From Elizabethkingia sp. YR214 (lineage in GTDB: Bacteria; Bacteroidota; Bacteroidia; Flavobacteriales; Weeksellaceae): DNA of 64,000 bases. A program made the position numbers and the translations under genes. Positions 1-64,000 of this stretch are shown here, piece after piece. Location of the stretch: assembly GCF_003058195.1 (NCBI RefSeq), contig NZ_QBUH01000006.1:186001-250000 (forward strand), read 5' to 3'. The notes under the pieces are model-generated. The model searched no databases and was not told where the DNA came from. It was given only the letters and a program-made list of their open reading frames with translations. How positions within the stretch are numbered: the stretch's first letter is position 1; the number at the start of each line of letters is the position of its first letter.

Positions 1-22
1 TTCACCTTACGATCACGTGCTA

Positions 23-1018
23 TTAACTTTTGCTGCATACGGCCTCTCTTTCTTTAACCATAGGTTTCAATCCTAAATTCTGAAGCATTTGCATATCTTC
101 CGACACTCCCGGATTTGGAGTTACTAACAATGTCTCTCGCTCGCCGGTAAAAATAGAATTTGCTCCTGCCATAAAGCACCATGCCTGTTCAGCTTCTGTC
201 ATTTCTATACGGCCAGCACTAAGGCGTACCATAGAAGCAGGCATTGCAATACGAGCCGTAGCTATCATTCTTACCATGTCCCATATATCGACTTTTGGAT
301 TATTTTCCAGTGGCGTTCCTTTCACTCTTGCTAAAGCATTTACCGGAACCGATTCGGGGTGTATCTCCATATTAGCAAGTGTTCTCAGCATTGCAACGCG
401 GTCTGCATGAGTTTCTCCCAAACCTATAATTCCACCCGAACAGACTGTGATTCCTGCTTTTCGCACATTGTTTATCGTATTGATACGATTATCGAATTTA
501 CGGGTAGAGATAATCTCATCATAGTACTCTTCTGAGGTATCCAGATTGTGATTGTAAGCATATAAACCTGCTTCCTGTAATCTTTTAGCCTGTGGTTCAG
601 TTAACATTCCTAAGGTACAACACACTTCTAATCCCATTTCATTTACACCTTTCACCATATCTATAATACGGTCAAAATCTCTGTTATCTCTTACTTCACG
701 CCATGCAGCTGCCATGCAGAAGCGGGAAGCTCCTCTTTCTTTAGCTTTTTGCGCATGGGTCATTACAGTTGCTGTAGGCAAAAGTGCCTGCACTTTGATA
801 TCGGTATGATAGCGTGCTGCCTGCCCACAGTAAGAACAGTCTTCCGTACAACCTCCTGTTTTTACAGACAATAAAGTCGAGATTTGTACCTCATCTGCCT
901 TATGCCATTCGCGATGTACTGTCGCTGCCTCATATACGAGTTCCATTAATGGCTTGTTATAAATTTCGAGCAACTCTTCTTTCGTCCAGTCATGGTGCAA
1001 TGTCTTTTCTTTGGTCAT
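23..1018 (-). CDS. bioB: Biotin synthase (radical SAM)
   Basis: Converts dethiobiotin to biotin by sulfur insertion, the last step of the pathway, using a [4Fe-4S] cluster with S-adenosylmethionine and a sacrificial [2Fe-2S] cluster. The radical-SAM cysteines C57, C61 and C64 are visible in [12 protein letters not shown]. The following [12 protein letters not shown] and the C-terminal [10 protein letters not shown] segments are typical of BioB, and 331 aa is the normal family length. It is the last complete gene of a leftward biotin operon and lies 64 bp after bioD, a gap that holds a short hairpin. Only 22 bases remain before the window edge, so whether bioA follows cannot be seen. The identity is clear from the conserved motifs. 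Confidence 0.97.
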
Positions 1019-1055
1019 ATTGTTTGATTTTTACTTTTACTTTTATTTTTCAACA

Positions 1056-1069
1056 CCCGTATTTACGGG
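1056..1069. terminator. Short GC hairpin between bioD and bioB
   Basis: A perfect six-pair stem CCCGTA/TACGGG with a two-base loop lies in the 64-bp gap. On the plus strand it is followed by a T-run. On the minus (coding) strand the bases after it are A/T-rich without a clear T-run, so it is more likely an mRNA-processing or attenuating hairpin than a strong terminator of the biotin operon. Confidence 0.35.
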
Positions 1070-1082
1070 CATTTGTTTTTTT

Positions 1083-1703
1083 TTACTTTAAATTTCGTTG
1101 AATGCCGCCAGCTACTTCCTGAATCACTTCTCTGGTAAGATCTTTAATCTCTGGTAACTCTATTACTTTTGAATTTTCCGGAATATGTTTTAACAACACT
1201 TCTCTGGTTTCCGGAACGAAGTCTCCGTTGAAAACAACAAAAGCAACTTCTATATTTCTATAGCCAAGTGCTTTCAGAGAAAGAAGTGTATGATTGATGC
1301 AACCCAGATAGTCTCGTACAACCAGAATAACCGGTATTTTAAAATGCTTAATAAGATCTATCATAAACTCCTCATGATTTAACGGAACAAATAACCCTCC
1401 GGCACCTTCTGTTAATAGTATATTATCGGTTTCAGGTAATCGGAAGTCATCTACCTTAATCTCTATTCCTTCCATAGCAGCCGACTGATGCGGAGATGCC
1501 GGATATTGCAAACGGAATCGCTCAGGATGCATTCTCCATTCATCACTGGTCAATTGCTTCACAAGCATACTGTCAGACTGATCCAGATCTCCGGATTGTA
1601 CAGGCTTCCAGTAATCTGCCTTAAAGTATTGCCTCAATACAGCAGAGGCGATTGTTTTGCCAACCCCTGTACCTATTCCTGTAATAAAATATTTAGTATT
1701 CAT
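1083..1703 (-). CDS. bioD: Dethiobiotin synthetase
   Basis: ATP-dependent carboxylation and ring closure of 7,8-diaminopelargonate to dethiobiotin in the cytoplasm. The P-loop GIGTGVGKT occupies residues 9-17, and the EGAGGLFVPL segment (about residues 119-128) is the conserved BioD substrate/ATP region. The 206-aa length is normal. It is transcribed leftward between bioF and bioB. The 229-bp gap to bioF is unusually long for an operon and is filled by an intergenic repeat, so the two halves may have separate transcript levels. No regulatory site for bioD itself was recognised. Confidence 0.96.
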   Translation of the reverse strand: MNTKYFITGIGTGVGKTIASAVLRQYFKADYWKPVQSGDLDQSDSMLVKQLTSDEWRMHPERFRLQYPASPHQSAAMEGIEIKVDDFRLPETDNILLTEGAGGLFVPLNHEEFMIDLIKHFKIPVILVVRDYLGCINHTLLSLKALGYRNIEVAFVVFNGDFVPETREVLLKHIPENSKVIELPEIKDLTREVIQEVAGGIQRNLK

Positions 1704-1732
1704 TCTGTTATTTTCTTGTTGCTATTTTTTTC

Positions 1733-1925
1733 AACCACATAGACATATTTTTCTAACCACATAGGCACAAAGTTGTGTATCGTTATACCAAGGTATCTTC
1801 GATACTGATATAGAATACATAGCTGATGTGCAAAATTTATTTTCTATGAAAATCTTATAATCATGACTAATTCTATGTGGTTTAAAACAGTATTTTATCT
1901 CTTTTGTGGTTAAGCCAGCCAGAAT
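1733..1925. repeat. Palindromic intergenic repeat element inside the biotin operon
   Basis: The 10-mer AACCACATAG occurs twice (1733-1742 and 1755-1764) and its reverse complement CTATGTGGTT at 1873-1882, with a further TTTGTGGTTAAG near 1910. The arms enclose about 110 bp. A related AACCACAAAGTCACAAAAG string occurs at about 44803-44821 in another intergenic region. This arrangement looks like a REP- or MITE-like noncoding element. A 69-codon minus-strand reading frame (1731-1940) that overlaps the bioF stop runs through the repeat; its first residues (MTENDI) resemble the start of GxxExxY proteins, but nothing after that does. Confidence 0.5.
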
Positions 1926-1932
1926 ATCATTT

Positions 1933-3048
1933 TCAGTCATGTTTCAAATTATCTTTAATTATACTAGCCAGTTCATCTATTTCTATAAATGAATTGAACT
2001 GATGTAGCGTAATCCGCAAACGCTCGCTTCCAGCTTTTACCGTGGGAGAAAAGATGGGATAAGTATTTATTTTTTGTTCTTTTAGCTCTTGTACAGCTTT
2101 ACAAAGCTTTCCCACAGTAGGAAACTGTACAATTTGTACAGGGCTCATACTTTGAGACAGAGAATGAATCTGGTATTTCCGGAAGTACTCTATATTATTT
2201 TGTAATTCATTTTCTAAACGTGGATAAGTCTCAAGAAACTGATAAGCTTCAAGAATTCCTTGCACCTGATATCCCTGCATTGCCGTAGAATAAATAAATG
2301 GTGAAGCAAAATTAATAAGGTATTCTTTTAATACGCTGCTTCCCACTATCGTTGCACCCTGCATCCCAAAAGCCTTTCCATATGTTACCACTGTAGCAAG
2401 AACACGATTCTGTAAATTATACCGGTGTACCAATCCTTTTCCAAATACTCCAACTGCATGAGCTTCATCTACAATTATCCAGGCAGCATATCGTTCTGCC
2501 AGTGTAATAATTTCTTGTAACGGAGCAAAGTCTCCATCCATAGAATACAGACTTTCTACAGCAATAAACACTTGCCCTATTGTATGGGATAGTAAATACT
2601 CTAAATGATTCAGATCATTATGTCTGAATTTCTTTTTCTGAGCATGTGACAAAGCACAACCATCGTGCACAGAACGATGCACCAATTCATCAACCAATAT
2701 TGTATGATGTCTGCCTGCAATACAGGAAAACAATGCAAGATTCGCTTTATATCCTGATGGAAACAATAAAGCACTTTCTAACTCATGGATTTTGGCAATA
2801 AATTCCTCTGCTTGTGCATAAACAAGACTGTTACCACTAATCAATCTTGATCCTGTAGCCCCGGAAAGCAGTTCCGGATTTACATTTAACAATTCAAGTA
2901 AATGCTGCTGAAAAGCTTTATTACCTGCAATTCCCAAATAGTCATTGGACAGAAAATCAGTTCCTTCTTCCTGTATTTTCAGACTGCGGAAATTTCCATT
3001 TTCCCGTCTGTCTGCTAATACCTTATGCCAGTGCTCCGGCTGATTCAT
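1933..3048 (-). CDS. bioF: 8-amino-7-oxononanoate synthase
   Basis: PLP-dependent condensation of pimeloyl-thioester with L-alanine to give KAPA, the first ring-assembly step of biotin synthesis. The fold-type I alpha-oxoamine synthase pattern is visible: FLSNDYLG near residue 32, the ATGSRLISG glycine-rich stretch, DEAHAVGVFG, and the PLP lysine in TYGKAFGMQG. The length of 371 aa is normal. Its start overlaps the end of the upstream ferritin-like gene by 26 bp, so the two are translationally coupled. Close relatives such as 2-amino-3-ketobutyrate ligase exist, but the biotin operon context settles the call. Confidence 0.93.
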   Translation of the reverse strand: MNQPEHWHKVLADRRENGNFRSLKIQEEGTDFLSNDYLGIAGNKAFQQHLLELLNVNPELLSGATGSRLISGNSLVYAQAEEFIAKIHELESALLFPSGYKANLALFSCIAGRHHTILVDELVHRSVHDGCALSHAQKKKFRHNDLNHLEYLLSHTIGQVFIAVESLYSMDGDFAPLQEIITLAERYAAWIIVDEAHAVGVFGKGLVHRYNLQNRVLATVVTYGKAFGMQGATIVGSSVLKEYLINFASPFIYSTAMQGYQVQGILEAYQFLETYPRLENELQNNIEYFRKYQIHSLSQSMSPVQIVQFPTVGKLCKAVQELKEQKINTYPIFSPTVKAGSERLRITLHQFNSFIEIDELASIIKDNLKHD

Positions 3049-3652
3049 AAGACAATACTTCTCTTCCTACTGCATCTATCCAATCCTGAAACAATTGATT
3101 TTCTATCTTCAGAACTTCTCCGGCATAATTCTCCCAATTCTCGTGGAAACGTTCTAACTGTTGGATCATTTCTTCAAGATGACCTTCTTCTTCCAGAATA
3201 ATAGACTTCACCATTACTCTGGACTTTGCTTTATCCAATGCTTCCTGATAAACAGGATAAAGCTCATCTGCTCTCACTTCTATAGCATAGGTTACAAACA
3301 GATAAGAGGCATACCGAAGTTCTTTTCCATCTAACCGAAAAGTATCTTTCAGAAAACGACTGGCCCGCATATCCAATCTGTGGAGATATTGTCGGGTATA
3401 TCCCTGCGCCAGCATTTCATCTACTTTATAATTAATACAGTAGTCCGGTATCAGTTTTAGTATTTGCTTTTTTAGATAATAAGCATGACGGTGCTCTTCT
3501 GCAGCATGCTTTAGCTGGATAAGATCTACCGTCACCGGATCTTCACAGGCAGATATTTTCCGGGCACCCGCATTTTCCATAAACGAAAGTGTATTCAGCC
3601 ATTTCGCATGTATCTCATTATCCCGAATAATCGCTTCTATTATTTTTTGCAT
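3023..3652 (-). CDS. Ferritin-like diiron protein, first gene of the biotin operon
   Basis: Not a recognised bio gene. The 209-aa sequence is all-helical in character and carries a two-fold ferritin-like ligand pattern: E26 then E53-x-x-H56, and E125 (or E130) then E155-x-x-H158, with 27- and 30-residue spacings typical of a four-helix carboxylate-bridged diiron site. No signal peptide or membrane segment is present. It is the promoter-proximal gene, overlaps bioF by 26 bp and is therefore expected to act with it. No bioC, bioH, bioG or bioW is visible nearby. An inferred role is oxidative production or release of the pimeloyl precursor, or protection of the oxygen-sensitive BioB. The fold call is firm, the function is inference. 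Confidence 0.7.
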   Translation of the reverse strand: MQKIIEAIIRDNEIHAKWLNTLSFMENAGARKISACEDPVTVDLIQLKHAAEEHRHAYYLKKQILKLIPDYCINYKVDEMLAQGYTRQYLHRLDMRASRFLKDTFRLDGKELRYASYLFVTYAIEVRADELYPVYQEALDKAKSRVMVKSIILEEEGHLEEMIQQLERFHENWENYAGEVLKIENQLFQDWIDAVGREVLSYESAGALA

Positions 3653-3666
3653 ATAAATATTTGAAG

Positions 3667-3674
3667 CAAAATTA
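3667..3674 (-). promoter_or_regulatory. -7 box of the biotin operon
   Basis: Read on the minus strand the sequence is TAATTTTG, matching the Bacteroidota -7 consensus TAnnTTTG, 14 bp upstream of the ferritin-like gene's ATG. No TTTG -33 box is found at the usual 19-bp spacing, which would suit control by the divergent MocR-type regulator. The 61-bp intergenic region also contains GGTACC and GGTCC close together, a possible part-site for that regulator. Confidence 0.5.
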
Positions 3675-3713
3675 TTATCTTGCCGGACCTTAAATGGTAC
3701 CAGATTTAAAATA

Positions 3714-5204
3714 ATGAGTAGTCCGGATCAGTTTTTATACAAGAAAATAATCTATATAGACAAAAAATCGTCACGACCTGTATATTTACAAATCGTTCAT
3801 CAGATGATCAATGCTATCCAGCGGGGATATCTGATGAAAGGAATGAAATTGCTGGGAACCAGAAATATGAGCATTATTCTGGAAGTACACCGGAAAACGG
3901 TTATTGCTGCATATGAAGAACTGGATGCTCAGGGATGGGTAGAAACAATTCCGAATAAGGGAACATTTGTAATTGAAAGCGGAAGTACCAAAAACATTAA
4001 TATAAAGACTCCGAAAAGACAAGATCTTGCAACTTATCCACAACAGACAGGTTTCAGTTTCCGTCAAAGCAATCTTCTGGACAATCCTTTTGAACATTCA
4101 TCCTGCACATATATCTTTAACGACGGTGTTCCGGATACACGATTATCTCAGATCGGAAACTATTCTAGTTTTTACAGTGCCAATCTGAAACGTAAAAGCA
4201 GTTATAAAAAGATAGGTTACTACAATACCGAAGGGAGTGAATACTTTAAAGAACATCTTGCTCAGTATCTTAACCTGAGTCGGGGACTTCATATCAGTAA
4301 AAACAATCTTCTGATTACCAGAAGTACAGAAATGAGTATTTACATTATCTCCGAAATCCTTCTGTCTGAAGGTGATATGGTAGTTGTAGGAGACCCTAGT
4401 TATTTTGCTGTAAATATGATCTTTCAGAAATCCGGCGCTGTTATTAAAACAATCCCGGTAGATGAGGAAGGTATCCGCACGGATCTTATAGAAGAACTGT
4501 GCAAAACCACTAAAATCAGAATGCTCTATCTAACACCGCACCACCACTACCCTACTACAGTGCCTCTTAGTGCCCAACGTCGAATTGAATTACTGTCTTT
4601 GGCTTCGCAATATGGTTTCGCTATTGTAGAAGATGATTATGATTTTGAATTCCACTATGACAATACTGCAATATTACCAATGGCCAGCTCGGATACTGAT
4701 GGCATGGTGATCTATGTAGGCTCATTTGGTAAATCTCTGGCTCCCGGATTTAGAACAGGTTTTATTGTAGCACCTGAAAATCTGATGACAGAAATGCGTA
4801 AATACCTAGGCATTATAGACAGGCAAGGTGATATTATTATGGAGCAAGCACTGGGAGAAATGATTGCAGAAGGAGAAATTAACCGTCACCTGAAAAAATC
4901 AGCCAAAATATATAAAGAACGCAGAGATTTGTTCGCAGGCTTACTTCAGGAACATCTGGGTGATCATATAAAATTCAGTATTCCTTCCGGCGGACTTGCG
5001 GTATGGATGGAATGGCGGTCACCGGTTAATCTTTTTCAGCTAAGTGCTCATTGCCAGCAAAATGACCTTTTTATTCCCCGTACACTCTTGTACCAGAACA
5101 AAGACTTTACCGCCCTCAGATTGGGTTATGGCCACTTAGAAGAGGATGAAATGAACAAATCATTGCAAATCCTTCGCAACGCAAATGAATCGCTGAAAAA
5201 ATAA
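3714..5204 (+). CDS. MocR-family (GntR-aminotransferase) transcriptional regulator
   Basis: An N-terminal GntR winged helix (about residues 17-85; VYLQIVHQMINAIQRGYL and VHRKTVIAAYEEL) is fused to a fold-type I aminotransferase-like domain. The PLP lysine lies in SFGKSLAPGFRTG, and EDDYDFEFHYD supplies the cofactor-binding aspartate. The length of 496 aa is typical of MocR/PdxR/GabR proteins. It is divergent from the biotin operon across 61 bp, the arrangement in which MocR regulators usually control the neighbouring operon. BioF also uses PLP and an amino-acid substrate, so sensing of a biotin intermediate or PLP is conceivable but is inference. PdxR is an alternative, yet no pdx genes are nearby. 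Confidence 0.88.
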   Translation: MSSPDQFLYKKIIYIDKKSSRPVYLQIVHQMINAIQRGYLMKGMKLLGTRNMSIILEVHRKTVIAAYEELDAQGWVETIPNKGTFVIESGSTKNINIKTPKRQDLATYPQQTGFSFRQSNLLDNPFEHSSCTYIFNDGVPDTRLSQIGNYSSFYSANLKRKSSYKKIGYYNTEGSEYFKEHLAQYLNLSRGLHISKNNLLITRSTEMSIYIISEILLSEGDMVVVGDPSYFAVNMIFQKSGAVIKTIPVDEEGIRTDLIEELCKTTKIRMLYLTPHHHYPTTVPLSAQRRIELLSLASQYGFAIVEDDYDFEFHYDNTAILPMASSDTDGMVIYVGSFGKSLAPGFRTGFIVAPENLMTEMRKYLGIIDRQGDIIMEQALGEMIAEGEINRHLKKSAKIYKERRDLFAGLLQEHLGDHIKFSIPSGGLAVWMEWRSPVNLFQLSAHCQQNDLFIPRTLLYQNKDFTALRLGYGHLEEDEMNKSLQILRNANESLKK

Positions 5205-5241
5205 TCTATCCTAAATAATTACAATCCCCTTCAGATTATAA

Positions 5242-6507
5242 CTATTTTGTGGCTTTAAGCCCATAAGTGTAGACATTGTACGGCAGTAAACGCTGTGCAA
5301 AAAATTTCGAAATAAAGCTTCCCAACAGTAAAGGAAAAAATAACAAATAACCATTGGGCACCAAACTGCAAACCAGAAAAAGAGCTGTTAGCGGAGCATA
5401 AATGGAAGCTGATAAAGTTGCTGCAGCACCAACCAATACAAAATTAATAAGAATAAGATCTGTATGAAAATAAGTATTACACGCCAAAGCAAACAGTAAT
5501 CCCAACAATGCACCTGAAACAATACTCGGGGCAAATACACCACCGTCGCCACCAGCACCAAGAGTTAAAGAAGATGCCACGGGTTTCAGGAAAACCAATG
5601 CCAGAAGTAAAAGCATAGATACTTCTTTATGATTTATCGCCTGGTTCAGGATTCCTTTAAGTCCGTGATAACTGTCTCCATATAATACTGGCAAAAAGAA
5701 AATCATACTCCCTACGATAAGGGCGCCAAGATTTACACGAAGAAAATTATTATCTATTTTTGAGAAAAAGTCTTTGATATGGATCACCAGAATGGTAAAA
5801 TAAACTGACAAAATCCCACCCAGCAAACTGAGTATTACAAAAAATGGTACTGCCGACCATTTCCAGCCACTAATACTAATGTCCAATAAAGGTTTGCTAT
5901 CGAACAAAAAGATAAATAGTCCTGCAATAAGAGCAGAAGCTGTACAGCTAATCGCCAGTGACTTATTGACTCTTCGGGCTATAACTTCCATAGCAAATAA
6001 CCAACCTGCCAGCGGGCTTCCGAATAAAACAGCAACTCCGGCAGTTACTCCGGCACAGATCAGTTCGCGTTTATACATTTTTGCAGAAAAACCTTGTTCG
6101 TAAGCCATATTACCAACAGTAGCTGTTGCAACCACAGTGGAAACCTCAACACCTGTAGAGCCTCCGAAAATTACCGTAAGAAAACCATTCAGATAATGAG
6201 AAGGTATTTTGAAAAAAGGTAAATGATCTTTTCGTTGATCCAAAGTTTTATAGATTTCTGTGATCCCTTTATTCTTTCTGTTCTGAAAAAAATATTTTCT
6301 AAGGAAATAAATTGTCGTAATCCCCACAGTTGGCAGTACAATAAATAATAAAGAATTATGATCTTTCGCCAGAGAGAAAAACTTTTCTTCCAGATATTCG
6401 GTAATATGTTTTAGAGAGAAAGCCAGCAATGCACATATTAGTCCCACCAGCAATGATAATAATACAAGTTTGAAGTAATGTCGGATAATGACCTTTTTTC
6501 TTTCCAT
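5242..6507 (-). CDS. ClC-type chloride channel/transporter, no CBS domains
   Basis: Inner-membrane ClC protein of 421 aa with about ten to twelve hydrophobic segments. The gating region reads GGSTGVEVST (about residues 115-124), with a glutamate in the position of the external gate, and GAGGDGGVFAPSIVSG matches the conserved selectivity-filter loop. The canonical GREGP proline is replaced, so its transport mode (channel versus H+/Cl- exchanger, or fluoride) cannot be assigned. There is no C-terminal CBS pair, unlike the second ClC gene at 23493-25298. It converges with the MocR gene (37-bp gap) and stands alone upstream of a 196-bp intergenic region. Confidence 0.9.
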   Translation of the reverse strand: MERKKVIIRHYFKLVLLSLLVGLICALLAFSLKHITEYLEEKFFSLAKDHNSLLFIVLPTVGITTIYFLRKYFFQNRKNKGITEIYKTLDQRKDHLPFFKIPSHYLNGFLTVIFGGSTGVEVSTVVATATVGNMAYEQGFSAKMYKRELICAGVTAGVAVLFGSPLAGWLFAMEVIARRVNKSLAISCTASALIAGLFIFLFDSKPLLDISISGWKWSAVPFFVILSLLGGILSVYFTILVIHIKDFFSKIDNNFLRVNLGALIVGSMIFFLPVLYGDSYHGLKGILNQAINHKEVSMLLLLALVFLKPVASSLTLGAGGDGGVFAPSIVSGALLGLLFALACNTYFHTDLILINFVLVGAAATLSASIYAPLTALFLVCSLVPNGYLLFFPLLLGSFISKFFAQRLLPYNVYTYGLKATK

Positions 6508-6703
6508 GTCAAAGATTTATGCATTGAAAAATGCTCTGCAAAATTACAACAATCATGTTTTTTTTCAAAATACACAGAAATAATATATATACTCAGTAAA
6601 AGCATTGTTATTCAGAAAAATAACTGTATGAAAAATTATGAATTTTAAGTAAATTGCAAGTACAGTCAGGCATAGCTTGCTGCATTTAACAATTTACAAG
6701 TAA

Positions 6704-7477
6704 ATGACCGAAATACACCATCTAAACTGCGTACGAATTGTTTCTCCACTTAATGATAATGTATGTGGACATTGCTTACTGATACGAGAAAATGACAAAC
6801 TTATCCTTATAGATACAGGTATTGGGCTTCTGGATACACAGCAACCTGATGAAAGAATAGGTCAACAGCTTATTGATATGGTAGGCTATCGCTTCAGTGA
6901 AGACCTGACTGCTATACGACAAATTCAAAACCTTGCCTTTGACCCTCAGCAGGTCACTGACTGCATTATATCTCACATGGATAACGATCATATTGGCGGT
7001 ATTGCCGATTTCCCTCAGGCAACTGTACATATAGGAGCTGAGGAATTGAACAGTTTTAATTCCGGAAACCCCAGGTACATAAAACTGCCTATGGAGCATC
7101 GCCCCATAGTTAAAACATATGCTAAAACAACAGATGAGTGGTACGGTTTTGAAGCGAGAAAAGTTGAAACAGATACTGAGGCTGAAATATATCTTATTCC
7201 TCTGTTTGGTCATACCGAAGGCCATTGTGGAATTGCCATAAAGGCAAATAACCAATGGGTATTTTATGTTGCAGATGCTTATTATCTGAAAGCAGAGCTA
7301 TATGACAGCAATCATCCTGTAAATGAGTTGGCCAGAATACGTGCCGAAAACAATGATTTGCGTATAGAAAGCATCAGTAAAATACGAAAACTAACCAATG
7401 AACATCCTGAAATTGAAGTATTCGGTTATCATGACATAGAAGAATTCAGGCGTTATAATCCTGAAACAGTATACTGA
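6704..7477 (+). CDS. Metallo-beta-lactamase-fold hydrolase
   Basis: MBL-fold protein of 257 aa. The metal-binding motif is seen in SHMDNDHIGG (about residues 91-100), followed by a HTEGHCGI histidine and an aspartate in YVADAYY. These are the usual ligands of zinc hydrolases related to lactonases and glyoxalase II. There is no signal peptide, so it is cytoplasmic. The substrate is unknown; quorum-signal or other lactones are possible. It opens a compact rightward cluster of small enzymes ending at 10346. The 196-bp region in front contains an 8-bp inverted repeat (GTAAATTG at 6649-6656, CAATTTAC at 6690-6697) of unknown meaning. Confidence 0.87.
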   Translation: MTEIHHLNCVRIVSPLNDNVCGHCLLIRENDKLILIDTGIGLLDTQQPDERIGQQLIDMVGYRFSEDLTAIRQIQNLAFDPQQVTDCIISHMDNDHIGGIADFPQATVHIGAEELNSFNSGNPRYIKLPMEHRPIVKTYAKTTDEWYGFEARKVETDTEAEIYLIPLFGHTEGHCGIAIKANNQWVFYVADAYYLKAELYDSNHPVNELARIRAENNDLRIESISKIRKLTNEHPEIEVFGYHDIEEFRRYNPETVY

Positions 7478-7499
7478 CCCAAAATAAACACACAATCAC

Positions 7500-7877
7500 A
7501 TGAGCAGAAAAGAACATATTATCAGAAGTTATATCAATGCTTATAACCAGTTTGATATTCCCGGAATGGTAGCTAATCTTCACGACAATATCATTTTTAA
7601 AAATATTCAGGACGGAGAAACTAATCTACTGTTACAGGGAAAAAAAGAATTCAGGCAACAAGCTGAATTGGCTAAAACTTACTTTACCGAAAGACAACAG
7701 AATATCATATCTGTAAAACACTCCGAAGATCAAACTGAGATAGAAATAGATTATTTTGCAGTTCTTGCTGCAGACATGCCTAATGGATTGAAAAAAGGAA
7801 ACGAGCTCAAACTAACAGGCAAATCAATTTTCAGATTTTCGGATGACAGAATTATTGAGCTAACAGATATAAGCTAA
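7500..7877 (+). CDS. NTF2-like (SnoaL/DUF4440-type) protein
   Basis: The 125-aa protein begins with the helix IIRSYINAYNQFDIPGMVANLHDNIIFKN, the usual start of the SnoaL-like polyketide-cyclase/NTF2 fold, and continues as alternating beta strands. Such proteins form small cone-shaped pockets and often act as isomerases, hydrolases or binding proteins. No catalytic residues can be assigned. It lies 22 bp after the MBL gene and 2 bp before the VOC gene, so all three probably share one transcript. A second, broken NTF2-like gene lies at 63397-63813. Substrate unknown. Confidence 0.75.
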   Translation: MSRKEHIIRSYINAYNQFDIPGMVANLHDNIIFKNIQDGETNLLLQGKKEFRQQAELAKTYFTERQQNIISVKHSEDQTEIEIDYFAVLAADMPNGLKKGNELKLTGKSIFRFSDDRIIELTDIS

Positions 7878-7879
7878 AT

Positions 7880-8248
7880 ATGGTAAGAACAGAAACCATA
7901 ATTGCAGTAAAAAATGTATCCAAAAGTTCACAATTTTATCAAAAACTGCTGAACTGCAGTGGTGCTCATGGTGGTGAAACTTTCGAAATACTAAAAGATG
8001 GTAATACTGTAATCTTATGTCTTCATAAATGGGGTGAACATGATCACCCTACAATGCTGAACGCTGAAAAAGAAAATGGCAACGGAGTTATCTTATTTTT
8101 CAGAGTTAGTAATATCAATAGTATTTTAGAAAATGCCAAAATTCTGAATGCAACAATAGAAAAGGAAATTCATTACAATGAAAATTCTCTTAAAAATCAG
8201 TTTATTCTGAGGGATCCGGACAACTATTATCTTATTATTTCCGAATAA
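7880..8248 (+). CDS. VOC superfamily (glyoxalase-like) protein
   Basis: The 122-aa sequence has the two beta-alpha-beta-beta-beta modules of the vicinal oxygen chelate fold: TIIAVKNVSKSSQFYQKLLN at the start and FRVSNINSILENA in the middle, ending in the characteristic FILRDPDNYYLIISE. A metal site of the glyoxalase type is possible (a histidine in the first module and the last glutamate), but the chemistry cannot be predicted. Members include glyoxalases, dioxygenases and bleomycin/fosfomycin resistance proteins. It sits 2 bp behind the NTF2-like gene and 14 bp before the serine hydrolase. Confidence 0.82.
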   Translation: MVRTETIIAVKNVSKSSQFYQKLLNCSGAHGGETFEILKDGNTVILCLHKWGEHDHPTMLNAEKENGNGVILFFRVSNINSILENAKILNATIEKEIHYNENSLKNQFILRDPDNYYLIISE

Positions 8249-8262
8249 AATACAGCACTGTC

Positions 8263-9345
8263 ATGAGCAATACTAAAAACACACTATCAGGATTATTAAT
8301 ATTTGTAATGAATATTATTTATCCACAAATTCAAAATGTGGAAAAGGTCATAGATACAAGTATAAAGAAGGACAACTTCAATGGTGCTATACTTTTAGCT
8401 AAAAACGGAAAAACTGAACTATTAACTTATACCGGATTCGCAGACAGACATTATGACATCAAATTTTCGGACAAAACAAAGTTTCATATTTTCTCACTTA
8501 CCAAAACATTTACTGCTGTATTAATTATGCAATTGTATGAAAAAGGTAAAATAAATCTGGACGCACCAATAGCAACCTATTACCCTGAATATAAAGGTGA
8601 GGCAGCTAAAAAAGCTACAATAAGAAATTTACTAACCTACAGCAGCGGCCGTGAAAATAAAGACATTAGCTCTCCCGAACTCATTCATCAGGCTTATGAT
8701 AATACAATCTGGGATCTGGATGATTTTATTAATACATTTCTTTCTGAAAAACTAGTGGATCAGCCAGGTACAAAGTTTAGTTATAATAATGGTGACTATA
8801 TCCTGCTAGGCAAGATTATTGAAAAAATATACAAGAAACCTTTTGAACAGGTTCTAAAAGAAAAAATATTAGTACCCCTGAAAATGTACAATACAGGATT
8901 GCTGCATCATAATGACATTATGCAGAATATAGACGATGGATATGTTGCTGATGATTTGGATTCTTTTGCTTTGCATACTCCTACCAATACCTATATCGAT
9001 AATTTATATTCTGCCGGAGCCATGTATTCTACACCAAAAGATTTACTGATCTTTGATCAGGCAGTTTTTAATCATACTATCATTAAGAAATTAACCTTGG
9101 ACATTATGCTTACATCCAATAAAGAACTAGGAGATGTAGCATTGGGCTTATGGGTTTATCCTAAAAAGTTTGGTACTGTAAATACACTATTTGCCGAACG
9201 CCAGGGAGAAGGCTATGGACATAGTGCTAATTGGGTACATTTAGTTGACAAGAATATTTCATTAATTATTTTATCGAATACCAAGGATATTAAATACCTC
9301 AATAAAATGAGGGAAAGATTAATCTCCGCTTATTACGGACAATAA
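8263..9345 (+). CDS. Class C beta-lactamase-like serine hydrolase
   Basis: Serine hydrolase of the AmpC/penicillin-binding-protein-like family, 360 aa. The catalytic SxxK tetrad is SLTK within FHIFSLTKTFTAVL (about residue 87), and the second motif YxN is YNN in KFSYNNGDYILLGKI. The GHSANW stretch near the C-terminus is a candidate for the HxG/KTG position. The N-terminus has a hydrophobic segment (about residues 8-22) that may be a signal peptide or anchor. Such enzymes include esterases, D-aminopeptidases and weak beta-lactamases, and true AmpC activity is not implied. It is part of the 6704-10346 run. Confidence 0.85.
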   Translation: MSNTKNTLSGLLIFVMNIIYPQIQNVEKVIDTSIKKDNFNGAILLAKNGKTELLTYTGFADRHYDIKFSDKTKFHIFSLTKTFTAVLIMQLYEKGKINLDAPIATYYPEYKGEAAKKATIRNLLTYSSGRENKDISSPELIHQAYDNTIWDLDDFINTFLSEKLVDQPGTKFSYNNGDYILLGKIIEKIYKKPFEQVLKEKILVPLKMYNTGLLHHNDIMQNIDDGYVADDLDSFALHTPTNTYIDNLYSAGAMYSTPKDLLIFDQAVFNHTIIKKLTLDIMLTSNKELGDVALGLWVYPKKFGTVNTLFAERQGEGYGHSANWVHLVDKNISLIILSNTKDIKYLNKMRERLISAYYGQ

Positions 9346-9361
9346 CATAATAATAACACAA

Positions 9362-9751
9362 ATGTTTACAAAAGAAGAAATAAAAGCTGCTCACAGCAAA
9401 GTGAAATCAGGTGCAGATTTTCCTGCTTACATTCAAGATTTAAAAAAGTTAGGAGTTATCTCCTATGAAACATTTGTAAATGACGGACATTCAGATTACC
9501 ACGGTGCCAACAATTACAAAGCAAGCTCAGCCCCAGGATACGAAGTGCTAATTATATCAGACACCATTCATGAAGAACAATTTAAAAGTGACTTAAAGTC
9601 TCATCAGCAAGGCAATACAGATTATTTAAGATTTTGCAATGATGCTGCAAAATCTGGAATAGAAAAATGGCTTATAAATATGGATGAGATGACATGTACC
9701 TATTACAGTAAAGATGGAAAAAAAATTCTAACTGAAAATATACCGGGATAA
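9362..9751 (+). CDS. DUF1398 family protein
   Basis: The 129-aa protein matches DUF1398 (E. coli YbcV-like) in its overall pattern: an N-terminal helix, GVISYETFVNDGHSDYHG, a central Y-E-V-L strand, and the C-terminal DEMTCTYYSKDGKKILTE. The family has no established biochemical role. Members are small soluble cytoplasmic proteins often found singly. It is separated by 16 bp from the serine hydrolase and by 4 bp from the Crp-like regulator, so it is probably co-transcribed. Nothing in the sequence suggests catalysis. Confidence 0.8.
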   Translation: MFTKEEIKAAHSKVKSGADFPAYIQDLKKLGVISYETFVNDGHSDYHGANNYKASSAPGYEVLIISDTIHEEQFKSDLKSHQQGNTDYLRFCNDAAKSGIEKWLINMDEMTCTYYSKDGKKILTENIPG

Positions 9752-9755
9752 AAAT

Positions 9756-10346
9756 ATGTATATGAAAGAAATACTTGATGATTACGAAACATATGGACCA
9801 CTATTTTTAGTAGACCAGGAACATTACGAAGAGTTTTGCAGTTACCTGAAAAAAATAACTTTAAAAAAATCAGAGTTTTTTCTAAAAGAGGGTGAGCAAT
9901 GTGAATATCTTGGCTTTTTGAAAAATGGACTTATGCGAACTTTCTATATCAACGAAAACGGAGAAGACATCAATTTTAATTTTCATTTTAATCATCATTT
10001 TTTCACAGACTATGAAAGTATTCTTCAGAACGTAAAATCCAAGATGAACATTAAAGCGCTTAAGGATTCCGAGATTATGTTATTGCATAAAGACGATTTA
10101 CAAAAGCTCTATCAGAAAGAAGCTTACTGGCAGGAATTCGGAAGAAAAATGACAGAAGTAATCTTTCTAAGTGCCCAAAAAAGGATAGAAGAACTTTTAT
10201 ATTATGTTCCTGAAAGAAGGTATTATAACCTTTTATCAGAAAACCCTCAGATCTTTCAGTTAGTTCCTCAGAAACATATTGCAAGTTACTTAGGAATAAA
10301 ACCTCAGTCTCTGAGCAGGATAAGAAACAGAACTGTAAAACGTTAA
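9756..10346 (+). CDS. Crp/Fnr-family transcriptional regulator
   Basis: The first about 120 residues form a cyclic-nucleotide-binding-like beta-roll (FFLKEGEQCEYLGFLKNGLMRTFY), and the C-terminal part holds a short winged-helix segment ending HIASYLGIKPQSLSRIRNR. The conserved phosphate-binding cassette residues of CRP (RxS/T) are not obvious, so a cAMP ligand should not be assumed. This short 196-aa type is common in Flavobacteriia as a local regulator. It is the last gene of the 6704-10346 run and may control it. Start at 9756 encodes MYMKEIL; the second methionine at 9762 is an equally possible start. Confidence 0.85.
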   Translation: MYMKEILDDYETYGPLFLVDQEHYEEFCSYLKKITLKKSEFFLKEGEQCEYLGFLKNGLMRTFYINENGEDINFNFHFNHHFFTDYESILQNVKSKMNIKALKDSEIMLLHKDDLQKLYQKEAYWQEFGRKMTEVIFLSAQKRIEELLYYVPERRYYNLLSENPQIFQLVPQKHIASYLGIKPQSLSRIRNRTVKR

Positions 10347-10379
10347 CCTAAGTGAAGCATTTTTAGAAACCTCTGGTTG

Positions 10380-10387
10380 TATATTTG
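10380..10387 (+). promoter_or_regulatory. -7 box for the alpha/beta hydrolase
   Basis: TATATTTG matches TAnnTTTG exactly and lies 20 bp before the ATG of the hydrolase. No convincing TTTG -33 element is seen at 19 bp upstream. This suggests the hydrolase has its own promoter and is not read only from the preceding cluster. Confidence 0.55.
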
Positions 10388-10407
10388 TTATACCAAAACA
10401 TAACAGT

Positions 10408-11103
10408 ATGGAAACAAACAATCTAACAATTATTTTAGTTCACGGGGCGTGGGGCGATGGCTCGCACTGGAGACATGTTATTGAAAATCTTCATAATGAA
10501 GACTACATTGTAAGAAGCGTTCAGCTTCCATTAACATCGTTAGAGGACGATATCCAAAAAACAAAAGACCTGATCGACATGCAGGAAGGCAGAGTTATTC
10601 TGGTTGGGCATTCTTATGGAGGTGCCGTTATTTCTGGCGCAGGGCATCACGACAAGGTAGTAGGACTTGTATACATTGCTGCTTTTGCACCGGATAAAGG
10701 AGAAAGCATGGGAAGAATTTTTGAAAGAAGAGAACAGCCTTCCGGAGCTGCCAATATTTACCCGGATTCTAAAGGTTTCTTATGGATTAAATATGACAAA
10801 TTCCATGAGAGCTTTGCACAGGACCTGAATCCCGATGATTCAGTGGTAATGTCTTTATCACAAAAACCAATTCACGGAAATATTTTCGGAACAGAAGCTG
10901 GTGAACCAGCATGGAAAACCAAACCAAATTGGTATCAGGTTTCCGATCAGGATCATATGATTCCGCCAGCAACACAAAAAGAAATGGCAGAACGTATGGA
11001 CCCGAGAAGAATTTTGCACCTGGATGCCAGTCATGCTTCATTGGCAACACATCCAAAAGAAGTTACAGCTCTTATTAAGGAAGCTGCAAGCGTTATGTAT
11101 TAA
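10408..11103 (+). CDS. Alpha/beta hydrolase
   Basis: The 231-aa protein has the alpha/beta-hydrolase nucleophile elbow GHSYGG (serine about residue 71), an oxyanion-hole LVHGAWGDGSHW near the N-terminus, an acid in the DQDHMIPP region and the catalytic histidine in DASHASLATHP. This layout resembles the salicylate-esterase/hydroxynitrile-lyase-like group annotated in many bacteria as an alpha/beta-fold hydrolase. There is no signal peptide. It is monocistronic: own -7 box upstream and a strong terminator 25 bp downstream. Substrate unknown; a haloalkane or ester substrate is possible. Confidence 0.9.
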   Translation: METNNLTIILVHGAWGDGSHWRHVIENLHNEDYIVRSVQLPLTSLEDDIQKTKDLIDMQEGRVILVGHSYGGAVISGAGHHDKVVGLVYIAAFAPDKGESMGRIFERREQPSGAANIYPDSKGFLWIKYDKFHESFAQDLNPDDSVVMSLSQKPIHGNIFGTEAGEPAWKTKPNWYQVSDQDHMIPPATQKEMAERMDPRRILHLDASHASLATHPKEVTALIKEAASVMY

Positions 11104-11126
11104 AATTTCCGATTTATTTATAATCT

Positions 11127-11153
11127 AAAACCTCCTTTTTCAGGGAGGTTTTT
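11127..11153 (+). terminator. Rho-independent terminator after the hydrolase
   Basis: Stem AACCTCC (11129-11135) pairs with GGAGGTT (11144-11150), followed by a T-rich run. It lies 25 bp after the hydrolase stop. The remaining intergenic DNA to 11349 is AT-rich; no gene or clear motif was seen in it. Confidence 0.8.
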
Positions 11154-11349
11154 ATTTTCTATTTGTGGCTGGTCGGAATGAATTTCAATCACTAAATAAA
11201 TAATTATATGTATAAAGTCTTAACTATCATTACATAATTATTCCCTCGTTTCTCCCGTGCTATTGCAATGTGGTGCATAAAAGGATTATCCCTTAAATTA
11301 GAAATAGAAAAATTCGACAGGTAAATAGGATTATTATATATTCAAGGTT

Positions 11350-12558
11350 TTAATCTTCAACATACCTTCTGCCCGCAGCTCTGAATCCAAAGAAGAACAT
11401 TAGAACAACTGCTATTGACAGGAAATAAAAAGAACTCTGCCAGTCGGAATTCCAGTCATGCAATTTTCCAAAAATCGGAGGTCCGAAAGCTGCAATAAGA
11501 TAACCAACGGATTGCGCCATCCCGGATACTTTAATAGCATTGGCACTGGATTTAGTACGCAAGGAAAAGAACAATATGGATAAGCTAAAAGATAATCCAT
11601 TTGATAATCCCAACAATATTGCTGTGAAATACACCCAGTCCGATTTTAGCCATGCAAACATCAGAACGCTCGCCATCATAGGGATACAAACAAAAGCTAT
11701 CATAATTTTCTGATCTTTCATTCTGTTAGCAATAATAGGCCCGATAAAGGTAATAGGCAGCATGGCAATCTGAATAGTGAAAAGTACCCATCCCGGTGCA
11801 TTTCCTGTCATACCATAGTCTCCTAATACAGCCGGAAGCCAGGAAACAAGGCAATAATATACCAATGACTGTAAGCCCATAAATATGCTGATATTCCAAG
11901 CCTGTGCAGACTTAAACATATTAAAGTCTGACTTGGCAACATCTGTTTTCTGCTGCTTTGCAGTATCTTTATTAAAGATAAGTTCCAATATTACAACCAG
12001 TAAAGCCAGTAACGCTATCACCAACCATATTCCTAAAGATCCCTGCCAGCCGTAGCCTGTCCATTGTCCGATACTGATACTGTAACCAGATGCCAAGGCT
12101 GCTGTAAGATTCATTGCTACAGCAAAAATTCCGGTCATAAGACCAATCTGCTTGGGAAAATTATTTTTGATATATCCCGGTGTAATTACATTACCAATAG
12201 CAATACCTAGGCCTATGAAAACTGATCCCGCAAATAATGTCCATACTGATCCAAATACACGCAGAAACAAACCAAAACTAAGAATTATAAGTGCATAAAG
12301 TAAAAATCTATTGATACTAAACCGGTGAGAGAAACGGCTAACCAGAACTGAACAGCTGGCAAACATAAATAGCGGTATGGAAGTAAGCAGACTACTCTGA
12401 AAATGATCCAGATGTAATGTACTGCCTATCTGATCCAAAACGGGACCAACAGCTGTTATGGGAGATCTGAGGTTACTGGACACCAGTATAACAACTAAAA
12501 CATTAATCAGTAATAAAAAAACTGAAGCTTCTTTTCTTGTTTCGTACTTCATCGTCAT
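11350..12558 (-). CDS. MFS transporter, CynX/NimT-like
   Basis: Twelve-helix major facilitator of about 400 aa. The N-terminal VLVVILVSSNLRSPITAVGPVL is typical of the CynX/NimT (cyanate/nitroimidazole) group, and it is probably an efflux pump or anion transporter. A longer reading frame begins at 12588, but the -7 box TACTTTTG (12572-12579, minus) lies downstream of that codon, so the ATG at 12558 (MTMKYETR) or the one at 12552 is the real start. It is divergent from an AraC regulator across about 70 bp, a typical effector/efflux pair, and the regulator probably controls it. Confidence 0.88.
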   Translation of the reverse strand: MTMKYETRKEASVFLLLINVLVVILVSSNLRSPITAVGPVLDQIGSTLHLDHFQSSLLTSIPLFMFASCSVLVSRFSHRFSINRFLLYALIILSFGLFLRVFGSVWTLFAGSVFIGLGIAIGNVITPGYIKNNFPKQIGLMTGIFAVAMNLTAALASGYSISIGQWTGYGWQGSLGIWLVIALLALLVVILELIFNKDTAKQQKTDVAKSDFNMFKSAQAWNISIFMGLQSLVYYCLVSWLPAVLGDYGMTGNAPGWVLFTIQIAMLPITFIGPIIANRMKDQKIMIAFVCIPMMASVLMFAWLKSDWVYFTAILLGLSNGLSFSLSILFFSLRTKSSANAIKVSGMAQSVGYLIAAFGPPIFGKLHDWNSDWQSSFYFLSIAVVLMFFFGFRAAGRRYVED

Positions 12559-12571
12559 AAAGATTAGAGTA

Positions 12572-12603
12572 CAAAAGTAATTACGCAATTTTATTTAAAT
12601 TTG
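12572..12603. promoter_or_regulatory. Divergent -7 boxes of the MFS/AraC pair
   Basis: On the minus strand TACTTTTG (12572-12579) lies 14 bp before the MFS start. On the plus strand TAAATTTG (12596-12603) lies 23 bp before the AraC start. Both match TAnnTTTG. The two boxes are only 16 bp apart, so polymerases would interfere and one bound regulator could control both directions. Confidence 0.6.
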
Positions 12604-12626
12604 CCATAATATTAATATAAAACGAC

Positions 12627-13412
12627 ATGAGTTGTAATCAGGATCCTATCAATATAGATGATATAAAAAAGCCTTATTTTGTTTGGTTTGAAGACAACTG
12701 GATACATGATGATGAATTGCATTCGCATCATAAAGGTCAGCTGGTATATGTAGAAAGTGGCTTCCAATATCTGACGGTTGAGGGAAAGATTTATCTTTTA
12801 CCACAAAACCATGCAGCATGGATTCCGCCGGGGCATATCCATAAGACCAACTCGCATTCCGAAAAGATCAGATTGATGATTATGTTTTTCGAAATCGATA
12901 AAGATGACTCGTTTTATAAAGAAGTCAGTGTTTTTCTCGTCCCGCCTGTGCTGAAAGAAATGATTAAATATTCCGAAAAGTGGTCTAAAAAAATGCAAGA
13001 AGATCCTAATGAAACTATATTCTTAAAAGCTCTAAGTAATGAGCTTCCGCAATTTGTTGCACGCTCTCTGCAATTGCACATCAGCCCACCGGAAGACAAA
13101 AGATTATGCAAGGCTATTGATTACCTCCATGAGCATTATACCGAAGATCTGAGTATGGAAGATCTAAGCGAAATTGCGGCATTATCTCTGCGTACACTGG
13201 AACGGGTATTTAAAAAAGAAACCGGATTAACACTAAGTAAATACCAGCAAATGCTTCGTATTATTAAAAGTCTGGAATTATTAAGCGACCAGGAATGGAC
13301 GATATCCGAAATAGCTTTCAAAACGGGTTATAAAAGTCTGCAGGCATATACCAATAGCTTCTTCTCTGTTATGCAATACCGCCCCAGTGAGTTTCTGAAA
13401 AAATTGGTTTAG
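12627..13412 (+). CDS. AraC-family transcriptional regulator with cupin sensor
   Basis: An N-terminal cupin domain (about residues 15-110; HSHHKGQLVYVESG and AAWIPPGHIHKTNSH) is followed by the two helix-turn-helix motifs of AraC/XylS proteins (about residues 155-255; MEDLSEIAALSLRTLERVFKKETG and ISEIAFKTGYKSLQAYTNSF). The 261-aa length fits the family. Cupin-type members often sense small molecules and control a neighbouring transporter. Here the divergent CynX-like MFS is the obvious target. The inducer is not predictable. Confidence 0.92.
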   Translation: MSCNQDPINIDDIKKPYFVWFEDNWIHDDELHSHHKGQLVYVESGFQYLTVEGKIYLLPQNHAAWIPPGHIHKTNSHSEKIRLMIMFFEIDKDDSFYKEVSVFLVPPVLKEMIKYSEKWSKKMQEDPNETIFLKALSNELPQFVARSLQLHISPPEDKRLCKAIDYLHEHYTEDLSMEDLSEIAALSLRTLERVFKKETGLTLSKYQQMLRIIKSLELLSDQEWTISEIAFKTGYKSLQAYTNSFFSVMQYRPSEFLKKLV

Positions 13413-13492
13413 ATTTTAAGCTCAAGAAATAAATTCATTTGAATTTCAATTAGCTTTCTGAAAACTTCAAGACTGTAAACTAAAACAAACTT

Positions 13493-14668
13493 TTATATAT
13501 CTTTAATTTTAATACTTCTATTAGAACATTTTGTCAATTTATTTCTGAATAGTAATAATCCTCCGGCTAGTATCAAACATATAACACTGGTCCAAGCCAG
13601 ACTTTGTATTCCGTAATGAGTAATCCAATAACCACCTATAAGCGTGCCTGCTGTTACCGCAAAGTTACCACATGAAGTAAATATACTGTTTATAAATTCC
13701 GGATTCTCCTTAGAAGAGGTTACTACATTAATATTTCCTATCAAGAATCCCCCGGAGTGTACAAGTCCCCAAAAACAAGTTATCCACACCATCGGAATAA
13801 ATAAACCTCCGTATTCATAGATCAGTAAATGTATTATTAACAGAGAAATAATAAAAGCAGCTAATGTTGAGACAGAAAATTCACCCATAAACCTTCCAGC
13901 CAGTTTATTTCCTAAAATACCAACACTCCCAAATATTAGGAGCATCAAACTTATCTGTTGTCCGTTCATATGGGTAACTGTTTTCAGGAAGTCCGACATG
14001 TAACCATATGTAGAATACATTGCGGTAATCAACAAAAATGATAACAAGAAATTTATCCATAATAATCGGCTATTCAGTACTTTTTTATACAATACTTGTA
14101 CTGCTTGATTACTATATTCGACAGAAGGTAAGTATAGATATACACCTGCAGCTGCTATTAGATTTATAAAAGCAGTTATTAGAAATGAATATTGCCAACC
14201 TATGGTATCAGATATTAATGTGGAGAGTGGGACTCCCAATACCGTGGCAACTGTAAGACCAGAGAATATTATGCCTGCCGCTTTCGATTGTTCTTCATTT
14301 GATACAGTTTTTTCAGCGATAGACAGTGCTACAGACCAATATACAGGATGAAAAAAGGCAGGGATTATCCTTATCAGCAATAAAATATAAAAATCATGAA
14401 TATAAGCGGACATTATATTTATGAAAGCAAAAATGAGTAATGAGAAAATGAGTAGCCCTTTTCTGCGAAAAGAAGACAATAGCATAAGCGTAAACGGACC
14501 GAAAACAGCTACAATAATTGCAAATGCACTCAACAACCAGCCTGCTTTTTCGATTGAAACACCAAATGCTGATGCCAGATCAGATAATATTCCAATCACC
14601 CCAAACTCTGTTGTTGTGATTCCGAAAATACCAAGTGCCAATACATAGAGAGTTTTTTTAGATTTCAT
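13493..14668 (-). CDS. MFS transporter, DHA1/sugar-efflux-like
   Basis: A 391-aa twelve-helix MFS protein. The N-terminal LALGIFGITTTEFGVIGIL is the signature seen in SotB/AraJ/YdhP-like drug or arabinose efflux carriers (DHA1 group). It is probably an exporter of a small toxic or sugar-like molecule. It is divergent from an HxlR regulator; the 106-bp region between contains repeated operator-like sequences, so HxlR most likely represses it. It ends facing the AraC gene with an 80-bp AT-rich gap. Confidence 0.9.
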   Translation of the reverse strand: MKSKKTLYVLALGIFGITTTEFGVIGILSDLASAFGVSIEKAGWLLSAFAIIVAVFGPFTLMLLSSFRRKGLLIFSLLIFAFINIMSAYIHDFYILLLIRIIPAFFHPVYWSVALSIAEKTVSNEEQSKAAGIIFSGLTVATVLGVPLSTLISDTIGWQYSFLITAFINLIAAAGVYLYLPSVEYSNQAVQVLYKKVLNSRLLWINFLLSFLLITAMYSTYGYMSDFLKTVTHMNGQQISLMLLIFGSVGILGNKLAGRFMGEFSVSTLAAFIISLLIIHLLIYEYGGLFIPMVWITCFWGLVHSGGFLIGNINVVTSSKENPEFINSIFTSCGNFAVTAGTLIGGYWITHYGIQSLAWTSVICLILAGGLLLFRNKLTKCSNRSIKIKDI

Positions 14669-14712
14669 TTAATTTTTTTTGCAAATTTGTAAAACATACT
14701 ATTCACAAACCA

Positions 14713-14755
14713 TATACTTACCAATAAGTTCTATACTTACCTTTTGGAAAGTATA
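14713..14755. promoter_or_regulatory. Operator repeats between the MFS and hxlR genes
   Basis: TATACTTACC occurs as a direct repeat at 14713-14722 and 14732-14741 (19-bp period, about two helical turns). The second copy also forms a perfect inverted repeat with AAGTATA at 14749-14755 (TATACTT-N10-AAGTATA). HxlR-type regulators bind such repeats between divergent genes, so these are the probable binding sites of the adjacent regulator. Confidence 0.65.
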
Positions 14756-14774
14756 AAATAGAAATAAACCTATT

Positions 14775-15143
14775 ATGCCTGAATTTTTTCACGACAAAAG
14801 ACTGTATTACACCCCTATTGAATTTGCCCTAAACCATATAGGAGGTACATGGAAAATGCCAATATTATGGCGTCTGCAAGAAAAAGCTTTAAGATTTAGT
14901 GAACTAAAAAAAGATATACCCCATATCACTGATAAAATGTTGACTAGCCAATTACGCGAACTGGAAAGTAAAGGAATGGTTAATCGGAAAATCTTTCCTG
15001 TTATTCCTCCAAAAGTGGAATATAGCCTAACTCCAAAAGGGAAAAAAGCTATTCCGATTATAGAAACTATTATGAAATACGGATACGATCTGATAAAAGA
15101 AACCGGAATTGAATATCCACCTAAAAACATTGAAAATAAATAA
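14775..15143 (+). CDS. HxlR-family winged-helix regulator
   Basis: A 122-aa HxlR-type protein. The family core is visible: FALNHIGGTWKMPILWRLQEKALRFSELKKDIPHITDKMLTSQLRELESKGMVNR covers the DNA-binding helices, and the wing VEYSLTPKGKKAIPIIE follows. A cysteine redox or aldehyde sensor, as in YodB or HxlR, is not apparent. It is divergent from the DHA1-like exporter with two direct repeats between. It probably represses the exporter and itself until an electrophile or ligand binds (inference). Confidence 0.92.
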   Translation: MPEFFHDKRLYYTPIEFALNHIGGTWKMPILWRLQEKALRFSELKKDIPHITDKMLTSQLRELESKGMVNRKIFPVIPPKVEYSLTPKGKKAIPIIETIMKYGYDLIKETGIEYPPKNIENK

Positions 15144-15361
15144 TCAACTTCATTAATAAGTATACTATATTACTCACTATTTAGTGATAAAATATTATAT
15201 TTGTATAATATTCATTTCTAATCACTTTGGCTATTTTTAGCAATGGACTAATAAGTTATATAGGTGAGAAAGCCGGCCGCTTTATGTATGATGAAGATCT
15301 GGTCGGCATTCTCTTTTTATTCCTTTATATTTCAATTACTTACATATACATTATAAATACT

Positions 15362-15369
15362 TATATTTG
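15362..15369 (+). promoter_or_regulatory. -7 box of the cobalamin riboswitch transcript
   Basis: TATATTTG matches TAnnTTTG exactly and ends six bases before the first conserved riboswitch nucleotides, so transcription would start right at the aptamer. A second exact copy at 15196-15203 lies 160 bp upstream with no recognisable gene behind it. Confidence 0.65.
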
Positions 15370-15375
15370 CCATCA

Positions 15376-15530
15376 GTTTTTGGTGCATCTTAAAAAGTGC
15401 TTAAAAGGGAATCAGGTGTAAATCCTGAACAGACCCGCTGCTGTAAACTTCGCAAAACAAATTAGCAATATGTCACTGTTACCACAGTAATGGGAAGGCG
15501 CTAAAGAGAAGTAAGTCAGAAGACCTGCCA
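15376..15530 (+). ncRNA. Cobalamin (B12) riboswitch
   Basis: The conserved elements of the cobalamin aptamer appear in order: GGTGC (15382-15386), AAAAGGGAA (15403-15411), the CCCGCTGCTGTAA core (15434-15446) and the B12 box AAGTCAGAAGACCTGCC (15513-15529). It lies in the 5' leader of the BtuB-like receptor, about 135 bp before its ATG. A hairpin TCCC...GGGA (15588-15607) could be part of the expression platform. High intracellular cobalamin is expected to turn the operon off, as is known for this class. Confidence 0.93.
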
Positions 15531-15664
15531 GAAATATATGTTTGATGCTTTCGTGGAATAAAGCTATATCGACCTGAATAAACTCTCCCGGATTTCTCTC
15601 TGGGATAGTCATGTACTGATATTCGCTGCAAAGGCTTAAACATTTTTGATATAATGTAAGGCCA

Positions 15665-17680
15665 ATGCTAAAAAGACTACTTTCTTCCTGTTTCTACTCA
15701 TTGCTTCTGCTTTTTGCAGCCGGATTTATTTTTGCTCAAAAAAAAGATACAACACGAATAAAAGAAGTCGAAGCTGTTGATATCTTCAAGAAAAACTCAC
15801 GTACTGTAATTGCCCCACAGAAACTGACATCTGATATTATTGAAAAGCTAAATAACAATTCGGTTGCCGATGCTCTTCGTTACTTTTCCGGTGTTCAGAT
15901 TAAAGATTACGGTGGTGTTGGTGGACTAAAAACAGTAGATATCCGCAGTCTTGGAGCACAACATGTAGGTGTATTTTATGATGGAATCCCTATTGGAAAT
16001 GCACAAAACGGAATTGTAGATCTTGGCAAGTTTTCTTTGGATGATCTGGAAGAAATAACATTGTACAATGGTCAGAAAAGTGACATCTTCCAATCGGCAA
16101 AAGACTTCGGAAGCTCAGGTACAATTTATCTTCAGCCAAAGAAACCTATCTTCAAAAATAATAGAACAACCAATCTTACTGTCCGAACTAAAAGCGGCTC
16201 TATACAAACTTTCAATCCTTCTTTCAGGTTAGAACAAAAGATTTCTAACTCGGTTTCTGCTTCTCTTAGCGGAGAATATATGGATACTGACGGAATTTAT
16301 AAATTCAGGTATTACAGAAAATATCCTAATGGCCAGATTGCTTATGATACCATTGCAAAACGACATGATGCCGATGTAAAAGCCAAACGTTTTGAAACCA
16401 GCATTAACGGTGATCTGAAAAATGGAAAATGGGATCTGAGAGCTTATGCATATTTATCTAACCGCGGATTACCCGGCGCTATTGTAAACGGGCGATTCGG
16501 CGACGAAGGGCAGAGGCTGAAAGATGCTAATTATTTTATTCAGGGAAGCTGGATGCAAAGAATTTTTCCAAAAGTACAAACACAGCTGAAAGCAAAATTT
16601 GCATACGACTACAATCGTTATATCGACACTCTTGCACCCCAGCGTCCAAAAATCGACAATCAGTATATACAACGGGAATTTTACATATCCTCCTCTACCC
16701 TTTACCAGATCAACAACAACTGGGACGCAAGTATATCGGCAGATTTTCAGTACAATAATATGGCTGCCAATCTTTATAATTTTAGCTATCCCAAACGTTA
16801 TACTACTTTACTTGCTTTAGCAACCAACTATCGCTGGGGAAGACTAAAAGCTCAGGGAAGTTTACTCGGCACCTTTGTACAAAATAACGTATTACAAAAT
16901 GCTGCACCTGGAGACGAAAACAAATGGACACCGGCTCTTTTCATTAGCTACCAGCCTTTCAGCCAACATGATTTTCATTTAAAAGCATTCTACAAACAGG
17001 TTTTCAGACTACCCACATTTAACGAAATGTATTATAAGACACTTGGAATGTCACTTCTAAAGCCAGAATTCACACATCAGTATGATGTTGGTTTTAGTTA
17101 CCGTAAAACATTCTCCAACGGAATCGTAAAAAATATAAGCCTGAATGTAGATGGTTATTACAATGATGTAACCAATAAAATTACATCAACCTTCAATGGT
17201 AATATGTTTATCTGGATGAACCTTAGTCTTGGTAAAGTAGAGATTATAGGAGCAGATGTTAACCTACAAAGTGAACTGGAGCTGGGTCAGTGGCGAATAC
17301 GTCCACTCCTTACTTATACATACCAGAGAGCAAGAGATTTTACAGATCCAAAAAAAAGTTATTATGGCCATCAGATTCCTTATACACCATGGAACAGTGG
17401 CAGTTTTGCTCTGATGACAGATTATAAATCCTGGGGGCTAAACTACAGTTTTGTATATGTAGGCGAACGTTATGATTCCAGTCAGAATAATATTCAGTAC
17501 AACCATTTGCTCCCATGGTATACCCACGATCTGTCTGTACAAAAAACTTTTCAACTGAATAAACATCAGTTGAAAGCATCTTTCGAAGTCAATAATCTTT
17601 TCAATCAATACTATGATGTTGTGCTTAACTATCCTATGCCTGGACGCAACTTTAGGTTTATTTTAAATTTTACATTATGA
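15665..17680 (+). CDS. btuB: TonB-dependent cobalamin receptor (BtuB-like)
   Basis: Outer-membrane receptor of 671 aa that imports its ligand with TonB-ExbBD energy. A signal peptide (about residues 1-24, ending FAQ), a plug domain (about 45-165; NNSVADALRYFSGVQIKDYGG and IRSLGAQHVGVFYDGIPIGNAQNG) and a 22-strand barrel ending in the C-terminal aromatic residue (FRFILNFTL) are visible. The cobalamin riboswitch upstream identifies the ligand as B12 or a corrinoid. It overlaps the next gene by 4 bp (ATGA), so it is coupled to a surface lipoprotein, as in Bacteroides btuB-btuG loci. Confidence 0.92.
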   Translation: MLKRLLSSCFYSLLLLFAAGFIFAQKKDTTRIKEVEAVDIFKKNSRTVIAPQKLTSDIIEKLNNNSVADALRYFSGVQIKDYGGVGGLKTVDIRSLGAQHVGVFYDGIPIGNAQNGIVDLGKFSLDDLEEITLYNGQKSDIFQSAKDFGSSGTIYLQPKKPIFKNNRTTNLTVRTKSGSIQTFNPSFRLEQKISNSVSASLSGEYMDTDGIYKFRYYRKYPNGQIAYDTIAKRHDADVKAKRFETSINGDLKNGKWDLRAYAYLSNRGLPGAIVNGRFGDEGQRLKDANYFIQGSWMQRIFPKVQTQLKAKFAYDYNRYIDTLAPQRPKIDNQYIQREFYISSSTLYQINNNWDASISADFQYNNMAANLYNFSYPKRYTTLLALATNYRWGRLKAQGSLLGTFVQNNVLQNAAPGDENKWTPALFISYQPFSQHDFHLKAFYKQVFRLPTFNEMYYKTLGMSLLKPEFTHQYDVGFSYRKTFSNGIVKNISLNVDGYYNDVTNKITSTFNGNMFIWMNLSLGKVEIIGADVNLQSELELGQWRIRPLLTYTYQRARDFTDPKKSYYGHQIPYTPWNSGSFALMTDYKSWGLNYSFVYVGERYDSSQNNIQYNHLLPWYTHDLSVQKTFQLNKHQLKASFEVNNLFNQYYDVVLNYPMPGRNFRFILNFTL

Positions 17681-18807
17681 AAATAAAAAATTTAGCTTAT
17701 CTGTTATTTATTGTTTTCCTCGCTTCATGCCGTGGAGACCAGTATATCATTCAGAAAGAGACTGAAGAGATAACTCCACCACAAGATATAGCAACCAGAG
17801 GCTTTTACCTTCTTAACGAAGGTAACATGAACAGCAATAAAGCTACCCTGGATTTCTTTGATTATACTAAAGGAACCTATTCACGTAACATCTATGCAGA
17901 AGCCAATCCAAATGTGGTAAAGGAGATGGGTGACGTAGGTAATGACATTAAAATCTATGGCAGCAAAATGTATGTTGTAGTAAATGCTTCCAATAAAGTC
18001 GAAGTACTGAACGCCAGAACCGTAAAAAAAATAAAAAGCATTACAGTGGAAAATGGTAGGTCTTTAGCTTTTGCTAATGGTAAAGCTTATGTTTCCTCTT
18101 ATGCAGGACCTATATCTGTGGATCCGAAAGCACCATTGGGAAAAGTAATGGAAATAGATACTATCTCATTATCGGTTACCCGCGAAGCAATAGTTGGATA
18201 TCAACCAGAGGAAATGGCTGTAGTAAAAAACAAACTTTATGTGGCTAATTCCGGGGGGTATCGTGTCCCCAATTATGACAGAACTATCTCTGTGATTGAT
18301 CTCACAAATTTTAAAGAAGCAACCAAATATGATGTTGCTATTAATCTTAATAAATTGATGGCAGATACAAAAGGCAATCTGTATGTAACTTCCAGAGGTG
18401 ACTATCTGACCGTATCTCCAAACTTATTCATTGTTGATAGCCAGACAGGTGCCATTAAAAAGACTTTTAATATACCTGTCGGTAATTTCACTATTGTCAA
18501 TGACAAACTTTATTATCTAAGTAATGCATTCAACTATAATACAGGAACTACAGTAAAGTCTTATGGAATTATCGATCTTAAAACTAAAGAGGTTATTACT
18601 AAAAAACTATTCAGTTCCGAATATGAAACAAAGATTGAAGCCCCTTATGGTATCGCTGTAAACCCAATTACAGAAGATCTTTATATAACCGATGCTGGCA
18701 ATTATGTTTCCACAGGAAGCCTGTATTGTTTTGATAAAAACGGAAACTTCAAATGGAGGACTGAGGGTGGAAATATTCCGGCGCACTTTGCATTTTTATA
18801 CAAATAA
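17677..18807 (+). CDS. YncE/DUF5074-like beta-propeller surface lipoprotein, BtuG-like candidate
   Basis: A 376-aa lipoprotein with lipobox LASC (C18) and repeated strands of the type GFYLLNEGNMNSN, KIYGSKMYVVVNASNKVEVLNA and KLYVANSGGY, the pattern of a YncE-like beta-propeller. It overlaps btuB by 4 bp and lies behind the cobalamin riboswitch. In Bacteroides, BtuG is a surface propeller lipoprotein that captures B12 and passes it to BtuB. Position, lipobox and fold make an analogous role likely, though no B12-contact residues can be identified here. A paralogue lies two genes downstream. Confidence 0.75.
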   Translation: MKIKNLAYLLFIVFLASCRGDQYIIQKETEEITPPQDIATRGFYLLNEGNMNSNKATLDFFDYTKGTYSRNIYAEANPNVVKEMGDVGNDIKIYGSKMYVVVNASNKVEVLNARTVKKIKSITVENGRSLAFANGKAYVSSYAGPISVDPKAPLGKVMEIDTISLSVTREAIVGYQPEEMAVVKNKLYVANSGGYRVPNYDRTISVIDLTNFKEATKYDVAINLNKLMADTKGNLYVTSRGDYLTVSPNLFIVDSQTGAIKKTFNIPVGNFTIVNDKLYYLSNAFNYNTGTTVKSYGIIDLKTKEVITKKLFSSEYETKIEAPYGIAVNPITEDLYITDAGNYVSTGSLYCFDKNGNFKWRTEGGNIPAHFAFLYK

Positions 18808-18835
18808 ACATTGACACTATAATAAAAAATTATCC

Positions 18836-19771
18836 ATGAAATTTTCAGAAAAAACAAATATTGGTAAAACATTTTTATTGGGAGGTATTATACTTACAAG
18901 CCTCTACAGCTGTTCTTCGGACAATGACACTACCGAGCCTATAGTCTATAGTAAATACATTAGTGAAGTATTGGATTATATGCCTGCTCCAGGACAGTTC
19001 ACCAACGATCTGCCAAAATATAATGCCGGGGATACTAAAAAGGACATGATACAAAAGGCCAATGATGCTATAGCAAAAGGAGCCAATGGTATGATACATT
19101 TAGGTGGCTTTGGAGGCTATGTTACATTCAGATTTGACCACACCGTTGCAAATGGTGAAGGTGCTGATTTTAAAATTTTGGGTAATACTTTTACCGGAAG
19201 TTCTGAGCCAGGTATTATTATGGTAGCCTGGGATAAAAATAAAAATGGTAAACCTGATGAAGATGAATGGTATGAAATTGCGGGCAGTGAGTATTTTAAA
19301 GATACTACTATTAAAAACTATAGTATCACCTATTATAAACCAGATGAATCCAAAGCTCCGGTAAAAGGCACTGCAAATTGGCAGACAGATACGGAATATA
19401 TCCGTTGGGAAGACAATCAGGGCGGCAAAGGTTATTTAACCAAAAACTCATTCCATAAGCAAAGCTACTATCCGATGTGGATCAGTGAATCTTCTATCAC
19501 TTTTAAAGGAACCAGAATTGCCGATAATTTTAAACAGAACAACGGTATATGGAGCTCTGCTCCGTTCGAGTTTGGGTACGCAGACAATGCTACTAATGAT
19601 AGTGATGCTTCTAACATCGATATCTCCTGGGCTGTGGATAAAAATGGAAAGTATGTAAAGTTACCCGGAATTGACTTTGTAAAAGTGTACAGTGCTATCC
19701 GTCAGGAAAATGGAATGCTGGGAGAAGTAAGTACAGAAGTTACGGGTGCTTATGATCTGCGGATAAAATAA
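18836..19771 (+). CDS. Surface lipoprotein of the B12 operon
   Basis: A 311-aa lipoprotein (lipobox LYSC, C26). The body contains GGFGGYVTFRFDHTVANGEGADFKILGN and MVAWDKNKNGKPDEDEWYEIAGSEY; the latter is a calcium-binding-like D-x-N-x-N-G-x-P-D-E-D-E-W loop, and the same arrangement is seen in cell-surface proteins linked to Bacteroidota btuB genes. Its function is unknown. The operon position, between two propeller lipoproteins and 28 bp after the first, suggests it is part of the surface B12-capture apparatus (inference). Confidence 0.7.
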   Translation: MKFSEKTNIGKTFLLGGIILTSLYSCSSDNDTTEPIVYSKYISEVLDYMPAPGQFTNDLPKYNAGDTKKDMIQKANDAIAKGANGMIHLGGFGGYVTFRFDHTVANGEGADFKILGNTFTGSSEPGIIMVAWDKNKNGKPDEDEWYEIAGSEYFKDTTIKNYSITYYKPDESKAPVKGTANWQTDTEYIRWEDNQGGKGYLTKNSFHKQSYYPMWISESSITFKGTRIADNFKQNNGIWSSAPFEFGYADNATNDSDASNIDISWAVDKNGKYVKLPGIDFVKVYSAIRQENGMLGEVSTEVTGAYDLRIK

Positions 19772-19839
19772 CTCGATTATCACAAACAAAAATACAAAAC
19801 TACTATATATCAACCATTTATTAAACAATTAAAAAAATT

Positions 19840-21234
19840 ATGAGAAAAGCATATACTTCTTTTGCTTTACCTTTATTGAGCTTTCTAGCGCTTTCGTCAT
19901 GTTCTAATGATGATTTTGTTGAACCGTTAGAATCTGCTCCTTCAGCAGTAGTATCTACACAGGGATTTTATGTTGCCAACGAAGATTGGTTTGGACACGA
20001 TAACGGATCTGTTAACTATTTTAAAAATGATGGTTCTATTATATACAGAGCCTATCGTGCAGCTAATAACGGCGAAAAACTTGGAGTAACTACTCAATTT
20101 GCTACTATTTACGGAAATAATGCTTATATAATATCTAAGCAAAAAAACAGATTGGTTGTGGCAGACGCCAAAACTTTAAAAATGAAAGCTGTACTTACCG
20201 AAATCGGTGGTGACGGACGTGCCTTTGTAGGGATTAATCCTAAAAAAGCTTATATCTCTACAAGCAACGGAATTTCTATATTCAATATCGAAACGCTGAA
20301 AGTAGAAGGTAATATCACAGGAGTGAGCGGCCAAACAGGAAATATGCTTTTAGTGGGTGATTATGTAATTGCTATTACACAATCGAAAGGAGCTTATGTA
20401 ATCAATACCAAAACCAATACTGTAGAAAAATTAATCAGTGGAACCGACTTTGCCTCTGTTGTACAAAGTAAAGATGGTAAAGTATGGATCGGAGCTAATA
20501 AAAAATTAATCCAGATAGATCCTTATACATTAGAAAAAACTGATGAAATCGATATTACCAATGCCCCAATCGGTGCAACATGGTATGCATGGACTGCAGG
20601 AAGTCTTTCAGCAAGTACAAAACAAAACGTATTGTACTGGGCAAAAGGAAATTCAGTTATAAGATATAACATAGCAACTAAATCGCTTAATACTTCCTTT
20701 TATGATTTAGGTAAGGACGATCAGGGTGTACAACTTGCTTTTTACGGAGCAGGATTACGTGTAGATCCATTGACAGACAAACTTGTATTAACAGTAAAAC
20801 GCAATGGCTGGGGTGATGCGGGCAGCTACAACTGGATACATATCGTAGGCAATACCGGTACTTTAGAAAAGAGCATCGTTGTAAATGGTGGTAATGGTAC
20901 CAGCTCCAAAGACGAGCGCTATTACTGGTTCCCGGCAGTACCGTTCTTCGAAGATGTGAATGTACCTGAAATCTTGTTGAATAAAATAATTGTAGCACCA
21001 GGAAAAAGAAGAGCTATAGCCCTGAATGATAAGATTGTTGATGCTGATAATGCTTCTTCTTCTATTGTAAAATCCATCAGCGCTAAAGGTACTGAGCTGG
21101 CAACTTACGAGTTGAAAACAGATTCACTGATTATCAAAGCCAAAGAGCTAACAGGAAAAGAAAAAATTACCATTTCAGCAATTTCTAATGGTAAGTATGT
21201 AGAAAAAACAGTCAATATAGACGTTACACAATAA
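19840..21234 (+). CDS. DUF5074-type beta-propeller surface lipoprotein
   Basis: A 464-aa lipoprotein (lipobox LSSC, C21). It shares the opening pattern STQGFYVANEDWFGHDNGSVN with the first propeller lipoprotein, followed by repeated beta strands (YGNNAYIISKQKNRLVVADA, GKVWIGANKKLIQID). The C-terminal about 80 residues form an additional beta domain. It is the last gene before a strong bidirectional terminator and is probably part of the B12-repressed operon. Either propeller could be the BtuG equivalent; the presence of two suggests different corrinoids or successive handover. Confidence 0.72.
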   Translation: MRKAYTSFALPLLSFLALSSCSNDDFVEPLESAPSAVVSTQGFYVANEDWFGHDNGSVNYFKNDGSIIYRAYRAANNGEKLGVTTQFATIYGNNAYIISKQKNRLVVADAKTLKMKAVLTEIGGDGRAFVGINPKKAYISTSNGISIFNIETLKVEGNITGVSGQTGNMLLVGDYVIAITQSKGAYVINTKTNTVEKLISGTDFASVVQSKDGKVWIGANKKLIQIDPYTLEKTDEIDITNAPIGATWYAWTAGSLSASTKQNVLYWAKGNSVIRYNIATKSLNTSFYDLGKDDQGVQLAFYGAGLRVDPLTDKLVLTVKRNGWGDAGSYNWIHIVGNTGTLEKSIVVNGGNGTSSKDERYYWFPAVPFFEDVNVPEILLNKIIVAPGKRRAIALNDKIVDADNASSSIVKSISAKGTELATYELKTDSLIIKAKELTGKEKITISAISNGKYVEKTVNIDVTQ

Positions 21235-21257
21235 TCATTTAAAGTAATTTAACTTGT

Positions 21258-21291
21258 AAGAAAGGGATCCGAATATTCAGATCCCTTTCTT
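21258..21291. terminator. Bidirectional terminator between the B12 operon and the SulP gene
   Basis: A perfect 12-bp stem AAGAAAGGGATC/GATCCCTTTCTT with a ten-base loop lies between convergent genes. T-rich tails on both strands make it usable in both directions. Confidence 0.88.
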
Positions 21292-21308
21292 CATTTTATT
21301 CGGTAAAA

Positions 21309-22838
21309 TTACTCCGGCATTACGTTGTAAACAGGATCTTCTTCAATATTGACCTCTATAAATCCGCCTGCATTTTCCAGTAGACGTACACAGTCTGCAC
21401 TCAAATGCCTCAATACTACCTTTTTGTTATAATTTTTATATTGCTCTGTTAACTTTTTCAATGCTTCAATAGCCGACATATCTGCTACACGGGATTCCTG
21501 AAAATCGATAATAATTCTGTCCGTATCAGTAAGTGCATCAAACTTATCCATGAAAGCAGTTGTACTTCCGAAAAATAATGGACCATATATTTCATACACT
21601 CTGTTTCCTTTTTCATCCAGAGACTTTCGGGCACGTATTCTTTTCGCATTATCCCATGCAAAAACAAGAGCTGAGATTATAACCCCAACCAATACAGCCA
21701 ATGCCAGATTATGAAGTACAACCGTAATAACAGCTACCAATATTCCGACAAAGATATCCGACTTGGGCATTTTATTCACAATCCTTAGCGAGACCCACTG
21801 GAACGTTCCTATTGCGACCATCATCATTACCCCAACTAAGGCTGCCATCGGAATCTGTTCGATAACAGGTCCACCGACAAGAATAATTAGTAAAATAGTC
21901 AGCGCTCCGATAATTGCAGAGATTCTGGTTCTGGCTCCCGCTCCAATATTTACAAGAGTCTGTGCAACCATAGCACATCCTCCCATTCCTCCAAAAAAAC
22001 CATTGACAATATTGGCAGTTCCCTGTGCCATTGCTTCCCTATTAGACTCTCCTTTTGTTCTGGTAATCTCGTCTACCATGTTTAGCGTTAGTAGAGATTC
22101 TACAAGTCCTACTCCGGCCATAATCAATGAATATGGAAATATGATCTTCAATGTTTCTGTAGTAAACGGAATAGCCGGTACATGGAAATAAGGTAATGAA
22201 CCGCTTACGGATGCGATATCTATAACTTTTTTTGTATCAATATTCAGAAAGTAAACAAGAACCGATACTATGATAATTGCAACTAAAGACGAAGGAACAG
22301 CTTTACTGATTTTTGGAAAAATGAATACTATAGCAATCGTTAATAATGTAAGTCCGACCATTATATACAGCATACTCCCACTCATCCATCCACTTACACC
22401 ATCTTGCACTATTTTAAACTGGGCTACCTGAGCCATGAAAATGATGATTGCCAGTCCATTCAGAAAACCATACATTACAGGTTGCGGGATCAGACGTACA
22501 AATTTTCCCAGTTTAAAAACTCCTACCATAAACTGAAGTACACCCGCCAATACAACAGCTGCCAACAGATACTGAACACCGTGAGATGATGCTAAAGCCA
22601 TCAGTACAACAACAGTTGCTCCTGCTCCACCTGACACCATTCCAGGTCTTCCTCCTAAAACTGCCGTTACAATTCCCATAAGAAAAGCAGCATAAAGTCC
22701 CATTAAAGGAGACAATCCTGCTAATATAGCAAAGGACAGAGATTCCGGAATCATAGTCATGGCAACCGTTAAGCCTGCTAGTAATTCATTCTTAAAATTA
22801 ATCTCCCTGAATGACTTTAGATTTAAAATATTGTTCAT
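21309..22838 (-). CDS. SulP-family anion transporter with STAS domain
   Basis: An inner-membrane SLC26/SulP protein. The hydrophobic core begins LLAGLTVAMTMIPESLSFAILAGLSPLMGLYAAF (typical TM1-2 region), and the C-terminal about 110 residues form a cytoplasmic STAS domain (IDFQESRVADMSAIEAL). It likely carries sulfate, bicarbonate or a dicarboxylate; the substrate is not assignable. A longer reading frame starts at a GTG (22901) with 21 extra residues unlike the family; the ATG at 22838 (MNNILNLKS) fits better and gives 509 aa. A TACCTTTG -7 box lies upstream at 22929-22936. Confidence 0.9.
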   Translation of the reverse strand: MNNILNLKSFREINFKNELLAGLTVAMTMIPESLSFAILAGLSPLMGLYAAFLMGIVTAVLGGRPGMVSGGAGATVVVLMALASSHGVQYLLAAVVLAGVLQFMVGVFKLGKFVRLIPQPVMYGFLNGLAIIIFMAQVAQFKIVQDGVSGWMSGSMLYIMVGLTLLTIAIVFIFPKISKAVPSSLVAIIIVSVLVYFLNIDTKKVIDIASVSGSLPYFHVPAIPFTTETLKIIFPYSLIMAGVGLVESLLTLNMVDEITRTKGESNREAMAQGTANIVNGFFGGMGGCAMVAQTLVNIGAGARTRISAIIGALTILLIILVGGPVIEQIPMAALVGVMMMVAIGTFQWVSLRIVNKMPKSDIFVGILVAVITVVLHNLALAVLVGVIISALVFAWDNAKRIRARKSLDEKGNRVYEIYGPLFFGSTTAFMDKFDALTDTDRIIIDFQESRVADMSAIEALKKLTEQYKNYNKKVVLRHLSADCVRLLENAGGFIEVNIEEDPVYNVMPE

Positions 22839-22928
22839 AAAACCGATTGTATAAGTTCTGGCCACAGAGAATTCTGACCAAAAAAGTATTTCATAACTCA
22901 CATTTTATTTAGCATAAAATACCTGCTG

Positions 22929-22936
22929 CAAAGGTA
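22929..22936 (-). promoter_or_regulatory. -7 box of the SulP gene
   Basis: Minus-strand TACCTTTG fits TAnnTTTG. Transcription would begin near 22922, leaving a leader of about 80 nt before the chosen ATG at 22838. Confidence 0.5.
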
Positions 22937-23054
22937 CAGAAAACTATAGATGCCGAAAACAGAAGCCTGAAATATCTTTAGAATCCTCTTCTGTCTGACA
23001 AATACATAAAGTGTTATATTTCAAATATTTTCATTAACTTTAAACAAAAACATT

Positions 23055-23387
23055 ATGGGAAAATTTGAAATTTCAAAAAGAAAAAATGGTGAGTTTCAGT
23101 TCAATCTAAAAGCCACTAACGGACAGGTAATCTTAGCAAGTGAAGGCTACTCTACCAAAGCTAACTGCGAAAACGGTATAGAATCGGTAAAGAAAAATTC
23201 ACAGGATGATAATAAATTCGATAAGAAAACCTCATCCAATGGTAAACATTATTTCAATCTAAAAGCAACCAACGGACAGATTATCGGTACAAGCGAAATG
23301 TATGAAAGTTCTGCCAGCAGAGATAACGGTATAGCTTCTGTAAAGAATAACGCTCCGGAAGCTTCCGTGGAAGATACGACAGTATAA
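23055..23387 (+). CDS. YegP-family protein (two DUF1508 repeats)
   Basis: A 110-aa protein made of two tandem DUF1508 units: KFEISKRKNGEFQFNLKATNGQVI with SEGYSTKANCENGIESVKKN, then KHYFNLKATNGQIIGTSEMYESSASRDNGIASVKNN. The beta-beta-beta-alpha unit is of unknown biochemical function, and small soluble members are common in Bacteroidota. It stands alone, followed by a terminator. A close paralogue is the first gene of the leftward operon at 56403-56735. Confidence 0.9.
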   Translation: MGKFEISKRKNGEFQFNLKATNGQVILASEGYSTKANCENGIESVKKNSQDDNKFDKKTSSNGKHYFNLKATNGQIIGTSEMYESSASRDNGIASVKNNAPEASVEDTTV

Positions 23388-23408
23388 AACAGCTATGTTA
23401 TAAAAAAG

Positions 23409-23455
23409 GTTGTCTCCTAATGTTTGCAAAGTCAAATATAAGAGACAGCTTTTTT
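23409..23455 (+). terminator. Terminator after yegP-like gene
   Basis: GTTGTCTC (23409-23416) pairs with GAGACAGC (23442-23449; one G-U pair) and is followed by six T. The 25-base loop is long, but flanking A- and T-runs extend the stem. Confidence 0.65.
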
Positions 23456-23492
23456 ACGTGTCTATATTTGCTATAACAATAATATTTCAAAA

Positions 23493-25298
23493 CTATTCTA
23501 TTCTCAGCTTTTTCAGGTTTTGTCGGTAAGCATCCATGATGGTAGACTTCAATATAAACCCTGTATATTTTCCATCTTTAGTAAGTAAAACATAATCTTT
23601 TCTCGAGTCCTCCATCATCCTGATTATTTTCACTGTCGTTTCTTCAACAGATATAATATTGGCTGGTATGATAAATTTGGAAAAATCGACCTCATCTTCA
23701 AAAAAGAGATTTTTCCGTACATCATTTAGCATAATAATTCCCTGAATCATTAATGACCGATCCAGTACCGGAATAAAGTTCTGACTGGTGTTGGCAAATA
23801 TATCTTTAATTTCAAGCGAAGTAAAATCTGTAAATACTGTTTTCAGATGGCTACTGTATAATAGGCTCACATCAATTTTATCCAGAATATTACGGTCCTT
23901 ATCAGAGGTAAATACAATGCCTTTATCAGCTATACTATAAATATCCATGCTATAATTATCATATCTTTTTGCAATAGCATAGCTTATAGAAGAGACCAAC
24001 ATCAGTGGAATAATTAGTCCATAACCTCCGGTTATCTCTGCAATAAGGAAGATTGCCGTGAGTGGTGCATGGAACAATCCACTCAGTAAAGCTGCCATAC
24101 CCACAACAGTAAAATTATCTATAGGCAGGTTTTTAATACCGATAAGTGTAACAGCCTTGGAAACCAGGTAACCTAAATAGGAACCTACAAAAAGTGAAGG
24201 TGCAAAATTACCACCATTACCGCCGCTTCCCAGTGTTAAGCCTGTCGCGATAGATTTAATCATCATCGTAATCAGTACAACAAGCATAATCCACCATTCA
24301 TTTCCGTTAAGATGTTCAAACAATGAATTGTCCAATAGTTCTCCGCCCTGATTATTAGCCAGTACTTTTATATTTTCATAACCTTCACCAAATAATGGCG
24401 GAAACAAAAATATAAGCATCCCCAGTATACCGGCTCCCACGAAAGCTCTTGTATAAACACTTTTTGAATAATTTCCTATGCGGTGCTCTACCCATCGGAA
24501 AAGCCGTGCGTGGTATACAGACAAAAAGCCCGCGATAATGCCCAGAAGAACATAATAAATAGTATTATTATAATCGAAATTCAACCCTCTTTTAAAAGAT
24601 AATAAAATACCGCCTTTTAGTGTAAGGTTCGACATAATTGCTCCCGTAGCCGAAGAAATCATAATCGGAATAAATGCCGAAACACTCATATCTGCTAATA
24701 TCACTTCTATGGCGAATAATACCCCGGCAACCGGAGCATTGAAAGCAGTAGCAATCCCTGCAGCTACACCGCAAGCCAGCAAAAGTGTCCTGTCCTTATA
24801 ATTCAGTCGAAAATCCTGGGCATAATTGGATCCCAAAGCTGCACCGGTAATTGTAATCGGAGATTCCAGACCTGCGGACCCACCCATACCAACGGTCAAT
24901 GAGCTGGTAACAATCTGTGCATACATTTGTTTTTTAGGCATAAACCCCGATCTCTTGGCAACAGCAATCATAATCTGAGCAGTACCTTTCTCGAGAGAAC
25001 CATCAAGAAATTTACGGATTATCAGTACGGTAAGCACAATACCCAATATAGGAAGTATACTGTTAAGATAGGGTAATTTCAGAATTTTATTAACATATGT
25101 GGTAAACTGAAAGACACTGTGTGCAAAGGTCTTCAGAACCGTTACTGCCAATGCAGAGGTTATCCCGACAATAACGCAAGAGAAATACAGAAACTGCCTG
25201 TCCGATAATACTATCCTTAGCAGCCCCAATATACTTTTTATATTGTATATACTCCGGCGTATAAATTTTGGACCTTTAGACCTCCTATTTTTTGACAT
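23493..25298 (-). CDS. ClC-type chloride channel with C-terminal CBS pair
   Basis: A 601-aa ClC protein. The signature GGSAGLESP (about residues 137-145) carries the gating glutamate followed by proline, and GSGGNGGNFAPSLFVGS is the second filter loop. The last about 150 residues contain two CBS motifs (FTSLEIKDIFANTSQNFIPVLD and VEETTVKIIRMMEDSRKDYVLL), which bind adenosyl nucleotides in related proteins. It likely exchanges Cl- (or another anion) for H+. It is the second ClC gene in the window and is less than usually similar to the first. Confidence 0.92.
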   Translation of the reverse strand: MSKNRRSKGPKFIRRSIYNIKSILGLLRIVLSDRQFLYFSCVIVGITSALAVTVLKTFAHSVFQFTTYVNKILKLPYLNSILPILGIVLTVLIIRKFLDGSLEKGTAQIMIAVAKRSGFMPKKQMYAQIVTSSLTVGMGGSAGLESPITITGAALGSNYAQDFRLNYKDRTLLLACGVAAGIATAFNAPVAGVLFAIEVILADMSVSAFIPIMISSATGAIMSNLTLKGGILLSFKRGLNFDYNNTIYYVLLGIIAGFLSVYHARLFRWVEHRIGNYSKSVYTRAFVGAGILGMLIFLFPPLFGEGYENIKVLANNQGGELLDNSLFEHLNGNEWWIMLVVLITMMIKSIATGLTLGSGGNGGNFAPSLFVGSYLGYLVSKAVTLIGIKNLPIDNFTVVGMAALLSGLFHAPLTAIFLIAEITGGYGLIIPLMLVSSISYAIAKRYDNYSMDIYSIADKGIVFTSDKDRNILDKIDVSLLYSSHLKTVFTDFTSLEIKDIFANTSQNFIPVLDRSLMIQGIIMLNDVRKNLFFEDEVDFSKFIIPANIISVEETTVKIIRMMEDSRKDYVLLTKDGKYTGFILKSTIMDAYRQNLKKLRIE

Positions 25299-25382
25299 AC
25301 CCCAAAATTAAGATTCATTTTTTTAAAAATTATGGCTTCTTGTATTTTTTTTGTAACTATTATGGTTTGAAAACTGGCTGAG

Positions 25383-25610
25383 TTAATTAAGAGATGCCAG
25401 CCACAAAAAGCCAAACAAGCATATCAGGACTATTCCGATGATACCTGAAATAAGATATGAGATAAAATAATAGCTGAAACTTTTTAGTTTTTTCTGATAG
25501 GCGTGGATAATAAGAACGATTAATGTATAAATAAAACCTGATGCCAGAAAAGAAAGAATTATAAAATATAGAAGTGCAGATTCTAAATTGAGTGAAGCGG
25601 ATGAAAGCAT
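25383..25610 (-). CDS. Small two-helix membrane protein, unknown
   Basis: From the ATG at 25610 the protein is 75 aa with two hydrophobic stretches (LLYFIILSFLASGFIYTLIVLII and YFISYLISGIIGIVLICLFGFLWL). The reading frame extends to 25661, but the 17 extra residues are hydrophilic and unlike a leader, so the internal ATG (MLSSASLNL) is preferred. No family was recognised. It lies 84 bp from the ClC-CBS gene's start in the same direction and may be its upstream partner. Confidence 0.5.
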   Translation of the reverse strand: MLSSASLNLESALLYFIILSFLASGFIYTLIVLIIHAYQKKLKSFSYYFISYLISGIIGIVLICLFGFLWLASLN

Positions 25611-25816
25611 AATGTGTTTTTTCGGATATAAATAGTTTTTAGCATTTACCTGATGCACCAAATATACCTGTTTTTAAATTTAATTAGATTATTTCTTACG
25701 AAAACGCTTATCTGGGTAAGGTTTCGAAAATAAATTCGTATTTTTAAAAAAACCTTTTTATTATCATGTTTTATACCTGAAATACAGAAAAAAAATATGC
25801 CTGTATTTTTATAAAT

Positions 25817-26095
25817 ATGATGAATAAAATTTTCAACAACAATCACAAAATGGATCGTGAAACATTAAAAGAAAAACTCCGATTTTACATCACACAAGGA
25901 GAAGGACTGAGCGGCGAAGTCAGGGATCTGCTAATGGAATTTCGTAATCTGGGGGGCCATCAGGCCGATGCGGAAGAAATTGTAAAAGAGATTAAACAAG
26001 AGTCTGCAGAAGAATTGCAAAATAATACCGATGATGTACTGGATATTATTACTGGCTGGTGTACAGCCGAAATGCGTGTATGGAATGACGAATAA
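25817..26095 (+). CDS. Small hypothetical protein
   Basis: A soluble, acidic, helix-rich 92-aa protein (81 aa from the second possible start at 25850, MDRETLKEKL). It contains LSGEVRDLLMEFRNLGGHQADAEEIVKEIK and ends GWCTAEMRVWNDE. No family recognised. It begins a rightward set with the next two genes (41-bp gap, then 8-bp overlap). Confidence 0.55.
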   Translation: MMNKIFNNNHKMDRETLKEKLRFYITQGEGLSGEVRDLLMEFRNLGGHQADAEEIVKEIKQESAEELQNNTDDVLDIITGWCTAEMRVWNDE

Positions 26096-26136
26096 TAATA
26101 GTCAACAATACTAATTTTAAGTAAGTACCAAAGTAA

Positions 26137-26427
26137 ATGTCACAAAAATTTGTAGAATGCGGACAGCATGGAAAACAGGAAATAGCATTGATATGTACCC
26201 ATCTTGCACATAGTGTATTGGGTGATGCTCCGCTTGGCTTCCATGAACATGATGAAGGTGACACCGGCAGACCAGATGCCTGGTGCGATCAATGTAACCA
26301 GGTGTTCGATAAAGCAGAAACAGAAGATGATTTCGATGAATGGTTTACCAATTGTGATCACAAAATTGTTTGTGTTAATTGCTGGGACGAAGTGAAGACA
26401 CAAAATATAACAACATCTGATGAGTAA
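26137..26427 (+). CDS. Small putative zinc-binding protein
   Basis: A 96-aa protein with paired metal-ligand candidates: CGQHG at the start, CTHLAH, then AWCDQCNQVF and NCDHKIVCVNCWDEV. The four C-x2-C-like pairs suggest one or two zinc-ribbon sites in a small soluble protein; the DUF name was not recalled. Acidic stretches (AETEDDFDEW) lie between. It overlaps the VOC gene by 8 bp, so translation is coupled. Function unknown. Confidence 0.6.
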   Translation: MSQKFVECGQHGKQEIALICTHLAHSVLGDAPLGFHEHDEGDTGRPDAWCDQCNQVFDKAETEDDFDEWFTNCDHKIVCVNCWDEVKTQNITTSDE

Positions 26428-26803
26428 GACCAATCCTGTTATTTATTTCGAAATTCCTGTAAATGATCTTCAGCGGGCAGAAAAATTCTATTCAGCTATA
26501 TTTGATTTTACTTTTGAGAAAGAAATAATGGATAACTACGAGATGTCCATCTTTCCTTTTGAAGAAACTAAAAGCGGAATAACAGGCGCTCTGGTAAAGG
26601 GTGATGTTTACAAACCTACCCAAAACGGAGTTATTTTGTATTTTAAAACAGAGGATATAGAAAATACTCTAAAAAAGGTTCAGGAATATGCCGGAAGAGT
26701 TTTGTATCCTAAAACCTTGAATGAAAAATATGGCTTCGCTGTTGCTGAATTCGAGGACAGCGAAGGCAACAGAATAGCCCTGCATCAGGATCTGCACTTC
26801 TAA
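26420..26803 (+). CDS. VOC superfamily protein
   Basis: A 127-aa protein with the vicinal-oxygen-chelate layout: NPVIYFEIPVNDLQRAEKFYSAIFDF at the start, a central GVILYFKTEDIENTLKKV, and an ending FEDSEGNRIALHQD that supplies the last metal or substrate residue. Glyoxalase-like proteins of this length are frequent in Flavobacteriia with unknown substrates. It overlaps the small cysteine-rich gene by 8 bp. Confidence 0.85.
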   Translation: MSKTNPVIYFEIPVNDLQRAEKFYSAIFDFTFEKEIMDNYEMSIFPFEETKSGITGALVKGDVYKPTQNGVILYFKTEDIENTLKKVQEYAGRVLYPKTLNEKYGFAVAEFEDSEGNRIALHQDLHF

Positions 26804-26826
26804 TTTCTAACTTCTAACTTCGTAAG

Positions 26827-27552
26827 TCACTCCTTATAGGTTCCGAAAAGCCTGTCCCAAACAGAAGTATAAAAACCAAAATTTTTACTTTCATCCATAT
26901 GATGGAGATTATGAAATTTGGTTGTCCCGATTCCAAGTCGATCTGACTTTTTGGGGAAAAATTCCCTGTTCAAGTGTCCTATAGTTCCCCATATAAGGTT
27001 AACTGTTAGATATATTACAATCGCAACAGGAGAAAAATTATAGCACATCAGCAATACAATCATCATCAGTCCAAAGCCCAATGTCTCGAAAGGATGAAGC
27101 ACAAACAAGCTTAAAAAATTTGTACTGACATGCTCATGGTGTTTTCCATGTAGTATTTTATAAATATAAGGTGAGTGCGCCGCATAATGGAAAAGGTACA
27201 TACAGAAATCCATCAGAAGGATAAATGCTATAACTTCTAAAAAAATAATACCAGCCGGGGTATTACTATCTAACACTATCCAATGGTTTTTCCATAAAAG
27301 GACTCCCAACAGCATAATACTGCTATTGCAGATAACAGTTAAAAGGCTTAATAAAAAATCTGATTTTGTAACAGGATGGTCTTCTTTCTGTAGCTTGTCT
27401 TTACGGCATGTTTTGTCAACAAACAGATATAATCCTATGGAAAATAAGTATAGAAATACATTCACCACAAGGCTGAACATTAACCATTGTGTCCATGAAA
27501 ACTCCTGAAGAACCTTTAGATAGTCATAAAGTTCAGGCCTATTAAAATTCAT
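26827..27552 (-). CDS. Sterol desaturase/fatty-acid hydroxylase family protein
   Basis: A 241-aa membrane protein with the histidine boxes of the diiron membrane hydroxylase family: LFHYAAHSPYIYKILHGKHHEH (HxxxH then HGKHH) and FHNLHHMDES near the C-terminus. Four hydrophobic segments surround them. Known members hydroxylate or desaturate sterols, sphingoid bases, carotenoids or fatty acids in the membrane; the bacterial substrate here is unknown, with ornithine-lipid or sphingolipid hydroxylation plausible in Bacteroidota. Monocistronic. Confidence 0.88.
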   Translation of the reverse strand: MNFNRPELYDYLKVLQEFSWTQWLMFSLVVNVFLYLFSIGLYLFVDKTCRKDKLQKEDHPVTKSDFLLSLLTVICNSSIMLLGVLLWKNHWIVLDSNTPAGIIFLEVIAFILLMDFCMYLFHYAAHSPYIYKILHGKHHEHVSTNFLSLFVLHPFETLGFGLMMIVLLMCYNFSPVAIVIYLTVNLIWGTIGHLNREFFPKKSDRLGIGTTKFHNLHHMDESKNFGFYTSVWDRLFGTYKE

Positions 27553-27650
27553 AAATTAGTTTTGTGCCTATTTTAGTTTCATAAAAGTATGAAATTCGGG
27601 TTACAATCTTAACCGGAAATTGAATTAATCACAAAAGGCAGCAATCTATA

Positions 27651-27698
27651 AAGCCTTGTCAAGGTTCGTATTTAGTGTACATTAGCCTTGACTAGGTT
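27651..27698. repeat. Tandem palindromic intergenic repeats
   Basis: AAGCCTTGTCAAGGTT (27651-27666) and TAGCCTTGACTAGGTT (27683-27698) share 13 of 16 bases and have a 32-bp period. Each contains the near-palindrome CCTTG-W-CAAGG. They lie in the 242-bp gap between the sterol-desaturase-like gene and the DUF4920 gene. Similar short motifs recur in Flavobacteriia intergenic DNA by recollection only. Confidence 0.5.
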
Positions 27699-27740
27699 TG
27701 ACAATATTATTTTATTGCCTTGTGCGATTGATAAAATAAA

Positions 27741-27769
27741 AAATGATCGGAATAAATATCCGATCATTT
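27741..27769 (-). terminator. Terminator of the 35-27.8 kb operon
   Basis: AAATGATCGG (27741-27750) pairs with CCGATCATTT (27760-27769) around a nine-base loop. On the minus strand it is followed by a T-run, 25 bp after the DUF4920 stop. Confidence 0.85.
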
Positions 27770-27794
27770 CTATTCATTCTAATACAGGTATAAG

Positions 27795-28277
27795 TTATTG
27801 AGCAACTCTTATTCCACTGGCAAGTAAACGGATTTCCGTTACAGGCTTTGTTATTTTGTCAATCTCGCTTTGTGGCTTCTTAGCATCTTCAGCATAATGC
27901 TTTAATTCCTCCACAGAAGTTTGTTTTAGCTGCGCTTTTCCATCCAGTAAAATTGTTTTTCCTTTAATCGCTGCCGGCAGGAAGAATGCATAATCTTTCA
28001 TTTTAACAAAAACCTTTGTTTTTTCCGGATTGTCGAGTGTAATCCAGCATCCTTTCTTAGGACATACATCGGTAACAGTAGCTTTTACCGTAATATCCTG
28101 TACTTCTTTTCTCTCGTTCAGGATTTTATTCAAATCTGCCATGCTTACGGCTGTTCCGGCTTTTGTCTGTGAAACACCGGCACCATATTCATCACCAACA
28201 TTAGCATTCCCTTCCGGAAGTTGAGCTGATACAGCAATGCCTATGAAAAGCAGGCTTAAAAAAAATAGTTTTTTCAT
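27795..28277 (-). CDS. DUF4920 secreted protein
   Basis: A 160-aa protein with a signal peptide (about residues 1-18, ending SAQ) and the family core VCPKKGCWITL (about residues 72-82), where two cysteines flank a lysine pair. This arrangement suggests metal or thiol chemistry. DUF4920 proteins are periplasmic or surface proteins of unknown role, common in Flavobacteriia. It is the last gene of the leftward TonB-receptor/peroxidase operon, 22 bp after the peroxidase, and is closed by a clear terminator. Confidence 0.82.
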   Translation of the reverse strand: MKKLFFLSLLFIGIAVSAQLPEGNANVGDEYGAGVSQTKAGTAVSMADLNKILNERKEVQDITVKATVTDVCPKKGCWITLDNPEKTKVFVKMKDYAFFLPAAIKGKTILLDGKAQLKQTSVEELKHYAEDAKKPQSEIDKITKPVTEIRLLASGIRVAQ

Positions 28278-28299
28278 ATTATTAATCTTGTTGTTTGTA

Positions 28300-29439
28300 T
28301 TATTTCGGGAGCTCTGGTGCTCTCATTTTATATTTATAACTGTTCAGCGTTTTCAGAAAAGCGACTACATCAAAAACCTCTTCATCTGTCATATTAAGCT
28401 TTTCTATCATTTCCGATTTATGTGGAAACTTCGGATCATTCACCTGATCTCCTCTCGGCGTTTCCCTGCCCATTCCGGCATTATACATCATTACAATATT
28501 CGCTAGCTCCGGAAAAAGCCCATTGTGCATATATGGTTTATTCTCCGACACTTCTCTTAAGGTAGGTGTTTTAAATTTACCAACATCCTCATTTTTAAGG
28601 GTTACCAAATACCTGCCCAGATCTTCATATTTTCTGCCATAGTAGGTAAGCCCTAAATTATGAAATTTCTGGTCAGAAAAATAGGGTGTATTATGACAAT
28701 TGATACAATTCGCTTTTGTCCTGAATAAATGTAAGCCTTTGACCTCAGCATCTGTCAGCGCATTCCTTTTTCCGGAAACAAATTTGTCAAAGCGGGATGG
28801 CGGACTGATCAGTGATCTTTCAAAAGTTGCAATCGCCTTGGCAATCCGGTCTTCTGTAATTTCTGTTGTACCAAAAGCTTTTTCAAAAAGCGGTTTATAA
28901 CCTTTTACTTTACGAATATTTTTAGTTGCCAGGCTCATGTGCAAATTCATTTCTACCGGATTTTCTATAGGTGCTTTCACCTGCTCTTCCAATGTTGTGG
29001 AACGTCCATCCCAAAAGAAAGTCTTTGCAAAACCTATATTTAGTAAGGTCGGTGCATTTCGTGTTCCGTTTTGCCTGTCATGTCCAAAAGACACACGATT
29101 CCCATCTGCCCAGCCCAGTTCGGGATTGTGGCAGGAAGCACAGGCAATCTGGCCACTTTTAGACAACCGGGGATCAAAGAACAAAGTTTTCCCCAATTCT
29201 GTTTTGTCTTCAGAATACGGATTGTCTGCCGGATACTTTATTTCAGATAATGGGCCTATATCCTGAAAGTTATCCACAGCCTCGTCAAACAAATGAGGTT
29301 TTGGCCATTTGGATTTATCCTTCCCCGAATAAAGATCTCGCAATTCCTCTACCGTATATCCTGTAGGATCATTCGGTCTGTACCCCAACATTAGGCCAAC
29401 TGCTACAACTGCAATTATTGCTAAATACCTGTCTTTCAT
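28300..29439 (-). CDS. Dihaem cytochrome-c peroxidase
   Basis: A 379-aa protein with two CxxCH haem motifs, CASCH (100-104) and CINCH (245-249), plus the LFFDPRLS and VKAPIENPVEM segments conserved in bacterial cytochrome-c peroxidase/MauG proteins. The N-terminal hydrophobic stretch (about residues 6-20) is an export signal or anchor, so the enzyme acts in the periplasm. It may reduce hydrogen peroxide or, like MauG relatives, oxidise a partner. It lies 3 bp after the DUF6850 barrel, implying a shared task with the TonB receptor. Confidence 0.92.
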   Translation of the reverse strand: MKDRYLAIIAVVAVGLMLGYRPNDPTGYTVEELRDLYSGKDKSKWPKPHLFDEAVDNFQDIGPLSEIKYPADNPYSEDKTELGKTLFFDPRLSKSGQIACASCHNPELGWADGNRVSFGHDRQNGTRNAPTLLNIGFAKTFFWDGRSTTLEEQVKAPIENPVEMNLHMSLATKNIRKVKGYKPLFEKAFGTTEITEDRIAKAIATFERSLISPPSRFDKFVSGKRNALTDAEVKGLHLFRTKANCINCHNTPYFSDQKFHNLGLTYYGRKYEDLGRYLVTLKNEDVGKFKTPTLREVSENKPYMHNGLFPELANIVMMYNAGMGRETPRGDQVNDPKFPHKSEMIEKLNMTDEEVFDVVAFLKTLNSYKYKMRAPELPK

Positions 29440-29442
29440 TCT

Positions 29443-31035
29443 TTAATAATAAACATTTAAACCTATTGTAGCTATAGTATTAGGTCTGCCATTATAAGCG
29501 GTAACGGTTTCTTTATACGTTTTATTGGTTAGCCACAACTGGTTAAAACCACCTGCAAATTCATATCTGATTTTATTGCTGTCCCATCTGTAAGCAGCAT
29601 TTAGATTTAGTCCTATCTTAGGTGTGGAATCATAAGCATAATCCGGTCGTGCTATTTTTTGTACAAAAGTATTTTCCTGTGAACTCTGATAAGGTATATA
29701 ATCAAATTCTTTCTGTACCGGAATATAAAGACTTTGTCCTATCCCAAAAGCTAATTTATGACCTGGCATCAAAGCAAACTCTTTTTCTATACCTACCTGG
29801 TATTCAAAGAAAGAAAGCTTTCTGTCCATCACTACAGAAATATCTTTCACACGGTTTTTACCATAACCTAAGTCCAATAGTAATTTGTAAGCTTCATTTT
29901 TACGATTATACCACATAAGACTGTTGCTCCATTTCAGATTCTGTTGCTCCAATCGGTAGGAAGTATATTGCAAAACATAATTATAGTTTGCATCTAACTG
30001 ATCTTTATACGTTAATCTGGAGGCCATTTTATAGCCCGAAAAATTACCAAGATAATTAATATAAAAACTGTGCAGGTCAGTTTTTAATCCTGAATACTTC
30101 TCATAAATTCTATATTTACTAAGGTCAGCGGCCTGATATTCGTAGATTCTATAGAATTGTTCAATGGCATTAACATAATCATAACCAATACTAATGTGAG
30201 TATTTGATGTATTAAATGCATATTCACCACCCCATACATAGCCATTTACTTTATATTCAGTAAGTCCATATCTCAAACCATTATACTGATTTCCATACCC
30301 TTCATTATACCGGATAAAAATGCTATCATTAGACGGAACGTTGGTATTGGAATTTACGGATACAATATTATTTCTGCGAAAATTATTGAAATATCTTCCC
30401 TTTCCAAAAAGGCTATGCTTATTCCATGAAAATCCGATTTTTCCAAAAACTTTATATTGATAAGTACTTACCTCCGGGCGTGGATCTGCATCCTGACGAT
30501 AAGCTTTACTAAAATTACCTTCAGCTCCCAATTGTGTGATCAGAAATTTTACTGGTCTGTAAGCAACCTGCCCATTAATCAGATAATTTTGTTTCATCCA
30601 TTTTGCTGCACGTGGCGCCCAGTAATAAGAAGGATTATGAATAAAACTTGTGTTCGTTGTTCTTTCATCTGTCAAAATAAATGGAACATTATCTTCATGT
30701 TCTCTGTTAATTTTTAAATTTCCGGATAAAACAACTTTTGGATTCAGCTGATAGACACCTTTGGATTCAAAATTATAGTTTGACATTTTTTCCGGAGACT
30801 GAACTCTTTTAAAATTTTGTTTTCCGAATTCAGCATTAAGAGATGTTGTTGAAAAGTCCAACGGTTGAAAAAAATTGATATAAGGATTCTCTATTCTTAT
30901 ATCTTTTTCAATGGTACTTATATTAATACTGTCTAAACGAGTAGACTGAGAATACAGGAACTGGCTGCATAATGCAGCCACTCCCGTAATCCCTGATATA
31001 AAGAAATGTGAAAATATTTTATGTTTATTGTGCAT
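29443..31035 (-). CDS. DUF6850 outer-membrane beta-barrel protein
   Basis: A 530-aa protein with a signal peptide (about residues 1-30) and a run of amphipathic antiparallel strands ending IATIGLNVYY, the C-terminal aromatic residue expected for insertion by BAM. It matches the DUF6850 barrel family in pattern. It has no plug domain or TonB box, so it is not a TonB receptor itself; it may be a porin-like partner. It overlaps the preceding DUF4876 gene by 11 bp and lies 3 bp before the peroxidase. Confidence 0.8.
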   Translation of the reverse strand: MHNKHKIFSHFFISGITGVAALCSQFLYSQSTRLDSINISTIEKDIRIENPYINFFQPLDFSTTSLNAEFGKQNFKRVQSPEKMSNYNFESKGVYQLNPKVVLSGNLKINREHEDNVPFILTDERTTNTSFIHNPSYYWAPRAAKWMKQNYLINGQVAYRPVKFLITQLGAEGNFSKAYRQDADPRPEVSTYQYKVFGKIGFSWNKHSLFGKGRYFNNFRRNNIVSVNSNTNVPSNDSIFIRYNEGYGNQYNGLRYGLTEYKVNGYVWGGEYAFNTSNTHISIGYDYVNAIEQFYRIYEYQAADLSKYRIYEKYSGLKTDLHSFYINYLGNFSGYKMASRLTYKDQLDANYNYVLQYTSYRLEQQNLKWSNSLMWYNRKNEAYKLLLDLGYGKNRVKDISVVMDRKLSFFEYQVGIEKEFALMPGHKLAFGIGQSLYIPVQKEFDYIPYQSSQENTFVQKIARPDYAYDSTPKIGLNLNAAYRWDSNKIRYEFAGGFNQLWLTNKTYKETVTAYNGRPNTIATIGLNVYY

Positions 31036-32368
31036 ATCCTCTTGGGTTTGCTTCTATAGTTGTAAAGTCATTCGCAGAGTTGTTTGTATCCTGTAATACA
31101 ACACGTCCGTTAATAATTTCTTTAGTCTTTCTGATAACAGAATACGATGAATAATCTGGTAAAGCCAGTCCGTTTTTATTAGTAAAAGTCCTTGTAGCAT
31201 CTACACTTGTTGGCAAGTCTTTTGGTGCTTTTTGATCTTTATCTGTAATATCAACCCCATCCAGAATAAAACTTGCAGGAACTTGTACAAACAAAGATCC
31301 TTTAGGATTCTTAGGACTTGCTACTTTAGCCCATGAAGCTACCTGTTGTGGTGTTGCACTAATAATTGCCACTGCTGGTTTAGAAGTTAAATTCAGAAGA
31401 TAATCAGTAAGTGCATTTACCCAGTGTACAAATTCCATATCCGGAACCATAATATTCTGGATGTCCCACTGATAAGGATTTCTACCCTGGCTTTTTGCAT
31501 AATCTCCTACATAAACTTCAAAATCAGCTTTGCTTAAATCAACAGTTAAGGAAGGATTCTTAATCGTCACTTGCTTACCATCGTTACCGTCAAAAGGTGC
31601 TTTATGATTAATAGCAGTTTGTGCGATTACAATACTCTTTCCTGGTAAAATTGGATACTGTGTTCCATTTCCGGGAATTTTTATAATGGAACTGGCATAT
31701 GCGTAATCTGTATTCGCAGAGGACCCGCCGCTAGCCGTTTGACTCCAGTCATACTGTCCGTTGGCTAAAGTATAGCTTGTCACATTGTTATTTGTATTTC
31801 CCTCCATTAAAGCAACATATAATCCGTCAGCATAAATGGTTTGGTCCGAATTATTATGTATCTCTATAAACTGATCTCTGAAAGCAGCTCCTTCACTTGT
31901 AGACGATCCTGCATAATAAATTTGTTTAATAACCAAATCTCCAAGATTCCCACTGGACACTGTGATAACTGTGGAAGAAATGTTAGCATTAACCGTAACT
32001 TTTTCCTGAGAACCTCCAAAGTTCACTATGGGATAACTTGTAGTCTGTCCAAATGCTTTTTGATATTCGTCTTTGGTCATTTTCAGTTCCGAAGTCACAT
32101 TATAAGTTCCCGGGAGTATGCTGTTTAACTTCAATTCACCATTAGCATCAGTACTTCCTTTAATGCTATCTCTTGTCAATGTATTCACTAAAACGACTTT
32201 TGCGTTGGCCGCACCTTTATTAGCAACATTCCCTGAAGCATTATCAAATTTTACTGTTACTGTAAAAGCCATTGGCCTGATTTCGTTGTTACCATTGAAA
32301 TCATCACCTCTGTTACACCCAATCAGAAATATAACAGGTATTAATAAAAGAAATATTAATTTTTTCAT
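31025..32368 (-). CDS. DUF4876 surface lipoprotein
   Basis: A 447-aa lipoprotein (lipobox LIGC, C18). The first domain (about residues 30-130) is an Ig-like/CNA-B-type fold with a carboxypeptidase-regulatory look (STDANGELKLNSILPGTYNVTSEL). It is followed by the DUF4876 domain with GNLGDLVIKQIYYAGSSTSEGAAFRDQFIEIHNNSD. In Bacteroidota this family travels with a TonB receptor and a DUF6850 barrel. It probably captures the ligand at the surface, but the ligand is unknown. Confidence 0.8.
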   Translation of the reverse strand: MKKLIFLLLIPVIFLIGCNRGDDFNGNNEIRPMAFTVTVKFDNASGNVANKGAANAKVVLVNTLTRDSIKGSTDANGELKLNSILPGTYNVTSELKMTKDEYQKAFGQTTSYPIVNFGGSQEKVTVNANISSTVITVSSGNLGDLVIKQIYYAGSSTSEGAAFRDQFIEIHNNSDQTIYADGLYVALMEGNTNNNVTSYTLANGQYDWSQTASGGSSANTDYAYASSIIKIPGNGTQYPILPGKSIVIAQTAINHKAPFDGNDGKQVTIKNPSLTVDLSKADFEVYVGDYAKSQGRNPYQWDIQNIMVPDMEFVHWVNALTDYLLNLTSKPAVAIISATPQQVASWAKVASPKNPKGSLFVQVPASFILDGVDITDKDQKAPKDLPTSVDATRTFTNKNGLALPDYSSYSVIRKTKEIINGRVVLQDTNNSANDFTTIEANPRGYAQ

Positions 32369-32394
32369 AGTATATATTATTATTATAAATAAGT

Positions 32395-35121
32395 TTAGAA
32401 TTTATAAGACAGATTAGCCCCAAAAGATATTGGTGTAAAATTGGCATATTCATATCCCGATTCATTATAGGGTTTCAGGTTAAAAACATTGTTAACATAA
32501 ACTGAAACTCTGAAACCACTCAGGAAATCTTTTGTCACCCTAAGGTGGAAGTTATGTAATGTCTTACGAGTTAATCCTGATACTCTTTCTTCGGAAGCCT
32601 TTCTGAATAAATTTGAATACTTTGGATTCTGTCTGTCATTTTCAGGAATCATTGTTGTACGAAAATTATAATCTATATAACCTACAGGATAGACTGAATC
32701 TGAATAGGTATTTCTACGATCTAAAAGAAAATTATCACTTCTAAGCCCTATAATCAAACCCGAATCCGGCAAATGGTAGTCCAGACTAACACTGGCTCTG
32801 GCCATAGTTACTTTTCCTCCTGTATTATCATATAATCCATACTGAAAATTAGGGTCTACAACTTCCGGAGCTTTAAGGAGAAGAACCGAATTATCCCGCA
32901 CACTTTCTGTTTCAACATAAGAAGCATTAAAACTAGGTACCAGATTCAGAGCCTTAATTTTTCTAAAGCCGACCATCATTTCCAATCCTTTATCTGTAGA
33001 TGTTGCACCATTTACTACCTGAGTCTGGACATAACGGAATTTTTCAGTACCTACAATTTCAAAAGTAGGCCGTTCAGTGCCCACAATATTGACATTTACC
33101 TTCGCCTTATCTACTTCTTTAACAACAGATTTAGATGTAAATCCATCAAATAGTTTATTGTAATATGCTGTTAAACTAATGGAGGCGAACGGAAGTTGAT
33201 AATCTACCCCGACTTCCGTCTTCCAGCTTTTCGATGGCTTCAGATCTACATTATCACCCGGAGTAACTACCGTTTGCATAATTCCTACTGTATAATATCC
33301 AGGCAGTCTGTAGTCTCCTAATAAAAGATCTATATATCTGGGACCTGTATATAGTTGGTTTAATGAAGGTGCTTTCGAAGTTAATCCGCCTCCTAATCTC
33401 AAACTTGTTCTTCCCATTTTGTAAGCAACATTTACCCTTGGGGATAGTGTTGATACAGAGTTTTGTAAATCATATCGAAGTCCAAGATTTGCACGCAGCG
33501 AATGTTTATTGGCAAAAAGTTTATAAATATTATTCTGAATATAAAATGCAGTTTGAGTAGATGCCAGAACATTATCTCTATAATTATAGTCTCTTGCTCC
33601 ATCAACAGAACTTTTTGTTATTGTAGTTGTTGCATATTGTCCAGCTGTACCATAACGGCCGGCACCAAAATTATCACCATATCTAAAGTTAAAACCTATA
33701 GAATAATCGTGTATCCATTTTGATTGAGCCGAAATATAACGACCGTTTAAACTTACATTAAAATAAAGATTAAAAGGCTTACCCTCTACAAAAATTAAGT
33801 TGTCATAACTTGGAGGTGTATAAGGTGCATAATAAACACTGTTATCGATAGCATTCCCATAGGGTCTGGCTCCCATGTTCAGAAAGTATTTCCGCATAGA
33901 ATACTGATCCCCATAACTTACTCCAACATCAGCGCTCAGGTTTTTCAAGCCATTTTCTCTTCCTGGTTTAGAAGTAAGTCTGTAGGTAAAATTGTTGCTT
34001 AATGAAAAATTCTTGTTATTACTGTTAATGGTAAGTCCCGTTAAATCATCAGGATCTTTTTTACCTTCACTTATATTCTGCGAAAAACTAAATGAAAGTT
34101 TATTCCTCAATCTAGAACCTGTAACGCTCCACATCGCGTTTGTGCTGAAACGATTATAACTCACAAGACTCGATCTTGGCTCTACAATAGAATTCATATA
34201 ATCTACAGAAACACTCAAGGCCTGATTGCCTTTTATTTTAAATCCTTTATTCAGCCCAAATTGATATGTTCCCTCTTTAATAGAAGCTTCAACACGAAGT
34301 GGTGACTGCCGTGCAATAGTATTTACTTTTATCAATCCGGTAGTCAGGTCTCCATATTTAGCATCTGGTATCCCCTGTATCACTTCAACACTTTCAATAT
34401 TCACTACTGGAATCTCTCTAAGATCCATTCCGTAATTAGGCTGCCCCGGAGTAAGATTTCCGGCACTGGATGTAGTTCCAAAACTAGTTTTATAAGGTGG
34501 ATCATAGGCAGAACTGGCACTTTGCATATTTTCATTGTTGGACACAACCACATCATTTACCATTAGCTGTACTCCAAAAGCTTTATTCCCGTAATCATCT
34601 CCGCCCGGAATTTGACTGCTTCCCGTAATTGAAGCACCACTTGCGGTACGGAATACAATATTTTTAAACTGAGTATTATTAAAAGGTTGTACATACTGCC
34701 CAGGTAGTTGTTGTAGTACATCTCCAATAGAAAATGCTTGTACATTGTGCAAAGCTTCTTGCTTAATACTAATCTCCGAGAATATCTTTTTCTTGGCAAA
34801 CAGTTCTACTTCTTCAATCCGGATCTCGGATTTTTCTCTTGGCTTTTTAGTAAGAATAATATACTCTTCGTTCTCTTTTAATATAATTGTTTCAGGCTCT
34901 TTTCCACGTTCTTTAATGGTAAAACTACATTTTCCCCAAAGCTTGGTTGCACCTTCTTTTGTATTCATAAATTCACATTTATTAATATGTAAAGAAGCCC
35001 CTTCAGCATATCGAAAATAAGATACTTTTCCATCATTTATTGTTTTCGATTGCCAATTTTGGGCATGCAAAGAACTTGCAGCTGCCAAAAGCATGGCAGC
35101 GCTTAGTAAAGATTTATTCAC
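32395..35121 (-). CDS. TonB-dependent receptor
   Basis: A large outer-membrane receptor. The reading frame extends to a TTG at 35142, but the -7 box TAACTTTG at 35140-35147 overlaps that codon, so the GTG at 35121 is the likely start, giving a 908-aa protein that begins with a clean signal peptide (MNKSLLSAAMLLAAASSLHAQ). An N-terminal accessory domain (about 25-100) precedes the plug (IGDVLQQLPGQYVQPF) and a long barrel ending in a typical aromatic residue (LSYKF). It leads an operon with DUF4876, DUF6850, dihaem peroxidase and DUF4920. Ligand unknown; iron or haem-related cargo is plausible. Confidence 0.88.
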   Translation of the reverse strand: MNKSLLSAAMLLAAASSLHAQNWQSKTINDGKVSYFRYAEGASLHINKCEFMNTKEGATKLWGKCSFTIKERGKEPETIILKENEEYIILTKKPREKSEIRIEEVELFAKKKIFSEISIKQEALHNVQAFSIGDVLQQLPGQYVQPFNNTQFKNIVFRTASGASITGSSQIPGGDDYGNKAFGVQLMVNDVVVSNNENMQSASSAYDPPYKTSFGTTSSAGNLTPGQPNYGMDLREIPVVNIESVEVIQGIPDAKYGDLTTGLIKVNTIARQSPLRVEASIKEGTYQFGLNKGFKIKGNQALSVSVDYMNSIVEPRSSLVSYNRFSTNAMWSVTGSRLRNKLSFSFSQNISEGKKDPDDLTGLTINSNNKNFSLSNNFTYRLTSKPGRENGLKNLSADVGVSYGDQYSMRKYFLNMGARPYGNAIDNSVYYAPYTPPSYDNLIFVEGKPFNLYFNVSLNGRYISAQSKWIHDYSIGFNFRYGDNFGAGRYGTAGQYATTTITKSSVDGARDYNYRDNVLASTQTAFYIQNNIYKLFANKHSLRANLGLRYDLQNSVSTLSPRVNVAYKMGRTSLRLGGGLTSKAPSLNQLYTGPRYIDLLLGDYRLPGYYTVGIMQTVVTPGDNVDLKPSKSWKTEVGVDYQLPFASISLTAYYNKLFDGFTSKSVVKEVDKAKVNVNIVGTERPTFEIVGTEKFRYVQTQVVNGATSTDKGLEMMVGFRKIKALNLVPSFNASYVETESVRDNSVLLLKAPEVVDPNFQYGLYDNTGGKVTMARASVSLDYHLPDSGLIIGLRSDNFLLDRRNTYSDSVYPVGYIDYNFRTTMIPENDRQNPKYSNLFRKASEERVSGLTRKTLHNFHLRVTKDFLSGFRVSVYVNNVFNLKPYNESGYEYANFTPISFGANLSYKF

Positions 35122-35139
35122 ATCATACAGATTAAGCGA

Positions 35140-35147
35140 CAAAGTTA
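35140..35147 (-). promoter_or_regulatory. -7 box of the TonB-receptor operon
   Basis: TAACTTTG on the minus strand matches TAnnTTTG and lies 18 bp before the GTG chosen as the receptor start. It rules out the TTG at 35142 as the initiation codon. The A/T-rich upstream region to 35286 has no obvious Fur-like palindrome that could be confirmed by eye. Confidence 0.6.
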
Positions 35148-35286
35148 TTTATATTTTTTCTAAATAAAAATAAAATTGTCTCATTTAAAGACTTTACCTT
35201 GTGTAATTTTCAGCAAAAAAATCTGTAAAACTTAATATAAAACGATGAATAGTCGGGCATTAAAGCCATTTATAGAAATTTATGAA

Positions 35287-35294
35287 TATATTTG
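35287..35294 (+). promoter_or_regulatory. -7 box of the 35.3-kb secreted protein gene
   Basis: TATATTTG matches TAnnTTTG exactly, 45 bp before the ATG at 35340. Confidence 0.5.
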
Positions 35295-35339
35295 AACAAT
35301 GACAAATATCATCTGTATATTTAACCTTAAAATAAAAAT

Positions 35340-36107
35340 ATGAGATATTTGTATTGCTTTTTTATCCTGTTCTGTTTCAATTCAAAATCTTTTGCACAAA
35401 AACAAAATGCTGTGAAATCGGAGACAAAAGAAATTGAAAGTGGAAGAATTACCAAACAATATACAAATGGTAAGCTTAGCAGTTTTACGGTGGATATGGC
35501 AGCTGTAAATTATGGAAATACACTCTTCTTCACAAAAGAAGATAAAATCATTAGCATAAAAGACGGACAAAAACCGGATGCATTGATCAGGATTTATCTG
35601 AAAAACAAAAGATATACAACTGATCTACAGTACAACAATAAAGAACTAATGTATATTGAGTCAATTGATTTAGACCTCAATAATCTACCACCAAACAGCA
35701 TTATTTCCTCTCAGTATAAAGATGGAAAAGCAGAAAGCATTATCAGCAGATCTAATCTCGAAGATACCCGTGGGTTGGATAAAGTACTAAAGTTATTCTG
35801 GAGAATGGATAAAAAAACAAATCTTACAGATATTGATGCTATTTTCAATGCACTTGCGGATGATTTTTCACAGGAAGATGCATTATTGAAAATATACTAT
35901 GGCCGTTATGCAGAGAAATTTGAACCTTTGCCTGCTGCTTATCTAAACACAGATAATTCAGGAAAAATTAAAAAGGGAATTATCTGGACAGAAACCAGCG
36001 GACAGAACGGAAAATACAATGTATATAGCAACGGAAAAATTATTAAATCCAATAATCAAAACCTGACAGACTTCCAGAAAACTATTATGGATTATATGGA
36101 GAAATAG
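35340..36107 (+). CDS. Hypothetical secreted protein
   Basis: A 255-aa protein with a signal peptide (about residues 1-19, ending SFA) and no recognised domain. It alternates beta strands and helices (ESGRITKQYTNGKLSSF, IYLKNKRYTTDLQYNNKEL). No cysteines or metal motifs stand out. It is divergent from the TonB-receptor operon across about 200 bp and has its own -7 box. The 207 bp after its stop are A/T-rich with no recognisable gene. Confidence 0.6.
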   Translation: MRYLYCFFILFCFNSKSFAQKQNAVKSETKEIESGRITKQYTNGKLSSFTVDMAAVNYGNTLFFTKEDKIISIKDGQKPDALIRIYLKNKRYTTDLQYNNKELMYIESIDLDLNNLPPNSIISSQYKDGKAESIISRSNLEDTRGLDKVLKLFWRMDKKTNLTDIDAIFNALADDFSQEDALLKIYYGRYAEKFEPLPAAYLNTDNSGKIKKGIIWTETSGQNGKYNVYSNGKIIKSNNQNLTDFQKTIMDYMEK

Positions 36108-36314
36108 AACTCAGAACTCACATTAAAACAACAAACAGTACACCAGTCCAGGCTCAATTATCTGAAGCGAGGCCGAAAGTAGTTCTGTACAGGAATCTTT
36201 TAAATCATTAAGAAATTAAGGGTATTGAGAGATGTTAGCAAGAAAATAAACTAAAATTTCTTAATAACTTAATGGTAAAAAATTATACCAGAATTAGCAT
36301 ACCTTCAAATTAAT

Positions 36315-37337
36315 TTATTGATTTTCTTCCTGAGATTCAGGCTCACTGTAATGACTAATTGCTTTTCGTAATTTTTGTTCAATACGCTTCTTTAATCTTA
36401 ATGGTCTGTATAGCACCAGATTTTCTCCAAAACCTAATAATAAACGTTCTAACTCATAATTCAGTTGAACTTTAATACTGAAAACCGTTCCATCTTCTTT
36501 GTCCTCAATAATCTGCTGACTGTGATGTAAAGGTTTCGTTTTTACGTAAGGAGCATTGCTTTTATCCACAAAGAAAGTAACATTTCGAGGGTGCATACTC
36601 TCCGAAACAGTAACTCCTACAACATCTTTAAAAAATTCATCCCCATTCAGGTCTTTGTCAATATAGACAGACTGCTCATCTATTTCAATATTTTCCATTC
36701 TGTCCAGTGCCAAATTATACATAGCCCCTTTATAAAGGCATATCAAAAACCAACGATTATTAAATTCTTTTAGTAATTGTGGATGAACGGTATAGGTACT
36801 AAAGTCTCTTGCTGTAAAGCTTTTATAGAGAATCTTCAGTACCTTTTTATTCAATATAGCCTGATATAATACATCGATATATTCAAGACCTTTTAACTGC
36901 TCGTTTTTGTCCAGATGAATAATGGACTTCTGTTGAACAGCATTTACTGAATCTTCAAGTTTCTGCAACACACCATTCATTTCCCGAAACATCGAAAAGT
37001 CTTTAAACTGTTTCAGGATCTGTATCGCATTGTTCATGGCTTTCAGATCGCTTTCATTAACAGAAATATGATGAATGCTGTACTCTGGATCGCTATAACG
37101 ATAATACTTACGTTCGTATACTTCTATCGGAGCTTCATAACCAAATTTCTCACTGCGCATGTTCTGCAAATCCAGCTGTATCGTTCGCTTGCTTACATAC
37201 GATTCCTTCCCCTCATACTCAAACAGGGCTTCTGAACATTCATCTATCAGATCTTCCAGTGTATACTTGCGGTATTTATTTTTCAGACACTTATCCAGTG
37301 TTTTATACCGGATCAATGCATTTTTGTTAGAAGACAT
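36315..37337 (-). CDS. WYL-domain transcriptional regulator, probable controller of the RNA-repair island
   Basis: The N-terminal about 80 residues form a winged-helix DNA-binding domain (YTLEDLIDECSEAL and SYVSKRTIQLDLQNMR). The WYL-type sensor follows at about residues 150-260 (LNKKVLKILYKSF, VHPQLLKEFNNRWFLICLY), then a C-terminal wing-like extension. WYL proteins bind nucleic acids or nucleotides and regulate DNA- and RNA-stress systems. It lies behind the HopJ-like gene, whose promoter carries the same palindrome found in front of rtcB and the Y-like RNA. It is therefore the best candidate for an RtcR-equivalent regulator, an inference from position. Confidence 0.88.
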   Translation of the reverse strand: MSSNKNALIRYKTLDKCLKNKYRKYTLEDLIDECSEALFEYEGKESYVSKRTIQLDLQNMRSEKFGYEAPIEVYERKYYRYSDPEYSIHHISVNESDLKAMNNAIQILKQFKDFSMFREMNGVLQKLEDSVNAVQQKSIIHLDKNEQLKGLEYIDVLYQAILNKKVLKILYKSFTARDFSTYTVHPQLLKEFNNRWFLICLYKGAMYNLALDRMENIEIDEQSVYIDKDLNGDEFFKDVVGVTVSESMHPRNVTFFVDKSNAPYVKTKPLHHSQQIIEDKEDGTVFSIKVQLNYELERLLLGFGENLVLYRPLRLKKRIEQKLRKAISHYSEPESQEENQ

Positions 37338-37430
37338 TTTTCAATGTTGGAATTTAGAAGTTAAAAATTTGAAGATTCACCATTCACTTATTCACAAATT
37401 AATAAAGTATTCAGTGTTCACACTAATACA

Positions 37431-37763
37431 TTATTTCGCTTTTAGTGCCTCACCTTCAAAGACAATACCGCCCCATCCGAATTCTATAAAGTTTCTGATA
37501 TTTTGGTGGTCTGTACCTTCAGGATTTTTCAATACATCTTCTCTGTAGAATGTACCAAAAAGATTCAGTGTATTCTCTTTAGACAGGTTGTTTACTTTAG
37601 CAAAGCTGAATACTTTACATGAGCCATTATTCTGTCCAGCTTCATTTACCGTATTACCATTTCTGAATTCAGTTGGTGTGAAATCATAATTGCTATCGAT
37701 GTAAGCAATAACATCGTTAAATTCAATAGACTCAGAAGATTGCTCTAATTGTTCTAGTATCAT
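37431..37763 (-). CDS. HopJ-type small protein
   Basis: A 110-aa protein matching the family named after HopJ (VIAYIDSNYDFTPTEFRNGNTVNEAGQNNGSCKVFSFAKVNN). Despite the name, homologues are widespread in non-pathogenic bacteria and no type III secretion machinery is expected here, so a housekeeping or stress role is more likely. It lies 93 bp before the WYL gene in the same direction and shares its promoter region with the divergent rtcB. Function unknown. Confidence 0.8.
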   Translation of the reverse strand: MILEQLEQSSESIEFNDVIAYIDSNYDFTPTEFRNGNTVNEAGQNNGSCKVFSFAKVNNLSKENTLNLFGTFYREDVLKNPEGTDHQNIRNFIEFGWGGIVFEGEALKAK

Positions 37764-37800
37764 TTTATATATTCTTTATCTGTTATTATCAATTTTTTTT

Positions 37801-40139
<2,339 letters not shown>

Positions 40140-40166
40140 ATTTAATTACTCATGTAAAAAAACAAA

Positions 40167-40203
40167 CTACGCAAAAACATTGCGCACATACTTAATTACT
40201 TTG
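40167..40203 (+). promoter_or_regulatory. Second copy of the rtcB-type operator/promoter, before the Y-like RNA
   Basis: CGCAA-AAACA-TTGCG (40170-40184) is followed after 11 bp by TTACTTTG (40196-40203), the same spacing as in front of rtcB. The flanks are also nearly identical (CTACGCAA at the left, GCGCAC then AATTACTTTGCAT at the right). Transcription should start a few bases before the tRNA-like GGGACTG at 40215. The duplication marks both units as one regulon. Confidence 0.8.
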
Positions 40204-40214
40204 CATGAGTAAAT

Positions 40215-40340
40215 GGGACTGTAGCTCAGAGGATAGAGCAACGTAAAAACACTTTACCAGATTTTAACCTGTACACAGGTGTGATGATAAAGTTACTTCG
40301 CTTGGGGCCGTTGGTCGCCGGTTCGAATCCGGCCAGTCTC
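40215..40340 (+). ncRNA. tRNA-mimicking Y-like RNA (YrlA type)
   Basis: A tRNA body is split by an insert. Acceptor GGGACTG (40215-40221) pairs with CAGTCTC (40334-40340; one G-U). D arm: GCTC/GAGC (40224-40227, 40236-40239). T arm: GCCGG-TTCGAAT-CCGGC (40317-40333). The ACG (40241-40243)/CGT (40309-40311) pairs and the TGGTC variable region (40312-40316) match a tRNA(Arg). In place of the anticodon loop lie 65 nt with two nested stems, ACCTG/CAGGT (40267-40280) and ACTTTA/TAAAGT (40251-40256 with 40288-40293). No anticodon can be read. Bacterial Y RNAs of the YrlA class carry tRNA-like modules and lie next to Ro60/Rsr genes, as here. Confidence 0.85.
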
Positions 40341-40354
40341 TCAATAACTGGAGT

Positions 40355-40412
40355 GGTGTGAGATATCAAGGTTACTTCGTTCAGAAAAAAAACACCTTTA
40401 TTAGTTTTAACC
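40355..40412 (+). ncRNA. Second, permuted copy of the Y-like stem
   Basis: Two blocks of the first RNA's insert recur here in swapped order. GGTGTG...TTACTTCG (40355-40382) resembles 40278-40303, and a 25-base block (40388-40412) matches 40245-40269 at 18 of 25 positions. The stem AAGGT/ACCTT (40368-40372 with 40394-40398) equals AAAGT/ACTTT of the first copy with one compensatory pair change (T-A to C-G). It may be a second Ro-binding stem in the same transcript, in the leader of the TROVE gene. Confidence 0.6.
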
Positions 40413-40441
40413 ACTTCATTAACTAAAAAAACAAAATAGTG

Positions 40442-41821
40442 ATGTCAAAATTAAATTCAAAAAAAACAGGATTTGGTTCCGGTATTATTGCCGGAAAAGA
40501 AACAAATGCAGCAGGAATATATTCCGATTATGAATTATTGAGAAGAGTAACACTTGCTAATATTCTTTTTGAATCCGACTATTATCAGCCGGCAGATGAA
40601 ATTATGGCCCAGATAGAAAACTTGTGTCATAAAGTAACCGGGCAACAGATTATCGATCTGGCATTGGAATGCCGTTTTGAACAAAAACTGAGACATACAC
40701 CATTATGGTTATTAATTCTGGCTAATGAAATTCATCATGTGAATATAAAAGATGCTGTTGCCAAAATAGCCAACAGACCTGATATGACGATAGATCTGCT
40801 TCAGATGCTGAAAGCAAGAAACGGATCTTATAAAATGTCTAAATCTGTAAAAAAAGGTATTGCGAAAGCTTTTGATCAATATGACGAATACCAGATTGCC
40901 AAATACCGAAAAAGCAATATGGAAGTATCATTGGTAGATGTGATAAACCTTGTTCACCCTAAGCCTACAGTAGAAAACGAAAATGCATTAAAAGCGTTGG
41001 TAGAAGACACACTGAAACCCGCTAATACATGGGAAGTAGCCCTATCTCAGGGAGCTGATAAAAAAGGAACTTTCGAAAGAATGCTTACTGAAAAAAGTTT
41101 GGGATCCCTGGCGATTCTTAGAAATCTTAGAAATATGACGGAAGCAGGACTTTCCAGAAAGACAATGCGGGAAGCGATTGCTCAGGTAAAAAGTAACTGG
41201 CTGACTCCTTTAAATTTTCTGGCAGCACAAAGAAATGCACCGGAATATACAGCTTATATAGACGATGCTATGAAAAACTGTTTTTCTCAGGAAAAAATAG
41301 CAGGGACTACCATCTTGGCTATAGATGTATCCGGGAGTATGGGACAAGTAACCTCATCCAATTCTAAGTTTTCCAGAATGGATCTGGCTTTTGCTATGGC
41401 AGCTGTTGGTTCCTATATCTTTGAAGATCTTATTCTGGTATTCACCGCTGGTAGCGATTCTTCCCGAAAAGGAAAACATCTGATATGGGATAATGCTGCA
41501 GGGCTGGGAATATTCAGACATTATAAAAAGATATATTCTGAATTAGGTGGTGGTGGTATTTTCACTTACCAGCTATGTGAATGGCTAAAGGAGAAAGGTT
41601 ATGCCAAAGATGCCGACAGACTTGTCGTAATCTCAGACAGCCAGGATATTGACGCACAATCCGGATTAAAAAGAAAACCGGATACTACACCCTATAAGAC
41701 TTCTTATATTATTGATATCTCTACCCATACCCATGGAATAAAAACCGGGAACTGGACAGCAGAAATCAACGGATGGAGCGATCGTGTTTTCCATTATATC
41801 AAGGCTTTAGAAAGCAATTAA
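40442..41821 (+). CDS. rsr: TROVE-domain protein, Ro60/Rsr orthologue
   Basis: A 459-aa protein with an N-terminal TROVE HEAT-like ring (about residues 15-300; GFGSGIIAGKETNAAGIYSDYELLRRVTL and LAILRNLRNMTEAGL) and a C-terminal von Willebrand A domain with the metal site DVSGSMGQ and VVISDSQD. Ro60 proteins hold misfolded RNA in the ring and bind Y RNA on the outside; bacterial Rsr can tether Y RNA to PNPase. The reading frame includes a GTG one codon earlier, but the ATG at 40442 is preferred. It lies 102 bp after the Y-like RNA and 20 bp before the second RlaP gene. Confidence 0.93.
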   Translation: MSKLNSKKTGFGSGIIAGKETNAAGIYSDYELLRRVTLANILFESDYYQPADEIMAQIENLCHKVTGQQIIDLALECRFEQKLRHTPLWLLILANEIHHVNIKDAVAKIANRPDMTIDLLQMLKARNGSYKMSKSVKKGIAKAFDQYDEYQIAKYRKSNMEVSLVDVINLVHPKPTVENENALKALVEDTLKPANTWEVALSQGADKKGTFERMLTEKSLGSLAILRNLRNMTEAGLSRKTMREAIAQVKSNWLTPLNFLAAQRNAPEYTAYIDDAMKNCFSQEKIAGTTILAIDVSGSMGQVTSSNSKFSRMDLAFAMAAVGSYIFEDLILVFTAGSDSSRKGKHLIWDNAAGLGIFRHYKKIYSELGGGGIFTYQLCEWLKEKGYAKDADRLVVISDSQDIDAQSGLKRKPDTTPYKTSYIIDISTHTHGIKTGNWTAEINGWSDRVFHYIKALESN

Positions 41822-41841
41822 TTTAAATTAAAAAGAACAAA

Positions 41842-42900
41842 ATGACTATAGAAGAACTAAAAGCAAATAAACTTATCCTTTTTGAAGTCATATCCGGAAG
41901 CCGTGCTTTTGGACTGGCAACAGAAATTTCGGATACCGATATACGTGGTATTTATTATATGCCAAAAGATTCCTTTTTTGGCCTTGATTATACGCCGCAG
42001 GTATCCAACGAAACCAACGACACTGTCTATTACGAAATAGGTCGGTTTATGGAACTTTTGCAAAAAAACAACCCGAATATTTTGGAAATTCTGGCAAGCC
42101 CGGACGACTGTATTCTATACAAACATCCACTTATGGATCTGCTAAGTTCAAAAGAATTTCTTTCGAAACAATGTAAAGATACTTTTGCCGGTTATGCCAT
42201 ATCTCAGATAAAAAAGGCTAAGGGGTTGAATAAAAAAATATTGAATCCTGTAGAAAAAGAAAGAAAATCTGTCCTTGACTTTTGCTACGTCCTTAAAGAT
42301 CACCTTTCTGTTCCTTTGAAAAAATGGTTAACGGATCAGGGAAAAGTTCAGGATAAATGTGGTCTGGCCAGCATAGACAATACCCGCGGAATGTATGCTA
42401 TATTCTATGATGAAACCGGAACATTAGGTTATAAAGGGATTATACAGACTGAAGAAGCTAATCAGGTTTCGGTATCATCCACACCAAAAGAAGAAAAATC
42501 TATAGCTTATCTTTTCTGTAATCTGGATGCTTATTCTGTTTACTGTAAAGAGTACCGTGAATACTGGAAGTGGATTTCTGAACGCAGCGAGGATCGTTAT
42601 AACGTGAACCGGAAGCATGGACAAAACTATGACAGTAAAAATATGATGCATACTATACGCTTATTACAGTCCTGTGAACAAATCTTCGGAACAGGTTCTT
42701 TACAGGTACGTGTGGATAACCGTGATGAGTTGTTGGATATTAAATCAGGTAAGTGGCCGTATGATATGATCATGCAAAAAGCAGAAGACCTTATTTTGGC
42801 TATTGAGGATTGCTATACCACTTCTACCCTTCCGGAATATCCGGATGTAAAGAAAACAGCAGATCTATTGGTAAAAATAAGAAAGCACCTATACAAATAA
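41842..42900 (+). CDS. RlaP-type RNA-repair nucleotidyltransferase (second copy)
   Basis: A 352-aa pol-beta nucleotidyltransferase. The active site is GSRAFGL...SDTDIRG (about residues 18-36), and the long C-terminal part contains helices (FAGYAISQIKKAKG, KNMMHTIRLLQSCEQIF) typical of the longer RlaP subfamily. It is about 100 residues longer than the first RlaP, so the two probably act on different RNA ends or substrates. It is the last gene of the Y-RNA/TROVE unit, closed by a strong terminator 22 bp downstream. Confidence 0.87.
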   Translation: MTIEELKANKLILFEVISGSRAFGLATEISDTDIRGIYYMPKDSFFGLDYTPQVSNETNDTVYYEIGRFMELLQKNNPNILEILASPDDCILYKHPLMDLLSSKEFLSKQCKDTFAGYAISQIKKAKGLNKKILNPVEKERKSVLDFCYVLKDHLSVPLKKWLTDQGKVQDKCGLASIDNTRGMYAIFYDETGTLGYKGIIQTEEANQVSVSSTPKEEKSIAYLFCNLDAYSVYCKEYREYWKWISERSEDRYNVNRKHGQNYDSKNMMHTIRLLQSCEQIFGTGSLQVRVDNRDELLDIKSGKWPYDMIMQKAEDLILAIEDCYTTSTLPEYPDVKKTADLLVKIRKHLYK

Positions 42901-42921
42901 TCTAATCTCTTTAAATTTTCG

Positions 42922-42952
42922 TACCTCATAGGCTTTTAAAACCTATGAGGTA
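42922..42952. terminator. Strong bidirectional terminator after the RNA-repair island
   Basis: An 11-bp perfect stem TACCTCATAGG/CCTATGAGGTA with a nine-base loop, followed by T-rich DNA on the plus strand. It also serves the convergent TfoX-like gene. Confidence 0.9.
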
Positions 42953-42982
42953 TTTTTATATTGATAAAATAATCAGGTGATG

Positions 42983-43327
42983 CTATCGCTTTTTCGATGC
43001 TTTTGCAATACTATTATATTCCAGACATATCCTGATCCAATAGTCAAAATCATCAGCTTTGCGAAAGCCCTCTGGTTCAACATAGCAATAGCCTTTAAGC
43101 TGCTTGCCTCTCATAATCATTGGAAGAAAGCCTGTCTTTTCCACAACCTCATCCTCAAGATCCGGATCATAGCGGCACATCAGATTTTCACCACTTATAT
43201 TAATGCACATTTTCCCGTTAACCAGAAACGACAATCCGCTGAACATTTTCTTTTCTTCGATTGCTATATTTGGAATTTTAGCCAGCTTTTCTCTGACCCG
43301 ATCTGCTAATTCTACACTGTATGCCAT
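42983..43327 (-). CDS. TfoX/Sxy N-terminal domain protein
   Basis: A 114-aa protein consisting of a TfoX/Sxy N-terminal-like domain (EEKKMFSGLSFLVNGKMCINISGENLMCRYDP and KGYCYVEPEGF). It lacks the C-terminal domain of competence regulators. Stand-alone domains are common and are not shown to control DNA uptake. It faces the RNA-repair island across the shared terminator. Function unknown. Confidence 0.82.
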   Translation of the reverse strand: MAYSVELADRVREKLAKIPNIAIEEKKMFSGLSFLVNGKMCINISGENLMCRYDPDLEDEVVEKTGFLPMIMRGKQLKGYCYVEPEGFRKADDFDYWIRICLEYNSIAKASKKR

Positions 43328-43380
43328 TAGCTTTTAGTTTATACCAGATTTAGAAAACTTTAATTGTTCATCTTAAAATA

Positions 43381-44739
43381 TTACACAAACGCACTAAAAC
43401 CTGTAATAGATCTGCCGACAATAAGGGAGTTGATTTCCTTAGTACCCTCATAAGAATAAATAGCTTCTGCATCTGCAACGAAACGGGCAACATCATATTC
43501 CAACAGAATACCATTTCCTCCCATTACTTCACGGGCGCGCGAAACAATGTCACGGGTTCTCATGGTACAGAATACTTTTGCCAAAGAAGCATGTTCATCT
43601 TTTAGAATGCCTTCATCCTGCATTTCGGAAAGCCGAAATACCAATGTTTGCATAGCAGTAAGGTTGGACAGCATTTCTACAAGGTGCCCCTGAATCATCT
43701 GGAAAGAAGCAATGGGTTTTCCAAATTGCTTACGCTTTCGCGTATAATCCAATGCACTTTCATATGCTCCCCGTGCACAACCTGTCGCCATCCATGCTAC
43801 TCCTGCCCTTGTCATTCGCAACACTTTTGCTGTATCTTTAAATGAGTTGGCTTTTTGTAACCGATTTTCTTCTGTTACCAGACAATCCTTTAATGTAATC
43901 AATCCGTTTTGTACAATCCTTAGTGCCATTTTTCCTTTAATCTTTTCTACAGAAAAGCCCGGATTATCTCTTTCTACAATAAAACCCTTTACCTCGCCAT
44001 CGTCCAAATCCCTTGCCCAGATAATGATGATATCTGCAAATGTGGCATTGCCAATCCATTTTTTCTCTCCGTTCAGAACCCAGCCTTCTGCTGTCTTTTT
44101 ACAAGTAGCCGTTAATCCACCTGCAGCGCCGGATCCTACTTCTGGCTCTGTAAGACCAAAAGCTCCTATTTTATCAAACTTCTGCATCTGCGGAAGCCAT
44201 TTTAGTTTTTGCTCCTCGGAACCACATATATATATGGAGCCCATTGCCAGCCCCGACTGCACTCCAAAAAATGTCGCTATAGAAGCATCTATTCTTGCCA
44301 TTTCCATAGCAATTACACCTTCCATAAGGAAAGGCATTCCCGGACATCCATAACCTTCATAGGTAACACCGCATATATCCAGTTCTTTAAATTTCGGAAT
44401 CAGCTCGAATGGGAATTCATCGTGCAGCCAGTAGTTATTTACTAATGGTTTTACTTCTTTCTCCATGAAGGCCCGAACTTTTAGCTGAACTTCTCTTTGT
44501 TCGGGTGTAAGTGTATGGTATATATCATAAAAATCTCCGTCTACAGGAGGAAGCTCTTTTTTAGGTCTGTCCTGATCCATCATTTTCATCAGTCCATTTA
44601 TCTGCTTATCATCCAGCTTAGAGAAGTTATCCATAAGCTTCGGGATATCTACTTTTTGTGAAATCTTACTAAGTTTTTCAAAATCAACAGATTTAAATAA
44701 GGCTATGGCTTGCCGGATATTGGCGAAAATATTTGACAT
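43381..44739 (-). CDS. Acyl-CoA dehydrogenase, glutaryl-CoA-dehydrogenase-like
   Basis: An FAD-dependent acyl-CoA dehydrogenase of about 452 aa from the ATG at 44739 (MSNIFANIRQ); the frame continues to 44805, but the extra residues cover intergenic DNA. The FAD/substrate segment GAFGLTEPEVGSGAAGGLTATC, the helical EVMGGNGILLEYDVARFVADAEAIYSYEGT and the catalytic glutamate in YEGTKEIN match the glutaryl-CoA type. It probably acts in lysine/tryptophan or fatty-acid breakdown. Its upstream region carries an AACCACAAAG-type repeat. Confidence 0.9.
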   Translation of the reverse strand: MSNIFANIRQAIALFKSVDFEKLSKISQKVDIPKLMDNFSKLDDKQINGLMKMMDQDRPKKELPPVDGDFYDIYHTLTPEQREVQLKVRAFMEKEVKPLVNNYWLHDEFPFELIPKFKELDICGVTYEGYGCPGMPFLMEGVIAMEMARIDASIATFFGVQSGLAMGSIYICGSEEQKLKWLPQMQKFDKIGAFGLTEPEVGSGAAGGLTATCKKTAEGWVLNGEKKWIGNATFADIIIIWARDLDDGEVKGFIVERDNPGFSVEKIKGKMALRIVQNGLITLKDCLVTEENRLQKANSFKDTAKVLRMTRAGVAWMATGCARGAYESALDYTRKRKQFGKPIASFQMIQGHLVEMLSNLTAMQTLVFRLSEMQDEGILKDEHASLAKVFCTMRTRDIVSRAREVMGGNGILLEYDVARFVADAEAIYSYEGTKEINSLIVGRSITGFSAFV

Positions 44740-44802
44740 AAGAATGTGTTTAGTGATTTTTACAGATAAAAGGTACAAAAAAATTACCGGAACATTTTTA
44801 AC

Positions 44803-44821
44803 CACAAAGTCACAAAAGACA
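44803..44821. repeat. Single AACCACAAAG-type intergenic repeat arm
   Basis: AACCACAAAGTCACAAAAG resembles the arms of the element at 1733-1925 in the biotin operon (AACCACA-TAG/AAAG core). Only one arm is recognisable here. The rest of the 312-bp gap 44740-45051 is A/T-rich and holds the operator and -7 box of the DUF2975 gene. Confidence 0.4.
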
Positions 44822-44994
44822 GAGAATAATATAAAACATGTACTAAAACAAGCGCAACAGTGCTCCTAATATTTTTCTTAAAGATATTGGATATAGCAAG
44901 AACAAATAAGAGCCTGTTAATATACTGTACAGAGCCTTTACTAACAGGAAGCATACTTGTAATTTTGATGAAAATAAATTTTTATTTAAATTAA

Positions 44995-45026
44995 TTATTG
45001 TTTTACGATAATTAATTATATATTTG
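44995..45026 (+). promoter_or_regulatory. Operator and -7 box of the DUF2975/XRE pair
   Basis: An imperfect inverted repeat TTATTG-TTTTA-CGATAA (44995-45011) precedes an exact -7 box TATATTTG (45019-45026). It lies 26 bp before the DUF2975 ATG and is a plausible binding site for the small XRE regulator encoded downstream. Confidence 0.5.
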
Positions 45027-45051
45027 TATTATTAAACTAAATTAACGTGGC

Positions 45052-45567
45052 ATGAACCAGAACAAAATTATTTCAAAAGTACTCTACTACATATGTTGCA
45101 TATTATCAGCGGGCTATCTTGTGACAGCTGTATATTCAATACTCTGTCTTGTAACTGGTTTTGCAGTTACTCCTTATAAACAGAATATGTACCTGCATAT
45201 AAATTATCCGTTTACAGAAACCCCTTTTCTGAATATTGAAAACAACTATCCTTACATTATATTTTCTTTTATGGTTGTTCTTATTGGTTATGGAATCTTT
45301 TTCGGGTTATCTGCAAAGGTTTTCAAAGTATTTATTCAGCCAAAACTTTTCACAAAAAAGAATATCTCAGAACTTCGCAGGTTTTATATTTATAATATTT
45401 TTATTCCGCTGCCTGTAGCAATATTAGCCAGTTTCTTTGTAGAAGTGGAAAGTATAGTCTGGGGATTAGTATTCATCCACTTTATGTTAGGAATATTCTG
45501 TCTGTTTCTGGCAAATATTTTTTCGCAAGGGTTACATTTACAAAACGAACAAGACTTATTTATATAA
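45052..45567 (+). CDS. DUF2975 four-helix membrane protein
   Basis: A 171-aa inner-membrane protein with four hydrophobic segments (VLYYICCILSAGYLVTAVYSIL, YIIFSFMVVLIGYGIFFGL, IFIPLPVAILASFFVE and FIHFMLGIFCLFLANIF) matching DUF2975. The family is almost always followed by a small Cro/CI-type regulator, here 1 bp downstream. Its role is unknown, possibly membrane sensing for the partner regulator. Confidence 0.88.
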   Translation: MNQNKIISKVLYYICCILSAGYLVTAVYSILCLVTGFAVTPYKQNMYLHINYPFTETPFLNIENNYPYIIFSFMVVLIGYGIFFGLSAKVFKVFIQPKLFTKKNISELRRFYIYNIFIPLPVAILASFFVEVESIVWGLVFIHFMLGIFCLFLANIFSQGLHLQNEQDLFI

Positions 45568-45568
45568 A

Positions 45569-45775
45569 ATGCCAATTATAGTAAACTTAGATGTGATGCT
45601 TGCCAAGCGTAAAATGCAAAGTAAAGAATTGGCAGAAAAACTGGGAATTACCCCTGTAAATCTATCTATTCTGAAAACAGGCAAAGCCAAAGGTGTTCGT
45701 TTCGATACACTGGAAGCCATCTGTAAAATTCTGGAATGCCAGCCTGGCGACATTCTGGAATACAGAGAAGAATAA
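45569..45775 (+). CDS. Small XRE (Cro/CI-type) regulator
   Basis: A 68-aa protein that is a single helix-turn-helix (AKRKMQSKELAEKLGITPVNLSILKTGKAKGVRFDTLEAICKILECQPGDILEY), the YozG-like group. It starts 1 bp after the DUF2975 stop, so the two are an operon and probably a membrane protein/regulator pair. The inverted repeat at 44995-45011 is its likely operator. It could also affect the ABC genes that follow at 45849. Confidence 0.92.
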   Translation: MPIIVNLDVMLAKRKMQSKELAEKLGITPVNLSILKTGKAKGVRFDTLEAICKILECQPGDILEYREE

Positions 45776-45848
45776 CACACTGTAATATAACACTTTAATA
45801 AAGCAATGGAAACATTGCCAGTCATTCTATTGTCTAAACTCAACTATT

Positions 45849-46721
45849 ATGAACACATTATCTATTAACCATCTCAGCCTGACCTATAAAAACGGTTTCC
45901 AGGCAATTAAAGACATTTCACTGGAAATAAGAAACGGAATGTTTGGTCTTTTGGGACCCAATGGTGCGGGAAAATCTTCTCTGATGAAAACCATTGTTGG
46001 TTTACAAAAACCTACTTCCGGGAGTATTATATTCAATGGGGTCAATGTATCTGAAAATCCAAGCCATATTAAACAAAACCTTGGTTTCTTGCCTCAGGAT
46101 TTTGGCGTTTACCCAAAAGTATTGGCTTACGATCTTCTGGAACATATAGCCCTGCTGAAAGGGATTAACAATCGTAAAGAGCGCAAAGAACAAATCCTGA
46201 ATCTGCTGGAAAAGGTTAACCTTTCTGATTTTAGAAAAAAAGAAGTACAAACTTTCTCTGGTGGTATGCGGCAAAGATTTGGTGTAGCACAGGCTTTGTT
46301 AGGAAATCCGAAGATTATTATTGTGGATGAGCCTACAGCCGGACTTGATCCAGAAGAGCGTAACCGCTTCAATTCTTTGTTAAATGACATTAGTAAGGAC
46401 GTTATTGTAATTCTTTCAACACATCTCGTAGAAGATGTACGTAACCTCTGCTCCGAAATGGCAATTATGAATAAGGGGCAACTTTTGAGAACTGGTAATC
46501 CTAATGAATTAATTTCCGAACTGGAAGATAAAATATGGTCCAGATCTATTGAAAAATCTGAATTGGAAAGTTATCAGAATAAACACCATATCATCAGCCA
46601 GCAACTCATTGAAAGAGAATTGTATATTACAACATATTCCGACAAACAACCTAAAGATTTTCTTTCAGTAAATCCATTATTGGAACACGTTTACTTCCAT
46701 ACACTTACCCAAAAACCTTAG
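45849..46721 (+). CDS. ABC transporter ATP-binding protein
   Basis: A 290-aa ABC ATPase of the ABC-2/NatA-like group. Walker A GPNGAGKSS (about residues 37-45), the signature SGGMRQR, Walker B IIVDEPTAGLD and the switch histidine in STHLVED are all present. It lies 2 bp before a permease-peptidase fusion, its membrane partner. This type exports ions, peptides or toxic compounds, or acts on the envelope. Confidence 0.95.
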   Translation: MNTLSINHLSLTYKNGFQAIKDISLEIRNGMFGLLGPNGAGKSSLMKTIVGLQKPTSGSIIFNGVNVSENPSHIKQNLGFLPQDFGVYPKVLAYDLLEHIALLKGINNRKERKEQILNLLEKVNLSDFRKKEVQTFSGGMRQRFGVAQALLGNPKIIIVDEPTAGLDPEERNRFNSLLNDISKDVIVILSTHLVEDVRNLCSEMAIMNKGQLLRTGNPNELISELEDKIWSRSIEKSELESYQNKHHIISQQLIERELYITTYSDKQPKDFLSVNPLLEHVYFHTLTQKP

Positions 46722-46723
46722 TT

Positions 46724-49700
46724 ATGAATACCATATTTTTATTTGAGACTCAATGCAACATGAAGCATTGGTCTAGCTATGCTATTATCATTATCCTCGT
46801 AGGTATTGGAATATTTTGTGGCAATAATTTCAATATGTCGGTTGGCGATGGTATATATCTTAACTCTCCTTATACTATAGGGTTTATGACCGGATTGCTG
46901 AGTCTGGCTGTTATCTTCTTCGCTATTATTTATGCAATTCAGCAATTATTCAAGGATCAGGATTCAAAATTCAACCTTGTCCTTTTCTCATTTCCAATAT
47001 CCAAAAATAAATATCTGAACGGACGTTTTGCCGCTTATTTTTCACGTACGTTTCTAAGCTTTGTTTTTCTGATTTCAGGTTTTATAATTGGCCAAAATCT
47101 AAGATCAGGTAGTGAGATACAGGATTATTTCAATGGTTGGTATTATATATATCCGCTTCTGATCTTTGGTTTTCTGAATTGTTTTCTGGTGTGCAACTTT
47201 CTATTTTTTATATCATTTGTAACACGTAAAAAACTACTGGTAGTAGTTGGCGGATTATTCCTGTATGTTTTTTACATGGTGGTTCTGATATTTTCTAATT
47301 CTCCTTTTATGGCAGGCAATCTGCCACAATCATCCGAAGCGCAACATTTATCAGCTATTGCTGATCCTTTTGGTTTATCTTCTTATTTCTTAGCAGCAAA
47401 AGACTTTAATATTCATCAAAAAAATTCTCAAACAGTTCCATTATCAGGTATATTGCTATTGAACAGAATCATTTATTTTACAATATCTGCGGTTTTACTT
47501 TTTGTTACCTACAGATTATTTTCTTTCTCAGATTCAGCGGCAAAGAGGACCAGGAAAAACAATATAACAATTCCTGAATCTTCAGTTATTGGTTCTGGTG
47601 AATATAAAACCACAAATCTTAATTTCGGAAATATAGCAGGAATTGCTGCTACTATATCCTTTATCAGAATAGACCTTATATATTTATTTAAAAGCATTAC
47701 AATTCCAGCGATTTCTATTTTACTACTCTTCTTTACCGGAATGGAAATGTATGCCGAGATTGAAAAAGGAATCCGGTTACCTCAGAAATTTGCAAGCTCC
47801 GGGTTAATGGCCGTTACAATTTCCGAAAATTTTCATTTACTAGGCTTGCTTACAATGACGTATTTTATTAATGATCTATACTGGCGAAGTCAAACCTCTG
47901 GTTTTGCATTAATCGAAAAAAGCACTTATTTTTCCGGAAACAAGCTTACATGTCATTTATTTACCGCAGGCGCTCTATTGTCATTTTTTACCGGAATTTT
48001 GATAATCGAAGGTCTTGTCTTTCAATGGATATATAATTACTTCCATATCGACTGGTTTGCCTATTGGGGTGTTGTACTTTTTAATACTTTTCCACTAATG
48101 TTATTTTCGGGACTTATATTGCTTATCAATGACATCATCAGAAACAGATTTCTGGCTTTGGGGACTTCTGTATTAGCTGTTTTTCTATTCACTGGCCCTT
48201 TGTCTAAAAAACTTATTTCATATCCGATACTCAGAATATTTTCGGACTATACCGAAGTCTACAGTGATTTCAACAGATATGGACCTTATGTTGTCTCTTT
48301 CACAGAAAGACTAATATTTGGACTTGCCCTTATATTTTTATTATGGAAATTAAATGAGCTGATTAAAACTAAAAAGTGGAATCTAAAAAGCTCAATATTG
48401 GTAATAACATTCCTTATAGCAGGAATATTCAGTGCTAATCTTTTTATGAAAGGTTATATCCCTAAAGATGAACAAAAGACTTTAACTAATGCTGTCGATT
48501 ATGAAGTAAAACACCAAAAATATGAGAACTTCCCTCAGCCCGTCGTTACCGACGTAAACACAGAGATTCAACTCTACCCTGCTTCCAATTCTTATCAAAT
48601 CCAGGGTCATTATTCTCTGTTAAACCAGACAGATAAGATTATTGACAGAGTGTTGGTTAATTTTAGTCCGGATCTAAAGATTGAATCTGCTGTCTTTATC
48701 ACTTCAATGGAACGCAGAAGCATTAGCAATGATGTAACAGAAATCATTCTGAAAAAACCTTTGCAGCCTAATGAAACAGCTACTTTGGATTTCAAATTAT
48801 CTTATCACTGGTATTCTGTAAATGGTCATCAATCATTCAATGCCATCATAGAAAATGGATCTTTTATGCGGATCAGCCGTTATTATCCGACTATTGGCTA
48901 TCAAAAAGACAGAGAAATAGAAGATGAGCATATTCGAAAAGAATATAGACTTGGAAAGTTAGATCAATTAAGAAAACCTGAAGCTCCTGAGGTATTCAAA
49001 AATGATTTTATAAATCTGAATATGACAATTTCTACGGATAAAAATCAGACAGCAATAGGCACAGGAGATCTTATAAAACATTGGATAAAAAATAACAGAA
49101 ATTATTTCCAATACAAAGTACAATCTATTCCTTTCCGCTTTGGCATTTCGTCGGCGGAATATGAACAAAAAAATATTCTGTACAAAGGAATTAATGTGAA
49201 AGTTTTGTATCAAGAAAAGCATACTGAAAATGTAGACCACCTCATCAATAATATAAAACTTACACTAGATTATTGCATTCAAAATTTCGGCCCGTATCCT
49301 TTTAAAAGCATCACTTTTGCCGAGATATCCTCATTTACCAAAGGTTTTGCTGCCACAGCTTATCCATCAGCAGTATTCATGCCTGAAAATATGATTTTTC
49401 ATGCGAATATAAATGCAGACAAAAAACAGGATGTTATCAATGAACTTGCCGGGCATGAACTATCACATCTATGGTGGGGAAATAGTCAGATTAATCCTGA
49501 TGAACGTGAAGGAGCCGCTATGCTTACCGAGACACTTGCCATGTATACGGAAATGATGCTGTATAAAAAGATGCATGGAGAAGCAAAAATGAAGGAAAGG
49601 TTAAAAATGCATCAACAGATCTATGATAGTGAAAAAGGATTATCTGAAAATCAACCTCTTTACAGAGTCACGGCTGAAAATACTCATATTTCTTATTCCA

Positions 49701-49888
49701 AGGGAGCTGTTGTTATGGTAAAGCTAAGTGAACTCCTTGGTGAGGATAAAGTCAATATGGCCTTAAAAAATTTCCTTGAAAACAACCGATATCCTAAAAA
49801 ACCAAGGAGTATAGATTTATTGAATGAATTCTATAAAATAGACCCCAATAAAAAAAATGAAATTGACCGATTATTTAAAAAGATCTGA
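46724..49888 (+). CDS. ABC-2 permease fused to an M1-family zinc aminopeptidase
   Basis: A 1054-aa two-part membrane protein. Residues 1 to about 580 hold around twelve hydrophobic helices in two ABC-2-like halves. The remaining part is an M1 peptidase domain: beta-sandwich, then the zinc motif HELSHLWWGN (first His about residue 911) with the third ligand in EGAAMLTETLAMYTEM. The usual GAMEN exopeptidase motif is not obvious, so peptidase specificity may differ. It pairs with the ATPase 2 bp upstream. Such fusions are known in Bacteroidota without an assigned substrate. Confidence 0.88.
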   Translation: MNTIFLFETQCNMKHWSSYAIIIILVGIGIFCGNNFNMSVGDGIYLNSPYTIGFMTGLLSLAVIFFAIIYAIQQLFKDQDSKFNLVLFSFPISKNKYLNGRFAAYFSRTFLSFVFLISGFIIGQNLRSGSEIQDYFNGWYYIYPLLIFGFLNCFLVCNFLFFISFVTRKKLLVVVGGLFLYVFYMVVLIFSNSPFMAGNLPQSSEAQHLSAIADPFGLSSYFLAAKDFNIHQKNSQTVPLSGILLLNRIIYFTISAVLLFVTYRLFSFSDSAAKRTRKNNITIPESSVIGSGEYKTTNLNFGNIAGIAATISFIRIDLIYLFKSITIPAISILLLFFTGMEMYAEIEKGIRLPQKFASSGLMAVTISENFHLLGLLTMTYFINDLYWRSQTSGFALIEKSTYFSGNKLTCHLFTAGALLSFFTGILIIEGLVFQWIYNYFHIDWFAYWGVVLFNTFPLMLFSGLILLINDIIRNRFLALGTSVLAVFLFTGPLSKKLISYPILRIFSDYTEVYSDFNRYGPYVVSFTERLIFGLALIFLLWKLNELIKTKKWNLKSSILVITFLIAGIFSANLFMKGYIPKDEQKTLTNAVDYEVKHQKYENFPQPVVTDVNTEIQLYPASNSYQIQGHYSLLNQTDKIIDRVLVNFSPDLKIESAVFITSMERRSISNDVTEIILKKPLQPNETATLDFKLSYHWYSVNGHQSFNAIIENGSFMRISRYYPTIGYQKDREIEDEHIRKEYRLGKLDQLRKPEAPEVFKNDFINLNMTISTDKNQTAIGTGDLIKHWIKNNRNYFQYKVQSIPFRFGISSAEYEQKNILYKGINVKVLYQEKHTENVDHLINNIKLTLDYCIQNFGPYPFKSITFAEISSFTKGFAATAYPSAVFMPENMIFHANINADKKQDVINELAGHELSHLWWGNSQINPDEREGAAMLTETLAMYTEMMLYKKMHGEAKMKERLKMHQQIYDSEKGLSENQPLYRVTAENTHISYSKGAVVMVKLSELLGEDKVNMALKNFLENNRYPKKPRSIDLLNEFYKIDPNKKNEIDRLFKKI

Positions 49889-49918
49889 TAATAGACTAGT
49901 ACAGAATATTCAATAAAA

Positions 49919-49952
49919 AAACCGTGTCGGGATTAAAATCTCGACACGGTTT
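49919..49952. terminator. Bidirectional terminator
   Basis: An 11-bp perfect stem AAACCGTGTCG/CGACACGGTTT around a 12-base loop, between the ABC permease gene and the convergent lipoprotein gene. Confidence 0.9.
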
Positions 49953-49971
49953 AGTAGATTGTAATATTTTC

Positions 49972-51318
49972 TTACAGGAGATTCTTTTTATAAATAGGAA
50001 TTTCTTTGTTCAATAATGGGAAAGTTCCTTCATATCTCAATGGTGGAATTCCAAATCCATAAAACATATCTGCCTGAATTTTAGATTTTAGTTCAAAAGG
50101 CATACTTCTGTTAGGAACCAACTCCAGTTTTAAAGACGGAACAGCTGCCACTCTTCCTCTAAGGCCGGAATTGGCAATTGAAGCCGTTAAAAACTGTAAC
50201 CCTACCGCTCCTTTTATTTCTACCCCAACCTCAGCAGACACCTCACCTTCAACTTTTGTAATTTTTGGACCGGTAATAGTCTGCAAATTAACATTCATAT
50301 CGGGTTTTAGACCTACTAAAAAATTAGCTTTTCCTGTAAGAGCAAAGAGCTGCAATTGTGCTCTTCCGGTTGCGCTTGCTCCCACATAAGGTCCCGCAGC
50401 TATCGTCGGACTTATTATAAGCCCTGTAGGTCCCAGTACGATTGGCACAATAGGAATATTAATATAATCTGTAACACTTAAAGTATAACCCAATTTTCCC
50501 TGGATATTTGCTAAAGCCTGCAGGCTAATGTCATCCATTATAAAGTCTACATAATAACTGGACAGATGCCCTAAAGAAAAGGAAATATTATACTTTATCT
50601 TAGGTGTAAATCCACCTTTTACATTAATATCCGCGGCGGCTGTAATTGGTCCTACTTGTTGTGCAGGTAAAGGAATAGTTTTATCAAAGCTAAAATACTT
50701 GAAGTTAATTGTATTGCTAATAGCGCTTTTGTCTATATTAGCACTCTTTTGGATGTTAATAGCTTTCGCCTCCAGATTACTGATCTTAGCATTAGTTGCC
50801 TGTGGAATTAGTCCTTCTATAGGTACATAGCCGGCTTGTTGACCATTAACCTGCAATGATGCCTGTTGAGAAGGATCATATACACCACTGATGTTACCGC
50901 TGTATATAACTTCTTCAAGCTTTGCACTGGTTGTTCTGAAAACAGGTTGATTGCCAGTTCCGGATACAGAGACTACTTTAGCCAGAATATTTCTGATTTT
51001 ATCATTCTCTATCTTAGTCGCTACAATAACAGTTCCTTCTTTTATACTATCCGTCTGGTTTGTAATGTAATTAAAGCTTATTTGCTGATCATTTTCTGTA
51101 ATAGCCTGTACAGATTCGTCATTCAGGACGATTACATTTTTTTGTAAAACAAGATCGCCATAAGTTTTATAACCACTGTTATTTACAGAACTTTCCGGAA
51201 GTTTATTTCCGGTTGTATCATCTCGTGAGCAAGAGCTTAAAACGAATGATAAGAACAAAGAAAAAAATACAATTGTGTATAATTTTCTTACACTTGGGGG
51301 TTGAAATCTTTTTTTCAT
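49972..51318 (-). CDS. Hypothetical lipoprotein
   Basis: A 448-aa protein with a lipobox LSSC (C30) after a hydrophobic leader. The mature part is rich in beta strands and hydroxyl residues (YITNQTDSIKEGTVIVATKIENDKIRNILAKVVSV, AKANFLVGLKPDMNVNLQT-like stretches) and ends KEIPIYKKNLL. No domain was recognised. It is likely on the cell surface or periplasmic face of the outer membrane. It stands alone, between a terminator and a 433-bp intergenic region. Confidence 0.65.
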   Translation of the reverse strand: MKKRFQPPSVRKLYTIVFFSLFLSFVLSSCSRDDTTGNKLPESSVNNSGYKTYGDLVLQKNVIVLNDESVQAITENDQQISFNYITNQTDSIKEGTVIVATKIENDKIRNILAKVVSVSGTGNQPVFRTTSAKLEEVIYSGNISGVYDPSQQASLQVNGQQAGYVPIEGLIPQATNAKISNLEAKAINIQKSANIDKSAISNTINFKYFSFDKTIPLPAQQVGPITAAADINVKGGFTPKIKYNISFSLGHLSSYYVDFIMDDISLQALANIQGKLGYTLSVTDYINIPIVPIVLGPTGLIISPTIAAGPYVGASATGRAQLQLFALTGKANFLVGLKPDMNVNLQTITGPKITKVEGEVSAEVGVEIKGAVGLQFLTASIANSGLRGRVAAVPSLKLELVPNRSMPFELKSKIQADMFYGFGIPPLRYEGTFPLLNKEIPIYKKNLL

Positions 51319-51751
51319 TGGTAAAAATTTGATGTGTTTGGGATTTAGCGAATACAGTCTTTTTTCAAAGGCTGCCTTAATTCTCTACAATTTATGAAAA
51401 AAAGAAAGCTTTAATGTTAACCCCAAATTAAATTCTACCTAATTAATAGACAATTATAAAAACAACCGAAGAGAAATTTCCCTGACAAAGGCTATTTCCC
51501 AAAATAATCAGCCATTTATTTTTTAGTATGCCTTACACAAAAGTTTTGGCTTAAAATTCAAATTCTGAGCTCTCTTAAATATATTATCATTACATTTTCT
51601 CTTAATTAACTACATATTATCATGATTCAATCTTACCATTAAGGGTTTAACAAAATTAAGGTAATCCATGATATTTTCAAAACATTATATTTATTACGAA
51701 AAAGCCCTGAATAAGATATATTCAAGACTTCATCGTCAAAACACATAAAAT
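51319..51751. other. Gene-free AT-rich stretch
   Basis: A 433-bp region between two leftward genes. It is strongly A/T-rich. No reading frame with coding character, no tRNA-like fold and no clear palindromic operator was seen. A weak inverted repeat TGAATA/TATTCA (about 51710-51726) followed on the minus strand by GGGC and a T-run may terminate the seven-gene operon. Confidence 0.4.
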
Positions 51752-52663
51752 TTATTTCTGGATAATCTTACGGATTACAGGATCCAGATTACTTGGCAAA
51801 TCTGCATTTTTAATATCAAATTTCTTCACCCCCATTGCCGTTAACCAATCTGCCCAATACTGGTGAATAACATCCTCTTCGTATGGATTATTTTTTGAAG
51901 GATTAATACCTAACACCAATACTTCAAGATTCTGAAGTCCTTCGGTAGCAGGGATAAAGCCTAATTTATTTTTAACAATCAGTTCTTTATAATTTGAAGT
52001 TGTCAGCTTTTTACTTCGTATAAATTCAGGAGTCAGGAAAGAGCTTTTATTACCCTCAGTAAACTTACTGTCTTTATGGTACATATAACCATCTGTAATA
52101 ATGACCAGAATATTGCGGTGTTTATCTTTTACGCAATAATCCTTTACTTTATTTTTAAAAAACCTCCAGATATCTGCACCTGCATATTGTTTCCCATGAA
52201 TAGCCGACTGATAAATTTGGGGAGGAACTTGAGTAAAAATCTTATCTACTCCCGCTATTCTATCTTTTGTAGAATTCTTGTCAAATTTTACTTTAAGCTG
52301 TTGACTAAGTTTGTTCATTTGTGGATTCTGAGGCTCAGGATCAAAGAAAACCTGCATCTGATCATTCAACTGAAGTATCTTTTTATGTTTGATATGGTCT
52401 ACAAAAGCTTGCTCCACACTTTTTATATAGTACAAATCCCTCTGATAATAGGGCATGGAAGTATTAGGATATTTCACCGGATCTATTCTGTCCGACAAGT
52501 CCAACAGAAAACTAACATTAAGGTTTTTATCTGCCGTATTGGTCAAATTTTCGGTACTTACCGTAAAATTATCAGCTTTTTTTAGAGTGCTTTCTTTACC
52601 ACAGTTTTGTAACAAAGAAATTGTAAGAATTAAAAATATAAATTTAAATTTCATAGCAGACAT
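51752..52663 (-). CDS. vWA-like lipoprotein, last gene of the YegP/HsdR-N operon
   Basis: A 303-aa lipoprotein (lipobox LLQNC, C21). The mature part resembles a von Willebrand A fold: SFLLDLSDRID, where D-x-S-D could be a metal-ion-dependent adhesion site, and NILVIITDGYMYHKDSK as the second strand and loop. This suggests protein binding at the envelope. It lies 2 bp after the coiled-coil membrane protein gene, in a tightly spaced leftward operon starting with the YegP-like gene at 56735. Function unknown. Confidence 0.7.
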   Translation of the reverse strand: MSAMKFKFIFLILTISLLQNCGKESTLKKADNFTVSTENLTNTADKNLNVSFLLDLSDRIDPVKYPNTSMPYYQRDLYYIKSVEQAFVDHIKHKKILQLNDQMQVFFDPEPQNPQMNKLSQQLKVKFDKNSTKDRIAGVDKIFTQVPPQIYQSAIHGKQYAGADIWRFFKNKVKDYCVKDKHRNILVIITDGYMYHKDSKFTEGNKSSFLTPEFIRSKKLTTSNYKELIVKNKLGFIPATEGLQNLEVLVLGINPSKNNPYEEDVIHQYWADWLTAMGVKKFDIKNADLPSNLDPVIRKIIQK

Positions 52664-52665
52664 TT

Positions 52666-54000
52666 TTATAATACAGGCAGATACACAGAGTTCTGAGTTT
52701 CATACTTAGCTCCAACGCTTTCCATGTGATCATCATACGTTTTAAGACATTCATCTACCAATTCCTGTTTTTCATGTTGGGGAAGGAAAAGTCTTTCATA
52801 AATAAAAGTGGTCCAGCCTTGTGTATACTCAGATGCATAAAGTACATATTCTTTTGTTGGAATAATCACAGCATCTATTATTCGTTGTAGTTCTGCAATT
52901 CTGCCCTGCGCATTTACAATACGTTCACGAATATCGTGCTGCTCTTTTACCAGTGCCTCTTTCTGTTGTTCAAGTTCCGCAATTCTTTCCTGATGAATTC
53001 GGATATCCTGTTCACGTTTTGCCTGTTCATGCTTAATCTTATCTTTTTCTTTATGCTCTTTCATAATAAAGTCAAACACCAAGCCCCAAATAATATACAC
53101 CACAAAACCGGCAAATATAATCCCCCAAAACTGAATTTTGGTAAATGCTATAGACAAGTCGAATGATGGGGAATCAAATGTTTTGTTCAGATTATAGATT
53201 TTCTCTTCAATTTGGTAAGCTAAGATTACATCAAATACAAAAGTGGTAAGAAACAAAACACCTACTTTAAAATAGTTGAGTTTTGTTTTATTCTCTCCAT
53301 ACATATGAATTAAATAGCCTAATCCAAGAAAAACAAATGGAATTAGTGTAACAAATGCTCCTTCCAGTGTACCATCTTTCCATGCTATTTCAAAAGCTTT
53401 CGGATCAAGCATATTCATAATAAGATTACTCTCAGGATCAAATGTTTTGAAAAATGCAGAATAAGAAGTAGAAATATAAAATGTAAACAGATACAAGCTA
53501 ATTGGAATAAGGATAATAAAGCCTATCCAAAATTTTGTAGAAGCACCTTTTGTAGCCTTTATATGGTATTTTTCGGGATTCCGTGCCAGATCATTAATTT
53601 CAAATTTTATCGCTTCTATTACATCTTTTATTTTCTTTATTTGCTCTTCAACTCTGGATGTTTGCTCCTCTTTATTTTCCTGACTGACATGTAATGCTTT
53701 TATCTCAGTTTCTTTATTTTTTTGCTCATTATAATAAGGTTCTTTTATTGTCCTTTGTTTCTCCACTTTTTCTTTTTCTTCATTCTGAAACTTGGCATAA
53801 ATAGCATTGAGAGAAATAGACAATGCTCTGGGACTACCTATATTTCGTCCGCCTTCTCTGTGGCCGGATTCATGATAAGTCCGCTTTCTTGCTTCTTCTT
53901 TATCTTCAGCGGATTCTTCCGGATTTATATCCTTGTTATGATGACCATTAATTAGTCCGGATGGTTTTAACCGGAACAGGTTTTTGATTTGAGTTGTCAT
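52666..54000 (-). CDS. Four-helix membrane protein with coiled coils
   Basis: A 444-aa protein: a basic and acidic low-complexity N-terminus (1-90), a first coiled coil (about 95-145), four hydrophobic segments (about 166-188, 222-243, 254-275, 302-324), and a second long coiled coil (about 326-390; HEQAKREQDIRIHQERIAELEQQKEALVKEQ) before a short C-terminal domain. No family recognised. The arrangement resembles a membrane-anchored scaffold. It lies between the TerB-like gene (6-bp gap) and the vWA-like lipoprotein (2-bp gap), possibly their partner. Confidence 0.6.
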   Translation of the reverse strand: MTTQIKNLFRLKPSGLINGHHNKDINPEESAEDKEEARKRTYHESGHREGGRNIGSPRALSISLNAIYAKFQNEEKEKVEKQRTIKEPYYNEQKNKETEIKALHVSQENKEEQTSRVEEQIKKIKDVIEAIKFEINDLARNPEKYHIKATKGASTKFWIGFIILIPISLYLFTFYISTSYSAFFKTFDPESNLIMNMLDPKAFEIAWKDGTLEGAFVTLIPFVFLGLGYLIHMYGENKTKLNYFKVGVLFLTTFVFDVILAYQIEEKIYNLNKTFDSPSFDLSIAFTKIQFWGIIFAGFVVYIIWGLVFDFIMKEHKEKDKIKHEQAKREQDIRIHQERIAELEQQKEALVKEQHDIRERIVNAQGRIAELQRIIDAVIIPTKEYVLYASEYTQGWTTFIYERLFLPQHEKQELVDECLKTYDDHMESVGAKYETQNSVYLPVL

Positions 54001-54006
54001 GATGCT

Positions 54007-54411
54007 TTAATTTTGAAGTTCATACAGTATATCGCTCTTTGTTTTTCCACTTTTCACTGCTTCTAAAAGATAGTCGGCAATTGCAGATATGTTTTCTTCT
54101 ACAAAGCCAAAAAGTTTTATATATTTTTCCAGTGCCGACCTTTCGTTATCGTCTACAAGATCATCTGCCCAAATCATAAGTACAAGATCATACAGATAAT
54201 CTATTTTATCTTCCAATGTCCGGGGAAGGGCATTCTTGGTATCTAAAGGATTTAACAGAATCTCGTCAAGATTCTTAGCTGTAACACCTCTCTCTTCAGC
54301 AAAACGGTACAACATTTTCAATTCAAGCTTACTAAAATTATCATCGCATATGGCCATCTGATAAAGCCTGAGAAAATGCGCTTTTAGATTTTCGGAGATC
54401 TGAATATTCAT
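54007..54411 (-). CDS. TerB-like protein
   Basis: A 134-aa all-helical protein with the acidic repeats of TerB-type domains: MAICDDNFSKLELKMLYRFAEERGV and MIWADDLVDDNERSALEKYIKLFGF, in which paired acidic residues could bind a metal. TerB domains occur in tellurite/stress systems together with vWA and membrane proteins; here a vWA-like lipoprotein is in the same operon. It does not follow that this gives tellurite resistance. Confidence 0.78.
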   Translation of the reverse strand: MNIQISENLKAHFLRLYQMAICDDNFSKLELKMLYRFAEERGVTAKNLDEILLNPLDTKNALPRTLEDKIDYLYDLVLMIWADDLVDDNERSALEKYIKLFGFVEENISAIADYLLEAVKSGKTKSDILYELQN

Positions 54412-54412
54412 T

Positions 54413-54796
54413 TTATTTATTTTGTTTTAAAGTTTGTGGATTCATTATCCTGTCACGTGTATGGGTAACAGGTTCTTCAGATAATGACAATACCTCTTTC
54501 TCTTCTTCCGGTTTCTTTTTGATAAAGTTCAGACACAGAAATAGGATTCCTGTAATAATATCCAGTGGTACCCATAATGACTTTCTATGCAGATATACCG
54601 GAAATATGGGGTTGAAAAGAATCAGAATAAATCCGAAAACTGCTGTCCAATAATAAATTTTATTTCTGAAGAGATGGTATAATGCTACACCTGCTCCAAT
54701 GAAAATTACAATACGCAAGAAAGTGTAATAATCAATTGGCAGACGCAATACTGCTATAAAACAGCACAACGCACAGAGGAGAAAGAAAAATTTCAT
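54413..54796 (-). CDS. DUF6804-like small membrane protein
   Basis: A 127-aa protein with four hydrophobic segments in the first about 92 residues (FFFLLCALCCFIAVL, FLRIVIFIGAGVALYHLF, WTAVFGFILILFNPIF, LDIITGILFLCLNFI) and a hydrophilic tail. The pattern matches DUF6804 by recollection. It is encoded 1 bp from the TerB-like gene and abuts the SH3 gene, so it belongs to the same operon. Role unknown. Confidence 0.68.
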   Translation of the reverse strand: MKFFFLLCALCCFIAVLRLPIDYYTFLRIVIFIGAGVALYHLFRNKIYYWTAVFGFILILFNPIFPVYLHRKSLWVPLDIITGILFLCLNFIKKKPEEEKEVLSLSEEPVTHTRDRIMNPQTLKQNK

Positions 54797-55327
54797 TTAT
54801 TTTACATTTTTGGAATGAACAAAACCTTCTGTGCCACTTTTGTATACTCGTATTTTATACCATTTTTCTTCTTTGTTCAGAAAAATAAGCTTTGAATTTG
54901 GCTGTAAAGTTTCCAAAACTTTAAACTGATCTCCGGGTGCTTTACGGACTTCGACTTTCTTGTTTATCGTAAACAAAAAATTATCTTCGGTAAGTGCCAT
55001 TTTACTACTGTAATAATATACCGGGTTTTTACTGCCTTTCAAGTTAGTTTTTGAATAACCTGATTTCATATTACGATTGCTTCCCGAGGATTTCTTTTTT
55101 GAATAATTTCCGAACGAGTAAGTTTTTTTCTTAGAAGAGCCACCGCTACATACCCCACAAGTACCACCTGATGTACAATGGGCACAACCCGAACAATTGG
55201 AGCATGCCGTACAATTTGCAGATCCTGTACAGCCCCTGTTATGACCATCTGCATGCAATAAAACCGGATTATAGGAAGCATTTAATAATCCTGCACCTGC
55301 ATAGAGAGAAAGTAGCAGCTTTATCAT
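54797..55327 (-). CDS. Cysteine-rich SH3-domain secreted protein
   Basis: A 176-aa protein with a signal-like N-terminus (about residues 1-17), then a cysteine cluster with ten cysteines in about 35 residues (CTGSANCTACSNCSGCAHC), a Ser/Lys/Gly linker and a bacterial SH3 domain (about 115-175; VEVRKAPGDQFKVLETLQPNSKLIFL and GTEGFVHSKNVK). The SH3 part could bind peptidoglycan. The dense cysteines suggest metal binding or disulfide linkage outside the cytoplasm. It overlaps the nuclease gene by 4 bp. Confidence 0.75.
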   Translation of the reverse strand: MIKLLLSLYAGAGLLNASYNPVLLHADGHNRGCTGSANCTACSNCSGCAHCTSGGTCGVCSGGSSKKKTYSFGNYSKKKSSGSNRNMKSGYSKTNLKGSKNPVYYYSSKMALTEDNFLFTINKKVEVRKAPGDQFKVLETLQPNSKLIFLNKEEKWYKIRVYKSGTEGFVHSKNVK

Positions 55328-56391
55328 ATCGTATAATTTTCAAGTGTCTGATGTAATGAATCACGATGTTTGTAAATATCTTCCAATGATTCCAAAAGAA
55401 TTCTTTCTCCGGAATCTTTACCATTGTGGAAAAGTTCGATCTGCTTTCTGGATGTTCCAAAATGAAAACGACAAACAGGTTTTCGGTTATTGTCATCCAG
55501 TAAAACACCAAAATAAGATTGGGTATCTCTGTGGGCAATTCTTTCCGCTGGGATTTTTTCTCTCAGAATAGCTTTTACAATTTGAAAAGCCTCCAGCTCT
55601 TCTTCTGTAGTTACAATTTTAGAAGTTTCACTATGCTCATCAACAGCAACAGGTTTCGGAGTATTAGTATCGAGTGTTTCATTAATCACTAAAGCCGATT
55701 TCAGACGGGAACTGATAGATTCCGTGATAGAAATACTCAGTGCCCTTTTGGTATATTCTTTAAAAGATTGCATCCGACTTGCAGTAAGTGGCCGTTCAAA
55801 AAATTTATTTACTAACAAACGCACCAGATCATCAGAAGGGTTTTCTATTTCCTTCTCGAATTCTTTTCTAATAGCTCTTATATACTTCAGTGCCTCGGCA
55901 GAATCCAAGATAGATACCTCATTATAATTTTGCTTGGTAAAACTTTCCAGCACTTTTATAGCACTATCTTTTAAGTCTTCCAAATTAACCGTCAGGAATG
56001 GTTTATCATCCATAATATTCGGTTTTTCCAGATCTGCATAAAAGTTATATACAATACCATTCGTCAACACACCAAATCTGGCTTTAGAAACATGATAATA
56101 TCTGTGAAGCTGCGAATTATGAGCATCAGCATTTTCTTTCCAGTTTTTGCATTCTATAATCAGAATAGGTTCCTGATTGTTTTTAATCAGATAATCTACC
56201 TTCTCTCCTTTCTTAGTTCCAATATCCGCAATATATTCCGGAATTACTTCTGTAGGGTTGAAAATATCATAACCCAACATCTGGATAAAAGGCATTACAA
56301 AAGCATTCTTTGTTGCTTCTTCGGTTTGTACCTGCTCTTTTATTCCATGAATTCTCTGGGTTAACTGCTCTAGTTTTAATTTGAGTTCCAT
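55324..56391 (-). CDS. HsdR N-terminal-like (PD-(D/E)XK) nuclease-domain protein
   Basis: A 355-aa protein whose N-terminal half resembles the HsdR_N/PD-(D/E)XK nuclease fold: EATKNAFVMPFIQMLGYDIFNP, then KVDYLIK and ILIIECKNW, the D...E-x-K active-site pattern (about residues 60-78). The C-terminal half (about 200-355) contains helices and a beta-rich domain (ILLDD..PVCRFHFGTSRKQIELF). It lacks the helicase and specificity subunits of a type I restriction system. It is second in the operon, 11 bp after YegP. A role in DNA or RNA defence is possible. Confidence 0.78.
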   Translation of the reverse strand: MELKLKLEQLTQRIHGIKEQVQTEEATKNAFVMPFIQMLGYDIFNPTEVIPEYIADIGTKKGEKVDYLIKNNQEPILIIECKNWKENADAHNSQLHRYYHVSKARFGVLTNGIVYNFYADLEKPNIMDDKPFLTVNLEDLKDSAIKVLESFTKQNYNEVSILDSAEALKYIRAIRKEFEKEIENPSDDLVRLLVNKFFERPLTASRMQSFKEYTKRALSISITESISSRLKSALVINETLDTNTPKPVAVDEHSETSKIVTTEEELEAFQIVKAILREKIPAERIAHRDTQSYFGVLLDDNNRKPVCRFHFGTSRKQIELFHNGKDSGERILLESLEDIYKHRDSLHQTLENYTI

Positions 56392-56402
56392 TACTACTGG
56401 TA

Positions 56403-56735
56403 TTAAATAGTTTCATCTACAACTTCAGCATCCGGAGCATTGTTCTTTACCGATGCTATTCCGTTTTCCATAGAGCTTTTTGTCGCGTAATACTGGCTCA
56501 TTCCGATAATCTCACCATTACCTGCTTTTAGTACAAAATAGTCTTTATCATTTTTAGCCACTCTTCTGTCATATTTGGAATCGTCCTGAGAATTAACCTT
56601 CACAGATGCTATTCCTTTATGACAAGATGCTTTCTGATTATAACCTTCGCTGGTTAAAATAGTCTCGCCATTCCCTGCCTTCAGATTGAACTGATATTCG
56701 CCGTTTACCCTTTTGGTAATTACAAATTTTCCCAT
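56403..56735 (-). CDS. YegP-family protein, first gene of a seven-gene operon
   Basis: From the ATG at 56735 (MGKFVITKR) the protein is 110 aa with two DUF1508 repeats (GEYQFNLKAGNGETILTSEGY and DYFVLKAGNGEIIGMSQYY). It closely parallels the YegP-like gene at 23055-23387. The frame continues to 56783, but those residues run through the promoter. The -7 box TACTTTTG (56764-56771, minus) and the palindrome TACGGAAAACCGTA lie upstream. As the first gene it may be a stress marker for the following nuclease/TerB/vWA genes. Confidence 0.88.
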   Translation of the reverse strand: MGKFVITKRVNGEYQFNLKAGNGETILTSEGYNQKASCHKGIASVKVNSQDDSKYDRRVAKNDKDYFVLKAGNGEIIGMSQYYATKSSMENGIASVKNNAPDAEVVDETI

Positions 56736-56763
56736 AGTGTTATTTTTAATTGGTTTAACACTC

Positions 56764-56807
56764 CAAAAGTAGATAGCCGGCAAAAGCTTTCCTTACGGAA
56801 AACCGTA
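56764..56807 (-). promoter_or_regulatory. Activator-type palindrome and -7 box of the YegP operon
   Basis: The palindrome TACGGAAAACCGTA (56794-56807) lies 22 bp upstream of a -7 box TACTTTTG (56771-56764 read leftward). There is no TTTG -33 element. Palindrome, spacing and weak -33 indicate a class-II activator site. The same palindrome with the same 22-bp spacing occurs before the gene at 59907. Confidence 0.72.
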
Positions 56808-56815
56808 AAATGAAA

Positions 56816-56844
56816 AAACCTTTCAAATCATCTTTGAAAGGTTT
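56816..56844. terminator. Terminator of the response-regulator gene
   Basis: A perfect 12-bp stem AAACCTTTCAAA/TTTGAAAGGTTT with a five-base loop lies 49 bp after the response-regulator stop. Confidence 0.88.
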
Positions 56845-56893
56845 ATAATAAATCAGTTTTCTAATTTCCCACTTCTAATTTCTAACTTCGTAC

Positions 56894-57559
56894 TTATATC
56901 AACCCCATATCTTTGAAAATAGCAACTACTTGTTCGGTTGTATTTACATTTAAGGATTCTTTCAGACCGTTTAGCCTTTTTTCCACGCTGCTTAAACTGG
57001 AAGGACGGACTCCACTATCTTTAAGATGATCCGATATCGCTTGCTGCCGCATTCCCTGACAAAGTAAATCCACCAAAGTAATATCATATGAAGTAAACTC
57101 ATATGAGTTTTTATCTTTTATAGACTTTTTAAGATTCAACGAAATGTGCTTCTCGTTATTATAAACAGCTTTTATGGCTTTCTTCAGTTCCTTTGTATCT
57201 TCTCTGCCTTTGGACACATAGCCATTGATTTCATATTTACGGAAAAGGTCATCTATTATATTCGGTTTTTTCTCTATTGAGAAAACAATAATCTTTATAT
57301 TGGGTTGTATCTTTTTCACAGCCTCGATAAGCTCAGCACCACTTTTAATATTTTGTTCCCGATGATCCTCATCAAAAGACAAATCAGTGATTAACAGCTC
57401 GAAAGGCTGTTTTTCATGCATTGCCATTTGTACACGTTGCAATGCATCATCACAATAATAAACATATCTGGGTTGTTCTGTTTTCAGGTCTTCCAATGCT
57501 TTCTCTACAGAAATATTGGAACTTTCATAATCTTCAGCAACAAGGATTTTTTTAAACAT
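56894..57559 (-). CDS. Response regulator with LuxR-type output domain
   Basis: A 221-aa protein: receiver domain (1 to about 125) with the acidic pair ED (9-10), phosphoacceptor D59 in LLITDLSFDED and the conserved lysine in VSKGRED, then a helical DNA-binding domain (about 150-221) of LuxR/NarL appearance (DLLCQGMRQQAISDHLKDSGVRPSSLSSVEKRLNGLK). It lies 15 bp behind the TPR histidine kinase and forms a two-component system with it. It is the best candidate to bind the TACGGAAAACCGTA palindromes nearby (inference). Confidence 0.88.
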   Translation of the reverse strand: MFKKILVAEDYESSNISVEKALEDLKTEQPRYVYYCDDALQRVQMAMHEKQPFELLITDLSFDEDHREQNIKSGAELIEAVKKIQPNIKIIVFSIEKKPNIIDDLFRKYEINGYVSKGREDTKELKKAIKAVYNNEKHISLNLKKSIKDKNSYEFTSYDITLVDLLCQGMRQQAISDHLKDSGVRPSSLSSVEKRLNGLKESLNVNTTEQVVAIFKDMGLI

Positions 57560-57574
57560 CTTGAATTGGTATTT

Positions 57575-59242
57575 TTATTGAACAGAAAATTTTAGCTCAG
57601 CTTTAAAGCCTTCACTACTTATTGCGTCAAAAGTAATAGTCCCGCCGATAGCTTCCATACGGTTTCCCGTATTTTTAATTCCATTTTTCGGAGAGAAGGT
57701 TTCACTGCCAACACCATTATCCATATAACGGATAGTGATTTCCTGATTAATTCGGCTCATTTTGATAACAACACGGGTTGCCTTGCTATGCTTTTTCATA
57801 TTAGTCATAAGCTCTTGTAATACATTGAACACCTCTGACTGAATATCTTTATTAAAAGTATCCCATCCTATTTCCGGTATTCCGACCTTAACAAGCTGTA
57901 CATCATCCTGTGAGGAATAAGATTCCAACATTTCTACTAAATGTTTTTCATCTGTAGGTTCGTGGTCGTATGAAATATCCCGAGAGATTTCATAAATATT
58001 TTCCAGTCTATCCAATAGCACTTCTTTTTCTATCTCCGGTGTGTTTTCTACCTCCGACATTACTCTATACACCTTGTTAGCAACTTTATCATGTACTTTT
58101 TTAGAATACCTCAGCTCCGTATTTTTGACTTCCAGTTCTTTTTCTTTTTCTAGTCTTTTTCTTCTTCTCTTATACCAGAACCCAGTCCCAATCAATATCA
58201 GTCCTAAAGCTCCTAACCCTGCATACTGTTTTAATATCTGATTTTGTTTTTTCACATTATCTGCCTGGGCCTTTTGAAAATTAGCTTTATTTTTTTCCGT
58301 TTCGTAACGGATCAAGGCAAACTGATTTTTAGCCTTACTTCTGGCGGTCTGCAAACTGTCATTTAGCTTCTGATAGGTTAAAAAGTATTGTTTAGATTTC
58401 TCCGGATTTTCAAGAACAATTAATTTCTGAAGTGCTTCGATTTGATCATCAGGGCTTTTAAGTGTTTTAGCTACACTGTACATTTTTGTTGCATAGATTA
58501 GTGCAGAGTCGGTTTTTTTTTGAGTATAATAATCAGCCAGATGCGCATAACTTGAATTTTGCCCCCAAAGATCTTTTTCCTTCAATCTCATATCCATAGC
58601 TTCTTTCAACTCTGGAATAGGATTATAATTAGGATTTTGGAGCCATCTCATTTTAGCCTGATTGGTTAATGCTCTGGAATACTCTTTATTGTTTTTATTA
58701 TCTTTTTTAAATATCTGATTATATATCTTTAAAGCTTCTTTATATTTTTTTTGCTCTCCATAAGCATATGCTATATTATTTAGATACACTTGTTTATTAG
58801 TATCTTCTAATGAAAATTTCATGGCAAGATTATAAAATTCAATAGCTTTATTATAATTTTCAAGATTCCTGTTAATAATCCCCAGATTATTATAATTAGA
58901 AGATATATCAAAAAAATCTTCTTTATCTTTTTCATTAAGATATTTAATTGCAGACAATGCAGTTTCTTGTGCTCCGTAAAAATCACCACTTTCATACTGT
59001 ATAATACCCATATTAACTAAACAATTTCCCGCAAGTGAGTAGTCTCTTTTATTCTGGATAAAAATTTCTTTTGCTTTGTTAAAATATACAAAAGCACTAT
59101 CTTTTTGAGAAGTTTCTAAAAATTCATAAGCTTTATCATAATATCCTCTATTAACTTTTACATTTTCTTTCGTATTAGTACAGGATAATATTATTAGAAA
59201 TAAGAATAAAATGGTAGAATTTTTCAATACGTTTTTTCTCAA
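57575..59242 (-). CDS. TPR-containing HisKA_3-type sensor histidine kinase
   Basis: A 555-aa protein. The N-terminus ends in a lipobox-like ILSC (C21). Residues about 30-330 hold tetratricopeptide repeats (SGDFYGAQETALSAIKYL, ENYNKAIEFYNLAMKFS, KKYKEALKIYNQIF). One transmembrane helix follows (about 338-356), then a HisKA_3 dimer helix with the phosphoacceptor H in SKKVHDKVANKVYRVM (about residue 384) and an HATPase domain (ELMTNMKKHSKATRV, DNGVG, GIKNTGNRMEAIGG). The TPR domain is outside the cytoplasm and probably senses a protein partner. Confidence 0.9.
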   Translation of the reverse strand: MRKNVLKNSTILFLFLIILSCTNTKENVKVNRGYYDKAYEFLETSQKDSAFVYFNKAKEIFIQNKRDYSLAGNCLVNMGIIQYESGDFYGAQETALSAIKYLNEKDKEDFFDISSNYNNLGIINRNLENYNKAIEFYNLAMKFSLEDTNKQVYLNNIAYAYGEQKKYKEALKIYNQIFKKDNKNNKEYSRALTNQAKMRWLQNPNYNPIPELKEAMDMRLKEKDLWGQNSSYAHLADYYTQKKTDSALIYATKMYSVAKTLKSPDDQIEALQKLIVLENPEKSKQYFLTYQKLNDSLQTARSKAKNQFALIRYETEKNKANFQKAQADNVKKQNQILKQYAGLGALGLILIGTGFWYKRRRKRLEKEKELEVKNTELRYSKKVHDKVANKVYRVMSEVENTPEIEKEVLLDRLENIYEISRDISYDHEPTDEKHLVEMLESYSSQDDVQLVKVGIPEIGWDTFNKDIQSEVFNVLQELMTNMKKHSKATRVVIKMSRINQEITIRYMDNGVGSETFSPKNGIKNTGNRMEAIGGTITFDAISSEGFKAELKFSVQ

Positions 59243-59299
59243 AAATAATAAAAAAAGCTATACCAAAGCGTAAATACCAGCATTGTTAAATTTATACAG

Positions 59300-59333
59300 A
59301 AAAAGTCAGAAATTATAAATTATCTGACTTTTT
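59300..59333. terminator. Terminator between the 56-aa gene and the kinase gene
   Basis: AAAAAGTCAGA (59300-59310) pairs with TCTGACTTTTT (59323-59333). The loop AATTATAAATTA is itself palindromic. It lies 31 bp after the 56-aa gene's stop. Confidence 0.85.
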
Positions 59334-59363
59334 CATAGTTCTAAAATTCAATTATAAGTTAAA

Positions 59364-59534
59364 CTATTTTTTAGGTGGTGGTGTTTGTCCCTCATCTCCT
59401 CCAGTATCTCCCCCCGGATCTGTTTGGTCTCCATCTGCTCCATAAGCAGAAATAGTAGTTGGGTAGTTTACTGGTGCAGGTGTATTATTGTTTGGAAATG
59501 CTAATCCTAATAGCATTAATATAAGCTGTAACAT
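59364..59534 (-). CDS. 56-aa secreted Pro/Gly/Asp-rich peptide
   Basis: The frame from ATG 59534 to the TAG at 59364-59366 has a hydrophobic leader (MLQLILMLLGLAFPNNN) followed by a low-complexity tail with GDQTDPGGDTGGDEGQ and a terminal TPPPKK. It is short but has a terminator immediately downstream, and the leader-plus-repetitive-tail design looks real. It may be a small secreted or membrane peptide near the TPR kinase; a signal-peptide ligand is conceivable but speculative. Confidence 0.5.
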   Translation of the reverse strand: MLQLILMLLGLAFPNNNTPAPVNYPTTISAYGADGDQTDPGGDTGGDEGQTPPPKK

Positions 59535-59572
59535 TGTTTCAAAAATTTAAAATTTGCATAGTTTTTCTTCCT

Positions 59573-59699
59573 CTCGTGATTTACCACGAGCTGTACACAT
59601 TGTTTAAAAAAGAAGCGCTTCTTAAATTTTTGGGAAGTGGGCTTTCAAAAACGGAGGAGCAAATTCTGCTTCCCAACCCAGAGATTTACACTCCGTTTT
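59573..59699. other. Highly structured intergenic segment
   Basis: Four inverted repeats are packed into 127 bp: CTCGTG/CACGAG (59573-59590), the 12-bp palindrome AGAAGCGCTTCT (59611-59622), TTGGGAAG/CTTCCCAA (59630-59637 with 59669-59676) and AAAACGGAG/CTCCGTTTT (about 59648-59656 with 59691-59699). The last two are interleaved, the arrangement of an H-type pseudoknot. It may be an untranslated RNA structure or a leader element; no known RNA family was recognised. Confidence 0.4.
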
Positions 59700-59844
59700 A
59701 TCCGGCCATTTTAAAAATCAGTTTTGTACTTTGGTTTTTATAAGTTTTGTTTCTCACTGATTTCTATGGCAAAGTAAAAGCAAAGCACAAGGCAAGGGTT
59801 AGAAAGTTCTTGGAAAGTTTTTGGAAAGTTTTTCAGCTATTTTG

Positions 59845-59887
59845 TACGGAAAACCGTATTTTTTTTAACAACGGATATTCTATTTTG
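59845..59887 (+). promoter_or_regulatory. Second TACGG-N4-CCGTA palindrome with -7 box
   Basis: TACGGAAAACCGTA (59845-59858) is followed after 22 bp by TATTTTG (59881-59887), a one-base-short variant of TAnnTTTG, 19 bp before the gene at 59907. The spacing equals that before the YegP operon. A preceding direct repeat GGAAAGTTTTT is present in two copies (about 59811-59832). Confidence 0.68.
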
Positions 59888-59906
59888 CCAGTAAAATTTT
59901 AGAAGT

Positions 59907-60716
59907 ATGGCGAAATTTTTAGCCCAAAAGAAAAAATTGCTTGAAGATATCTACGAAAAGGCTTCTAGTGAGACAACAGAAATTTCATTTAGTGGCATTA
60001 CTAAGTATCTTGAAAGAACATTTAAAGATGATTATAAAATTCAGTTGAGTTATAAAGCTTTTGAAAACTATTATAAGGCAATAGTAAAGGAAGAAAATGG
60101 AGATTATAATATAAAGACCAATATATTAGATGACCTGAGTAAATATCTCGGATATAATACTTTTAAAGAGTATTGTTCAGAATGGAGAACTATTGAATAT
60201 TCAATAAATCATACAATCTCTAAAATAGTTATTAACATTGTAAATAAGCCTCTTTTAACCCTCCCTGATTTTTTTCAAAAGAAAAGTAATATGGGAATTA
60301 TAGGAATTATTCTTTTACTTGGAACCTTTATTGGTGGTGTTGGTTTTATTCGACAGAAAAGTGGCCTACTTAGGAATGAATCTATAACTGATAGTATTAT
60401 ACATCTCATAGGAGGGGTCGAACCTAAAAAAGAATGCATGTATTGGAATGACAGCACGTACACTGCTACTGTATGTGAAGACAAGAACCCACACCGTCTC
60501 ATTATTCCTATAGATTCTACAGAGCTCAACTATTTTAAAAAAATTACCAGACCGGATACTTTGACAATAGAAAATGCATTAGATAAAATATGGTATTCTA
60601 AACGCTGGAACCACGTAGATTTCTTTACTACCATCAACAGAAAAGGGACCAACCCCAAGAACGGAGCGACACTACGACCGGTTACTGAAACTATTATTGA
60701 GAAATATGCACGTTAA
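59907..60716 (+). CDS. Hypothetical protein with one membrane segment
   Basis: A 269-aa protein. Residues 1-100 are soluble and helical (KKKLLEDIYEKASSETTEISFSGITKYLERTF), then a single hydrophobic helix (about 129-148; MGIIGIILLLGTFIGGVGFI) and an extracytoplasmic C-terminus. No family was recognised, although the N-terminal region resembles helical regulatory domains of Bacteroidota. It shares the palindrome-controlled promoter type with the YegP operon and may belong to the same stress response. Confidence 0.6.
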   Translation: MAKFLAQKKKLLEDIYEKASSETTEISFSGITKYLERTFKDDYKIQLSYKAFENYYKAIVKEENGDYNIKTNILDDLSKYLGYNTFKEYCSEWRTIEYSINHTISKIVINIVNKPLLTLPDFFQKKSNMGIIGIILLLGTFIGGVGFIRQKSGLLRNESITDSIIHLIGGVEPKKECMYWNDSTYTATVCEDKNPHRLIIPIDSTELNYFKKITRPDTLTIENALDKIWYSKRWNHVDFFTTINRKGTNPKNGATLRPVTETIIEKYAR

Positions 60717-60817
60717 AGAATAGTAGTCAAAACATAAATATTACAATCTAATAATCAATAATTTACTAAATTAACAGAACTTAAAATTCTATGCCTGCAA
60801 AAGGAAAAGATTTATTG

Positions 60818-60825
60818 TATATTTG
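60818..60825 (+). promoter_or_regulatory. -7 box of the PhyH gene
   Basis: TATATTTG matches TAnnTTTG exactly and lies 48 bp before the ATG at 60874. It overlaps the upstream in-frame TTG at 60823, excluding that codon as start. Confidence 0.6.
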
Positions 60826-60873
60826 AAAGAGGTTAGGTTTTTGTATAACCTTATTCAAAATCACGACATCACA

Positions 60874-61620
60874 ATGCAGCATAACGACTATAATGATTCC
60901 GGCTATATTCACTTTGAAAATTTTTTTGCAGAGACCAAACTGCAGGAGACAGAACGTATCCTTAAAAAATTTCATAAAAGTTGGCTGGCTGTCAATGCAG
61001 AAGGTTATAAAAATGGCTCTATCAATAGCCATAGTATAACATCCGGTGAGTTTATTAACGAACAGGAGCGGCTTACAATATTTCGTTTTATAACTCAGGA
61101 AAAAATAAAAAACATTGTTAGTTCTATTTTTCCGGCTAAAGCTGTATTCCTGAATACTCAGCTATTTTTTGATCCGTTCAATCCGCTGCAGCAAAATTAC
61201 TGGCACCGCGACATTCAGTATACGGGACTTAGCATTGATGATCAAAAAGAAGCTATCCAACACCAAAACGTTGTACATTTCAGAATTCCATTCAAACCTG
61301 AATTAGGTATTGAACTCGTTCCGGGAACTCATAAAAACTGGGATCTGCCGGAAGAATCAGAAACCAGATTATCTTTGAACGGCCGAAAACCGGGCGATGG
61401 CTTGGAAAGAGGAAAAGTTATAAGCCTGGACCGCGGGGACTTGTTAGTATTTTCTGCAAATATGATTCATAGAGGATTGTACGGTAGAAACCGTTTTTCT
61501 TTTGATATTATTTTTTGTGATGACACACCTGATTTTAAAGAGTTCATAGATCCTAAGAACCAACCTACTCCACAGGAATTGGAAGTACTGGACCGTCAGC
61601 TATTTCTGAATAATTCCTGA
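60874..61620 (+). CDS. Phytanoyl-CoA dioxygenase (PhyH) family protein
   Basis: A 248-aa Fe(II)/2-oxoglutarate dioxygenase-like protein. The 2-His-1-carboxylate site is seen as WHRDIQY (H-x-D, about residues 111-113) and the second histidine in IHRGLYGRNRF; the arginine near it is the usual 2-oxoglutarate anchor. The ATG at 60874 (MQHNDYNDSG) is chosen because the -7 box covers the upstream TTG. Substrate unknown; hydroxylation of a small molecule or lipid is expected. Monocistronic. Confidence 0.85.
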   Translation: MQHNDYNDSGYIHFENFFAETKLQETERILKKFHKSWLAVNAEGYKNGSINSHSITSGEFINEQERLTIFRFITQEKIKNIVSSIFPAKAVFLNTQLFFDPFNPLQQNYWHRDIQYTGLSIDDQKEAIQHQNVVHFRIPFKPELGIELVPGTHKNWDLPEESETRLSLNGRKPGDGLERGKVISLDRGDLLVFSANMIHRGLYGRNRFSFDIIFCDDTPDFKEFIDPKNQPTPQELEVLDRQLFLNNS

Positions 61621-61756
61621 ATTGTTTTTAATAATATTACAAACCTTTAGTATGAAGTCTTTGTAAATATTAATCGTGTAAAAACGGCATTACTTATTTC
61701 CTGTTAATTAACAATAAGTTCTAAGAAAGTAACATTAACGATAATATTTTAAAATT

Positions 61757-62572
61757 ATGAATCAACTAATAAACGATTCAACAAATACTAATGACATTAA
61801 AGCAGTTTTCTTCGATATTGACGGGACCCTGCTAAGCTTTAAAACGCACAAAGTTTCGGCTTCCACAGAAGAAGCCATCCAAATTTTGAAAGAAAAAGGC
61901 ATTCATGTTTTTGTTTCTACCGGGCGTTCTTATAACGATATTGGACACATCAGATATCTGGATTTCGATGGTTTTATTACCTATAATGGAGGCTATTGTA
62001 TTACCAAAGAAGGCGAAGTATTGTTTAAAAAATGCATTAATCCCAATGATGTAAAAGCATTACTGGATTATGCAGACAACAATCCTTTAAGCTTTTCTCT
62101 GATGTCGGAACACGGTAATTTCATTCATGATGTAACTCCGGAAATAGCCGGTATGTATGCACACCTCAACCTTCCAATACCACCGTTGGTAGATATGTCT
62201 AACACGGACATTGAAAATGTACTTCAGGGTAATATTTTCATTTCATCTGAAGAAGAGCCCGCGTTTATGGCTCAGGTAATGCCGGACTCAATTGCTTCCA
62301 GATGGTCTCCCCTATTTGCAGACGTTAATCCTAGTGGACAAAGCAAGCAAGTTGGTATAGAAGTATTTTGTAAACATTACGGAATAAACGTTTCCCAAAC
62401 GATGGCATTTGGTGATGGAGGAAATGACATTACTATGCTGAAGCATGTTGCCCTGGGAGTTGCTATGGGAAATGCCAATCCGGAGGTAAAAGAGATTGCA
62501 GATTATATAACAGATGATGTTGATAATGACGGTATCCTGAAAGCACTAAAACACTTTGGAATTATAGATTAA
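61757..62572 (+). CDS. Cof-type HAD phosphatase
   Basis: A 271-aa HAD-superfamily hydrolase of the Cof/YidA type (C2b cap). Motif I is FFDIDGTLL (about residues 18-26), motif II STGRS, and motif IV GDGGNDITML with the nearby AMGNANPEVK. It likely dephosphorylates sugar phosphates, nucleotides or cofactors such as PLP or FMN in the cytoplasm. A terminator follows 49 bp downstream. Confidence 0.92.
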   Translation: MNQLINDSTNTNDIKAVFFDIDGTLLSFKTHKVSASTEEAIQILKEKGIHVFVSTGRSYNDIGHIRYLDFDGFITYNGGYCITKEGEVLFKKCINPNDVKALLDYADNNPLSFSLMSEHGNFIHDVTPEIAGMYAHLNLPIPPLVDMSNTDIENVLQGNIFISSEEEPAFMAQVMPDSIASRWSPLFADVNPSGQSKQVGIEVFCKHYGINVSQTMAFGDGGNDITMLKHVALGVAMGNANPEVKEIADYITDDVDNDGILKALKHFGIID

Positions 62573-62621
62573 GAAAAAAACGTCTTTCAGCCACGTTTTA
62601 GAAGAAAAAATAAAGAGGATT

Positions 62622-62667
62622 AACCGGGAGAAAAATGATTATTCATTTCTTTCCCGGTTATTTTTTT
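62622..62667 (+). terminator. Terminator of the HAD phosphatase gene
   Basis: AACCGGGA (62622-62629) pairs with TCCCGGTT (62652-62659) across a 22-base loop, followed by a run of seven T. Confidence 0.8.
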
Positions 62668-62797
62668 GATTAATTGTATTTCCGACAGGATATAATGTAT
62701 AAAATACAGGATGAATTTCACAAAAAAAAATCCGTTCCAAAAGCCCTCTAATTCTTTATTTCTTTGTATGTTAGTTCCATCTAAACAATACAAAAAA

Positions 62798-63376
62798 ATG
62801 ACTCCGGACGTAAAGATTACTAACACCGAGATTTTATCTGATAATTGGTATGTACTAAGAAAAGTAACCTTTGAATACACCAAAGAAGATGGCAGCATCC
62901 AAACCCAAAGCAGAGAAGCCTATGACAGAGGTAATGGTGCAACTATCCTCCTCTATAATAAAGATACCAGAACTGTTGTTCTGACAAGACAATTCAGACT
63001 GCCTACTTACCTCAATGGAAATAAAACCGGTATGCTCATTGAAACCTGCGCCGGACTTTTAGATCAGGATAATCCTGAAGACTGTATCCGCAGAGAAACA
63101 GAAGAAGAAACTGGCTACAAAGTAAAAGATGTACGCAAAGTTTTTGAAGCCTATATGTCACCAGGATCAGTGACTGAGATTCTGTATTTTTTTATTGCTG
63201 AATATTCAAAAGACATGAAAGTTGCCGAAGGTGGTGGCCTGGAAGAAGAGGAAGAAAATATTGAAGTACTGGAAATAGATATTGACCAAGCAATGGACAT
63301 GATAACAACAGGGGAAATAAAGGATGCTAAAACCATCATGCTGCTTCAGTACATTAGACTTCAACAGATATTATAA
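62798..63376 (+). CDS. Nudix hydrolase, NudK/GDP-mannose-pyrophosphatase-like
   Basis: A 192-aa Nudix protein from the ATG at 62798 (MTPDVKITN); an upstream start at 62711 would add 29 unlikely residues. The Nudix box reads [22 protein letters not shown] (about residues 85-106; the REtxEEtG core is intact), preceded by [12 protein letters not shown], as in NudK and ADP-ribose pyrophosphatases. It probably hydrolyses a nucleoside diphosphate sugar; GDP-mannose is the closest match by pattern. Confidence 0.88.
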
Positions 63377-63396
63377 TCTAACCACTATTATCACCC

Positions 63397-63813
63397 ATGC
63401 CCAGCCTTGTATCTTTTATTGGTAATACTACATTTTCTTCTGAGCCTTCGGAAGAAAATATTGTAGCATGTGAAAGCAAATTATAAAAAGCCATAAAAGA
63501 AAGTGATATTCAGATGCTCGATCTCTTACTTCATGATGATTTGTTATTCATTCTTCCTAATGGAGAGATTATCACAAAAGAACAGAATCTAAAAAATTAT
63601 AAGGACGGGATAATAGAAGTGGAAGAGTTTATCCCGAAAACAGAAAGTTTGAATATTATAGAAGACACAGCTGTAATTACACTGACCATAATGCTAAAAG
63701 GAAAATTCCAAGGAGTATATTTTGAAGAAAAATACCGCTATATCCGCTTATGGAAAAATATAGAGAATCAACTGAAAGTTATTAGGGGAAGCTGTATTCT
63801 TTTGCTGCATTAA
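63397..63813 (+). pseudogene. NTF2-like (DUF4440-type) gene broken by an in-frame stop
   Basis: From the ATG at 63397 the frame encodes MPSLVSFIGN... up to a TAA at 63484-63486 (after ...ACESKL), and then continues in the same frame with KAIKESDIQMLDLLLHDDLLFILPNG to 63813. The second part matches the common small NTF2-like family, in which the equivalent first helix reads like ..CESKLWKAIK... So a tryptophan-type codon appears replaced by a stop. A shorter protein could still start at the ATG 63514, but it would lack the first helix. Confidence 0.68.
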
Positions 63814-63832
63814 ACGGATAAAACAACATTGA

Positions 63833-63858
63833 AAAAAAATACCAGTTGGTATTTTTTT
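63833..63858 (+). terminator. Terminator after the NTF2-like remnant
   Basis: A perfect stem AAAAAAATACC/GGTATTTTTTT with the loop AGTT, ending in a T-run. It lies 19 bp after the remnant's stop and 31 bp before the thiolase ATG. Confidence 0.82.
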
Positions 63859-63889
63859 CGTAACTTTAATACGTTTCAAAAAGAATAAC

Positions 63890-64000
63890 ATGAATGCTAA
63901 AAAAGTTGCAATAATCGGCTATAACAGAACTCCATTTGTAAGATATAATACCGTTTTCTCCGATGCAACCAATCAGGACCTGCTTCTTTCTGCTCTTCAG
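63890..64000 (+). CDS. Thiolase (acetyl-CoA acyltransferase), N-terminal part
   Basis: Only 37 codons are inside the window (MNAKKVAIIGYNRTPFVRYN...QDLLLSALQ). The AIIGYNRTPFVRYNTVF segment is the usual N-terminus of thiolases of the FadI type, which act in fatty-acid beta-oxidation or acetoacetyl-CoA formation. The catalytic cysteine and histidine lie outside the window, so the subtype cannot be settled. Confidence 0.75.
   Translation, partial: MNAKKVAIIGYNRTPFVRYNTVFSDATNQDLLLSALQ

Follow-up and report, generated by a model that had tools for sequence, protein, structure and literature searches.

The stretch of Elizabethkingia sp. YR214 DNA analysed here, 64,000 nucleotides long and hereafter called the window, carries just upstream of a Ro60 gene a predicted RNA, termed tRNA-Y RNA (positions 40215-40341, forward strand), in which a complete tRNA body, its 7-bp acceptor stem free at the end, holds a permuted and capped Y helix where a tRNA has its anticodon arm. 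Comparison of 14 loci confirmed that this feature is real and conserved beyond chance. With moderate confidence, we propose that it is a YrlA-type Y RNA with an open, tRNA-order topology, which would tether the Ro60 protein to tRNA repair or decay.

A tRNA body without an anticodon loop

A scan of the whole window with Rfam cmscan matched the tRNA model RF00005 at 40215-40341 with 44.8 bits (gathering score 29; E 2.7e-6), and in this alignment 65 nt stand at 11 anticodon-arm positions of the model. The RNA is thus tRNA-like by score and by its full acceptor, D and T arms, and differs from a tRNA in having the Y helix at the place of the anticodon loop; a decoding loop is absent from all 14 loci. 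The acceptor stem has 7 bp (40215-40221 with 40334-40340), the D arm 4 bp (40224-40239) and the T arm 5 bp (40317-40333), and of the anticodon stem a remnant is left, namely, ACG at 40241-40243 with its partner CGT at 40309-40311, which is invariant in the 14 loci. The insert contains Y strand A (ACTTTA ... TTTTAACCTG, 40251-40271) and Y strand B (CAGGTGTGATGATAAAGTTACTTCG, 40276-40300). A preliminary description, made from the letters of the window, had claimed a Y-like RNA with these arms, an open acceptor end, the ACG/CGT remnant and a 65-nt insert instead of the anticodon loop, all of which the RF00005 match and the 14-locus comparison bear out.

The YrlA model, RF02553, gave 19.5 bits on the same region, below its gathering score of 69; this threshold is a weak test, since the closed relatives from Bacteroidota described below also fail it (best 45.8 bits), and the model was rejected as a detector because it is too weak for this phylum. 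In single-sequence folding, the whole RNA did weakly better than its shuffles (z -1.97), and the excised insert region folded alone showed no gain over them (z +0.48).

After the acceptor strand follow T and CAA, so that CCA is not encoded. The preliminary description had noted this absence, which is ordinary among the tRNAs of this genome: a 3' CCA is encoded in two (Gly-gcc and Glu-ttc) of 29 distinct tRNA sequences from 30 loci, a looser count of nine taking in CCA formed by acceptor letters. An open acceptor on a non-coding RNA is also found in tmRNA, which uses a tRNA-like end, keeps part of the tRNA only and carries an mRNA-like tag frame. The tRNA-Y RNA differs from it in its complete D and T arms and in its insert, which is a protein-type hairpin.

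The insert and the neighbouring plain hairpin

Directly 3' of the tRNA-Y RNA lies a plain Y hairpin (40350-40417, forward strand), overlooked in the preliminary description, which is seen in the consensus fold of the 14 loci, with both-side changes in 4 of 16 pairs, and matches our model R2 with 85.8 bits. Its strands follow each other in the order B (GGTGTGA..GTTACTTCG) then A (TTTTAACC), and both are the conserved strands of the insert. Inside the tRNA body the order is the reverse, A, loop, B, so that the insert can be read as the plain hairpin in circular permutation. Using a loose motif, we found strand B in permuted order in 14/14 bodies of the window type, and the downstream hairpin to be plain in 11 loci, both in one and permuted in two (L039 and L041); the inner helix of the downstream hairpin is kept in the alignment fold of all 14, these two included.

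Neighbouring genes and a common operator

The Ro60/TROVE protein (40442-41821, forward strand, 459 aa) starts about 100 nt 3' of the tRNA-Y RNA and was identified by PF05731 (39.8 bits, cut-off 23) and by its match to the solved TROVE protein PDB 9l5y (E 3.6e-16 over residues 31-457). Two RlaP nucleotidyltransferase genes flank the RNA and Ro60 on the same strand, at 39393-40139 (PF10127, 236.4 bits, cut-off 23) and, RlaP-like, at 41842-42900 (86.5 bits, same cut-off). Further upstream is rtcB, encoding an RNA ligase (PF01139, 123.1 bits), whose longest frame spans 37836-39263 on the forward strand; ATG 37881 is the more likely start because 37836 falls inside an operator. Among the nine proteins scanned at the locus one regulator was found, a WYL-WCX protein (36315-37337, reverse strand; PF13280 44.7 bits, PF25583 39.2 bits).

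The operator is an inverted repeat, TACGCAA-N5-TTGCGCA, located before the RNA gene (40168-40186) and, as an exact copy, before rtcB (37825-37840), both on the forward strand. In both promoters the common operator ACGCAAAAACATTGCG is followed by the element TTACTTTGCAT (40196-40206 before the RNA), which, by the Bacteroidota consensus, we take to be a predicted promoter element of this type. These are the only two exact operator sites in the window (37825 and about 40168). As a pattern, the operator has four forward matches and one reverse match in the 4.05-Mb genome, against none in a reversed control, and at two other genomic places with the pattern the promoter element is absent; it recurs in 13/14 short-Ro60 loci and in 8/10 long-Ro60 stretches. 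The surroundings claimed in the preliminary description were therefore recovered as well: an RNA-repair-type promoter, given the operator and element common to rtcB (37825) and the RNA (about 40169), the Ro60 gene that follows, and the two flanking RlaP genes. By sequence comparison, the RNA is linked to the adjacent Ro60 gene and has its operator and promoter element in common with rtcB; the WYL-WCX protein is the candidate reader of this operator.

A comparable arrangement is the rsr-yrlBA-rtcBA locus of Salmonella, described as being under RtcR control (PMC7790460), where a tRNA-like Y RNA likewise shares one controlled locus with RtcB and Ro60 (Rsr). The Elizabethkingia locus differs in its WYL regulator gene, its two RlaP genes and its open Y RNA.

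No terminator is discernible before the gene in the consensus folds, so that the structure, which lies between promoter and Ro60 start, could be a mere cis-acting 5' leader of the Ro60 mRNA, where binding of Ro60 or of a tRNA enzyme would control the operon, with no separate RNA being made. We consider this improbable, given that related RNAs sit 3' of the gene in long-Ro60 loci, in the viral-contig locus L188 and in phage crAss001.

Between the WYL regulator and rtcB, the region also encodes a protein of the Pfam HopJ family (37431-37763, 166.2 bits); short genes that look homologous recur beside rtcB in Chryseobacterium. A 47-residue reading frame with no Pfam match lies between rtcB and the first RlaP gene (39260-39403). 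A Cobalamin riboswitch (119.4 bits) is found elsewhere in the window (15364-15546).

Conservation and covariation in Weeksellaceae

Relatives of the short Ro60 occur in 16 named loci, 13 from Weeksellaceae and three from elsewhere (L042, L043 and L045; Chitinophagales, Saprospiraceae and Lewinella). The same RNA was found just 5' of the short Ro60 gene in all 14 of the window and the 13 Weeksellaceae loci. In their alignment 98.9% of the cells pair and 10 of 34 pairs show changes on both sides, and neither value was reached in any of 500 shuffles; sliding the partner columns lowered pairing to 29.5-44.2%. Covariation is strongest in the acceptor stem (5/7 pairs), the distal Y hairpin (3/6) and the T arm (2/5). 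All 14 loci have the inner insert stem, ACTTTA/TAAAGT, which rests on conservation, because five of its six pairs never vary; covariation is thus neutral on this stem and on the ACG/CGT remnant, which are nearly or wholly invariant. Loss of the insert stem in related genomes, which had been named beforehand as an outcome that would speak against the feature, did not occur.

A covariance model built from the 14 tRNA-Y RNAs (R1) scored at least 134 bits in 7 of 197 Weeksellaceae genomes, which are exactly the genomes with close relatives of the Ro60 of the window (79-100% identity). The nearest named relatives of the protein are in Elizabethkingia occulta (95%) and E. miricola (93%). Distant Ro60 proteins (31-38% identity) occur in 37/197 genomes, one of which, G164, has both a close and a distant form.

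These data bear on two readings of the RNA as a tRNA gene, both of which were rejected on conservation, covariation and linkage to Ro60. First, an intron-bearing gene, from which the insert would be spliced and the tRNA-Arg sealed by RtcB, would fit a tRNA body with an RNA ligase gene nearby, but it is very improbable: neither side of the insert holds an anticodon in any of the 14 loci, and the insert is conserved, linked to Ro60 and also present as a hairpin standing alone next door. Second, a dead tRNA gene with a chance insertion agrees with the result of ARAGORN, which called zero tRNAs in the window, 40215-40341 included, yet the compensatory changes across 14 loci and the linkage to Ro60 across 197 genomes leave it a negligible chance.

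Open and closed topologies across Ro60 loci

YrlA (RF02553) resembles the tRNA-Y RNA in lying beside Ro60 and in having a D arm, a T arm and an acceptor-like helix joined to a Y helix. The strands of its open Y stem enclose, in this order, the T arm, the closed acceptor and the D arm, and YrlA has been described as a circular permutation of tRNA (PDB 6CU1; PMC11472068). In the tRNA-Y RNA, by comparison, an open acceptor goes with a D arm that precedes the T arm and with a capped, permuted Y helix (14/14); accordingly, the 5' and 3' ends that pair as the Y stem in YrlA form the acceptor stem here, the Y helix being internal in all 14 loci. In the part of the literature searched, we found no description of an open-order Y RNA; one may have appeared elsewhere.

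For classification, a locus was called open when the acceptor strands pair across the insert, as in tRNA order, and closed when they pair across a short loop between the T and D arms, as in YrlA order; the classifier requires perfect arms, and random partners reach 6/7 pairs in 2.2% of cases. Topology was judged by acceptor pairing because R1 bridges adjacent closed units and also matches ordinary tRNAs (73-nt tRNAs score about 55 bits, and all 197 genomes match at E 1e-3). R1 was therefore rejected as a topology test, the bridging being seen in L043 (63.5 bits).

The results were as follows. First, short-Ro60 loci of Weeksellaceae were open in 14/14 cases, with none closed. Second, the short-Ro60 relatives outside this family were closed, L043 by the classifier, and L042 (CAATATC/GATGTTG) and L045 (CGGGGCC/GGCCCCG), which the classifier missed, by eye. 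Third, long-Ro60 loci of Weeksellaceae were closed in 8/10, and their sole open call, L137, bridges two closed units; other false open calls came from tRNA clusters (L163, L166 and L267), as did false extra closed calls in L130, L132 and, once, L163. Fourth, class-wide TROVE loci gave 7/17 closed, none open and ten neither by the classifier, and RF02553 matched at E <= 0.5 in 13 of the 17 sources scanned with it. In closed units, the acceptor loop frequently reads TTCG or GCAA.

On viral contigs, the presence of a Ro60 relative was confirmed for 158 stretches; the 80 that were kept still include near-copies such as L178/L179, L176/L177, L189/L222, L210/L211 and L235/L236. Closed RNAs were found in 43/80; the 45 first flagged include L178 and L179, where the call arises from two neighbouring open RNAs each. 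Six of the 80 are open (L178, L179, L181, L188, L190 and L228), or five when L178 and L179 are taken as the near-copies they are. Among the open viral bodies, both of L179, the first of L188, and those of L228 and L181 were scored as permuted with the loose motif; L190 and the second of L188 were scored as plain.

Two loci show CCA-like ends. In L181, the acceptor strand of the open Ro60-linked RNA (2266-2420) is followed by ACCA, an encoded CCA. In L045, the 3' acceptor strand of the closed YrlA-type RNA 5' of Ro60 (about 3240-3374) runs into GCCA ahead of the loop, which looks like a CCA end hidden within the closing loop.

Origin of the open form

The preliminary description had taken the RNA to descend directly from a tRNA-Arg gene, a claim that found no support: the tRNA-Arg genes seen (acg twice, tct and cct, from 30 of 45 tRNA places of the genome) have no ACGGC/GCCGT anticodon stem, and a crude body score separates tRNA-Arg(tct) from tRNA-Lys by 19 to 18. 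In a Ro60 tree the open form sits among lineages with closed YrlA-type RNAs, which makes re-opening of a permuted YrlA likelier than such a descent. This tree, obtained by a quick method, has 68 rows, 61 of them labelled (two closed labels by eye), covers 51 of the 80 viral loci and merges L178 and L179 into one row. The open state requires most simply six changes, at least three of them forced by well-supported branches, against 12 on average with shuffled labels. The seven rows in the clade of the window, every one of them open, form a group with the three closed rows of short Ro60, so that the simplest reading is that the open form in this clade is a re-opened closed YrlA; the direction of the switch would follow from this quick tree. 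Most likely, it would have arisen in a tandem array whose unit ends shifted, and in L043 an array of closed units does hold an open frame at a junction (R1 63.5 bits). With both topologies present in one bacterial family, and even in a single genome (G164), the transition from one to the other is open to direct study.

The position of L178/L179 in the tree is unsure because their Ro60 stretch has stops. The match is about 390 nt longer than its residues need, with 12 stops in the frame of L179, as if interrupted by an insertion.

The same build beside two other protein families

The open, tRNA-bodied build was also found beside p584 and p746, two proteins without detected similarity to Ro60 (profile probabilities of 0.3 and 0.4%, respectively); compared with each other, their profiles gave a probability of 43.5%. 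For p584, nothing above threshold was found in Pfam, NCBIfam, PADLOC or PHROGs, nor any match at E <= 0.001 among PDB sequences or, with the predicted model, in Foldseek, where a second look (VIA) concerned mainly residues 373-506. A search for p584 outside Flavobacteriales returned 1 of 149 class genomes, that one a Weeksellaceae, and no relatives of p746 were found in viral contigs.

The GTTCCT strands of p584 loci follow a rule: within tRNA bodies 30 are permuted (A, loop, B) and none plain, and outside them 120 are plain (B, loop, A) and two permuted, with 15 unpaired. These deduplicated counts cover 47 stretches of related loci and are hence not independent events; before deduplication, 51 stretches gave 33 and 0 inside, 131 and 2 outside, and 17 unpaired. 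The distinct p584 loci number 26 instead of 30, as L108, L111, L112 and L113 duplicate L054, L065, L064 and L074. All five p746 bodies are in permuted order, two of them on 5-bp stems only. In six p584 genomes plain hairpins are retained although no tRNA body was detected, a further point against reading the insert as an intron.

From this rule, permuted inside and plain outside, the insert behaves like an adaptor that permutation fits to the anticodon position, with the tRNA body as the common part. We tentatively suggest, at somewhat short of even chances, a system of adaptors on a tRNA chassis that serves three or more protein families, of which two show no detectable similarity to Ro60, each with its own hairpin permuted into the anticodon arm of a tRNA that is otherwise complete and has a free acceptor end. 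If so, cells and phages would plug different proteins into the tRNA-processing machinery by a common handle, of which closed YrlA and open tRNA-Y RNA would be interchangeable topologies, and the open form might be CCA-tailed, or even charged and carried by EF-Tu. As the build also accompanies an orphan protein family and a RING-family protein, tethering by tRNA mimicry seems not to be peculiar to Ro60.

Some p584-type loci deserve separate mention. In the Flavobacterium-family genomes of L163 and L166, two tandem tRNA-bodied RNAs (about 6547-6942) precede the p584 gene, and a distant RtcB (29-30% identity) is encoded in the same stretch. L165 has a decayed relative (6429-6554) that breaks off inside the T arm; its stretch has no p584 match, and rtcB and both RlaP genes remain. 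Beside p746, the RNA of L110 is weakly matched by the tmRNA model (30.4 bits, cut-off 47).

Proposed function

Based on its sequence relationships, we envisage the tethering role as follows. The operator would be freed, probably by the WYL regulator upon RNA damage, and RtcB, RlaP, the tRNA-Y RNA, the plain Y hairpin and Ro60 would then be made together. The tRNA-Y RNA would be expressed as a stable RNA, trimmed and tailed by RNase P, tRNase Z and the CCA enzyme as for a tRNA. The insert hairpin probably binds the Ro60 protein, which would dock on the Y helix, while the tRNA body with its genuine acceptor end would recruit tRNA-handling enzymes (RlaP, RtcB, PNPase or others), thereby tethering Ro60 to the repair or decay of tRNAs; on the plain hairpin, Ro60 would be held without a tether. 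This role is proposed on the precedent of Deinococcus, where a Y RNA is described to tie Rsr to PNPase (PMC7790460, PMC8394870). Because the open form has a real acceptor end, processing, CCA-tailing or charging of a Y RNA like a tRNA now becomes testable.

Phage carriers

Relatives of p584 were found in 24 viral-contig stretches. Open RNAs lie 5' of the gene in L247, L255 and L256, by classifier and R3, and in L258, L259 and L265, by R3 and inspection. Among annotated phages, the cyanophages S-CRM01 (L271, 3977-5818) and S-CBWM1 (L272, 3980-5836) have p584 relatives, annotated as hypothetical, inside their tRNA clusters.

Such carriers, and the p584 relatives within phage tRNA clusters, fit a different role, in which a tRNA body lacking a cleavable anticodon would act as a decoy that soaks up or inhibits tRNA-cutting enzymes, Ro60 merely stabilising it. 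Absence of the anticodon loop in 14/14 loci agrees with this, as does a study of Salmonella that reportedly saw no fragments of YrlA and put forward a role as competitive inhibitor for it (PMC7790460). We nevertheless deem it unlikely, as it leaves unexplained both the matched, permuted hairpins of each protein and why closed forms serve equally.

Bacteroides phage crAss001 offers a ready test bed, being a cultured phage with a published infection transcriptome, described as strand-specific, in which its TROVE gene is an early gene (PMC8375218). Downstream of this gene we found an open tRNA-Y RNA (NC_049977.1, 96454-96596, reverse strand; L277, 3124-3266) that matches RF00005 with 46.6 bits and is unannotated in the record. 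Among the four named phage Ro60 stretches, crAss001 is thus open, Olaya and Kikimora are closed, and Mvi-JY20 is neither.
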